Shown one piece after another: positions 1 to 44,207 of a stretch of DNA of 44,207 nucleotides. The notes below the pieces were generated by a model. That model was not told where the DNA came from. It did no database searches and saw nothing but the letters and a program-made list of their open reading frames with translations. Numbering within the stretch: the first letter of the stretch is position 1; every line of letters starts with the position of its first letter. The DNA comes from Okeania sp. SIO3I5 (GTDB lineage Bacteria; Cyanobacteriota; Cyanobacteriia; Cyanobacteriales; Microcoleaceae): assembly GCF_010672085.1 (NCBI RefSeq), contig NZ_JAAHHT010000057.1, positions 1 through 44,207 of the forward strand. The letters run 5' to 3'. Position numbers and translations under genes: made by a program.

Positions 1-116
1 CTCTTAACTGGGAAGATATTTTCAATAAAAATGTACAAAAAATGATTTTATTAGGAAATTTGACAACTCTATTTTAGAGTAAATAAAGGGCAAGTTGATT
101 TTCTGGAGATGTCTAA

Positions 117-273
117 TATAGCGTTTCTCAGCAATCGTGAGGTACACCTATCTTTATTTGTTCCTATTTCCTATTCCCTGTTTCCTATTCCCTATTCCCT
201 ATTCCCAGTTAAGTTTTCCCTGTTCCCTAAAACCAAGGAATTTTGTACCTCACGCTTCTTGGGAATTGCTATA
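117..273 (+). repeat. Rep-A miniature inverted-repeat element
   Basis: The element starts TATAGCGTTTCTCAGCAATC and ends with the inverted counterpart TTCTTGGGAATTGCTATA. Both ends carry GTGAGGTAC just inside. The middle is a tract of TTCCCTA/TTCCTAT heptamers. Near-identical copies lie at 13238-13401 and, inverted and cut by the window end, at 44084-44207. No ORF is inside, so any movement would need a transposase from elsewhere. The TA at both tips would fit TA-targeting IS630/Tc1-like elements, which is inference. Confidence 0.75.
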
Positions 274-564
274 TAAATCCTAAGAGACTGAATGTATCAG
301 GAAATATAAAAAGGAGATAGGGAACACTTAACTCTTAACTGGGAACACTTAACTGGGAATAGAGAATAGGGAATAGGGAATAGGTAATAGGGAGGAAGAA
401 ATCAAGACAAGTATTGAAGAGTTAAAAATCTGGGAAGATATATACCTTTCCTCCTAATCAATCTACCAAATTTCAATCTCTTGAAGTACTACCATTTTTA
501 GATTTTAGTCACTCAACAACTCTCTTAAGACTTATTTTACAAACAGTTTCTAAGATAACTAAAA

Positions 565-676
565 TATAGCTAATAAAGAATTAGTCCTTGACAATTACTG
601 ATGATGAATTTCAGATATGGAAATATTTTTCCAACCGTTCTAAGTTAAGTGTTCCTCTTCTCTATTCCCTACTATA
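565..676 (-). repeat. Rep-B dispersed element, inverted copy
   Basis: This is a diverged reverse-complement relative of the elements at 11303-11401, 22264-22354 and 22397-22631. Shared blocks are TTGACAATTACTGATGATGA and a TTTTTCCAAC block next to heptamers. It starts TATAGC and ends ACTATA, the same terminal signature as Rep-A. Confidence 0.55.
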
Positions 677-1070
677 TTATTCATATATTTTGCAGTATTT
701 TAGACAATTTAATAATTACTAATAAGCTAATAAAAATTACAATTTCATTAATGGATAATGGATAATTACCTCTCCCTTTGTAAGCTATCAGCTATCAGGT
801 TCATTATCTTTACAAGAGGAAAAAGCAGTTGAGATGTTTCCAAGAATTAAAAGTATGGTTCATTAATTGATAATGGATAATTACCTCTCCCTTTTAGGGA
901 GAGAATTGACTAAAAGGAAAAAATTTATTTATCGATGGGAGATTGGATATGCTTAGATAACCCATCCATCTCTCGACCACTTTTCCCCTTAAAAGGGGAA
1001 GCTTTCAACTTGAATTAATTAATTATTAATTATTAATTATTCGGTAAACATTATCAGGGTACATAGCAAA

Positions 1071-2120
1071 ATGATAAAGATACAAAAAAAACGCAAATCT
1101 TGGCAAGAAAACATTTACTATATTTTTGAATATTCCGACCAAAGAATTTTTTTAAGCTTACTAGATGATTTGGTGATTACTATTTTAACCAGCATTAGTG
1201 TAAGTGCATTTATTTTAGAAACATCTCCTAAATTTTCAGAATATTATCCTGAACAGTTAAAATTAATCGAAATACTTGTAACTGGATTTTTTACTTTAGA
1301 ATATTTAATCAGAATCTGGATATGTACGGTTAATCCTAAATATCATCATCCAATTTATGGTAGATTAAAATATCTAATTACACCCTTAGCACTGATAGAC
1401 CTTGTAGCTATTTTGCCCTTTTATCTACAAATATTATTTCCCGGTTTTGAATTTATCAAATTCACTCTTGTGCTACGTTTATTTCGCCTATTTAAAATTA
1501 GCAGATATTCAGAATCTTTGCGGACTATACTTAAAGTTATAGTTGCAAAAAAAGAAGAACTAATAGCTACATTACTGATAGTAATTTTTGTCTTAGTTTT
1601 TGTCTCAAGTCTCATGTTTCTAGCAGAAAGTGAAGCACAACCAGAAAAATTTTCTAGTATTTTAGAGACTATGTGGTGGGGAGTAGTAACTTTAACAACT
1701 GTGGGTTATGGAGATGTTTATCCTATGACTCATTTAGGCAAATTATTGAGTGCTGCTGTAGCTTTTTTAGGCATTGGAATTTTTGGTTTACCAGCAGGTA
1801 TAATTGCATCTGGTTTTGCTGAAGAAGTTCAAAAAAGACGGGTAACAAAAATAGTTCATCCAGTAGGAAAAGATATTAAGGTAACTTCCGAAACTACATT
1901 TCCAGTACACCCAGATTTTAGACATCATCATCATCATCATCATACAAAACAAGAACAACAAAAAGCGATCGCTCATTATATTGATGAGTCATCAGAAATT
2001 ATGAAACTTTGCATAGAAACAGCAAAGAAAAAGTACGGAAATTATTTTCAAAATGAGGAAATTATCAAAGATTTTGCCATGCTTCTTTATCAAGAAACAA
2101 CGCGAAAGTTTCACCGTTAA
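1071..2120 (+). CDS. Voltage-gated-type potassium channel, 6 TM
   Basis: This is an inner-membrane ion channel subunit, expected to act as a tetramer passing K+. Hydrophobic segments fit S1 (about 33-50), S2 (63-85), S3 (103-123), an S4 with spaced basic residues (R136, R139, K142, R145), S5 (163-184) and S6 (223-250). The selectivity filter TTVGYGD sits at 209-215 after the WWGVVT pore helix, the classical K+ signature. The 349-residue length suits a bacterial Kv channel with a roughly 100-residue cytosolic tail. The tail carries seven consecutive histidines (285-291), encoded by seven tandem CAT triplets at 1923-1943, which could bind metal or may be a slippage product. The ATG follows a weak AGGG. 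The gene stands alone. Voltage gating is inferred from S4 only. Confidence 0.93.
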   Translation: MIKIQKKRKSWQENIYYIFEYSDQRIFLSLLDDLVITILTSISVSAFILETSPKFSEYYPEQLKLIEILVTGFFTLEYLIRIWICTVNPKYHHPIYGRLKYLITPLALIDLVAILPFYLQILFPGFEFIKFTLVLRLFRLFKISRYSESLRTILKVIVAKKEELIATLLIVIFVLVFVSSLMFLAESEAQPEKFSSILETMWWGVVTLTTVGYGDVYPMTHLGKLLSAAVAFLGIGIFGLPAGIIASGFAEEVQKRRVTKIVHPVGKDIKVTSETTFPVHPDFRHHHHHHHTKQEQQKAIAHYIDESSEIMKLCIETAKKKYGNYFQNEEIIKDFAMLLYQETTRKFHR

Positions 2121-2126
2121 TTATTA

Positions 2127-2143
2127 GACTTCTTGCAGAAGTC
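2127..2143 (+). terminator. Hairpin GACTTCTTGCAGAAGTC after channel gene
   Basis: This is a perfect 7-bp stem with a 3-nt loop, six bases after the channel stop codon. It lacks a following T-run, so it may be only the end of a repeat rather than an efficient terminator. The same palindrome lies by the 3' ends of cbiO (3251-3267, imperfect) and the sulfotransferase gene (36166-36182). Confidence 0.35.
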
Positions 2144-3159
2144 AGGGAATAGGGAATAGGGAATAGGGAATAGGGGGAATGGGAGAGTAGGAGTGAGGGA
2201 GTGGGGGAGAAGTAAAAAATGCTGTGCTTCCTCAAAACTTCAGTTATTAAGTAATAAGCAGAATTCAGGAATATTTTTAACGATATATAGGCATGAAGCC
2301 AAAAATATCTTATTCAGTAGAATTCTACTTCCTACTCCCTAATATGTACTTCATCAAATAGGAAACTGCTGTATTTATATAATTGAGCAATATCTATAAT
2401 TTTGCTGTTTTTCTCTTCTTTTTTCCTGCTCTTCTAGATAACTAAAAGCTGCTTCCTTCTTTTGATAATCGGCATTGCTGAAATCAGGTATTAAATTCGG
2501 ATCTGAATAAGATTGATAGTCAGGAAAAAAGCTGTTTTAACTACTGACTACTGACTACTGACTACTCTGAGTAAGATTAATAGTCAGGAAAAAGCTGTTT
2601 TAACTACTAACTATTGACTACTGACTACTGACTACTCTGAGTAAGATTGATAGTCAGGAAAAAAGCTGTTTTGACTACTAACTATTGACTACTAACTACT
2701 GACTACTGATATGTACTTCATCAAATAGGAAACTGCTGTATTTAGATAATTGAGAAATATCTCTAATTTTGCTGTTTTTCTCTTCTTTTTTCCTGCTCTT
2801 ATAGATAACTAAAAGCTGCTTCTTTCTTTTGATAATCCGCATTGCTGAAATCAGGTATGAAATTCGTATCTGAGTAAGATTGATAGTCAGGAAAAAAGCT
2901 GTTTTGACTACTGACTACTAGCTACTGATATGTACTTCATCAAATAGGAAATTGCTGTATTTAGATAATTGAGAAATATCTCTAATTTTGCTGTTTTTCT
3001 CTTCTTTTTTCCTGCTCTTATAGATAACTAAAAGCTTTTCCCTTCTTTTGATAATCTGCATTGCTGAAATCAGGTATGAAATTCGGATATGAGTAAGATT
3101 GATAGTCAGGAAAAAAGCTGTTTTGACTACTAACTACTAACTACTAACTACTGACTATT

Positions 3160-3268
3160 AGATATCTCCAAAAATAAAAAATGAAACCAATTCAAGATAT
3201 TAAATCAACAATTTCATTCCCTCTTCCCTATTCCCTATTCCCTATTCCCTGACTTCTGCAAGAATTCT
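3160..3268 (-). repeat. Rep-D element, 109 bp
   Basis: It runs from AGATATCTCC to AGAATTCT, with AAAATAAAAAATGAAA, TTTCATTCCC and TTCCCTA heptamers inside. A same-length relative is at 36075-36183, and another 109-bp element with matching ends (AGACATCTCC / GGAGATGTCT) but a different middle is at 26820-26928. This copy lies immediately downstream of the cbiO stop codon. Confidence 0.65.
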
Positions 3269-3273
3269 ATTGA

Positions 3274-4008
3274 CTAATAATCAATAGGTAAACCATAATA
3301 TTCAAGAGTTGAACTATCCTGGATAATATTTTTAGTAGAAGTATCTACTTGAATTTGACCAGACTGCAAAATTAAAGCACGTTCAGTTACTTTACTAACC
3401 CAGTTTAAATCATGGGAAGCAATTAAAATAATTTGCACTGGTAATTGTAAGATAATTTCAGCTAAATTACGTCGCCATAAAGGATCGAGGCCATTAGTCG
3501 GTTCATCTAATATTAAAATTTCTGGTTTTAATGCTAAAACTGCTGCTAAAGCAGCCAATTTTTTTTGACCTCCTGAAAGTTCATAAACAGAACGATTTGC
3601 ATATTTTTCTAAACCAAATTTTATCAACAAATTCTCAGCAATTTCTGTAGCAGTTTCTGGCGATAAACCATAGTTAAGCGGACCGAAAGTTATATCCTCT
3701 AAAATAGTCGGCATAAATAATTGATCATCAGGATTTTGGAAACAAAAACCTACCTGACTACGCACTTGGGATAAAGTTTTTTCTTGTAGGAGAATTCCTT
3801 GAATCCAAATTTCACCCGATAAAGGTTTTTTTAAACCTACTAAAGTTTCCATAAAGGTGCTTTTACCAGTACCTGTAGGTCCTAACAAAGCTACTCTTTC
3901 TCCTGGTTTAATTGTCAATGAAAAACCCCGTAAAACAGGTTCATTTTGAGGATATTGAAATAATAAATCTTTGACATAGACTCCAGCTAGCGATCGATCC
4001 TCTTGCAT
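3274..4008 (-). CDS. cbiO: Ni/Co ECF transporter ATPase (CbiO/NikO)
   Basis: This is the ATP-hydrolysing subunit of an energy-coupling-factor transporter, bound to CbiQ on the cytoplasmic face. All ABC motifs are visible: Walker A GPTGTGKST (43-51), Q-loop CFQNPDDQLF (89-98) with the NPDDQ typical of ECF ATPases, signature LSGGQ (144-148), Walker B ILILDEP (164-170) and an H-loop ASHDLNW. Its 244 residues are close to the family norm. The other subunits, CbiQ and CbiM, are upstream on the same strand, but 1.1 kb of repeats separates this gene from cbiQ. The metal cannot be read from this subunit alone; the NikL-like partner favours nickel. Confidence 0.93.
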   Translation of the reverse strand: MQEDRSLAGVYVKDLLFQYPQNEPVLRGFSLTIKPGERVALLGPTGTGKSTFMETLVGLKKPLSGEIWIQGILLQEKTLSQVRSQVGFCFQNPDDQLFMPTILEDITFGPLNYGLSPETATEIAENLLIKFGLEKYANRSVYELSGGQKKLAALAAVLALKPEILILDEPTNGLDPLWRRNLAEIILQLPVQIILIASHDLNWVSKVTERALILQSGQIQVDTSTKNIIQDSSTLEYYGLPIDY

Positions 4009-4272
4009 TTGATAAATAATTAATTATTAACACAGGAATAAGATGTTTTTTAACTACTGAAAAATATTAAGTAGTAGGTTTAATAAATATTATAGTGATT
4101 CTCATTTTAATCTGGTATAGCATTTTTTTTCTATTCCCTATTTCCTGAAATACACATTTGGGATTTCAGCAATTTGAAAAAAGAATCTTATATCAAGTCC
4201 GGTAGCATCAGTATTATACCATTTCTCAAAAGCTTTTCTACATTTTATTGAGCGGGGGAGTAGGGGAGAATT

Positions 4273-4505
4273 GATTAATGGATAATGGATAATGGATAAT
4301 GGATAATGGATAATGGATAATTACCTCTCCCTAACAGGGAGAGGATTGACTAAAAGGAAAAAATTTATTTCTCTTGGTCGATTGGATATGGCGGAGACCT
4401 CGCCATCCCTCGACCGCTTTTTTCCCCTTGAAAGGAGAGACTTTAAACCTGAATTATCTCATTATTTAATTGTTTAATTGTTTAATTGTTTAATTGTTTC
4501 GGTAA
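4273..4505 (+). repeat. Rep-E dispersed repeat
   Basis: The order of blocks is ATTACCTCTCCCT, GATTGACTAAAAGGAAAAAA, a TCGAC-rich middle, CCCCTTGAAAGG, then TTTAATTG runs and CGGTAATATTA. The same blocks occur near 860-1045 and, inverted, at about 12806-13066; shorter relatives are near 6298-6511, 14683-14805, 20700-20823, 35740-35930 and 42590-42720. The terminal TAAT runs are tandem-repeat expansions. Confidence 0.6.
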
Positions 4506-4662
4506 TATTATGTCCGGTTGAATAGTTATAAATAACGAGGGAGGAGTCAGGAGTTAGCAGTTAGGAGTTAAGAGGGAAGAAGAGAAAGTTTTAAAGTACA
4601 AAGAATAGCTAGTTTTTTGATCACTAAAACTTTTACACATAACAATACCAACGGACATGATA
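4506..4662 (+). repeat. Rep-C miniature inverted-repeat element
   Basis: Ends are TATTATGTCCGG and the inverse CCAACGGACATGATA. The interior (AGGAGTCAGGAG ... TTTTTTGATCACT) matches the copy at 32479-32623. Flanking triplets are TAA and TGA, so a target duplication is not clean here. Confidence 0.6.
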
Positions 4663-4882
4663 TGAGTTGTCTATTTGACTATCTTTGACTAAAAATCAAA
4701 CTTTACCATAAGATTTATTAGAGGTTATTCTTTACCATAAATAGTCAATCAGACGGAGACTATACCTATACAGTCAACTCATAAATTTTCCCTACTGAAC
4801 TTCTAGCAAAAATCTAATTATTTGTACCAAATATTTGACAACTTATGCACACCGAAACCATAAACCAGGTTTTTTCCTAGAT

Positions 4883-5178
4883 ATCTTTTGTGAAAATCAA
4901 CTATTTTTTATAGCAACAGGTTTTCTCTGCTTCATTAATATTGAGAATTCAATATTTGCCTATCCCAACCATTTAATAACTTTCAAAATTTAGCTAAAAA
5001 AAATAATTCTGCAACAATCAAACTAACAGGAATCTTTTGTGAAAATCAACTATTTTTTATAGCAACAGGTTTTCTCTGCTTCATTAATATTGAGAATTCA
5101 ATATTTGCCTATCCCAACCATTTAATAACTTTCAAAATTTAGCTAAAAAAAATAATTCTGCAACAATCAAACTAACAG
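4883..5178 (+). repeat. 147-bp direct duplication (4883-5029 / 5032-5178)
   Basis: Both units begin ATCTTTTGTGAAAATCAACT and end CAATCAAACTAACAG, 149 bp apart with a 2-bp spacer, and are identical over the length I compared. The second unit contains the last 47 bp of cbiQ including its stop codon, so the first unit is a non-functional extra copy of the cbiQ 3' end. The near-identity suggests a recent duplication. Confidence 0.85.
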
Positions 5179-5929
5179 AAATTATCAGAGATAAAAATAG
5201 ATATATTAAATCAGACCCAAATTGAAGAGTATTTGTAGAATTAGAAGATACGATCCGACTTTCTTGATTGAATACATTGCCATAACCACGCAATAACATT
5301 GCTTGATAAACTCGCTCTGCTTGTTGATAGCTTCGTACCAAAAGACTACCAGTAAGAGCAGCATAAACTGATAAATTTCTCCAACTAATTTTGCTGCTTT
5401 GAAAACCTCGTAATTTAGTAGATTTAATCATCATGTTAAGTTGATGAGATAGTTCAAAAATATAACGATAAGATAACATCAACATATCCGTAATAATGGG
5501 AGAAATTCCCAGTCTTCTCATTCCTTTTACGGTAGTTAAAAATGAACTTGTACCGAATAAAATTAGACCAGTAGTCATAATAGCAAAAAAACGACTAACA
5601 ATTAATATAACTGCTAGACAACCTTCTTGGCGAATTGTCAAAAATCCCAATTGCCAAATAATTGTTTTACCAGATAGAAAAGGTAATAAAATAATTACCC
5701 CGAACAAAAAAAATCCTGGATAACGTAACCGAGTTGCTAAAAATGATAAAGGCAGTTTTGAAATTCCATAAAGCATCAAAGTTACTAAGAGCATTGATGG
5801 AATTAGATACCAACTATTAACTGTCGCAAAGGCAAACATTAATGCGATTAAACCAATAAGTTTATATCTCACATCCCATCTATGTATTGGGGAGTTTAAA
5901 TTAGCATATTCATCTAGAGCAAATTTCAT
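5132..5929 (-). CDS. cbiQ: ECF transporter transmembrane subunit (CbiQ/NikQ)
   Basis: This is the integral membrane T-component that couples the ATPase to the substrate-binding CbiM. The 265-residue protein has hydrophobic segments from about residue 28 onwards and a last one near the C-terminus (FLSLIISVSLIVAELFFLA). Two Ala-Arg-Gly-type coupling motifs characteristic of EcfT proteins are visible as KLRGF and MLLRGYG. The start is supported by GGAG seven bases before the ATG; that GGAG is the terminal sequence of a Rep-D-type repeat (5931-5987), so the repeat appears to supply the ribosome-binding site. The 3' end is duplicated downstream. Confidence 0.92.
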   Translation of the reverse strand: MKFALDEYANLNSPIHRWDVRYKLIGLIALMFAFATVNSWYLIPSMLLVTLMLYGISKLPLSFLATRLRYPGFFLFGVIILLPFLSGKTIIWQLGFLTIRQEGCLAVILIVSRFFAIMTTGLILFGTSSFLTTVKGMRRLGISPIITDMLMLSYRYIFELSHQLNMMIKSTKLRGFQSSKISWRNLSVYAALTGSLLVRSYQQAERVYQAMLLRGYGNVFNQESRIVSSNSTNTLQFGSDLIYLFLSLIISVSLIVAELFFLAKF

Positions 5930-6502
5930 TAGACATCTCCAGAAAAGAGGGAACAGGGAACAGGGAACCGGGAACCGGGAGAAGTCTATTACTATTCCAG
6001 AAAAGAGGGAACAGAGAATAGGGAGAAGTCTATTACTATTCCAGAAAAGAGGGAATAGGGAGAAGTCTATTACTATTCCAGAAAAGAGGGAACACTTAAC
6101 TGGGAACAGGGAACAGTAAACTTGTGTTGGGTTTCCCTCCGGGAAACTCCGCTAATACTCCGTTCAACCCAACCTACATTTTTAGGCGTGTCAGTCTAGT
6201 AGTATGGGTTACAAGCAGATAGTTTTAACAAATACAAGTTCGATTTATAAATAGTCTCTTACAGATAAATATTTTAATCTTTATTTATTTAAAAAAGCGG
6301 TCGTTAACACAGTTTCCCGTAGGGTGGGATGGATGGGTTTCCTAACCATATTAAATCGACCAAGAGAAAATCAATTTCCTTATTTCAATCCCAATGGTTC
6401 ACTTGGAGGTACTGATAACTGAAATTACCTTTCCTTAAAAGAAGAGGATTGACAAAAATGATTTTTTTTCTTTTTTATCCTTAAAAGGAGACGCTTTAGA
6501 TT
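5930..6502. repeat. Repeat-filled gap between cbiQ and cbiM
   Basis: The first part holds a short Rep-D-like element (5931-5987) and further copies of its tail (AGAAGTCTATTACTATTCC) with GGGAACA/GGGAATA heptamers up to about 6115. A TTGGGTT ... AACCCAAC inverted repeat follows (about 6127-6174), then a Rep-E relative (about 6298-6511) whose end overlaps the cbiM stop codon. No coding sequence is supported. Confidence 0.7.
5931..5987 (-). repeat. Short Rep-D element supplying the cbiQ SD
   Basis: It runs from AGACATCTCC to GGAGAAGTCT with GGGAACA heptamers between. Read on the minus strand its last bases are GGAGATGTCT, leaving GGAG seven bases from the cbiQ ATG, a well-placed Shine-Dalgarno sequence. 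Confidence 0.6.
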
Positions 6503-7153
6503 TTAATTATTTGGTAAAAGTTTTGGCATAACTCGATGCAAAAAGCTGACAACCATAGCAGTTAAAATTCCTTCTATTACCATCAAAGGAATATGAGAAA
6601 TCATTAATCCATAAATTGCTTTCTGTTCTAATGAACCATCAAACCCAGAGGGAAGATTTGTAATAATTAAACTAAAAAATATCAAACTCGAAACTCCAAT
6701 AGCACTTGCTCCAGCAATAAAGCCAAAAATTCTCATTGATAAATTTTCCCTAATTCCTTTTCCCACAACATGACGTAATTGAAATATTTGATAAGCTAAA
6801 ATTGCTGGAATTCCCATAATTAGTGCATTAATTCCTAAAGTAGTTAAACCACCATGTCCAAACATTATTCCTTGGAAAAATAAACCAATTAATATTGCTG
6901 GAAAAGCATAATAACCTAATACAGTTCCTAACAGTCCATTTAAGATTAAATGAACGCTGCTACCTATTGGTATAGGAATATGAATACTAGAAGCAACAAA
7001 AAAAGCTGCCGTTAATAAAGAAGCTTTGGGAATACTAGCTTGAGGATTTGGTAAACGATTAATTTGGCGTAGAGAATACCAGGTAATTAGAGAAGTAATT
7101 CCATAACCACTAATACAAAGTTGAGCTGGCAGAATGCCTTCTGAAATATGCAT
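6503..7153 (-). CDS. cbiM: Ni/Co ECF substrate-capture subunit (CbiM/NikM)
   Basis: This is the membrane S-component that binds the metal ion. The protein begins MHISEGILP, matching the family's conserved N-terminus, in which His2 inserts into the metal site. It has six or seven hydrophobic segments over 216 residues and the internal SSIHIPIPIGSSVHLILNGL stretch with conserved histidines and NG. The gene lies 162 bp downstream of the NikL-like gene on the same strand, so co-transcription is likely. The last codons (PNN and stop) fall in the end of a Rep-E relative. Nickel and cobalt cannot be told apart with certainty. Confidence 0.93.
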   Translation of the reverse strand: MHISEGILPAQLCISGYGITSLITWYSLRQINRLPNPQASIPKASLLTAAFFVASSIHIPIPIGSSVHLILNGLLGTVLGYYAFPAILIGLFFQGIMFGHGGLTTLGINALIMGIPAILAYQIFQLRHVVGKGIRENLSMRIFGFIAGASAIGVSSLIFFSLIITNLPSGFDGSLEQKAIYGLMISHIPLMVIEGILTAMVVSFLHRVMPKLLPNN

Positions 7154-7315
7154 TGTAAAAATTTAAAATTATACTAACAAAAGTTAAAGATTTAGACAAA
7201 ATTTATAACTGTAATAGACTTATTATAAAAGTCAGGAACTAGAAACAGGAAAAATAAAATATCTCATACTAAAAGCAACAGAAAAAAAATTTTGATTTTT
7301 ACTAATGCAAAAACT

Positions 7316-7822
7316 CTAACGATTTTCTTGTGGTTGGTCTTGAGTTTTAAATCTCCAGAAAAATAAAGCAGTTCCTACAAATCCCCACATAACAGAACCT
7401 ATCATTAATCCTTTTTGCAGTGGATTATAATCCCTAGATGTACTTGCTAAATAATAGTTATTGTTGCTGATATTTTCCCTAGGAGAATTTTCCAATTTAT
7501 TTACTTGAAAAGGAACACTAACTAACTCGCCATGACCAGCTTGACGTACCTTTATTTCCCAATATCCAGACTGAGAAGAATCAGGGGCAAAAATAAAATT
7601 TCCCTCCTCATCAGTTATGCCTTTTAACCAAGGTTTATTAGGAGCATTAGGAGCATAAACTGTGACTGAAGCATTAGTTAAAGGAGTACCAGTATCATAA
7701 ACAGCATTAATCTGAATTGCTTGAGTAATTTGATGTTGAATTTTTACTCCATGAGGACTCGCTTTTCCCTGTAAACTCAGTGAAGATAAAAATATTAAAG
7801 GAATCACGAATTGCCATTTCAT
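7316..7822 (-). CDS. NikL-like accessory subunit of Ni transporter
   Basis: A signal peptide (MKWQFVIPLIFLSSLSLQGKA) is followed by a beta-rich domain with VYDTGTPLTNASVTVYAP, ITDEEGNFIFAPD and YWEIKVRQAGHG, the pattern of carboxypeptidase-regulatory-like folds. A single C-terminal membrane helix (about 139-160) and a basic tail follow, so the bulk should face the periplasm. Small extra membrane proteins of this kind (NikL) replace CbiN/NikN in some nickel ECF systems, and its place directly before cbiM fits that role. It would help load metal into CbiM; that function is inferred from context. Length 168 residues. Confidence 0.75.
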   Translation of the reverse strand: MKWQFVIPLIFLSSLSLQGKASPHGVKIQHQITQAIQINAVYDTGTPLTNASVTVYAPNAPNKPWLKGITDEEGNFIFAPDSSQSGYWEIKVRQAGHGELVSVPFQVNKLENSPRENISNNNYYLASTSRDYNPLQKGLMIGSVMWGFVGTALFFWRFKTQDQPQENR

Positions 7823-8344
7823 ATCTTACCTCTATTTATGGTTACTTCAGAAATTTTGCCATTTTCTATTGTTAAATGATTTCTTGTGCAGTGGGATTTA
7901 TTTTATAGAAAATCCTGAATTGCTCAAATTAATTTCTACTACAGATTTTCTATTTTTGATTTTGGTTCATAGAGCTACACCATATTGTGTAGCTCTCATA
8001 TTTTCCTCTTGTAGCTTTGATAATGCTACCGGGTTTGATATTATTCCCTATTCCCTACTCCCTAATTTGACTTTTGACTTTTGACTTAAAACAAACAATT
8101 AACTTCTCTGACTTTTGAATTTTGAATTTTGAATTTTGAATTAAACTGACTTTTGACTTAAAACAAACAATTAACTTCTCTGACTTTTGAATTTTGAATT
8201 TTGAATTTTGAATTAAACTGACTTTTGACTTAAAACAAACAATTAACTTCTCTGAATTTTGAATTTTGAATTAAACTGACTTTTGACTTAAAACAAACGA
8301 TTAACTTCTCTGAATTTTGAATTTTGAATTTTGAATTTTGAATT
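7823..8344. repeat. Gap with TTTTGAA heptamers and ~75-bp tandem repeats
   Basis: From about 8066 to 8345 a unit of roughly 60-80 bp (TGACTTTTGACTTAAAACAA ... AATTAACTTCTCTGA) is repeated four times. The units differ in the number of TTTTGAA heptamers each holds. An inverse Rep-C-type end (GCTACCGGGTTTGATATT) lies at about 8026-8043. The short open frame at 7869-8084 has no recognisable features and I do not call it. Confidence 0.75.
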
Positions 8345-9190
8345 TCAACTATGGCAATGACCTTCGCCCACATGACCTAAACTAGGCAAAATTGCCATAA
8401 ATTTTTGGTAGTCAGCAGGAGAAAGTTTATCTTTTAATGTAGGCATATCCAGCTCAACTTTTCCTGCTGTAGCGATCGCTGCCAGAGGAGCAAAACCCAA
8501 TGCTCCTGTATTAATTTCGTCATCTGGGGCAGCACTACCATCACCAAAAAGATGGTCAAAGTGGAAAGTAGCTTCTAATTCCGCAGTATTTCCTGCTTCA
8601 AGAATACCCTTACGCTCATCCCCAACAAAATCTCCACAAGTAAATTCTAATTCCTGGTCAATTTTTAGAGTAAAGGGTATACTCTGAGCATCTTTATTAG
8701 CTGTGCCACTCATTAATAAAGAATAACCTTTTGCTGGACCTTCAGTTGCCTTAAGCATTTTCCAAGAGATAGCATTATAGTGACCCGGAGGTGCAGATAT
8801 TTCACTCACCAAAATAGTTTCTGCTGTTTCATTCCCTTTTGCCAAATCTACTATTTTGCTTTGAGCAAGAATAACTTTTTCTTTTGCTTCTGGTTTTCCT
8901 CCTGTTTCAGCTTTATAGGGTGGATCTGTTTGATAGGCCGTAACTTCAACTAGGTTAACGTAGAGTTGGTCAAATGTTATTTTCCATCCATCTTTAGTAA
9001 TAAAACCTTTCCTCACAAAGTCTTCTCCATTAGCACGAAGCTTAAGAGTGCCTGGAGTTTTGTCATTTGTCTGCACTTGGTTGGCCTGATTTTCAGTCCT
9101 CTGGTTTTGACAACTACTTAGTAGAGCAGTAGGAGTGATAGAAGCTAGAGTCAATAGCATTAAAAGTAGTTTTCTAAAGTTGATTTTCAT
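8345..9190 (-). CDS. Putative lipoprotein, DUF4382-like, next to Ni/Co transporter
   Basis: The protein is exported: MKINFRKLLLMLLTLASITP is followed by the lipobox LLSSC, with Cys27 as probable lipidation site. I chose the ATG at 9190 because the signal peptide begins there; an in-frame start at 9277 would add 29 residues of no clear function. The mature part is beta-rich (TLKLRANGEDF, FDQLYVNLVEVTAY, ISAPPGHYNAISWKM, IDQELEFTCGDF), a layout resembling DUF4382-type proteins; this is a tentative match. The C-terminus reads LGHVGEGHCHS, with three His and one Cys that could bind metal. It precedes the NikL-like gene on the same strand, 522 bp away, and may help capture metal, which is inference. 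Confidence 0.6.
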   Translation of the reverse strand: MKINFRKLLLMLLTLASITPTALLSSCQNQRTENQANQVQTNDKTPGTLKLRANGEDFVRKGFITKDGWKITFDQLYVNLVEVTAYQTDPPYKAETGGKPEAKEKVILAQSKIVDLAKGNETAETILVSEISAPPGHYNAISWKMLKATEGPAKGYSLLMSGTANKDAQSIPFTLKIDQELEFTCGDFVGDERKGILEAGNTAELEATFHFDHLFGDGSAAPDDEINTGALGFAPLAAIATAGKVELDMPTLKDKLSPADYQKFMAILPSLGHVGEGHCHS

Positions 9191-9986
9191 TACTTTGACT
9201 GTCAAAAAAGTTAGGATGTTGATAGGGAGATGGGGAGATTCATAAGTATGCAGAATTTTTTGTATTCCAAATAACATAATTATCTCAATAATCTAAACAT
9301 ATTTTTGTTGGCCTTATTGACTCATTTATCTCTATTGATCTAGGAAACTACTTTCGAGCAAAATTAACAATCTCCAGGGGGGGCATCTTATACTATTTCT
9401 CATGCATGAATGCTACATAAGATTGGGAGAGGTAGGGACGTTGCTTGAGCATTAATGCGTTTTCCGTTCCGTAATGCTCCTATTCCATGTCGCGTAGCGT
9501 TAGCGGAGCGAAAGCGTCAGGAAAACGTCCGTACGAAAAACATATACTAATCTACCTTAAATTGTCAAAAAAAGACTTTGAGCTTGATAAATATTTGATT
9601 GTTGAAGTGTAGCTGAAGTGAAGTATAGCATTAATGCATGGTAATTGGTATTATCTGTACCAAGGACGAGCAATATTTTTTACAAATAGCTAGTGCAGGA
9701 TGGCAGAAATAACTGAGCAGTTACATGCTTGCCTTAAGCCTTACTAACCAATAAGGCATGAATTTTTAATTTTCAATTTCGCGCCTAGCGCTATACCAAA
9801 ATTTTATAGCAGTATTATTAAGAAGTGGTATAAAACCTTATTTAATATTTAAAATAAGATGGTGAAATTATTGTCTAACTTTAGGGCAAATAACAAAAAC
9901 TCATATATCAAAAATTGTCAATATTTTATCGAGCCATTACAATATGAATTTGTCCTAGTAATAACAAAAAAATCCACTCAACTAAT
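9191..9986. other. Intergenic region between divergent lipoprotein genes
   Basis: This divergent region should hold promoters for both genes, but I could not place one confidently. It contains a Rep-F element (9432-9534). From about 9540 to 9986 I see AT-rich DNA without a recognisable gene or repeat boundary. Confidence 0.5.
9432..9534 (+). repeat. Rep-F palindromic element
   Basis: Ends are GTAGGGACGTT and the inverse AACGTCCGTAC. The interior carries GCATTAATGCG and GCGTAGCGTTAGCGGAGCG blocks. Other copies are at 20441-20541, 26457-26564 and 43315-43394, and a minimal perfect palindrome with the same ends is at 33625-33652. Confidence 0.7.
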
Positions 9987-10355
9987 ATGATGAATCATTT
10001 TCGTTTTCTATCTTTCTCTGCAATCGTTGCTAGTTTAATTGCCATGAGTTCTTGTGCAAATACAACTACTCCGACTATAGATACTAACACCAGTCCTGGC
10101 ACTTCAAATTCAGCCGTATCTACTACTCCTGGCACTAGAATTAAAATAGATATAAATGATGCTTCAGACTCAGATTTAAAAAAATTAGCAATCAAGTTAA
10201 ATCTACCCGATCTACCAGAAAAAATCAAGAAAAATCGTCCTTACAAAGACATTAACCAACTGGCAGTAAAAAAAGTTATCAGTCCTGAGCAATTAGAGTT
10301 TGTTAAGAATGATATAACTGTCACAGAACTCACCCAAGAAAAAAATAGCAATTAA
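9987..10355 (+). CDS. Small lipoprotein with ComEA/PsbU-like HhH domain
   Basis: The 122-residue protein has a signal peptide ending in the lipobox IAMSSC (Cys23), a Thr/Ser/Pro-rich linker (about 26-48), then a helix-hairpin-helix-like domain: IDINDASDSDLKKLAIKLNL and RPYKDINQLAVKKVISPEQL, ending LEFVKNDI. This spacing is that of ComEA/PsbU-type HhH folds, where IN-A-S-EL-LPGI and PF-S-DL are typical; the usual glycines of the hairpin (LPGIG) are replaced by LPDLP, so DNA binding is doubtful. Location is probably the periplasmic face of a membrane. Two consecutive ATGs (9987, 9990) could start it. Confidence 0.65.
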   Translation: MMNHFRFLSFSAIVASLIAMSSCANTTTPTIDTNTSPGTSNSAVSTTPGTRIKIDINDASDSDLKKLAIKLNLPDLPEKIKKNRPYKDINQLAVKKVISPEQLEFVKNDITVTELTQEKNSN

Positions 10356-10856
10356 CTAAAAAAAACTTTTTTAACGCAGCAATTAGCACTCAGCACTCAG
10401 TAATCAGCAGAATCTCTTTTTTTACGTTTAGAAGAAGATTTTAACTTCTCCTAAAACATCCATTGTTTGGGGTTGCTGGGAATTTTAAACCAAAGCTGCT
10501 AAAAGTTAATAGCTAATTAAATTGTGTAATTTTCCCCTGCTAATATAACTAGCATTTAGTAGGGGTTGAGAAAAAAAGGATTTTTGCCTTGAGATTATCT
10601 ATAGAAAAAGTTAATATAGTAGTCGAAGCAAAGGTTAGGACAATTCTAAATCCTGTTTGCGGAGGATTTCCCTATACGAAAAATCCTTTGACAGTTTACT
10701 ATTCCCTATTCCCTATTCCCGATTCAAGTAGCCCTATATTTGCTATCCTTAAATAAAAGTTAAATCTAGGAAAACTTAAATTAATATTGAATAAACAGAT
10801 GTCTATAACTAAGCAGTTACAATTAATCAGAGAAATGTAGACTTAAAACGTTAAAA
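10356..10856. other. Intergenic region before ferritin-like gene
   Basis: It holds CAGCACTCAG repeats after the HhH gene and an element with TATAGTAGTCGAAGCAAAGG at about 10616 whose sequence recurs inverted at about 14640-14663, plus TTCCCTA heptamers (about 10700-10720). The last 120 bases look unique and presumably contain the promoter of the next gene. No coding region is seen. Confidence 0.5.
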
Positions 10857-11291
10857 ATGAGAGAACTTGATAATCAAAAATCTGTAGGCTTATTAAATTC
10901 TATTATGGAATTTGAACTTGCAGGTGTGGTGCGCTACACTCATTATTCCTTAATGGTAATCGGACCTAATCGCATACCAATTGTAGATTTTTTTAAAACT
11001 CAAGCTAATGAATCTTTACTTCATGCTCAACAAGCAGGAGAAATACTAACAGGTTTAGAAGGTCATCCGACATTAAAAGTAGCTCCGATTATAGAAACAA
11101 ATCAACATTCAATAGCAGCTCTTTTACAAGAAAGTCTCAACCATGAAGCCAAAGCTTTAGAACTATATAAAAAATTGTTAGAAACTGTAGAAAATGCAAG
11201 TATATATTTAGAAGAATATGCTCGTACAATGATAGGTCAAGAAGAGTTACATAACATGGAAATCAAAAAAATGTTGCGTGACTATAGTTGA
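10857..11291 (+). CDS. Ferritin-like (bacterioferritin-family) protein
   Basis: This 144-residue all-helical protein of the ferritin/bacterioferritin superfamily is likely to oxidise and store iron in the cytoplasm. Candidate di-iron ligands are one per helix: E20, E52 and H56, E97, and E129 with H132 (EELH). The second helix reads NESLLHAQQ, so the acidic residue lies four positions before the histidine, not three as in the standard E-x-x-H; the 144-residue length is also shorter than typical Bfr (about 155-160). No obvious haem-ligand methionine can be assigned. The gene stands alone and ends just before a Rep-B element. Confidence 0.75.
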   Translation: MRELDNQKSVGLLNSIMEFELAGVVRYTHYSLMVIGPNRIPIVDFFKTQANESLLHAQQAGEILTGLEGHPTLKVAPIIETNQHSIAALLQESLNHEAKALELYKKLLETVENASIYLEEYARTMIGQEELHNMEIKKMLRDYS

Positions 11292-11915
11292 TTAATTGAA
11301 TCTATAGCAGGGAATAGGGAATAGGGAACAGTTGGAAAAACATTTCCTAGTCTGAGACTCATCATCAGTAATTGTCAAGAGCCAATTCTTTCTTAGCTAT
11401 AGAATAAATATCTAAAAAAAATCATAGCAATCCGCCTCAAAAATGTGAATATCTAATGATAATTTACATATTATTTAGAAGTAAAAAAAGAGCAATCGGA
11501 TTGCTTCATTTTTATCTATGTAAAGAGAAGCTAGGATTAATAATTTTCCAGAAAATATTTTTGGGTAAATTAGATAAATTATTTGATTATTGGGTGTTGT
11601 TGAAGTAAGGTATGAAATTTGTGAGTGAATTAAGATTAATAGTAAGAAAAAATCTATTTTAACCATTCACTATTAACTACTGACTACTAAAAATTATAGA
11701 ATCATTCAGTAAGCTAGATTATTAATAAAAAACTAACTAGATAGGAAAACAGAAATATCAATAAAGATTAAAAGGTTTGCCATAAGGCGAAAAACTAAGG
11801 AACCCCACTTACTATAATTGCTTTCCTAGGCGATAATAAAATCTTACATTTGATTATGCCTACTACCGAGCTAAATTTTTTTTTAATCGCAGAAATTACT
11901 TTTGCCAAAGGTTTA
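11292..11915. repeat. Repeat-rich gap after ferritin-like gene
   Basis: It contains a Rep-B element (11303-11401) and, at about 11590-11690, a diverged copy of the 2341-3160 tandem unit (GAAGTAAGGTATGAAATTTG ... CTACTGACTACTA). The open frame at 11475-11666 overlaps that repeat and is not supported as a gene. The bases from 11700 to 11915 look unique but hold no clear gene. Confidence 0.6.
11303..11401 (+). repeat. Rep-B element, intact 99-bp copy
   Basis: It begins TATAGCAGGGAATAGG and ends TTCTTTCTTAGCTATA. The middle contains GTTGGAAAAACATTTCCTAG and ATTGTCAAGAGCCAATTC. This is the uninterrupted form of the element that carries a Rep-C insertion at 22397-22631. Confidence 0.7.
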
Positions 11916-12401
11916 TTAATCTTGATGAGGGGAAGCAGGAAAAGGATTAATCCATTTTTGATTAATACCTAAGTCCAACACAAGACCAACTACAGCAAAG
12001 GCCACTACACTCTCTATACCTAATACCATTAAAGGCCATAGAGCGAAAAATGTGGCCTCAGAATTTAATCCTCCATCAATTTGTCCCAAACCTCTGACAG
12101 TGCCAAAGGCCACGACTGCCCCAGATTTAAGATGGGGGTTCTTATCTTGACGAATAATATAACGATAAGTCACGCCAAATAGAAATCCACTCACAAAAGC
12201 GATCGCCCCTTGCAGCAAAATATCCCAGTCCAGATTTGTAATTTCTAAATTTGCCAATGGCTCCCAACTATGGGCTAAAATTAAGTTATTGCCAAGAGCG
12301 ATCGCGCCGAAAGTTAAAAATAGTGAGATACCAGCAAGAGTTCCTGCTTTGAGAGATTCTATTCTTTCTGCGAAGGTAAAATTTGATAAATAGTTGACCA
12401 T
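11916..12401 (-). CDS. Conserved-looking membrane protein, unknown function
   Basis: This 161-residue protein has three or four probable membrane helices (about 18-42, 61-81, 120-146) and a hydrophilic loop with GTVRGLGQIDGG. The glycine-rich helices and loop look under selection, but I do not recognise the family. It is transcribed divergently from petN with about 112 bp between the start codons, so they share a promoter region. That placement hints at a thylakoid or photosynthesis-related role, no more than a guess. Confidence 0.6.
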   Translation of the reverse strand: MVNYLSNFTFAERIESLKAGTLAGISLFLTFGAIALGNNLILAHSWEPLANLEITNLDWDILLQGAIAFVSGFLFGVTYRYIIRQDKNPHLKSGAVVAFGTVRGLGQIDGGLNSEATFFALWPLMVLGIESVVAFAVVGLVLDLGINQKWINPFPASPHQD

Positions 12402-12513
12402 ATAAGCTGAATTTTGTGCCTATTAATATTTTCGTCTTCTCTTCTAGTCAAAATGCCATAAATAAAATATTATAGGATTTGGAGTAAATTTTTTCTTTTT
12501 TTTAAAAGCAGTT

Positions 12514-12603
12514 ATGGATATTTTGTCTTTAGGTTGGGTTAGCCTTTTAGTTCTGTTCGGTTTCTCTATTTCAATGGTAGTTTGGGGTCGTAACGGTTTC
12601 TAA
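12514..12603 (+). CDS. petN: Cytochrome b6f complex subunit PetN
   Basis: This 29-residue single-helix protein begins [17 protein letters not shown] and ends [10 protein letters not shown]. The length and the terminal VVWGRNGF are characteristic of PetN, the smallest subunit of the cytochrome b6f complex, which carries electrons between the photosystems in the thylakoid membrane. It is required for a stable complex in known cases. The TAA stop is followed about 85 bp later by a strong hairpin (12688-12722). It identifies the host as an oxygenic phototroph. Confidence 0.97.
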
Positions 12604-12687
12604 AAATTAGGTATTGGTTTTAAGAAACTTAATTTTTGCTTGTGTTATAAAACTAAACAACTCTTAATCTACTAACTAATAAATTCC

Positions 12688-12722
12688 AAAGATGGGATAG
12701 GTGATCGACCTATCTCATCTTT
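12688..12722 (+). terminator. Probable terminator of petN
   Basis: Two 15-base arms, AAAGATGGGATAGGT and ACCTATCTCATCTTT, enclose a 5-base loop GATCG and pair fully if one G-U wobble is allowed. A weak T-rich stretch (TAAGTTTTAC) follows. The position after an isolated small gene supports a terminator role. Confidence 0.7.
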
Positions 12723-13432
12723 AAGTTTTACATAAAAATTGCTAAGTAGCTAGATAGGAATAAACCTGACTATGTAATGAAATGTTGATGCAGCAAAATG
12801 CCGTAACCGAATAATTAATAATTAATAATTAATAATTAATAATTAAATAATTCACCTTTAAAACCTCCCCAATAAAAGAGAAAAAGTGGTCGTTAACGTT
12901 TGCGATAGCATTCCGTAAGGAAAGTTTCACGCAGGGTGGGATGCTGAGGAAACCGGCGCTATATTAATCGACCAAGAGAAAATAAACTTTTTCCTTTTAG
13001 TCAATTCTCTACCTTTTAGGGAGAGGTAATTATCAATTATCCATTATCAATTATCCATTAATGAAAGTGGTATCCTTAAGTTATTATCATTACAACCGTA
13101 TTAATTGTAATTTATCTAGATTGAGAAGTCTTTGAAAGGCTAATATATTAACATTCATCAACAATATGAAGATTTGGTAAAAATACGGATTAACTATTGC
13201 CCGATCATAGCATTTAGTTTTAGTATTATAAATAAATTATAGCGTTTCTCAGCAATCGTGAGGTACACCTATCTTTATTTGTTCCTATTTCCTATTCCCT
13301 GTTTCCTATTCCCTATTCCCTATTCCCTGTTCCCAGTTAAGTGTTCCCTGTTCCCTAAAACCAAGGAATTTTGTACCTCACGCTTCTTGGGAATTGCTAT
13401 ACTATAGTTATATTCTTGTCAAAAAATCAAAA
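12723..13432. repeat. Repeat-filled gap after petN
   Basis: An inverted Rep-E copy lies at about 12806-13066, from CCGAATAATTAATAATT to the ATTATCCATTA repeats, and a Rep-A copy at 13238-13401. No gene is supported. The Rep-A end is only about 30 bases before the ATG of the next gene. Confidence 0.7.
13238..13401 (+). repeat. Rep-A element, second copy (164 bp)
   Basis: It is nearly identical to 117-273, including TATAGCGTTTCTCAGCAATC and GGGAATTGCTATA ends. It is 7 bp longer because of one extra TTCCCTA heptamer, showing that the tract grows by whole units. Confidence 0.8.
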
Positions 13433-13819
13433 ATGGATTTTATAGAAATAAAGACCGCTTATTTGAATATATTGGGTGATTGTTTCAACAAGCAAATGTC
13501 TTCTCTAGAATACTTATTAAAAAGAATTATATTAATTTATAGAATAGAAAAATTTAAAAATTTAATATTGATTGATCGGGCTATTGAGTTGATAGAATCA
13601 ATGAAATTTCCATCGTGGGATAGAGAAAAAATTACTCCTGTACAGAAAAATATACTAGAAAATTTTATCAAAACTACTGCATTTTTTTTAAATCAATCAA
13701 AAGAATATTTGGTCTTATCAAAAATCAATTATGCCATAGAAGAAAAAGATGATTTCAGATTGATAATTGCTGCTGAAAGAGCTATTCTTAATTGTCGTAT
13801 GCTTGTAGTTAAATTTTAA
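13433..13819 (+). CDS. Hypothetical protein, helical
   Basis: I do not recognise this 128-residue protein. It looks mainly helical, with alternating charged and hydrophobic residues (MSSLEYLLKRIILIYRIEKF, KINYAIEEKDDFRLIIAAER), no signal peptide and no membrane span. The ATG at 13433 is preferred; an in-frame TTG at 13394 lies within the adjacent Rep-A element and would add 13 residues encoded by repeat DNA. Low GC and the lack of neighbours give no clue to function. Confidence 0.5.
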   Translation: MDFIEIKTAYLNILGDCFNKQMSSLEYLLKRIILIYRIEKFKNLILIDRAIELIESMKFPSWDREKITPVQKNILENFIKTTAFFLNQSKEYLVLSKINYAIEEKDDFRLIIAAERAILNCRMLVVKF

Positions 13820-14182
13820 CAGCTTGTAGTTAAAAGTCAGCAGTAAGGAAGGATATCTTTCCAATTGGTGAGTTACAAGAATCATATAGAATCTGGGTAA
13901 TTAGTTATCCTAACATTTAGGAGTCAGAACTCAGAAGTCAGAAATTAGGAGGGAAGAGAATTTAGAAAAATTTGGTAATTATGGAAATCGGGAAATTTTT
14001 CTGATACCGATAAGTGTTAATGGTAGTCCAGTTTTACTGATGTTAAGAATAATTGTAGGTTGAGTAGCAGTTTACTTCCACGAAATAGTACGAAATGAAA
14101 CCCAACAAAACAGGTAAAAATGTTGGGTTGATACTGTGAATAAGGTACGGTAACGTTTTCTTGTAATCCGTCTGAGAGTATG
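13820..14182. other. Gap with short repeats and inverted repeat
   Basis: It holds TCAGAAGTCAG-type repeats (about 13921-13950) and a hairpin AACCCAACA / TGTTGGGTT (14099-14107 with 14121-14129), placed where a terminator for the minus-strand gene at 14183-14494 would be. No coding sequence is seen. Confidence 0.5.
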
Positions 14183-14494
14183 TCAGTTTTTTCTCGCCTT
14201 TAAATCTGTAGCAAAATCTTCATAGCGTCGTAATGATGTAACCTCAATATTCACATATTGTCCCAATTTTTTGACAATTGGTAAATCCATAATCACTTGG
14301 TCAAGTTGATCGGGAGATTCCACATCAACAATAGCTATGACTCTGCGAGTTCCCACACACTTCCAAACACTTACTACAATTCCTTTTTTCTTACCTTCCT
14401 CTGCAGCATCTGCTTCTTCGCTCCAAATAGTAAATAATTCCTCTTGGGTCATAGTAGGAGGATATTGTACTCGAAAGTCTATGTGATACAGCAT
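14183..14494 (-). CDS. Muconolactone isomerase-family protein
   Basis: The 103-residue protein fits the muconolactone delta-isomerase family (ferredoxin-like fold): MLYHIDFRVQYPPTMTQEEL at the N-terminus, a central WSEEADAAEEGKKKG helix, WKCVGTRRVIAIVDVESPDQ, then LDQVIMDLPI and the end VEVTSLRRYEDF. The true enzyme acts in the beta-ketoadipate pathway for aromatic breakdown, but no other gene of that pathway is here, and cyanobacterial members are of unknown substrate. I therefore assign the family only. It is a single gene with no operon partner. Confidence 0.8.
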   Translation of the reverse strand: MLYHIDFRVQYPPTMTQEELFTIWSEEADAAEEGKKKGIVVSVWKCVGTRRVIAIVDVESPDQLDQVIMDLPIVKKLGQYVNIEVTSLRRYEDFATDLKARKN

Positions 14495-14826
14495 AAATAC
14501 CTGAGTTTAAACAATAGATAAAATCAGTTCCTCATCCTATCATACAAAAAGAAGGTAATATAGCTCTAGGCGCAAGTCAGAAGTCAGAAGTCGGAAGTCA
14601 GAAGTAATCTCTGAGTGAATTTGGGCGTTGATAAATCTCTTAACCTTTGCTTCGACTGCTATACCATTCAGAAGAAAAATTTTACCAAAAAATAAGGTCT
14701 AAAGCCTCCCCTTTGAAGGGGATGGAAGAAATCAACATCTGTATTTCAAGCCTCTGGGTTAAGCCTGGGGTACTGATAACTGATAACTGATAACTGATAA
14801 CTGAAATGACGGTGGGGGCAAGATTT
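14495..14826. other. Repeat gap before giant kinase 3' end
   Basis: It contains an element bounded by TATAGCTC and GACTGCTATA (about 14560-14664) with GTCAGAA repeats inside, then a Rep-E relative (about 14683-14805) ending in four or five CTGATAA repeats just before the kinase stop codon. No gene is seen. Confidence 0.55.
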
Positions 14827-17800
14827 TTACCTGGGAATAATGATAGTAAAAATTGTACCTTGCCCAACTGTTGAATTACAGGTAATCATACCACCGTGTT
14901 TTTCTGTGACTATTTGATGGGCGATCGCCATCCCTAAACCCGTTCCTTTTCCTACTGCTTTGGTAGTAAATCCTGACTCGAATAGCCTCGCTTTCACTTC
15001 TTCTGGGATTCCCGTTCCATTGTCGGCAATTCTCACGATCGCGCTCTTTTTGTCTTCGCTTAATTCCGTCGCAATGGTAATGCAATTACGTTTTTTTTCG
15101 ATATCGGTAAATGTTTTCCCTTCATTGCTTTCATCTAAAGCATCTATGGCATTCGCCAATAAATTCATAAACACTTGATTTAGTTGTCCCGCATAGCATT
15201 TGACTAGGGGAATATTACCATAATTTTTAACGATCTCAATCGCTGGACGGTTTTCATTGGCTTTCAGGCGGTATTTTAAGATTAATAAGGTGCTATCTAT
15301 CCCGTCATGTAGATTAAACTCGGTTTTGCTGGCGGTATCCGTGCGCGAAAATGTTCGCAGAGATGTGCTGATATTGCGAATTATTTGGCATCCCTCTGCC
15401 ATTGACGCAATTAGTTTGGGGAAATCTTCGGCAATAAAATCTGTTTCTAGCTCTTCGATTGCTTCGACAATTTCTTGGGGAGGAGAAGTGTTTTCTTGAT
15501 ATAGAGAAAGGGCTGATAGCAAATCTTGCAAATGTTCTTGGGCTGCATCTACATTGCCACTGATAAAGCCAACCGGATTATTAATTTCGTGAGCCACCCC
15601 TGCTACCAAATTGCCCAAGGTAGCCATTTTTTCACTTTGAACTAATTGTAGTTGAGCCGCTTGTAAATCCTTGAGGGTTTGTTGCGCTTGTTGATACAAT
15701 CTAGCATTTTGTAGGGATATTGCTGCTTGAGCGCATAATGTATCTAAAATTTCTAGGCGCTCGGTAGTAAACGCATCTGCGGTTAAACGATTTTCTAAGT
15801 AGAGAATCCCGATTAATTTCCCTCTCTCTTGTAAAGGCATACACAGTAAACTTTGGGGATGAAAACGCAGTAAATAGTTATCGGCAGCAAACTGTTCTTG
15901 GGCAGCTTGGGCATCTAAAAGTGCTGTTTCTGTAGTGCGTCGGACATAGTTAATCAATCCTACTGGTAAGTTTTGACTATCTTCCCAGGGAATGGATTGA
16001 TTTAATGAATCTATGGTTAATTTACTGCTGTCTCCAGTACGATTTGCGATCGCCTCTATCGTCAATCCTGTTTCACTGCTTAATAATAATGCACTTTTTG
16101 TGGCTCCGGCATTTTCCAAAATAATCTTGAGAATAGTGGATAGCAGGCGATCAAGTTCAATTTCTCCCGATAAAGTTTGAGAGGCTTTTAAGAGAGAAGA
16201 AAAGTCAAGAATAGAGGAAATATTGGCAACGGTTGCGGTTTGAGAATGAGAATGACTTGTAAGTTTGGAAATGCTTGTTTTTGAAGATAAGGACTGGCGT
16301 TTGCTTTCCAAAATAGGTTTTAATAGTTGGGGATAGCGTAGTTCGAGGTCTTTGATTTTGGCTTTAGCACCCCATTGAGCATAGCAATAGTAAGCTTCTT
16401 GTAGATAAAGCGTGGCAAATTTTTCTTTGCCCCAGTCCAGGTAGAATTTGGCAGCGAGTTCGTTTGCTAAGGCTTCTTCTTGGATATATTTGTTTTCTTT
16501 GGCTGCAGCAATTGCGCGATCGTAAAGATCAATACAGTGTACTTTATTTCCCAAGAAACTGTTCACAGTGGCATCAACTAAAAAGTATTTGTGGGAAAAA
16601 TTTTCATGGCAACTCGCCGCCCATTGCTTGAGTTTAGCTTGGTTGAACTTGATTTTTTCCAAATAATCATTGTTTGAAATTAAGGAATGAAGACGACAAT
16701 ATTCTATCGCAGCTATCGACTGATAAAAATTAAGAGCTGCAATCTGATATTTACCCGGTATAACATTAATTATTTCCTCTGCCGCTCCTGCTGCAATCAG
16801 AGCCTCTTCATAGCGACCATACAAACACAAAATTTTCGTTTTTAAGATCCAATAATGACAAATAGCATAGGTGCTGTTATTAGCCTGACAATTCTTTAAA
16901 TACTCCTGTTCCGTGAGAATATTGTTCGAGGAATTTTGGGTGATATCGGCAAGCCAAATATTCAAGCCAAGCATAACATCCACGGCAAGTTGATAATTAA
17001 GTGTCCGAGTAGCAAACTCCAAATGTTGTGGAAGGGTTTCCTGGATTTCTAGAATATTATCCCCCGCATAAAATGGGTTCAGGGACTTGTACATTAGAAT
17101 ATTGGCAGAAAAAATCAGTTCTCCAGACTCCAAACCTGCAACCAACCCTTCATTGAAAATAGATTCTGCTTCACGCAGAGGGCGCACCCAAGACAGGATG
17201 TTATTCCCAAGAATGTAACACGCTTTACAAAGATCGCTGCCCTGATGGAAGCGTTTAGCTAATTTTTCTGCAAGTTGGCCAAATTCATAGCCTAATTGAT
17301 AATTGCCCTGTTTTCCTCCCACATACATCCCATAGGAAGAAAATCCATAGCTTGATTCAGCGACCATACCAAAGTTGAGGGATATAAAAACAATCGATAA
17401 TGTAATCAGAAAGTACAGGTCTTCTTTTTGCAGGACATAAGTTGGCACTAACAAATTATTGAGTATTTTTATAATTGCACGCTTGTCTGGAACGGTTGCT
17501 TCTGGCTCCGAAACGATCTGTTCTATCTTCCGATTGCCAAGCTTGAGATCAATCTGAACTTGACAAGATTCGATTTTTTCTTTTAAGTTCGTTTCCAACA
17601 AGTCGAAATTCAAGCAGTCTAAAGCTTTTTTCCCATATTCAAGCGCCTGAAGGAATTCTCCTTGTAAGGTAAATTGCAAAACAGCAAGATTAAATGCTTC
17701 AGCCCGATCGATCGCCTGTTTGGTGGATTGCACGATCGATTCAACAAGTGCAAGAGATGTGGCAAACTTTCCTGATAGATAGTTAACTTCTGCTAGGTTA

Positions 17801-20247
17801 AGGTAAACCTCCAAAGTAACTTCGTAGCAATGCTGCCAACTATTAGTTGGTAAAAGTTGCCTGGCTATTTCCAAATAATCCATGGCCGATTCATATGCTG
17901 TGGTTTCTTTGGCTCTAATCCCGGCAATGCGGTTGAGACGAAGGAGTTCCGAGGGTTCTTTCTGGGTTTGAGAATTGTCAATCCCTTTATTTAAGTGATT
18001 GACAATTGCAAAAATGCGATCTACAAGTCGATCTGGTGATATGCTAGCAAGCAACAGCTGACCAATTTGAACGTGGGCGATTTGCTTTTTTTCTTCTGGA
18101 ATTAAAGCATAAGCAGCTTGTTGAACGCGATCGTGTAGGAAACGATAATTTACATCAATTCTCTCAGTTTCAGCAGAGTTAATTTCACCTTGAAAAAACT
18201 TGTAAGCTTGGCTAATCGGTAAAACCATCCCTTCTTGTAGGGTACTCCAAAGTTGGCTTGCTACTTCTTCTGCTCGAGTTTGACAAACAACAGCCAAAGT
18301 CTCCAAATCAAACTGGTTACCAATACAAGCCGCCAATTTCAACACCTCCTGTGTTGCTGCGGGTAACTTCTGCAACCTTCGGGCCATAAATTCCACCACA
18401 TCATCCGTGAGAGCTGCATCTCGCACTTGAACCAAATCGCATTCCCAATATCCCAAATTTTGATTAAATAAAATCAATTTATCTTCATACAACCCTTTCA
18501 ATAATTGTGTAGTAAAGAACGGATTTCCTTGGGTCTTCCGATAAACCAATTCTGTCAGTGGTTGAGATTGTTCTACTTGGCAAATCAGGGTTTCTGCTAC
18601 AAGCTGATTGATGTGATGCACAAATAAGGGAGCCAGGGTAATGGTAGAAATTGCTGCTTCCTGCTTCTCCAATTCGGCTAGAGTCAATATCAGAGGATGG
18701 GCGGGGAAAACTTCGTTATCCCGATATGCTCCCAGAAGCAGTAGATATCCTGTTGTGCTATTCCCCATCAACACCTTCATTAGATTTAATGATGCCGAAT
18801 CTGCCCATTGCAAGTCATCAAGAAAGATAACTAAAGGATGTTCTTTGGTGGTGAAAACGGCAATGAATTTCTCAAAGAGTAAGTTAAAGCGATTTTGGGC
18901 AGCGCTTCCAGATAGTTCAGGGACGGGAGGCTGTTTGTCAATAACTGCTTCGAGTTCAGGGATAACATCAATCAGAACTTGTCCGTTATTTCCTAACGCT
19001 TCCAGGATTTGAGTTTTCCAATTGGCTAATTCCGCATCAGATTCGCTGAGGATTTGCCCCATTAAGCTGCGGAAAGCTTGTACAAAGGCAGAGAATGGAA
19101 CATTGCGGTTAAATTGATCGAATTTGCCTTTGATAAAGTAACCTCGTTGTTTGACAATAGGTTTATGAACTTCATTAACGACGGCAGTTTTCCCAATGCC
19201 AGAAAAACCAGCCACTAGGATCATTTCTGCTCTACCTCCCCCCTTACTAAGGGGGGTTTGGGGGGGATGAGCAACTCGCTCAAAGGCATCCAGTAGTGCT
19301 TGGACTTCTTTTTCTCTTCCATAGAGTTTTTCGGGAATCAGGAAGCGATCGCTCCTATCCTGTTCTCCTAACTCAAAAGACTCTATTTTCCCAGTTTCCA
19401 ACCATTGTTTTCTGCATTTCTCCAAGTCATATTTGAGTCCCAAAGCACTTTGATAGCGTGACTCAGCATTTTTTCCCATCAGCTTCAGAACAATATCCGA
19501 TAGGGTTGGCGGACATAAATCTCCACCCAATACTACCGAGTTACTCAGAGGATCGGGAGAGATAGCGATATGAGCATGAATCAGTTCTAAGGCGTCATCA
19601 CTGTTAAAGGGTAAAGTTCCTGTCAGTAATTCATAAAATGTGACTCCAAGCGAGTAAAAGTCACTGCGATAGTCTACTGCCCGATTCATCCGTCCTGTTT
19701 GCTCTGGAGACAAGTAAGCGAGGGTTCCTTCTAAGACATTGGGGGTTGTAGCTGCTTGGGTTTCTTTTGGTAATAGGGTAGAAATACTAAAATCGATTAA
19801 TTTTACTTGTTTAGTTTCTGGATGAATCAGTATATTTGCTGGTTTAATATCTTTGTGAATAATATAGTTATTGTGCAGTTGGTGTATAATTTCTGAGAGT
19901 TGGATAGCAATATCTAAAAATTGAGACAGACATAGGGATGCTCTTGCCTGATACTCGGCCAAAGATATGCCTCCCATATCTTCCATAATCAGGGCGTAGC
20001 GGTTTTCGTAACGTTGGAGGGCATAAGTTTTAATGATACCTTCTATATCTAGATTTTTACTAATTACATATTGATTTCGAAACTGAACCAATTCTGTGAA
20101 GGAAGGATATTGATTGTGCATCAATTTAATAATCACAGGTTGTCCATTTTCCACATTTTGCGCGCGATATACTTCTGTGCGATCGCTCTTATGAATCAGT
20201 TCCTGGGCATAATAATTATCAATTTTAATTGTTTTGATCTTACTCAT
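14827..20247 (-). CDS. Ser/Thr kinase-AAA ATPase-GAF-histidine kinase (HstK-type)
   Basis: This 1806-residue cytosolic signalling protein has, in order: a Ser/Thr kinase domain (about 10-275; K41, HKDIKPAN 131-138, DFS at 152-154 in place of DFG, GTLAYLSPEQTGR activation segment); an AAA/STAND-type ATPase (Walker A GFSGIGKT 347-354, Walker B VIFLDD about 473-478); a long helical TPR-like region (about 750-1330); a GAF domain (about 1360-1510); and a histidine kinase with His1553 in GVAHEINNP, an N-box NLLANAIDAL and G-boxes DNGTGIP and GTGLGMAI. It matches the HstK-like multi-kinases common in filamentous cyanobacteria. A C/G-rich repeat encodes residues of about 327-340. The start follows AAGGAAC, as in the paralogue at 26947-32310. 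The signal sensed is unknown. Confidence 0.93.
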   Translation of the reverse strand: MSKIKTIKIDNYYAQELIHKSDRTEVYRAQNVENGQPVIIKLMHNQYPSFTELVQFRNQYVISKNLDIEGIIKTYALQRYENRYALIMEDMGGISLAEYQARASLCLSQFLDIAIQLSEIIHQLHNNYIIHKDIKPANILIHPETKQVKLIDFSISTLLPKETQAATTPNVLEGTLAYLSPEQTGRMNRAVDYRSDFYSLGVTFYELLTGTLPFNSDDALELIHAHIAISPDPLSNSVVLGGDLCPPTLSDIVLKLMGKNAESRYQSALGLKYDLEKCRKQWLETGKIESFELGEQDRSDRFLIPEKLYGREKEVQALLDAFERVAHPPQTPLSKGGGRAEMILVAGFSGIGKTAVVNEVHKPIVKQRGYFIKGKFDQFNRNVPFSAFVQAFRSLMGQILSESDAELANWKTQILEALGNNGQVLIDVIPELEAVIDKQPPVPELSGSAAQNRFNLLFEKFIAVFTTKEHPLVIFLDDLQWADSASLNLMKVLMGNSTTGYLLLLGAYRDNEVFPAHPLILTLAELEKQEAAISTITLAPLFVHHINQLVAETLICQVEQSQPLTELVYRKTQGNPFFTTQLLKGLYEDKLILFNQNLGYWECDLVQVRDAALTDDVVEFMARRLQKLPAATQEVLKLAACIGNQFDLETLAVVCQTRAEEVASQLWSTLQEGMVLPISQAYKFFQGEINSAETERIDVNYRFLHDRVQQAAYALIPEEKKQIAHVQIGQLLLASISPDRLVDRIFAIVNHLNKGIDNSQTQKEPSELLRLNRIAGIRAKETTAYESAMDYLEIARQLLPTNSWQHCYEVTLEVYLNLAEVNYLSGKFATSLALVESIVQSTKQAIDRAEAFNLAVLQFTLQGEFLQALEYGKKALDCLNFDLLETNLKEKIESCQVQIDLKLGNRKIEQIVSEPEATVPDKRAIIKILNNLLVPTYVLQKEDLYFLITLSIVFISLNFGMVAESSYGFSSYGMYVGGKQGNYQLGYEFGQLAEKLAKRFHQGSDLCKACYILGNNILSWVRPLREAESIFNEGLVAGLESGELIFSANILMYKSLNPFYAGDNILEIQETLPQHLEFATRTLNYQLAVDVMLGLNIWLADITQNSSNNILTEQEYLKNCQANNSTYAICHYWILKTKILCLYGRYEEALIAAGAAEEIINVIPGKYQIAALNFYQSIAAIEYCRLHSLISNNDYLEKIKFNQAKLKQWAASCHENFSHKYFLVDATVNSFLGNKVHCIDLYDRAIAAAKENKYIQEEALANELAAKFYLDWGKEKFATLYLQEAYYCYAQWGAKAKIKDLELRYPQLLKPILESKRQSLSSKTSISKLTSHSHSQTATVANISSILDFSSLLKASQTLSGEIELDRLLSTILKIILENAGATKSALLLSSETGLTIEAIANRTGDSSKLTIDSLNQSIPWEDSQNLPVGLINYVRRTTETALLDAQAAQEQFAADNYLLRFHPQSLLCMPLQERGKLIGILYLENRLTADAFTTERLEILDTLCAQAAISLQNARLYQQAQQTLKDLQAAQLQLVQSEKMATLGNLVAGVAHEINNPVGFISGNVDAAQEHLQDLLSALSLYQENTSPPQEIVEAIEELETDFIAEDFPKLIASMAEGCQIIRNISTSLRTFSRTDTASKTEFNLHDGIDSTLLILKYRLKANENRPAIEIVKNYGNIPLVKCYAGQLNQVFMNLLANAIDALDESNEGKTFTDIEKKRNCITIATELSEDKKSAIVRIADNGTGIPEEVKARLFESGFTTKAVGKGTGLGMAIAHQIVTEKHGGMITCNSTVGQGTIFTIIIPR
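19228..19269 (-). repeat. C/G-rich repeat in frame inside kinase gene
   Basis: The plus strand reads CCTCCCCCCTTACTAAGGGG followed by a run of G, a palindromic C/G-rich repeat. It encodes the linker HPPQTPLSKGGG between the kinase and ATPase domains. The paralogue carries a related repeat at the same place (31282-31347). Confidence 0.7.
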
Positions 20248-20902
20248 TGGCCTGGTTTGTTCCTTTTTAAGTTTAATTTTTATTTTTATTATATTTTGTC
20301 TAGTTTACTTCATGTTTTGGCCAAAGTCCAGCTATTATGTCATGTCCGGTTGAATACTTACACTTTGGAGGAAGTAATATCAAATCCGGTAGCATCTGTA
20401 TAAAAAAGCAGAGAAACCGGGCAAAGTCTCAAATGCCCTAGTACGGACGTTTTTCGCTAAGAGCGGACATGAAACGCTTGCGCGACATGTTTGCGGAGCA
20501 TTCCGTAAGGAAAACGCATTTTTGTTATGCAACGTCCCTACCATTAACCTCCCACAAACCCGGTTTCTTATAACACTTCCATGAAGAGCGGATTTGATAT
20601 AAGGCACCTATGCTGAAGGCAGCTATGCTGAAGGAAAAAAAGGTACTTACGGGAGAAAGTTTTTGAGCGCTGATTATCCGAACATGATATTATATATATT
20701 TACCAAAAAATCAGGTCTCTTGCCTCCCCTTTGAAGGCTATGGAAAAAATAAACATCCGTATTTCAATCCCAATGGTGAGTGCCAGGGGGACTGATAACT
20801 GATAACTGATAACTGATAACTGAAATGAAGGTTATCTGTTTAAATCATTAGTGCCATCGGAATGCTTGCTTGGTGGTTATTGCTACAGTTTAAACAAGGA
20901 TT
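20248..20902. repeat. Gap with nested repeats between kinase genes
   Basis: It contains TGTCATGTCCGGTTGAATA (20338-20356), a second Rep-C-type element 20378-20599 with two further elements nested inside, and a Rep-E relative (about 20700-20823) with CTGATAA repeats. No gene is supported; open frames on either strand here follow repeat sequence. Confidence 0.7.
20378..20599 (+). repeat. Rep-C element containing nested Rep-I and Rep-F
   Basis: Outer ends are TATCAAATCCGG and CGGATTTGATA, flanked on both sides by TAA (20375-20377, 20600-20602), a plausible 3-bp target duplication. Inside, AGAAACCGGG (20412-20421) pairs with CCCGGTTTCT (20559-20568). Inside that, GTACGGACGTT (20441) pairs with AACGTCCCTAC (20531-20541). 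Three inverted repeats are thus nested in 222 bp. Confidence 0.75.
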
Positions 20903-22243
20903 TTAATTTGATTTGGGAATAATGATAGTAAAAATTGTACCTTCCCCAACTGTTGAATTACAGGTAATCATACCACCGTGTTTTTCTTCAATAATTTGAC
21001 GCGCGATCGCCATTCCCAAACCTGTCCCCTTGCTAACCTCTTTGGTAGTAAATCCATCCTCAAAAATCCGCGCTTGGGTTTCTGGTTTCATCCCACAACC
21101 GTTATCTTGAATGCGAACCTGTACCCGATCGTTTCCTAGCATTTTCGTCTCAATGACAATCTGATTCGGAGCAGCTTTGATTTCAGCGAAAGTTTTGCCT
21201 TGATTTGCTTCCTCAATGGCATCAATAGCGTTAGCAAGTATATTCATAAAAACTTGATTTATCTGCCCCGGAAAACAATAAACTTCCGGAATATTATCGT
21301 AATACTTCACGATCTCAATTGCTGGACGATCGGCGTTAGCTTTAGTACGGTGCTTGAGAATGAGCAGGGTACTATTGAGTCCATCCTCCAGTTTGAATGC
21401 AACTTTGTTGTCTTGATCGCGACGTGCGAATATTCTCAGGCTATCGCTGACATCACCAATGCGAGCGACACCCAAGTTCATTGAACTAAGGATTTTAGGT
21501 AAATCTTCGCGAATAAATTCTAAATCTGCTGCTTCGAGTTCATCTTGAATATGGGTTGCATTGCTAGGGCATTCTTGTAGCAGAAAATCAATCAGATCGA
21601 ATAGTTCTTGCACATACGTCATAGCTGGCTCAATATTTGCCTTAATAAAGCCTGTGGGATTATTGATTTCATGGGCAACTCCTGCCATTAATTCACCCAA
21701 AGATGCCATTTTTTCAGCTTGAATTAACTGAAGTTGCGTGGCTTTCATCTGGCGATATTGAGTTTGTAAATCTTCATTAATCTGGATCAATTTTTTGTTT
21801 TTTTCAGTCACTTGTGCCGTCTGTTGATAAAGCTGCTGCCGAAGATGATAGATTTCAATATGGGTGGCAATGCGAACCAAAACTTCTTCTCGTTGGAATG
21901 GTTTGGTAATGTAGTCCACTCCCCCTACATCAAAGGCTTTGACTTTATCTAAAGCTGCATCAAGGGCGCTGATGAAAATAATCGGTATATCTCGCGTTTC
22001 CGATTGCGATTTAATCGCTTGACAAACGGCATAACCATCCATATCTGGCATCATTACATCAAGTACGATCAAATCCGGTTGAGGGATTTTTCCAGCCAAC
22101 TCTAAAGCCTTTGTGCCATTTTTTGCTGCCACAATTGCATAATCATTTTTGAGAATTTCCAGGAGAATGTGGATATTCTGGGGATCATCATCAACAATCA
22201 ACACCTTTGATTTCGTTGGGTAAGTTTGAGCAGTGGGGGTCAT
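20903..22243 (-). CDS. Response regulator-histidine kinase hybrid
   Basis: This 446-residue soluble protein has an N-terminal receiver (about 13-130: acidic pocket D18-D20, phospho-acceptor D62 in VLDVMMPDMDG, K114 in YITKPF), a coiled-coil linker (about 130-175) and a histidine kinase with His191 in GVAHEINNP, then N-, G1- and G2-boxes (NILANAIDAI, DNGCGM, GTGLGMAIA). The receiver probably regulates the attached kinase. The last 24 codons are almost identical in DNA to those of the giant kinase ending at 14827. It lies between the hybrid kinase and that giant kinase, same strand, 0.46 and 0.66 kb from them, so separate promoters are possible. Confidence 0.95.
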   Translation of the reverse strand: MTPTAQTYPTKSKVLIVDDDPQNIHILLEILKNDYAIVAAKNGTKALELAGKIPQPDLIVLDVMMPDMDGYAVCQAIKSQSETRDIPIIFISALDAALDKVKAFDVGGVDYITKPFQREEVLVRIATHIEIYHLRQQLYQQTAQVTEKNKKLIQINEDLQTQYRQMKATQLQLIQAEKMASLGELMAGVAHEINNPTGFIKANIEPAMTYVQELFDLIDFLLQECPSNATHIQDELEAADLEFIREDLPKILSSMNLGVARIGDVSDSLRIFARRDQDNKVAFKLEDGLNSTLLILKHRTKANADRPAIEIVKYYDNIPEVYCFPGQINQVFMNILANAIDAIEEANQGKTFAEIKAAPNQIVIETKMLGNDRVQVRIQDNGCGMKPETQARIFEDGFTTKEVSKGTGLGMAIARQIIEEKHGGMITCNSTVGEGTIFTIIIPKSN

Positions 22244-22263
22244 TTCAGTTATCAGTTATCAGT

Positions 22264-22354
22264 TATGCCAGGGAACAGGGAACAGTTGGAAAAACATTTC
22301 CTAGTCTAAGATTCATCATCAATAGTTGTCAAGAGCCAATTCTTTCTTAGCTAC
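22264..22354 (+). repeat. Rep-B element, uninterrupted copy
   Basis: It runs TATGCCAGGGAAC to CTTTCTTAGCTAC and retains the continuous AGTTGTCAAGAGCCAATTC that serves as an empty-site reference for the neighbour at 22397-22631. Confidence 0.7.
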
Positions 22355-22396
22355 ATCAGTACCTCATTTTTTAGTCATAGTCGAGCTTTCTATAGT

Positions 22397-22631
22397 TATA
22401 GCAGGGAACAGGGAACAGGGAACAGGGAACAGTTGGAAAAAAATTTCCTAGTCTAAGATTCATCATCAGTAGTTGTCATATCAAATCCGTTTAATTGGAC
22501 ATAAAAAAACTCCTATCTTCATAACTACGCTCATCTTTATAATTCTTGCTCCTCCTGACTCCTTCTGAGTTAAGCAATCTATAACTATTTAACCGGATTT
22601 GATATCAAGAGCCAATTCTTTCTTAGCTATA
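22397..22631 (+). repeat. Rep-B element interrupted by Rep-C
   Basis: Left part TATAGCAGGGAAC ... AGTAGTTGTCA, right part TCAAGAGCCAATTC ... TTAGCTATA, split by 22479-22604. Removing the insert and one TCA restores the sequence of the neighbouring and 11303-11401 copies. Confidence 0.8.
22479..22604 (+). mobile_element. Rep-C MITE-like insertion with 3-bp duplication
   Basis: The 126-bp element has ends TATCAAATCCGTTTAA and TTAACCGGATTTGATA, inverted with one mismatch. It is flanked by TCA on both sides (22476-22478, 22605-22607). It has no ORF, so it would be a non-autonomous element. The exact boundary is ambiguous by one base, because the inverted repeat can be extended by an A/T pair at the cost of the duplication. 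Confidence 0.75.
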
Positions 22632-22703
22632 ATAGTTAACGATAATTATAATTTGACTGGATGCAAGATCGGAGGAAGTTTTAGTTAAAGATTTGTTATA
22701 CTT

Positions 22704-25700
22704 CTATTCTATTCGCGCAATTAAATCTTGGAGTCGTGCGAGGGCCGTATCCGTATCAAACTCGAATATAGCATCTTGAAGTTCTTGAATATCTGCACTA
22801 TGGGGCGTTCCCTTGGCTAATTTATTTAACTCTTTGATTCGTTCTAAAGCTGCTGCCATATCTATGTGCAAGAGATGTTCGAGTTCTTGAAGAATCGGTT
22901 TCAGGACTGGTAGTTCGTCCTGGCTGAATTGAGCGTTCTCGGCAGCAGTTGATGCTTCTGCTCGCTCTAATTTTCCGAGGGAATCCATCACGACGGCAAA
23001 GCACTCCCTGAAAGTTTGCATTAAACCAGGCAGTGCTTCAGTTGTAGATTTTTTTTGCAAAGATTTCTCAAGGGCAACTGCAGCAGCAAACAAATCTGTG
23101 GCTCCGATATTACCTGCCGTGCCTTTGATGGTGTGCACTTGATTCCGAGCGAGGGCGTAGTCGGCTGCATCGATCGCCTCTTGGAGTTCGGCCAGAGTAT
23201 TTTGGTTCTTGTCGTAAAACAGCAGCAAAATCCGGCGGTAGGCATCAAGATTTCCTCCTAGACAATCAACCCCTACACTGATATCAATCCCCTCCAAAAG
23301 CAGTTGCTTTTCGGCAGCAAGGGGCAAAGCTGGGGAAGAGATTGTCTCTGAATCCGCAAGTCTGGCGGCTGTTTCGTTGTCCCTCCTGCCATTGCTCTGT
23401 TGGAGCCAACGGAGCAGAGTTCGGAAAACATGGTTTGGCTCAATTGGCTTGGTGATATGATCGTTCATGCCCGCTTCCAAGCTCAGATCCTGATCGCCAA
23501 TCAGAGCATGAGCAGTCATGGCGATTACGATCAAGCCCGCAAAGCGTTGGCGATCAGGACGATCTGATTTAGCCAAAGCTCGGATCTGCCTGGTAGCTTC
23601 CAAACCGTCCATTTCTGGCATTTGAATATCCATCAACACTGCATCGTAATGGTTGCGTTCCACCGCTGCCAAAGCCTCCAGACCATTATTGGCAGTGTCG
23701 AGAATTGCACCCGCGCCTTGCAATAGTTCTCTGGCGATCTGCTGATTGATTTCGTTATCTTCGACTAGCAATAGCTTATAACCTGATAAGGAATGGGGAT
23801 TAGTTGCAGATTGACTCTGTTCGTACTCACTTGCAGGTTTGATTCCGATGTCAGTACCGAATGCCTTGATCAGAGTATCATAGAGCGTCGAACGATTGAC
23901 GGGCTTGGATAGACAATCCTCAACACCCGCTTCTTTGGCACGCTGTTGCACATCCGTTTGCCCGTAGCCAGTAACGAGCAGAATCCGAGGTTGGTGGGGT
24001 AGGGAGGCAGTGCGGATTCCTTGAATCAATTCAATGCTATCCATCCCATGGGGCATATGCCAATCCATCAGCACCAGTTGATAGGGGATATCAGTCCTTT
24101 GGAGAACTTCGAGTGCTTCTTCTCCGGAAGCAACGGCATCAACCTGCATAGAAAAGGACTGTAAAACTTTCGTGAAAATGTTACGTGCTGAACTGCTGTC
24201 ATCGACGATCAGCGCTTTTATATCTTCTAGTGCTGCGGCTAGAACGTGAGTTTTTAAAGGCGTAGAAACCGTTTCAAACACGGCAAAAAATTGAAATTTG
24301 CTACCTTTGCCGAGCTCGCTTTCTACCCAGATATCGCCCCCCATCATCTTAACCAAGCGTTTGCAAATAGCTAAACCTAAGCCAGTCCCACCATATTTGC
24401 GCGTAGTCGAGTCATCTGCTTGACTGAAACTGCGGAACAATTGTTTACATTGATCTGGGGTTAGCCCGATCCCCGTATCCTGAACGGAAAACTCTAAGGT
24501 AATGCTATTGTCTTGACGTTCTCGTAAAACAATCTGAACGATGACTTCACCGGCTTCGGTAAATTTGACGGCGTTACTGGTGAGATTTAGGAGGATTTGT
24601 TCCAATCGCAGGGGGTCGCCTTTTAGAGAATTTGGAATCTCCGGATCGATACCAATCAAGAATTCGAGACCTTTCTCTTCCGCCCGCAAACTCACTAGAT
24701 TTGATACATTTTGTAGGATTGTGTCAAGCTCAAAATCTATTTTTTCCAGTGCTAGCTTGCCCGCTTCAATTTTTGAGAAATCAAGAATATCGTTAATGAG
24801 GTGCAGAAGCGATTGACCAGACATTTCGATTTTCTGGATATAGTCTACCTGTTGGGTATTGAGGTTTGTCTGCAATGCCAAGTGACTTAAACCCAAAATC
24901 GCATTCATGGGGGTTCTAATCTCGTGACTCATAACTGCCAGAAAATTGCTTTTGGCCGCGTTAGCTGATTCTGCCAACTCCCGTGCTTCTTCGAGTTGCT
25001 CGGCTCGTCCCTGTTCTGTTTCTCGCAGTTGATCAAGTTCTAGCAATTCCTGTTTGAACAATTTCAGACTACTGAAGATAACATCAAATTCCCGATCATA
25101 GCGATCTTCTTCAATCTCGTAGTCTCCCTGACGCGATCGTAGATATTCTACTGCCAGAGTAATTTTCTCTAAGGGTTGAAGAATTGAATTGCGAACGAAG
25201 AAAATCAAAAGTAACACTAGAGTAATACCTGCTGAAATCGTAAACACCATTATGAGATTGAGGTATGTCACAAACTGGTTGAGGGAATTTTTACTTTTAT
25301 CAACTTGTTCCCGAGCAGTTCTTGAGAGACTTTCTAGCAATTCTTGGGCTTCTTGGTAGTTGCGACGCTCCAAGTTTTCAATGGTTTGGAGAGTCTCTTC
25401 GCGATTATTCTCCTGGTATGTCTTGAGAATGCTCTCTCCTACAGTTTTAAGTTCATTAAAGAGCCGTTTTATCTCCCGGAGCTTAATGGTTTCCTGTGTT
25501 TTTTGCTCCAAGGCACTGAGATTGTCGAAAGTAATTTCAAAATCAAGCGCATATTGAAAAAACTCCCGTTTGGCATCCGGATCGTTAAGGATGAAACGGT
25601 TCAAAGTTGCTAGCATATTGCTGGCGAGTTCCGATAGTTCCAGATAGTAGCGGACTCCAGGGAGATCGTCGTTTACCACCTCATCAAAATTCTTCGATTT

Positions 25701-26282
25701 TCCAGCATCAGCTAGTTCTTCCTCTTTGAGTTCTTGCAGGAGCTTTTCCATCGGGATACCCACATCTTTAAGTAGGGTGCTGATCTGCTTACTAGCTTTG
25801 CGATCGGCACTGGGGTCGTAACCGCGAAATACTTTTGTCTCTGATTCTTCCCGGAAATTCTCAATAAGTCTGTCCAAGCGCTCCCAGTCTCGCTTGCGGG
25901 TGTTACGAATTTTGATAGAAATGTTATCTCGAAATTCTAATAACTCACTATAATTTTTAAAATATTCCTGCTCTTCTTCTTCCTCGCCGAGAACGTACTC
26001 TAATAAGTTACCACTCATAGTCCCCAACTCTTCAAGCATACTGATCGTGCCTACTGCTTTGGGGACTTCTACTTCTAGCACTTGCTGGGTCGATTTTTTA
26101 ACTTGGTAACTAAAAAATAGAACGCCAACAGAAACGCCACTAATGACTAGAAATATGAGAAAGAAGATGAAGTTAAGGCGGACGACAACCGAACGCTTCT
26201 TTTTAAAGATTTGTGCTTGGAAGCTTTCCCAAGAACTGAGAAATTTTAAATCAGTGACTTTCGGCCAGTTTGTTTTTTTCAT
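22704..26282 (-). CDS. Membrane hybrid sensor kinase: HK-REC-REC-HPt
   Basis: This 1192-residue membrane sensor has a first helix (about 36-58), an all-helical extracytoplasmic region (about 60-340) resembling four-helix-bundle sensors, a second helix (about 342-366), a HAMP-like linker and coiled coil, then a histidine kinase with His453 in SHEIRTPMN and ATPase boxes DTGIGL and GTGLGLAIC. Two receivers follow (D740 in LMDWHMP; D885 in [11 protein letters not shown]) and an HPt domain with His1050 in [13 protein letters not shown]. One chain therefore holds every site for a His-Asp-His relay. The first receiver has KP in LSKPVN. The external signal is unknown, and the HPt implies transfer to a separate output receiver, for which the neighbouring 446-aa protein is a candidate. 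Confidence 0.95.
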
Positions 26283-26946
26283 AATAACCCAAGGATTTTA
26301 ATTAATTTGATTAGGACTTACGCATGAACGCTATTGTGGATTGTTTCACCTAAAATAGTGCATTATATTTTACAGCGCTTTTCAGTTGAGTAGACCACAA
26401 AACTGTTGCAGGAGTAATGAGTAAGGAGTAATGAGTAATGAGTAAGGAGTAAGGAGGTAGGAACGTTACATAACAAAAATGCGTTTTCTTATAGGGAATG
26501 CTGCGCAAACATGTCGCGCTCGCTATAAGTTTCATGTCCGCTCAAGCGCGGAAAACGTCCGTACGGAGTAATGAGTAAGGAGTCAGTATGATTGTGGTTT
26601 ATTCATATAAAAACCGCTGTAGGTTGTGGGAAGACAAGGAAGACAAGGAAGACAAGGTGGTAAGGGAGAAAAAAGCCTATTGCACTATTTTAGGTGAAAC
26701 AGTCCAGTAGGGTGTGTTTTGCTAACGCAAAGCTCCGCTAACGCTACGCGACATGTTTGCGGAGCATTCCGTCAGGAAAAAGCTCGCTTAGTAACGCACC
26801 AAGGCTCTATATTACCTTTAGACATCTCCGGAAAAGAGGGAATAGGGAACAGGGAACAGGGAACAGGCAGGAGTAATTGATAATTTATCAATAAGAATTG
26901 ATTTAATTTTTGATTATTGGAGATGTCTTTTGCGTAAGTCCTGATA
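26283..26946. repeat. Repeat composite with four nested inverted repeats
   Basis: Outer arms TAGGACTTACGCA (26312) and TGCGTAAGTCCT (26931-26942). Next, arms 26337-26362 and 26681-26706, matching over 26 bp with one mismatch. Next, arms 26372-26399 and 26593-26620 (ACAGCG ... CCACA type). Innermost, Rep-F 26457-26564. ATGAGTA heptamers sit inside, and a Rep-D element (26820-26928) lies near the right outer arm. No gene is supported. Confidence 0.8.
26820..26928 (+). repeat. Rep-D element, 109 bp, perfect ends
   Basis: Ends AGACATCTCC and GGAGATGTCT are perfect 10-bp inverted repeats. GGGAACA heptamers fill the left half; TAATTGATAATTTATCAATA is in the right half. Same length as the elements at 3160-3268 and 36075-36183. 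Confidence 0.7.
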
Positions 26947-29900
26947 TTATTGAGGAATAGAGATAGTAAACTTTACCCCCTGTTCGAGTTTGCTTTCTGC
27001 GCAGATCGTTCCTTGCAGTTTTTGCGTTACCAAATTATAAACTATATGCAGTCCCAAACCTGTTCCGCCTTGATTTCTCGCCGTTGTATAAAACGGCTCA
27101 AAAATTTTATCAAGCTCTGCTTCTGCAATACCGCAACCATCATCAGTATATTCAATCATTAATCTCTCTTTTTTTTGTTCTATTCTCCAATTTAATTCTC
27201 CACTTTTGCCATCAGGATAACCATGAAGCAGAGAATTGTTGGTTAAATTGGTGACGATTTGCGCCAATGCTCCGGGATAAGTTTTGATCTGGAGATTTTC
27301 ATCTCCTTCGATGTTCACTTCATGTCCCTGTTGTCGGATGTTAGGCATTAAACTGGTTATCACTTCGCTCACGTATCCTTTGATGGCAAAGCTACGCATT
27401 TCTAGATAGGTTTGATCGACAGCTACTTGCTTAAAACTGCCAATCAATTCCCCCGCTCGCTTTAAATACTGGCAAATTAGTTGGGTACATTCTTCGCTGG
27501 TTTCTATGTAATTGTTTAAAACAGAGCGCTTGATTTGCCCAGAAGCGATCGCCGAAGCCAATGCTTCAGTTTCGGAATTTAGGGTTGAGGCAACGGTGAT
27601 GCTGGTGCCAACTGGAGTATTAATCTCGTGGGCGACTCCCGCTACCAGACCTCCCAAAGATGCCATTTTTTCTGATTCTACAAGTTGTTTTTGAGTATCT
27701 TTCAGGTTTTGGAGAGCTTGGGATAATTCGGCAGTTCGCTCTTGTACCTTGATTTCCAAATTATTGTATAGTTGAGCATTTTCGAGGGAAATGGCTGCTT
27801 GAGAACAAAGCAAATTCAAGATGGCGATTCGATCGCTAGTAAATGCACCACTCACTTGATTGTTTTCCAAGTAGAGAATGCCTCGGAGTTTACCTCTGTC
27901 TATTAAAGGCAGACATAATATAGACTGGGGTTGATGTTTTTGGATGTATTTATCTCGGCTATAGTCGTTGTCTTCTTTGGCATTATCTAAAACCAGGTGT
28001 TCCCTTGTATTTTTGACTTGATTAACCAGGGTTAAGGGCACATTGTTACTTTCTTCAACCGGAATGCTGATTGCAGACATTTCTTCTTTTGTTGCGTGGG
28101 CGTTTAGCATGAGATTCTCTGCTTCCAAGAGCATGAGAGCAACGGTTTCAGCTCCAGCGGTTTCTTGGATGACTTGTATGAAATTGGTAATGGCACTCTT
28201 GAGATCAATTTCTTGGGAAAGGCTGCGGGATGCTTTCATTAGGCTGGCTAAATCTAACAGTTCTCCGGTGGAGGTATTGGTGCTAGAAACCGTCCCTTTG
28301 GTGAGAGTGGTAATTTTATCGTTGGCAGTGACGCCTAATTGTTGCCGTTGGAGAATGGGGAATAGCAGTTCGGGATAGCGTTTTTCGAGGTCATTGATTT
28401 TGGCTTTAGCTCCCCAAAGAGCATAGCAGTAATAAGCTTCTTGCATATAAACGCTTGCTACTTTTTCTTTGCCCCAGTCGAGATAAAATTTAGCTGCCAG
28501 TTCGTTACCAAGAGCTTCTTCTTGGATGTATTCGGTTGCTTTCGCTCCGGCAATAGCACGATCGTATAGCTCGATCGCTTCTAGTTTTTTTCCTAAAATT
28601 CGATGGCGTTCGGCTGCAATCAAATCGCATTTATGTTGAAAATTCATTGGTGCATGGGAAGCCCAATGTTCTTGCAATTCCCCTAGATTTTTAGCCACCC
28701 GTTCCCAGCCTTGAGAGGATGAGAGTAACTGATGCTGTAAACCAGCTAAAGTGGTTAAAGCATCGTAGAAATATAACCAAGGTTGAGTCATCATTCCCAT
28801 CGTGCCAACCAAGTATTTTTGGGCTTCAACAGCATAATTTAGGGCTGATTCGATATCTTCAAACAGATAAGAAAGCATCAGTTTATATAGGTTGAACATT
28901 GACAACCCTGCTAACTCATTTTCACGGGATAATTCAGTCAGCAATTCAGTTTCTCGGGCACGATCCTCACCCATCACACAGGGATCTGATGTAACCCCAA
29001 GCAAATTTAAACACACTTGTAGGTGCATTCGACACCACCTTGCTGGTATTAATTGATTTAACTGCACCAACCCCTGCTCGTAAGGATGAATTTCTTGCTG
29101 TATATCACTCAGAGATAAACCTACCAACAAAGAATGTAAGCCAAGGTTGTGAGCAGAATTTGCTGCCCATTCCAATTTGCCAGTCTCTAAGGCCAATACA
29201 TAGTTTTCCCGCATAGCAGGAACCGTTTCTCTGAGAGGAAACTTTCGTGGTAAAATACTAATTGCTAGAGTTACCATCATAGCTGCTTTAATAGGTTTGT
29301 CATCGAATTTAGAGACAATATCTAGGGCTAAGTGTCCTAATTGAGCGCCCTTTTCTACCTGTTTTAAAAGATTGCAATTGATGAAACTGTAATTGACATA
29401 AGCAAAGGCTGAAATTGGGGTGTTGCCATAGCTCAGGGAAAGGTTAACTATTTTGGCACTCAGCAAAACAAAGAGAGCGGTAGCACCCACAAGATAAGCT
29501 GGCAAAGTCATAAGATAAGCAATTTCAACGATCGCTTTCTGTTTTTCATCCCTCATTACGGGCAGCTCAACAAGTTCCCGAATCTCTCGCTCCCCAATCA
29601 GGTTGTCAATCTCCTCCACAACCTGTTGAATATCACTGTCGCTGGGGTTATCGGGAAAGGTTACTCCCAACTGTTGCAAGATTTTTTTGCCGATAGCAAT
29701 GGCTTCAGGGATTTGGTTTTGATAGGTTTTGGAGAGAATTCTCGTCTGATATAAATTCACATTATCAAGCACGGATTTAGATTTGGCGATCGCTGCTTCT
29801 ACAAACCCTTCCATTGTTTCAAACTCACCACACAAGGATGCCAATTCGGCAGCTAAATTGTGGAAAGCAAAGGTCATTTCATATTGCCTCTGCCAGGCAT

Positions 29901-32310
29901 TTTCTCCCAACAACGATAAACCAATGCTAGCATATTCGCGCCCGCCTTGATAAGCCGTCGCTGCCCTAGCTTTCCGACAGGCGACAAGATTAAGTCGGGC
30001 TAGTTCGTCTCGTTTGCTTTGGTTACTAATTAAAGTATTTCCATAGTTTAATTGACTGACTAACTCAAAAATTCGCTCTTCTCTAGCTTCCATCGGAACT
30101 TGTTGCAGCAACAGTTGTCCAATATGGTAGTGGGTTTTGGCTTTTTGGTCTTCTGGAATTAGGGAATAAGCTGCTTGTTGAACTCGATCGTGCAAGAATC
30201 GATACCCAACTTTCATAGCTTGAGTCTGGCTTTCTTGAAGGTTTCCTTGAAAAAACTTATACGCCTCGCTGATGGGGAGAATTAATCCTTCTTGCAACCC
30301 ATTCCAAAGCTCACTCGCTACTTCTTCTCGGGAATTTTCTCGTACAATTGCTAAAGTCTCCAAATCAAACTGGTTACCAATACAAGCTGCCAACTTCAAC
30401 ACCTGCTGCGTTGCTGTCGGCAACTTCTGCAACCGTCCCGCCATAAATTCCACGACATCATCAGTGAGTGCAGCATCTCGCACCTTGACTAAATCGCATT
30501 CCCAATATCCAAAATTGCGATTAAATACAATTAATTTATCTTGATACAACCCTTTCAAAAACTGTGTAGTAAAGAAGGGATTCCCCTGAGTCTTTTGATA
30601 AACTAATTTGGTGAAAGGCTGAGATTCTTCGACTAAGCATCTCAGGGTTTCTGCAACAAGCTGATTGATGTGATCTACAGATAAGGGAGCAAGAGTAATA
30701 GTAGAAATTACAGCCTTTTGCTTCTCCAATTCTGCTAAAGTCAACATCAGAGGATGAGCGGGGAAAACTTCGTTATCACGATAAGCTCCCAGAAGCAGTA
30801 GATATCCTGTTGTACTATTCCCCATTAGCACCTTCATCAGATTTAATGATGCTGAATCTGCCCATTGCAAATCGTCTAAAAAGATCGTCAAAGGATGTTC
30901 TTGAGTAGTGAAGACAGCAATGAATTTCTCAAAGAGCAAGTTAAAGCGATTTTGAGCTGCACTCCCCGATAATTCTGGTGCGGGAGCTTGTTCCCCAATA
31001 ACGCTTTCTAGTTCAGGGATGACATCAATCAGAACTTGTCCATTAGTTCCCACTGCTTCCAATATTTGAGTTTTCCACTCAAGCAATTTGGCATCTGATT
31101 CTCCCAAAAGTTGCTCCATCAAGCTGCGGAAGGCGATGACGAAAGCACTAAAGGGAATATTACGATTGAATTGGTCAAATTTTCCTTTGATAAAGTACCC
31201 TTTTTGCCGGACGATGGGTTTGTGAACTTCATTCACCACAGCGGTTTTCCCGATCCCAGAATATCCTGCTACTAGCATCAGTTCGGCTATCCCCCCCAAC
31301 CCCCCTTTGAAAGGGGGGAGAAGGAGGGGATTGGGAGTTGGGGGGGATGCTACTCTTTCAAAAGCATCCAGTAGTGCTTGGACTTCTTTTTCCCGTCCAT
31401 ACAGTTTTTCGGGGATTAAAAAGCGATCGCACAAATCCCGCTCTCCCAAAACAAACGCCTCAATTTTTCCCGTTTCTCGATCTTGCACCCAGCATTTTTC
31501 TAAATCGTATTTGAACCCGAGAGCGCTTTGATAGCGATCCTCGGCATTTTTTGCCATCAATTTCATCACAATATCTGTTAGAGGTTTAGGTATTGCTCTC
31601 TGGTGACTGATTGCAGGAGGTATTTTCGCGATATGTGCGTGGACAAGTTCGAGTGGATCTTTACTTTCAAAAGGGAGTTTTCCTGCCAGGAGTTCGTACA
31701 AGGTTACTCCCAAGGAATAAAAATCGCTGCGATAGTCTATGCCACGATTCATCCTTCCGGTTTGTTCGGGAGAAAGATACGCCAGGGTTCCTTCTAACGC
31801 ATTGGGAGTTTGCAAACTTTGGGTTTCTTTCGGGAGTAACGATGAGATACTAAAGTCGATTAATTTAATTTGTTTGGTTTCTGGATGAATTAAAATATTG
31901 GCAGGTTTGATATCTTTATGAACGATCCAATTTTGATGGAGATAGTGCAAGATATCTGCCAGTTGAAGAGAAATTTCCAAAACTTGTTTAATCGAGAGAG
32001 AGAATTGGCGCTGATATTCGGCGAGAGAGATGCTTCCTATATCTTCCATGATTAGAGCATAGCCATTATTGTAACGCAAGAGCGAGTCAGGTTTGACGAT
32101 ACCGGGGATGTCTAGATTTTTGGCAATGGCGTACTGATTTCTAAACTGCACTAATTCGTTAAAGGAAGGATATTCCTGACTCATCAATTTGATAACTATC
32201 GGTTCTCCATTTTCCACATTCTGACCTCGATATACGAGATTGCGAGCGCTTTCGTGAATAAGTTCAATGGCTTGATAATTAGCTATTTTAATTGTTTTTG
32301 TCTCCATCAT
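26947..32310 (-). CDS. Ser/Thr kinase-AAA ATPase-GAF-histidine kinase (HstK-type), paralogue
   Basis: This 1787-residue protein has the same layout as 14827-20247: Ser/Thr kinase (K41, HKDIKPAN 131-138, DFS 152-154), AAA/STAND ATPase (Walker A GYSGIGKT 349-356, IFLDDLQWAD), helical TPR-like middle, GAF (about 1355-1510) and histidine kinase with His1561 in GVAHEINTPVGTS, DDGCGI and GTGLGLHI. The N-terminal two thirds are clearly homologous; the transmitter belongs to a different subtype (HEINTP rather than HEINNP), so the C-terminus was exchanged or diverged separately. Two ATGs (32310, 32307) follow AGAGGAAC, matching the leader of the paralogue. A C/G repeat encodes about residues 322-343. 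Autophosphorylation sites are intact in both kinase types. Confidence 0.93.
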   Translation of the reverse strand: MMETKTIKIANYQAIELIHESARNLVYRGQNVENGEPIVIKLMSQEYPSFNELVQFRNQYAIAKNLDIPGIVKPDSLLRYNNGYALIMEDIGSISLAEYQRQFSLSIKQVLEISLQLADILHYLHQNWIVHKDIKPANILIHPETKQIKLIDFSISSLLPKETQSLQTPNALEGTLAYLSPEQTGRMNRGIDYRSDFYSLGVTLYELLAGKLPFESKDPLELVHAHIAKIPPAISHQRAIPKPLTDIVMKLMAKNAEDRYQSALGFKYDLEKCWVQDRETGKIEAFVLGERDLCDRFLIPEKLYGREKEVQALLDAFERVASPPTPNPLLLPPFKGGLGGIAELMLVAGYSGIGKTAVVNEVHKPIVRQKGYFIKGKFDQFNRNIPFSAFVIAFRSLMEQLLGESDAKLLEWKTQILEAVGTNGQVLIDVIPELESVIGEQAPAPELSGSAAQNRFNLLFEKFIAVFTTQEHPLTIFLDDLQWADSASLNLMKVLMGNSTTGYLLLLGAYRDNEVFPAHPLMLTLAELEKQKAVISTITLAPLSVDHINQLVAETLRCLVEESQPFTKLVYQKTQGNPFFTTQFLKGLYQDKLIVFNRNFGYWECDLVKVRDAALTDDVVEFMAGRLQKLPTATQQVLKLAACIGNQFDLETLAIVRENSREEVASELWNGLQEGLILPISEAYKFFQGNLQESQTQAMKVGYRFLHDRVQQAAYSLIPEDQKAKTHYHIGQLLLQQVPMEAREERIFELVSQLNYGNTLISNQSKRDELARLNLVACRKARAATAYQGGREYASIGLSLLGENAWQRQYEMTFAFHNLAAELASLCGEFETMEGFVEAAIAKSKSVLDNVNLYQTRILSKTYQNQIPEAIAIGKKILQQLGVTFPDNPSDSDIQQVVEEIDNLIGEREIRELVELPVMRDEKQKAIVEIAYLMTLPAYLVGATALFVLLSAKIVNLSLSYGNTPISAFAYVNYSFINCNLLKQVEKGAQLGHLALDIVSKFDDKPIKAAMMVTLAISILPRKFPLRETVPAMRENYVLALETGKLEWAANSAHNLGLHSLLVGLSLSDIQQEIHPYEQGLVQLNQLIPARWCRMHLQVCLNLLGVTSDPCVMGEDRARETELLTELSRENELAGLSMFNLYKLMLSYLFEDIESALNYAVEAQKYLVGTMGMMTQPWLYFYDALTTLAGLQHQLLSSSQGWERVAKNLGELQEHWASHAPMNFQHKCDLIAAERHRILGKKLEAIELYDRAIAGAKATEYIQEEALGNELAAKFYLDWGKEKVASVYMQEAYYCYALWGAKAKINDLEKRYPELLFPILQRQQLGVTANDKITTLTKGTVSSTNTSTGELLDLASLMKASRSLSQEIDLKSAITNFIQVIQETAGAETVALMLLEAENLMLNAHATKEEMSAISIPVEESNNVPLTLVNQVKNTREHLVLDNAKEDNDYSRDKYIQKHQPQSILCLPLIDRGKLRGILYLENNQVSGAFTSDRIAILNLLCSQAAISLENAQLYNNLEIKVQERTAELSQALQNLKDTQKQLVESEKMASLGGLVAGVAHEINTPVGTSITVASTLNSETEALASAIASGQIKRSVLNNYIETSEECTQLICQYLKRAGELIGSFKQVAVDQTYLEMRSFAIKGYVSEVITSLMPNIRQQGHEVNIEGDENLQIKTYPGALAQIVTNLTNNSLLHGYPDGKSGELNWRIEQKKERLMIEYTDDGCGIAEAELDKIFEPFYTTARNQGGTGLGLHIVYNLVTQKLQGTICAESKLEQGVKFTISIPQ
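31282..31348 (-). repeat. C/G-rich repeat in frame inside second giant kinase
   Basis: The plus strand has a CCCCCCCAACCCCCCTTTGA / AAGGGGGG palindrome followed by a GGGATTGGGAGTTGGGGGG stretch. It encodes SPPTPNPLLLPPFKGGLGG between the kinase and ATPase domains. Related intergenic copies are at about 33113-33145 and 33345-33374. Confidence 0.75.
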
Positions 32311-32795
32311 TTGTCTGGTTTGTTCCTCTTTGAGTCTAATTTTTCTAATCTTAATTAAGCCTACTTATTATATCTAGGACTTACGCCAAGAAACCCGGTT
32401 TCTAGGATAAATCCTTGTTTTGAGCAATAGATGTCTACGAGAAACCGGGTTGATGGGTTCACATGGCTTTAGTCCTGATATCATGTCCGGTTGAATTATA
32501 AATAAAGAGTCAGGAGTCAGGAGGGAAGATAAGAGAGTTCAAATGTATAAGGAGGAGAAAATTTTTTGATCACTTGTATTAAAAGGAAGTAATTTTGCAA
32601 TTACTATATAACCTGATTTGATATCAGTAGCAAATCAAGACTGCTTCAAAGTTACCTCATAAGATCAAATCTGGATAATTACTATACCTAAGTCCGCAGC
32701 GCCTTACACTCCGTGGAAGGTTTGCGCAGCATTCCGTAAGGAAAGCAATCTTTGGGTTTTAGGAGATTGCTTCCTTTCGTCGCAATGACGACTAT
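32311..32795. repeat. Repeat-filled gap upstream of giant kinase
   Basis: It holds TAGGACTTACGC (32375) with AGTCCTGA (32471-32478), AGAAACCCGGTTTCT (32389-32403, itself a palindrome) with GAGAAACCGGGTT near 32440, a Rep-C element (32479-32623), and a CGTCGCAATGACG-containing stretch near 32780. No coding region is seen apart from the doubtful small frame that follows. Confidence 0.65.
32479..32623 (+). repeat. Rep-C miniature inverted-repeat element
   Basis: Ends TATCATGTCCGGTTGAAT and ATAACCTGATTTGATA; interior with AGTCAGGAGTCAGGAGGGAAG and TTTTTTGATCACT as in 4506-4662. Flanks are TGA and TCA, so no exact duplication. Confidence 0.65.
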
Positions 32796-32978
32796 TTAAC
32801 CGGATTTTATATAATGAACCCGACTAAAACAAGGAAGATATTTGTCAATAATTTCATCTTTGATAATCTGCGTTTTCTCAGACAAGTTAATTTGCTGTAG
32901 TTGTTTACGCTTATTACGCTCTAACTCATACACACTGATAGCATCAATTAAATAGCTGAGTTCTACGTAATTTTTCAT
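32796..32978 (-). CDS. Possible small protein or gene remnant, 60 aa
   Basis: The 60-residue frame (MKNYVELSYLIDAISVYELE ... ) looks protein-like, with charged helices and no repeat in its first 50 residues, and AGGGAAAA sits about ten bases before the ATG. The last residues (YIKSG and stop) are encoded by a Rep-C-type end (AACCGGATTTTATATA inverse), so a longer gene may have been cut by that repeat. I do not recognise it. Confidence 0.3.
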   Translation of the reverse strand: MKNYVELSYLIDAISVYELERNKRKQLQQINLSEKTQIIKDEIIDKYLPCFSRVHYIKSG

Positions 32979-33717
32979 GTTGAAATTTTCCCTGAGTTCA
33001 TCATATTATTAATATATTTGTTTTTTCAGTTGAAGCAGTGATATGTATCCTCATAATCTGTGAGATTTGTCTTAGTAAATTAACTTCCCTGGCGGGAAGT
33101 CCCCCGTTGTCTATCCCCCCTAACCCCACGCATGAAAGGGGGGAGGGCAACGTCGTATGGGAAAGCCAGGGCCAACGGTTAAACGTCTCCACAAATAAAA
33201 TGTTCCGCTCCCCTTGACTTTCGAGGAGGTATTTGATTACATTACTTGTAATTGAACGTAAGTTCAACGAACACAGGGGGAGGACATCACCTCTGTCATG
33301 CGCAGCGGTCAGGGTTTCCCAGGCTGAAGAATCCCTATTTTTCCATCCCCCCTAACCCCCCTTTGAAAGGGGGAATAGAAGGGGAACGTCGGGAGTATGT
33401 CAATGAAATATATCAATAGTTATGATGATCTTAGTAAGATTTTCGGGTGATAATTTTCAAGTTTCTGTGTGATTGAACTCACTAAAAGAGGGAACAGGGA
33501 ACAGGGAACAGGGAACAGGGAACAGGGAAGAATAATTGATAATTTATCCCTATTCCCTCCATACCTATTCCCTCTTTACAGCGCTTTTCAGATCAATGAA
33601 CCACATCGTCACAACCAGAATTTTGTAGGGACGTTCCATGGAACGTCCCTACTGTGGTTTACCCAAATGAAAACTGCTGTAATCGATTGTTTAACCAGAT
33701 TCGATCTAAATCCTTCC
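32979..33717. repeat. Gap with C/G repeats, heptamers and a palindrome
   Basis: It contains two CCCCCCTAACCCC-type palindromic repeats (about 33113-33145 and 33345-33374), each followed by AACGTCG, GGGAACA heptamers (about 33484-33530) and a Rep-G element (33578-33680). Open frames here translate repeats and are not called. Confidence 0.65.
33578..33680 (+). repeat. Rep-G element with a 28-bp perfect palindrome inside
   Basis: Outer arms ACAGCGCTTTTCAG ... CCACA and TGTGGTTT ... AACTGCTGT resemble the third layer at 26372-26620. The centre (33625-33652) is a perfect palindrome starting GTAGGGACGTTCC, the end sequence of Rep-F. Confidence 0.75.
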
Positions 33718-35247
33718 TCACTCAGCCTCAATCTGTCGTACCACAGTCAACGCTGAATAAGACACTCCGGCGGTACCCTCTCCCGGATGAGTCGAATCTC
33801 CCACTAACCACAAATCCTGAATCGGAGTTCGATTAGCAATCCCAAAAGGTCCGAAAGTTGTCAGACGTTGACCAACACCACCAACAATACCTTGCTCCCG
33901 TGCCGTAAATTTGAGGAAAGTACGAGGTGTCCCTGCTTCCTGATGAACTATTGTTTCTGGTTTTAAATAAAAATATTCACTCAAACGAGCGATCGCTTCT
34001 TCGGTATATTTCTGCTTCAAATCCTCATAATTTTGGCAATGTCGCCAAATTTGAGTATCGGTAAAACTCGAAGCAGTAATTGTTGCTTTACCAGTGGGAG
34101 CGCGACCATCTCCCGGATGACTCACGGACACAAACAAGGAATTATTTTCTCCAATCGGACCATCATAATCATAGAAAAATTGTAAGTGGGGCGGACAGTT
34201 TGCCGGAATAGCACTTTCATCGACTGCTAAATACACCACAAATGCACCCCACGGCGAAGGGAGTTTATCAACTCGGCGTTTGTAACCAGGTATTGGGTGT
34301 GAGGTGTGTGGTTGATTTTCGTCTGCCACTAATTTCACTAAGTTTTGCACAGTGACATTTGCCACAACACGATCGGCAGTTTCTACCCAAGTTTCTCCAG
34401 TTTTCTGATTTCTAATTTTAACAGCATTAGCTTTGCCATTATCTACATATATATGTTCAACAGTATGACCCATGAACAATTTTCCTCCGTCTCTTTTTAG
34501 AGCTGCAACTAGGCGATCGCTCAAAACCTGCATACTTCCCTCTAAATGGTACAAACCTTGAGGAGCTTGAGAAACAGCTAGAGCTGTCGCAGCGTAAAGT
34601 AAAGCTGTTTCCTCCGTACCAACTTGGGAGTAAAGTTTCAGTTGTAAATCTAGAAAAGTTTTCAACCGTAGATTATCATTTAAGCGATACAACCGTAACG
34701 CATCCGCCACTGTCATTAAAGTAAATGGCACTGTAATTAGAGTATCCGGACGCAGTGCTTTTACTAACTGCCACACATCCCAAATATTTCGGGGTGGCAA
34801 AACTGGATCGCGCCCTTGAAACTTCCAACTTGCCTCAAACAACTTTGTCATTAATTGCCAAAAGGGTTCGCTACCGGGAAATTGCCGTTGTCTTTCTTCT
34901 TGCCATTTTTCGGGATCGCGCCAAACATTGATAGGTTCGGTTTCGCCAGGCAGAAATACGGCGCAGGCAGGATCGCAATAGGTGGCGTTCGGGATGTCTA
35001 TTTCCAATTCTGAGAAAATCCGGTGATGGATGCCATCGGGTTCTAAACCTGCGACTTGAGTTGCCCCAACATCAAAAGTAAAGCCACGCCGTTTGAAGGT
35101 TGAGGCGCAGCCACCAGGAATGATAGCTTGGTCAAATATCTGGACTTCGTAGCCTCTATGGGCCAGTAAGGCTGCTGTGGTAAGGCCACCAATACCAGCA
35201 CCACATACCACAACTTTTGATTTTTGTATAGTCTTTTTAGAGGACAT
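33718..35247 (-). CDS. crtD: Carotenoid C-3',4' desaturase CrtD
   Basis: This FAD-dependent carotenoid desaturase belongs to the CrtI/CrtO/CrtD family. It has an N-terminal dinucleotide-binding motif (VVVCGAGIGGLTTAALLAHR, about 12-31), PGGCASTFKRRGFTFDVGAT after it, and the family's C-terminal FAD motif LWLVGDSTHPGEGTAGVSYSA. The 509 residues fit the cyanobacterial CrtD group, which introduces the 3',4' double bond in myxol-type carotenoids (myxoxanthophyll) in the membrane. No other carotenoid gene is adjacent. Assignment to CrtD rather than another CrtI-like desaturase rests on overall sequence recognition and length. Confidence 0.85.
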   Translation of the reverse strand: MSSKKTIQKSKVVVCGAGIGGLTTAALLAHRGYEVQIFDQAIIPGGCASTFKRRGFTFDVGATQVAGLEPDGIHHRIFSELEIDIPNATYCDPACAVFLPGETEPINVWRDPEKWQEERQRQFPGSEPFWQLMTKLFEASWKFQGRDPVLPPRNIWDVWQLVKALRPDTLITVPFTLMTVADALRLYRLNDNLRLKTFLDLQLKLYSQVGTEETALLYAATALAVSQAPQGLYHLEGSMQVLSDRLVAALKRDGGKLFMGHTVEHIYVDNGKANAVKIRNQKTGETWVETADRVVANVTVQNLVKLVADENQPHTSHPIPGYKRRVDKLPSPWGAFVVYLAVDESAIPANCPPHLQFFYDYDGPIGENNSLFVSVSHPGDGRAPTGKATITASSFTDTQIWRHCQNYEDLKQKYTEEAIARLSEYFYLKPETIVHQEAGTPRTFLKFTAREQGIVGGVGQRLTTFGPFGIANRTPIQDLWLVGDSTHPGEGTAGVSYSALTVVRQIEAE

Positions 35248-35367
35248 AGGATAATTATTAACATTTTTTAACTAAATATTAATATAATCTGTCCTTCGAG
35301 TTAATGGCAAAATTTAGAATTTAGAATTCTGTTTTTGACAATTTTTTTTATAGGTATAAAAAAGCAG

Positions 35368-35431
35368 AGAAACCGGGTTTATATCAAATGCTCTACAATA
35401 CTAACATTGACCTTCCACAAACCCGGTTTCT
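35368..35431 (+). repeat. Rep-I inverted repeat, 64 bp
   Basis: AGAAACCGGGTTT (35368-35380) pairs with AAACCCGGTTTCT (35419-35431), with TATCAAATGCTCTACAATAC between. A relative at 20412-20568 is interrupted by Rep-F within the same middle sequence. Confidence 0.75.
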
Positions 35432-35461
35432 GATAATCAACAACAATTATCTGGATGATTG

Positions 35462-35588
35462 TAGACCATTTTTTGATATAGAAAATGATGGTTTTAGCAA
35501 TGTCTTTACTGCACAACGATTAGGATTATCTTCTGGTTTTTATACTATTAAACTAGCGATCGCTGATACGGACGATAACCTTCTATAG
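35462..35588 (+). pseudogene. Relic of a choice-of-anchor-like exported protein gene
   Basis: The translation RPFFDIENDGFSNVFTAQRL then GLSSGFYTIKLAIADTDDNL resembles the segment of choice-of-anchor/PEP-CTERM-type exported proteins that reads DGFSxVFTA ... NTIKLAIADxxDxxLDS. The frame stops right after DDNLL, with no start or domain before the Rep-I element. It is therefore probably the tail fragment of a lost gene. The match is by recognition only. Confidence 0.45.
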
Positions 35589-36074
35589 TTATAGGTTTAT
35601 TGGGAGTTTGTTTTGCCGATTCATTACTCAAGAAAAAATCAACCAAGTCTCATAACGAATATCTCTAAGAGTGTTAAATAATCTAGGTATAAATTATCAA
35701 TATTCACCGAAAAATAAAGGTTTAAAGGAGAAAGGAGAAAAAAGAAAAAAATTTCCTTTTTAACCAATCCTCTTCTGTTGAAGAAGAGGTAATTATTAAT
35801 TATTAATTGTTAATTATTAATTATTAAAGCCTCCTATTTTAAGGGGATAAAATAAAGAATATTTCTTATTTCAATCCCAATTGTTTCCTAGGTCATGCTG
35901 CGCAAACAGCTAGAGGTACTGTTAACTGATGTACTGACACTTCGTGAATAGGTTGTAAGATTTTATCGTAGGGGTTTGGTCTCCAAATCCCTTGGCGTTT
36001 GGGGAAGGGAGACGAAACCCCTACATTTTTTTGTCACAAATATTTCATATTGCTATATACTCAATTTAATAAAT

Positions 36075-36183
36075 AGACAACTCCAAAAATAAAAAATGAA
36101 ATCAATTCAAGATATGCAATAAACAATTTCATTCCCTATTCCCTATTCCCTATTCCCTATTCCCTGACTTCTGCAAGAAGTCT
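36075..36183 (-). repeat. Rep-D element providing the sulfotransferase stop
   Basis: It runs AGACAACTCC to GAAGAAGTCT-type end, with AAAATAAAAAATGAAA and TTCCCTA heptamers, as at 3160-3268. The stop codon and last nine codons of the sulfotransferase gene lie inside it. Confidence 0.7.
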
Positions 36184-37233
36184 AATATAAAGTGTAGCTA
36201 TTTCGATTTTTTGCTCATTATTTATTTCCACAACAATACTTAATTTTACTGACTCATTAACAATAATGTTATGAAATTTAAAACGAGAATTTTTACTAAC
36301 ATTAACTCCCGGATATTTTTTGCCATATACTGGAGAGCTTAAGCCTAGTTCTGCCGGAATTATTTGACCAGAATAAATTGTATATATTGCCGAAACAGAA
36401 ATTTGATTATTTGTCGGAATAATTACACCAGCAAGATTAAATTCTTGACCAGGTAATATCTTATTTGGCACATTATCAATTTCACAGATAGAAAATAAGT
36501 GACTATGTAAAGATGCAGGTTTCAGTTTAAGAATAAAATTTTGATATGCCTGAATATTTTTTTGACCGTAGCCGTGAGGAGTTAATAAAATTTTATCCAT
36601 ATTTTCTGGATATTCAACACCTAAAAAATCAAACAATAATTGAAAATTATTTGATTGTGAAACTACTTCCTCATAGGAAATCAGAAAAGTATCATCTGGG
36701 TGTTTTTTTTGATAGTTATGAAAAGCGGTTTCAAGATTCATTAGTTCAGTTCTAGATTCTGCTCGATCTGTGTTTGCCCACCAACCACTTTTTAAGACAT
36801 CATCTAGATTTCTGATATTGAAAATAAAAGCAGGTTTGGGAAAAATTTTAGCGAGAAAGTCTAAGTAATCAGCAACATCTTTTTGTTGTTGATAGACTTC
36901 AAAATATCGAATTTCTTTAAATCCATAACAGACGATATTTTTATCATTTTTTTTGTCAGCTAATAAAACATTCCTAACCATATTCTGACAATCATGCAAA
37001 AATAATTCTAGATTTATTTCTCCTGCTCCATACCAAGAATTATTGGGTTGAGTAATATCTTCATAATTACGAGTATCTATCAACTTTTTGTAAGCTTCAT
37101 ATAATCCATAAATAAAGTTATTATTTTCACCTCTGACCAAAACTCGGTCAATATTATTCAAAATACCTTGCAGTAAAGTTGAGCCACTTCTACCATAGGT
37201 GACAATTAAAACTGATTCAAAATTTAAAGACAT
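36157..37233 (-). CDS. Sulfotransferase with C-terminal beta domain
   Basis: It is predicted to move a sulfuryl group from PAPS to a carbohydrate or other acceptor. The N-terminus VLIVTYGRSGSTLLQ holds the 5'-phosphosulfate loop; a 3'-phosphate-binding-type segment follows later (FIFNIRNLDDVLKSGWW). After about residue 235 a beta-rich domain begins, with GLSSPVYGKKYPGVNVS, resembling modules appended to some glycosyl- and sulfotransferases. The ATG at 37233 (MSLNFES) is preferred over an in-frame TTG at 37248 inside repeat DNA. The C-terminus (IRLLAEVRE and stop) is encoded by the Rep-D hairpin and the first GGGAATA heptamer, so the native end was probably altered. The adjacent gene has another sulfotransferase domain. 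Confidence 0.8.
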   Translation of the reverse strand: MSLNFESVLIVTYGRSGSTLLQGILNNIDRVLVRGENNNFIYGLYEAYKKLIDTRNYEDITQPNNSWYGAGEINLELFLHDCQNMVRNVLLADKKNDKNIVCYGFKEIRYFEVYQQQKDVADYLDFLAKIFPKPAFIFNIRNLDDVLKSGWWANTDRAESRTELMNLETAFHNYQKKHPDDTFLISYEEVVSQSNNFQLLFDFLGVEYPENMDKILLTPHGYGQKNIQAYQNFILKLKPASLHSHLFSICEIDNVPNKILPGQEFNLAGVIIPTNNQISVSAIYTIYSGQIIPAELGLSSPVYGKKYPGVNVSKNSRFKFHNIIVNESVKLSIVVEINNEQKIEIATLYIRLLAEVRE

Positions 37234-37540
37234 ATTTTTTAAATTCAAAAGTCAAAAGTCAAAATTCAAAAGTAATAAGTGCTGAGTAATGAGTAATGAG
37301 TAATGAGTAATGAGTAATACCTCTGCCTGTTTGCGCAGCATGAGCAGGAAAGTCAGAGGATTCAAAAAATGATGAATTTTTTGAATTTTTCTTCATGAAT
37401 GAAGAAGCTTTAAAGCAACATCAACGGGCTTGATTTTACTTATTACTCCTAACTCCTAACTCATTACTCCTAACTCCTAACTCCTAACTCCTAACTCCTA
37501 ACTCCTAACTCCTAACTCATTACTCATTACTCATTACTCA
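37234..37540. repeat. Heptamer tracts between glycan genes
   Basis: The gap holds TCAAAAG and ATGAGTA heptamers (about 37250-37320) and CTAACTC/CTCATTA heptamers (about 37440-37545). These run directly into the 3' end of the next gene. Confidence 0.75.
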
Positions 37541-40500
37541 TTACTCATTTTTATACTGTTGCCAAATAGCATCAACAGAATAAAAATCTTGTAATAGTTG
37601 ATAATCTTCTGCATAAAATTCTATTAATTTTCTCAAAGACTTCTCTGTTAAATCTTGAATAGTTATTCTCGGCCCCTCAGTTTGAAATCGAGGAAATTCT
37701 ATTTCAATGTTTGCCTTTTGAGAAATTATTTGTCTGAGGTTTTCCAAATTTTCAATTGGGCAAATTAAATCATAAATATTCAAGTCTTTACCTATATATT
37801 TGTTCTGCGGTAAAGCATGATGAATCATAGCATCAGAAATTTGAAAGTAATTTTCTAAATTTTCCACAAAATAGTTAATATCAGGTTCAGGTTTTAAACC
37901 AGCATTTTCTAATTTGCCTCGTATCGATTTTAACCAAAGATTTTTATGATACAAGACCCGATTTTTATAACAAGATAATAGTCGTTTTATGGGGTCACGA
38001 ATTACAGTAAATTTGAAATAGTTATCTAAATTTTTGAAGTTATCTAAGACATCAGTATAGGGATACCAGAACTGATGAATTTGTTCTATGGAGCCAGAAT
38101 ATTCTTGGTTAAATTTTAAGGAGTAAAAAGTATGTTTGAGAGTGGTACTAGCACATTTAGGAATTGGTAAATAAGCTAATCCTAATTCCTCAAACTTTAA
38201 AACTCGAAATACTTGTAATTTTAAGGCGCGATAAATTCTCGGTGGTTGATTGGGATCTATTTTTATTGCCTGACTATAATATTTTAGAGCAGATTCAGTT
38301 TCTCCTTTATCAGCTAAAATATTTCCCAATTTTAGATTAATACTGGCATCTTCAGGAAATCTGTCTATTGTTGCTTTTAAGACAGCGATCGCTCGCTCTG
38401 TTTGATTTGTTTCGACAAAAAATTGACTCAAGCTTTTATAAATTTTTAGTGGTTGGTCTGGTTGAATTTCAATAGCTTTTTGAAACTTGTCAATAGCAAC
38501 TTGGAAATTTCTTTGTTTAGCAGCTTCTCGCCCTTCTTTTAAAAAAACTTCTCCATCTAATTCTTGTAAATTTGGCTGAGTATCAGAAGAAATAATTCCT
38601 AACTGAACTAAATTAAAATCATAAGGTTTAATACCATTCAAATATAAAATTTTTGACACTAATACATCTTCATACAATTCTCCACGGAAACAACCAGGAT
38701 ATTTCATCGTATATTCAAACAAAATTTCCAGACTTTTTCGAGACAGAAAATATCCACTTCCACCATCACACCACCGCGCCACAAATGGCAAATCATAAGG
38801 AGTTTTATCAATAGATTTAGATTCACATTTATTAAAATGCCAAGACCTACCGATAGAATATCCTATAGTATTACCCATATAATCTTGGGTAGATTCTGTT
38901 GACAACCAATCTATTAATTCTAAAAATCTTGGCATATCTTTAATCCAGGTATCATCATCTAACTTCAACACTCCCTGAAAATCAAAACAACAATGAAAAT
39001 ATTGAAATGCTTGGAAAACTTTTAGGGGTAAAGATTCATAATTATCGGGAGATTTGACATATAAAATATCTCCCTCATTTTGCCAATCAGAACTTAACTC
39101 TGGTTCCCCAATTACAAAACAGTAGGGCAGGTTAGTTTTTTGATATAGTTTCTCTCTCAAAACTTTAATTTTATCAAGATTTTTTTTGCAGGAAATAATC
39201 ATAATAGCTATCTTGCTATTGGATGAATTAACCACAGCGGGCATCTGACCCGTGACATGATTATATTGTTGTTGTAAATTAGTTTTAATTAGAGGTAAGC
39301 AAGACTGATTATCAGGATTTAATAAGAGACTGTTTTGCAGATGTGAAATTGCTTGATTATATTTTTTAGCACTTGCAGAATCAAGCCCCAAGTAGAGATA
39401 AATTATCGACAAAGTAATATGTTGGATTATAAATATTTTCTGATTTTGATGCACAAAATCAATTATCTTATCGACGAATTCAGGTTGATTATTAGCCAAA
39501 CAAGAACGAACTAGACTTAAGACAGATAAAATAAAGACAAGGTGATTATATTGCAAACCTTCTAGTAAATTCTTGCTATAAAAATCTCGACAAGTTTCTA
39601 AATTAATCTGATAAATATTCCATGCCTGCTCTAATTTACCATTAGCAGCTAACTCACAAGCCTCAATAATTTCATTAATCAAACGATGTTGATTAAACAT
39701 ATATTTTCTAGCCATAAAATCATCCACAAATTCATTAATCTTATCTAGATTGCCAATAGTCAAAAAACATCTACAGAGATGAGGATAAGCAGATAAAAAT
39801 TTTCCCGAATTACTAGCTTTTTGATAATTATCAATCGCTGCTTGATATTTAGATTGACGAAAATATAAATGACCTAAACCCAGATAACCTTCATTAGAAT
39901 ATTGCGACAATTCCTGAAAAATTGACTCCGCTTCTGCCAATCTTTCCAACTTCATAAAAATCTCACCGCAACGCATATAAGCAAGAATATTTTGGGGAAA
40001 CTTTTCAATAACTTCTTGCCAATTTGTTAATGCTAACTCCCACTTTTGCTGCCTTTCCAATACCCAAGCCAAACCACATAAACCATCAGATTGATAGGGG
40101 GATTTTTCTAATACATCATTAAAAACAACTTCCGCTTCCTTAAACCTACCTAACTCAATTAAAACATTACCTTTAGCAATATAAAAAGACAAATTTTCAG
40201 GAAATTTATCGATCGTTATTTCCCACCTTTCTAATGCAATCTGCCACTTTTTTTGTTGTTGAGCAACCTTAGCTAAATTTTCCCACCCCAAGGTTTCATC
40301 CGGAAACTGTTCAGCCATTTCACTAAATAAATTTCTAGCTGCCTCAAATCTACCTAATTTAACCAACACTTTACCCTTACCTAAAGAAGCAGATAAATTT
40401 TGTGAATCTAGTTTCAATGCCTTCTCGTAATTACTTAAAGCAGCCTCAAAATTTTGTAAATGATTGAGATAAAAATTTCCTAAATTCACATATATACTAG

Positions 40501-41929
40501 GATTATTAGAATTAAAAATCATAGCAGCTTCATAAGTTTCTAAAGCAGCCTTAATATCACCAATATTCGTATGAACAGCAACTAAATTCTTGTAACCAAC
40601 TAAATTTTCTGGTTGGAGTTGAATTGCCTTTTGATAAACAGTAATTGCCGCTGCAAAATTGTTAACTTGATGAAAAACTTCACCCAACTTTATATGTAAC
40701 CAATAATCTTGAGGAAGAGTCTCCAATCCATCCTGATAATAAACAATAGCCTCTTCTGAATTTCCCTGTTCTCGACAAACATCTCCTAATCCAATATCCA
40801 CCCATGAATTATCAGGTTTCAATTCCATTGCCTGCTGATAATAACTAATAGCTTGCTCCAAATTTCCTTGGTCTCGAAAAACTCCCGCTAATCTAATATA
40901 TAACCAAACATTTTTAGGACTTAACTCTCTTTTTAATCCATCCTGATAATAAACAATAGCCTCTTCTAAATTTCCCTGTTCTCTATAAATATCTCCCAAC
41001 CCAATATAAATCCATGAATTATCTGGATTTAACTCCATTGCTTGTCGATAATAACTAACAGCTTGCTCTAAATTTCCTTGCTCTTTAAAAATACCCCCCA
41101 ATCTGAGATATAACCAAACAGTATCAGGACTAAATTCTCTTTTTAATCCATCCTGATAATAAACAATAGCCTCCTCTAAATTCCCCTGTTTTCTATAAAT
41201 ATCTCCTAACCCAATATAAACCAAGCAATTATCTTGATTTAACTCCATTGCTTGTCGATAATAACTAATAGCTTGCTCCCAATTTCCTTCGTCTCTGAAA
41301 ATACCCCCCAATCTGAGATATAACCAAACAGTATCAGGTCTCAATTCTTTTTTTAATCCATCCTGATAATAAGCAATAGCCTCTTCTAAATTACCCTGTT
41401 TTCTAGAAACATCTCCTAACCCAATATAAACCAAGCAATTATCTTGATTTAACTCCATTGCTTGCCGATAATAACTAATAGCTTGCTCCCAATTTCCTTG
41501 GTCTCTAAAAATACCTCCCAATCTGATATATAACAAAACACTATTAGGATTTAACTCTATTCCCTTTCTATAATAATCAATCGCTTCATTAAACTGCTTA
41601 ATTTTTCGGTAAGTATCCCCAATTAATCCATAAATCAATTCATTTTTTGGGAAATTTTTTAAAGCATTATGATAATACTCAATCGCCACTTGGTGCTGAC
41701 CATGCTTTCTAAGAATATCTCCTAAAACTTGATAATTTTCTAACTTTTGAGGAGAATTTTCAATGACTTTTCGATAAGATTCAACCAAACCATCCCATGC
41801 TAATGAACAGTCAGGATTAACCTCGACAGCAGCTTTAAAATTAGCTATTGCCTCCTCCAATTTTCCTTCTATCTTCAGTTGATTTGCAACTTCCACCAAA
41901 CTGATACTTTGCGATTGATTATTCGACAT
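37541..41929 (-). CDS. TPR / GT31-like / TPR / sulfotransferase fusion
   Basis: The 1462-residue cytosolic protein begins with about 20 TPR units (to about 890). A glycosyltransferase-like domain (about 905-1110) follows: KIAIMIISCKK, acidic metal-site motif KLDDDTW (D991-D993), GGSGYFLSRKS and GELYEDVLVS, the pattern of GT31 beta-1,3-galactosyltransferase-type enzymes. More TPRs (about 1125-1235) lead to a sulfotransferase (about 1250-1462) with PAPS loop PIPKCASTT (K1258) and FTVIRDPIKRLLSCYKNRV. The order implies one scaffold that adds a sugar and sulfates the product. A 70-residue double-TPR module is repeated about four times between residues 115 and 400. The stop codon lies in ATGAGTA heptamers (KNE-stop = AAAATGAGTAA). 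Substrate unknown. Confidence 0.85.
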   Translation of the reverse strand: MSNNQSQSISLVEVANQLKIEGKLEEAIANFKAAVEVNPDCSLAWDGLVESYRKVIENSPQKLENYQVLGDILRKHGQHQVAIEYYHNALKNFPKNELIYGLIGDTYRKIKQFNEAIDYYRKGIELNPNSVLLYIRLGGIFRDQGNWEQAISYYRQAMELNQDNCLVYIGLGDVSRKQGNLEEAIAYYQDGLKKELRPDTVWLYLRLGGIFRDEGNWEQAISYYRQAMELNQDNCLVYIGLGDIYRKQGNLEEAIVYYQDGLKREFSPDTVWLYLRLGGIFKEQGNLEQAVSYYRQAMELNPDNSWIYIGLGDIYREQGNLEEAIVYYQDGLKRELSPKNVWLYIRLAGVFRDQGNLEQAISYYQQAMELKPDNSWVDIGLGDVCREQGNSEEAIVYYQDGLETLPQDYWLHIKLGEVFHQVNNFAAAITVYQKAIQLQPENLVGYKNLVAVHTNIGDIKAALETYEAAMIFNSNNPSIYVNLGNFYLNHLQNFEAALSNYEKALKLDSQNLSASLGKGKVLVKLGRFEAARNLFSEMAEQFPDETLGWENLAKVAQQQKKWQIALERWEITIDKFPENLSFYIAKGNVLIELGRFKEAEVVFNDVLEKSPYQSDGLCGLAWVLERQQKWELALTNWQEVIEKFPQNILAYMRCGEIFMKLERLAEAESIFQELSQYSNEGYLGLGHLYFRQSKYQAAIDNYQKASNSGKFLSAYPHLCRCFLTIGNLDKINEFVDDFMARKYMFNQHRLINEIIEACELAANGKLEQAWNIYQINLETCRDFYSKNLLEGLQYNHLVFILSVLSLVRSCLANNQPEFVDKIIDFVHQNQKIFIIQHITLSIIYLYLGLDSASAKKYNQAISHLQNSLLLNPDNQSCLPLIKTNLQQQYNHVTGQMPAVVNSSNSKIAIMIISCKKNLDKIKVLREKLYQKTNLPYCFVIGEPELSSDWQNEGDILYVKSPDNYESLPLKVFQAFQYFHCCFDFQGVLKLDDDTWIKDMPRFLELIDWLSTESTQDYMGNTIGYSIGRSWHFNKCESKSIDKTPYDLPFVARWCDGGSGYFLSRKSLEILFEYTMKYPGCFRGELYEDVLVSKILYLNGIKPYDFNLVQLGIISSDTQPNLQELDGEVFLKEGREAAKQRNFQVAIDKFQKAIEIQPDQPLKIYKSLSQFFVETNQTERAIAVLKATIDRFPEDASINLKLGNILADKGETESALKYYSQAIKIDPNQPPRIYRALKLQVFRVLKFEELGLAYLPIPKCASTTLKHTFYSLKFNQEYSGSIEQIHQFWYPYTDVLDNFKNLDNYFKFTVIRDPIKRLLSCYKNRVLYHKNLWLKSIRGKLENAGLKPEPDINYFVENLENYFQISDAMIHHALPQNKYIGKDLNIYDLICPIENLENLRQIISQKANIEIEFPRFQTEGPRITIQDLTEKSLRKLIEFYAEDYQLLQDFYSVDAIWQQYKNE
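40726..41370 (-). repeat. 210-bp in-frame repeats in TPR region
   Basis: The plus-strand marker ATCCATCCTGATAAT ends at 40740, 40950, 41160 and 41370, an exact 210-bp period (70 codons, two TPR units). Units share long identical stretches, indicating recent amplification within the gene. Confidence 0.85.
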
Positions 41930-44083
41930 TGTATAAACTATTCCCTCGTTGAAATCCTATTAATTTTAGTTTGAAAAAAAAATATTAATCATACCAATTC
42001 ACTTAAAAAATGTCACAAATATTTAGTAACTCATGAAGTCATTTCAGTTATCAGTTATCAGTTGTAAAATAATAAGCTAAAATTACTGAAAAATAGAGAT
42101 TGAAAGTACCTAAAATATTACTTCTAACTTCTGATACCAATTCACTTTACAGATGTCACAAATAGTTTCAAACTTTAAATGCCAAATAATTGCCTGAAAC
42201 TGTTCTTGTGTCCAAGTTTTTAGCCTATCAAATCTGGCATTCTGAATTCTAAATTCTGAATTCTAAATTCAGTAAAACGGTATGACTACTGACTACTCCA
42301 AACCTAAGTAAATCAAGTTTATGAAATTGGTATAACTTCTGACTTTAGTGAAACCGTATTAGTGTTTCGCCTCATATTTACAGTCAAAGATGTTGCCCTT
42401 CAGAAATTTTTCTATTTTCTGGAAAAAAAATTTTGTTAACTTTTAAATATTTTTCATCAAAAATTCTTTGGTAATTTGAAAACCAGCATTTTTTAGTCGC
42501 AAGTTGATAAGTATGGAAGACTCAAATCCTAAAAATTTTAGCTAATAGTGAATAGCTATAGCAATCCTAAATAGGTTTTCAACAATTAATAATTAATAAT
42601 GAATAATTAATAATTATTAATTGTTGAAACTGATAGGATTGACTAATCATAAAAATTTTTATTTATTATCCCCTATCCAAGGGGAGACTTTATAAACATC
42701 TTTCTCTTTTCATAAAACTTGGGGATTATTCACAAGTTATGGGTAGGTCTGGGTTCGGCTTTTTCGGGATAAAAATGTATTAATTAGACACAAAGAAGTG
42801 AAGACTATAGACAGAATTCTTCCTCCCCCTCCTCCCCATCCTCCCACAAGGGTTTCAAGAGTTCCTTATAAGGGATAGCTTAAAAGGGGAGGCTTTAAAC
42901 CCAAATTTTTCGGTAAGATTTTATCGTAGGGGTTTGCTCTCCAAACCCAAGCATCAAGCGATTTGGAGACCAAACCCCTAAAATTTTTTCTTACGAATGA
43001 TTTCTTATGGCTATAGTTAATATTTACAACTATTTCTAGAAAGTTAATCATTGGCCAAATCAAAATATGGTACAAGTAGTTAGAGCTAATTAAACATTAA
43101 AAAAAATGTACAGGCGAGTTTAGGAAAAAGCCTTCATAAATGAGCGATTTAATCCTAAAAATTCGCCCGACACTTGTTGTATTTATGCCAATTAGCAAAA
43201 GTATTACTATACTTGGATAAGACTTCAATTATTAAGTAATTAACACATTTAGGAATGACTTTTTCGATAATTATTAGCCAGTTAGTATTAATTATTCTTA
43301 TGTTTAATTCTCCCGTACGGACGTTGCTTGAACATTAATGCGTTACATGTCGCGCAGCGTTAGCGGAGCGAAAGCGTCAGCAATACGTCCCTACCACTCC
43401 CCTACTCCCCTACTCAAGAAAATGTAGAGAAGTTTTTGAGAAATGATATTATTTATGCTCACCTACTTCATCAAAATCTTTTTCACCAAAACATAAACAA
43501 TTTCAGGAAATTATTTTATATCTTTACTTTGAAAGTTTGAAACTATTTGTGATATCTTTAATTAGCCATCAGCTTTTAGCATTTCCTTTCGGGAATGCTC
43601 TGCAAAGAGCTGTCAGGTTTTTGCAACTCTGGTTAAAATCCCCTGCAATCCCAAGCACAAGATTGTTTAAGAGGAGTTAAAATCCTCTTCTAAAAACGCT
43701 AAAAAAAATAATTTTACTGATTACTAAATGCTAAGTCCTGACCATTTTTTTAATTCAAAATTCACGCATTCAAAGTTCAAAATTTTTGGTTCATTCCTTA
43801 ATTTCAATAATTGTTTAATTAAGGATTCAAGCCTCATTCGTACAACTACGAAAAAATCAAAAATATTTTCCTGATTTCAAGCCTCTGACTTTCCTGGGTC
43901 ATGCGGCGCAAACAGGCAGAGGTTATAATGAGCGAATTAATAATTTTTAATGCGTGAATTGATTTGACCACTTTTTTAAAGTTAAAAAGTGAATTGGTAT
44001 AAGAAATCAGGTTTTTTCATTGAAGTGCGTAATTGTAATTCCTAATAATTATCAAAAAAACTTCTCATATATTTCCTGAGTAA
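41930..44083. other. Gene-free, repeat-rich stretch at window end
   Basis: No credible gene. Contents include TTCAGTTATCAGTTATCAGTT (about 42043), TTCTAAATTCTGAA repeats (about 42240-42270), Rep-E parts (about 42590-42720), an inverted repeat with GGGGTTTGCTCTCCAAA (about 42928-42983), Rep-F (43315-43394) and further Rep-E-like blocks with TTTCAAGCCTCTGACTTTCC (about 43860-43920). Two short decayed coding-like fragments near 42136-42240 and 43490-43560 are noted under findings. Confidence 0.6.
43315..43394 (+). repeat. Rep-F palindromic element
   Basis: GTACGGACGTTGC (43315) and ACGTCCCTAC (43385-43394) are inverted ends; the interior has ACATGTCGCGCAGCGTTAGC as in 9432-9534. Confidence 0.7.
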
Positions 44084-44207
44084 TATAGCAATTCCCAAGA
44101 AGCGTGAGGTACAAAATTCCTTGGTTTTAGGGAACAGGGAACACTTAACTGGGAACAGGGAATAGGGAATAGGGAATAGGAAACAGGGAATAGGAAATAG
44201 GAACAAA
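44084..44207 (-). repeat. Rep-A element, inverted and cut by window end
   Basis: Begins TATAGCAATTCCCAAGAAGC followed by GTGAGGTAC, the reverse complement of the right end of 117-273, with GGGAATA heptamers up to the last base of the window. Confidence 0.8.

Follow-up and report, generated by a model that had tools for sequence, protein, structure and literature searches.

A TPR protein joining a GT31-like glycosyltransferase domain to a putative sulfotransferase in Okeania, with unfused counterparts in two bacterial phyla

In Okeania sp. SIO3I5, a filamentous cyanobacterium of marine origin, a single gene encodes an array of TPRs, a GT31-like glycosyltransferase domain, and a putative sulfotransferase of the PAPS type, and outside the clade that carries this fusion we find GT31-like and sulfotransferase genes as unfused neighbors in two phyla, which is new. 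The open-access literature yielded no report of a TPR-GT31-sulfotransferase fusion or of a GT31-like/sulfotransferase pairing, nothing on Roseobacter plasmid sulfotransferases, and, in the titles and abstracts found for PF01762 or GT31 in bacteria, no bacterial GT31 system; the portions of the literature found describe GT31 as a family of eukaryotes. Sulfated polysaccharides among bacteria are described as nearly confined to the cyanobacteria in the available text of PMC8205485.

Architecture of the fusion protein

The fusion gene occupies positions 37541..41929 of the 44,207-nucleotide window (the whole stretch of DNA analyzed) as a single ORF of 1462 amino acids with an ATG start; it and all features given below with window coordinates lie on the minus strand. 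The N-terminal TPR array (residues ~1-890, 39260..41929) matches TPR_2 in the whole protein at E=4e-110, with 15 significant stretches for TPR_2 and 17 for TPR_11. It includes a 210 bp tandem repeat (40725..41558, 4.0 copies, 88% matches), whose unit of 70 amino acids equals two TPR units, and the length of the array varies between orthologues, with ORFs of 1465, 1462, and 1253 amino acids. Next come the GT31-like domain (residues ~901-1130, 38540..39229), a TPR linker joining the two catalytic domains (residues ~1131-1234, 38228..38539, the best TPR_16 stretch being 1172-1229), and a Sulfotransfer_2 domain (PF03567, residues 1242-1462, 37544..38206; E=1.4e-19 in the whole protein). Pfam searches with the whole protein and with separate slices thus agree with the preliminary description of one chain in which TPRs precede both catalytic domains. 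The motifs DDD (991-993), CDGG (1054), EDV (1087), PIPKCAST (1255), and VIRDP (1309) likewise place D991-D993 and K1258 where that description had put them. Hydrophobicity over 19-residue stretches reaches a maximum of 1.59, and the lack of any strongly hydrophobic stretch fits a cytosolic protein.

The GT31-like domain

Residues 900-1145 alone match PF01762 (Galactosyl_T) and no other Pfam family (E=4.8e-10, 40 bits against a cut-off of 23), and PF01762 is matched by all eight rows of our GT alignment A2 at E<=0.1. When a profile of the domain was searched against the PDB, the best seven matches were all GT31 enzymes; phmmer searches of the PDB with the single GT and sulfotransferase slices gave no meaningful match, and NCBIfam returned zero families for either slice. 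A model of the GT domain (pLDDT 77.7, pTM 0.78) has a GT-A fold nearest GT31, in agreement with the galactosyltransferase-like domain proposed earlier. In a fold search (VIA), rows 1-18 are all GT31, with Z of 15.0-17.9 and the next row at 12.8, and rows 1-38 of a Foldseek search are GT31 enzymes. The assignment of CHSY to the family follows PMC12748766. Membership in the O-GlcNAc transferase/SPINDLY group, which combines TPRs with GT41, was considered and rejected, as the catalytic slice gave only PF01762 and a GT-A fold, and no GT41.

In a 47-row alignment, D991, D993, and D1088 are invariant and E1087 is nearly so. The DDD at 991-993 (38951..38959) would be the DxD metal/nucleotide-sugar motif, and E1087-D1088 (38666..38671) aligns with the ED of B3GalT5, suggesting that D1088 is the catalytic base; the roles of DxD and of the catalytic Asp in GT31 are those reported for CHSY3 in the available part of PMC12748766. 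The animal GT31 enzymes (B3GalT5, B3GalT6, B3GNT2, C1GalT1, the chondroitin synthases, and fringe) share the fold family, PF01762, DxD, and ED with the fusion, at 16-21% identity in the Foldseek GT31 rows (11% for fringe). They are Golgi type II proteins, whereas the fusion is TPR-fused and probably cytosolic, and the fused clade differs from them further in carrying a sulfotransferase in the same chain and in lacking a His after the ED. We infer that the domain is related to GT31, for which inverting beta-1,3 transfer would be expected by family.

The same part of PMC12748766 reports that H394 of CHSY3, a C-terminal His, binds Mn. In a sequence motif search, none of the five fused-clade GT domains has a His within 60 residues downstream of the ED, while one is present there in all 13 remaining GT31-like sequences for which that search succeeded; this comparison is by sequence position rather than superposition, and residues 217-245 of the GT-domain model are of low confidence. 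Metal binding or catalysis may therefore be altered in the fused clade.

The sulfotransferase domain and the adjacent gene

The C-terminal 238 amino acids alone match Sulfotransfer_2 (PF03567) and nothing else in Pfam (E=4e-21, 76.7 bits, cut-off 22), a score that, like that of the GT slice, chance would not plausibly produce, and a profile of ten relatives matches heparan sulfate 2-O-sulfotransferase (4ndz/3f5f, E=4e-4 to 5e-4). K1258 (38156..38158), R1311 (37997..37999), and S1319 are invariant in a 10-row alignment; by analogy with the heparan sulfotransferases, we presume that K1258 belongs to the 5'-phosphosulfate loop and R1311, with S1319, to the 3'-phosphate site. H1371 (invariant) and H1285 (nearly invariant) are candidates for the catalytic base in the same rows. 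The domain is thus a putative PAPS-dependent sulfotransferase, sharing its Pfam match and its 5' and 3' PAPS-site residues with heparan sulfate 2-O-sulfotransferase and other PF03567 proteins, a likeness seen in the sequence; unlike heparan sulfate 2-O-sulfotransferase, it sits behind TPRs and a glycosyltransferase. A 563-residue model of the GT, TPR, and sulfotransferase parts, built from four close rows, was discarded (pLDDT 41.6). Loss of catalytic residues across homologues, named beforehand as a possible refutation, was for the most part not seen: DxD, ED, K1258, and R1311 persist, though the motif search gave no His in the fused clade at the place reported as the metal site of a GT31 enzyme.

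The second sulfotransferase gene, also foreseen in the preliminary description, is present next to the fusion (36157..37233, 358 amino acids). The ORF 36157-37248 matches PF13469 (Sulfotransfer_3, E=3.7e-11), a Pfam family different from that of the fusion's own sulfotransferase, and the last ~130 amino acids have no Pfam match. As the start of the gene, the ATG at 37233 is more likely than 37248, because the orthologues begin MSLNFES or MFLNFES.

We looked for export genes among the 18 window ORFs of at least 120 amino acids, and the 17 scanned include no flippase, polymerase, or capsule or polysaccharide exporter, and no Wzx/Wzy-type flippase, polymerase, or co-polymerase; the contig extends no further than the window, and such genes may lie elsewhere. 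A known parallel is synechan of Synechocystis 6803 (xss), another cyanobacterial system, where glycosyltransferases are likewise accompanied by two sulfotransferases of distinct subfamilies, but there the genes sit with a Wzx/Wzy system (PMC8205485, available text). A term search of that text gave no TPR and no GT31.

The carotenoid gene CrtD adjoins the locus (TIGR02733, E=2.5e-234). Since sulfotransferases also modify natural products and lipo-oligosaccharides (PMC8205485, available text), this neighbor might suggest an enzyme that tailors a small molecule or lipid for secretion in place of a surface polymer or protein. We think this very unlikely: CrtD is kept at two of the related loci (L007 and L008), but at a third (L009) no CrtD occurs within ~900 bases after the second sulfotransferase, so the neighborhood is not fixed, and no biosynthetic gene cluster was found among the window ORFs scanned.

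Relatives of the fusion

The fusion occurs, intact, in four of the 61 genomes of the host family, which answers the question of whether other cyanobacteria have it; in a fifth genome (L008), the TPR-GT part is kept and the sulfotransferase has decayed. A homologous second sulfotransferase gene follows the fusion in all five loci (the window, L007, L008, L009, and L036, counting the decayed L008), with PF13469 confirmed for the window, L009, and L036. From three pairs of the window protein with an orthologue, we obtained dN/dS values of 0.15-0.20 for the GT domain (the lowest of the chain), 0.28-0.32 for the final 300 residues of the TPR array, 0.25-0.37 for the sulfotransferase domain, and 0.37-0.54 for the TPR linker. 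In these pairs, the fusion is under purifying selection.

The GT31-like domain might instead be a non-catalytic glycan-binding or structural module that serves the sulfotransferase, as the missing His could indicate, and human CHPF, of the same system as CHSY3, does keep a GT31 fold without a DxD (PMC12748766, part available). We consider this improbable, as DDD and ED are present in every fused-clade sequence, selection is tightest on this very domain, and L008 lost its sulfotransferase yet kept the GT domain.

Partial counterparts are also found. Three cyanobacterial TPR-sulfotransferase proteins (L040, L042, and L051) have a TPR array followed by PF03567, with 33-36% identity over the TPRs and sulfotransferase, but unlike the fusion they have no GT31-like domain. 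L075 (G497) is TPR-GT31-TPR, with a GT 51% identical to that of the fusion, and L043 (G428) is TPR-GT2-GT31-GT, with a GT 35% identical; neither has a sulfotransferase domain. An FkbM-type methyltransferase gene follows L075, in a genome with no PF03567 match. L075 and the decayed L008 are two close relatives of the TPR-GT part that are without a sulfotransferase. L010 (Acidiferrales) matched through its TPRs only and was dropped.

Unfused neighbors in cyanobacteria and on plasmids

In another cyanobacterial family, a sulfotransferase gene lies within 5 kb of a clear GT31-like gene in five of 11 genomes, against 0.17 expected, and in the other six none does. For this test, we combined the sulfotransferase gene lists manually from the rows of matches. 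Four of the five linked genomes form one clade; the P value for linkage is ~2e-7, or 5e-3 if that clade is counted once. In G586, G643, and G563, the genome's only PF03567 match lies immediately downstream of the GT31-like gene, which has a PF13469 gene on its other side, and in G067 two PF03567 genes follow the GT31-like gene. G221, with a GT match that is partial (E=3e-4, residues 49-99), was left out of the count; since a PF03567 gene does lie within ~1.5 kb there, the omission is conservative. As a control, we took the 109 GT2 genes that are not at the GT31 loci in the five linked genomes (chosen because they show the linkage): one has a PF03567 gene within 5 kb, and eight have a sulfotransferase of any kind at that distance. 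Both gene types favor glycan islands, a preference that might account for some of the linkage even if the two did not act together.

On alphaproteobacterial plasmids, an annotated sulfotransferase lies within 6 kb in all ten GT31-like loci, and the tie between the two gene types reaches beyond the fusion. Among five plasmid GT proteins scanned, four match PF01762, and four of five scanned neighboring sulfotransferases match PF13469 (both E<=0.001); the latter matches are not to PF03567. ABC exporter genes adjoin four of the ten loci and type I secretion genes five, three of these five being closely related Shinella records, and a calcium-binding protein gene is present in four of the five. Both a polysaccharide and a secreted protein are therefore possible products. 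The GT slice was matched by one of 50,697 phage genome records.

The type I secretion genes with their calcium-binding neighbors, together with the HlyD and ABC genes that lie no more than 8 kb away in L078, would suit a protein-modifying enzyme, its TPR superhelix binding a protein substrate for glycosylation and sulfation before secretion. O-GlcNAc transferase and SPINDLY, the models for such binding, are indeed among the top PDB hits for the TPR region, but any TPR array may give these matches. We find this reading rather unlikely, given the relatedness of the Shinella records, the ABC exporter genes at other plasmid loci, and the surroundings of the fusion itself, where we saw neither type I secretion genes nor an RTX gene; candidates in L077 and L078 that look RTX-like by eye match zero Pfam families.

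Proposed function

We put at about an even chance that the fusion is a cytosolic two-step enzyme that adds a sugar to a glycan destined for the surface and sulfates that glycan. The TPR solenoid would hold the acceptor or a partner, while the GT31-like domain would transfer a sugar from a nucleotide sugar, presumably forming the beta-1,3 bond usual for GT31. Sulfotransfer_2, on its short TPR linker, would then use PAPS to sulfate the added sugar or one close by; this order of steps, like the acceptor, is our suggestion. The second sulfotransferase, which belongs to a different family, probably adds sulfate at a different position, and the glycan would reach the cell surface or sheath through export machinery whose genes lie elsewhere.

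More tentatively, and with somewhat less than even confidence, we suggest that GT31-like proteins and sulfotransferases form a recurrent bacterial module for glycosylation followed by sulfation in the Cyanobacteria and Alphaproteobacteria, often plasmid-borne, making sulfated glycans that would parallel animal glycosaminoglycans, and that in the Okeania/Trichodesmium group this module has been welded into a TPR-scaffolded assembly-line enzyme. The bacterial fusion and its side-by-side counterparts provide a short candidate gene list for sulfated glycan synthesis. The fusion itself may catalyze the addition of a sulfated sugar within a single chain, and, with its unfused neighbors, it points to sulfated surface sugars.

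Organization of the fusion protein and its surroundings

The preliminary description proposed a single chain joining TPRs, a GT31-like transferase and a sulfotransferase, and such a chain is present: the minus-strand ORF at 37541-41929 encodes 1462 aa, with an N-terminal TPR array reaching about residue 890, a GT31-like glycosyltransferase (GT) domain at about residues 901-1130, a short TPR linker, and a Sulfotransfer_2 (PF03567) sulfotransferase (ST) domain at residues 1242-1462. The motifs had been placed correctly, with DDD at residues 991-993 of the GT domain and K1258 within PIPKCAST in the ST domain. The second ST said to adjoin the fusion is the product of the following minus-strand gene (36157-37233) and matches Sulfotransfer_3 (PF13469); beyond that gene lies a CrtD gene (TIGR02733, E=2.5e-234). 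The last ~130 aa of the second ST (36157-36558) have no Pfam match and appear by eye to be a beta-rich extra domain. ACTCATT heptanucleotide repeats at 37500-37549 cover the final codons of the fusion together with its stop codon, and the 2.3 kb from 41930 to the contig end at 44207 holds no ORF of at least 100 aa.

No polysaccharide flippase, polymerase or capsule exporter was matched by Pfam in 17 of the 18 window ORFs of at least 120 aa, the one left out being nested in a larger opposite-strand ORF. The scanned ORFs include kinases, histidine kinases, cobalt transport proteins and a ferritin-like protein. Two long paralogue-like proteins (14827-20247 and 26947-32310) carry Ser/Thr kinase, AAA ATPase, GAF and histidine-kinase ATPase domains.

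Family of the two domains and fold of the GT domain

The GT31-like assignment is borne out by profile matches and by fold. PF01762 (Galactosyl_T) is the sole Pfam match of the GT slice, scoring 40 bits (cut-off 23), and is matched by all eight members of our first GT family alignment (E<=0.1). With E<=1 as the limit, a profile of that alignment matched 11 PDB sequences. The top seven are beta-1,3-galactosyltransferases 5 and 6, B3GNT2 (four constructs) and C1GalT1 (E 2.2e-7 to 4.5e-4); the remaining four, from E 0.36, are unrelated. An AlphaFold2 model of the domain, built with the help of 43 divergent sequences from viral contigs, had a pLDDT of 77.7 and a pTM of 0.78. In a Foldseek search with it, GT31 enzymes fill rows 1-38 (best E=1.1e-11); in a VIA fold comparison they fill the first 18 rows (Z 17.9 to 15.0), followed by mannosylglycerate synthase at Z 12.8. 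D991, D993, D1088 and K970 are invariant across a 47-row GT alignment.

The ST assignment likewise stands, with a PF03567 match of 76.7 bits (cut-off 22). A profile of 10 ST relatives matches heparan sulfate 2-O-sulfotransferase (E=4.4e-4 and 5.2e-4) and three heparan 3-O-sulfotransferase sequences at E 0.19.

The loss of catalytic residues that the preliminary description named as a refuting outcome was for the most part not seen. K1258, R1311 and S1319 are invariant in 10/10 ST rows, and DDD and ED are kept in the GT domains of the fused clade (the window, L007, L008, L009 and L036), but a motif search showed no histidine within 60 residues of ED in any of these five. In L009 the first histidine is at 62, inside the TPR linker. 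All 13 other GT31-like sequences in which the search succeeded have one within 60 residues (3 of 22 sequences yielded no motif); in the nearest relative, L075, the first is at 58. PMC12748766 places chondroitin synthase in GT31 and reports that in CHSY3 Mn is bound by H394 together with the DxD, with D342 as base. In the fused clade, catalysis or the binding of metal may therefore be altered.

Distribution of the fusion

The same fusion, which had been proposed as worth seeking in other cyanobacteria, does occur there: both halves lie in one open frame in 4/61 family genomes, namely that of SIO3I5 itself, G442 and G440 (which match L007 and L009) and, from another genus, G391. Six short peptide patterns, run once against an 84,980-species collection, located the fusion in Trichodesmium sp. 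MAG_R03 (L007) and Okeania sp. SIO2F4 (L009). The chain of Trichodesmium sp. MAG_R04 (L008, matched by G441) ends within the linker TPRs, and the remainder is decayed. At L008:6200-6400 the ST half has decayed to stops, with the TPR-GT part and the following ST gene retained. In a class-wide draw, the GT domain was found in 3/388 genomes with a single sequence and in 4/388 with an alignment, the SIO3I5 genome being counted. The second ST gene comes next in all five fused-clade loci, with Pfam confirmation in three (the window, L009 and L036). Over three pairs, the GT domain has a dN/dS of 0.15-0.20 and the ST domain one of 0.25-0.37.

PF01762 is matched once in the SIO3I5 genome, PF03567 in 6 match rows and PF13469 in 35. 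Many of the PF13469 rows fall in long ORFs, so TPR-sized ST proteins are common there and the fusion architecture is the rare one. Related arrangements were seen at two other loci. A TPR-GT31-TPR protein (L075:6986-10759; GT 51% identical) stops where the ST would start, and an FkbM-type methyltransferase gene follows it, as if one decoration had been substituted for another. A single 1261-aa ORF at L043:196-3978 combines TPRs, a GT2, a GT31-like domain and a PF13704 GT.

Unfused counterparts

GT31-like matches occur in 12/300 genomes of another cyanobacterial family with small genomes (possibly Cyanobiaceae). In three (G586, G643, G563) the genome's single PF03567 match is the gene immediately downstream of the GT31-like gene, which has a PF13469 gene on its opposite flank; in G067 the GT31-like gene precedes two PF03567 genes, and a PF13469 gene lies ~2.5 kb upstream. 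The window's set of GT31, PF03567 and PF13469 thus recurs here. With G221 excluded for its partial GT match, an ST lies within 5 kb of the GT31-like gene in 5/11 genomes, where gene numbers predict 0.17 (P about 2e-7). A single clade accounts for four of the five, and counting it once gives 2/8 (P=5e-3). The other six have no ST within 5 kb. As a glycan-island control, 8/109 GT2 genes outside GT31 loci in the five linked genomes have any ST within 5 kb, and 1/109 a PF03567 gene; since these genomes were picked for showing linkage, the fair GT31 figure is 5/11.

A tblastn search of 72,556 plasmids with the GT+TPR+ST part gave 14 records, ten via the GT, four via the ST and none via both. All ten GT loci have an annotated ST within 6 kb, the records not being independent (three Shinella, two Sulfitobacter, two Paracoccus). 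By the listed genes, GT and ST adjoin in six loci and are separated by one gene in three and by two genes in one. ST genes are rare in the plasmids whose whole gene tables were examined (1/83, 1/29, 2/30 and 2/35 genes). ABC transporter genes accompany 4/10 loci (three with 'sugar transporter'), type I secretion 5/10 and neither 1/10. Among the scanned proteins, PF01762 was matched in 4/5 GTs and PF13469 in 4/5 STs, so the plasmid partner is of the kind of the window's second ST rather than PF03567.

A Shinella plasmid bearing the pair also has its own cysD and cysN (L187:20385-23188), and a Thalassococcus plasmid protein (L173:3589-7719) joins a galectin-like lectin domain (PF00337, E=1e-7), a GT31-like domain and PF13704. 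GT31-like domains are also frequent in IMG/VR viral contigs (L086, L089, L124-L172 and others; 43 distinct sequences kept), some behind another GT in the same ORF.

Proposed function

Neither the fusion nor a GT31-like/ST pairing was described in the open-access literature that we searched. The synechan paper (PMC8205485) places most cyanobacterial sulfotransferases in clusters of the Wzx/Wzy or ABC type and points out that Trichodesmium has many; a term search of it found no mention of TPR or GT31. The component families are already known, and their combination, in the preliminary description the best candidate for an undescribed system, looks new; the function is putative.

Strongly hydrophobic stretches are absent from the fusion, which is thus probably cytosolic. 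UDP-sugars and PAPS are both made in the cytosol. The variable length of the TPR array and the recent 210-bp repeat within it are as expected of a binding scaffold. Because they form one chain in one clade and are adjacent genes in others, the GT and ST would probably work one after the other on a shared acceptor, which may be a lipid-linked polysaccharide precursor or a protein.
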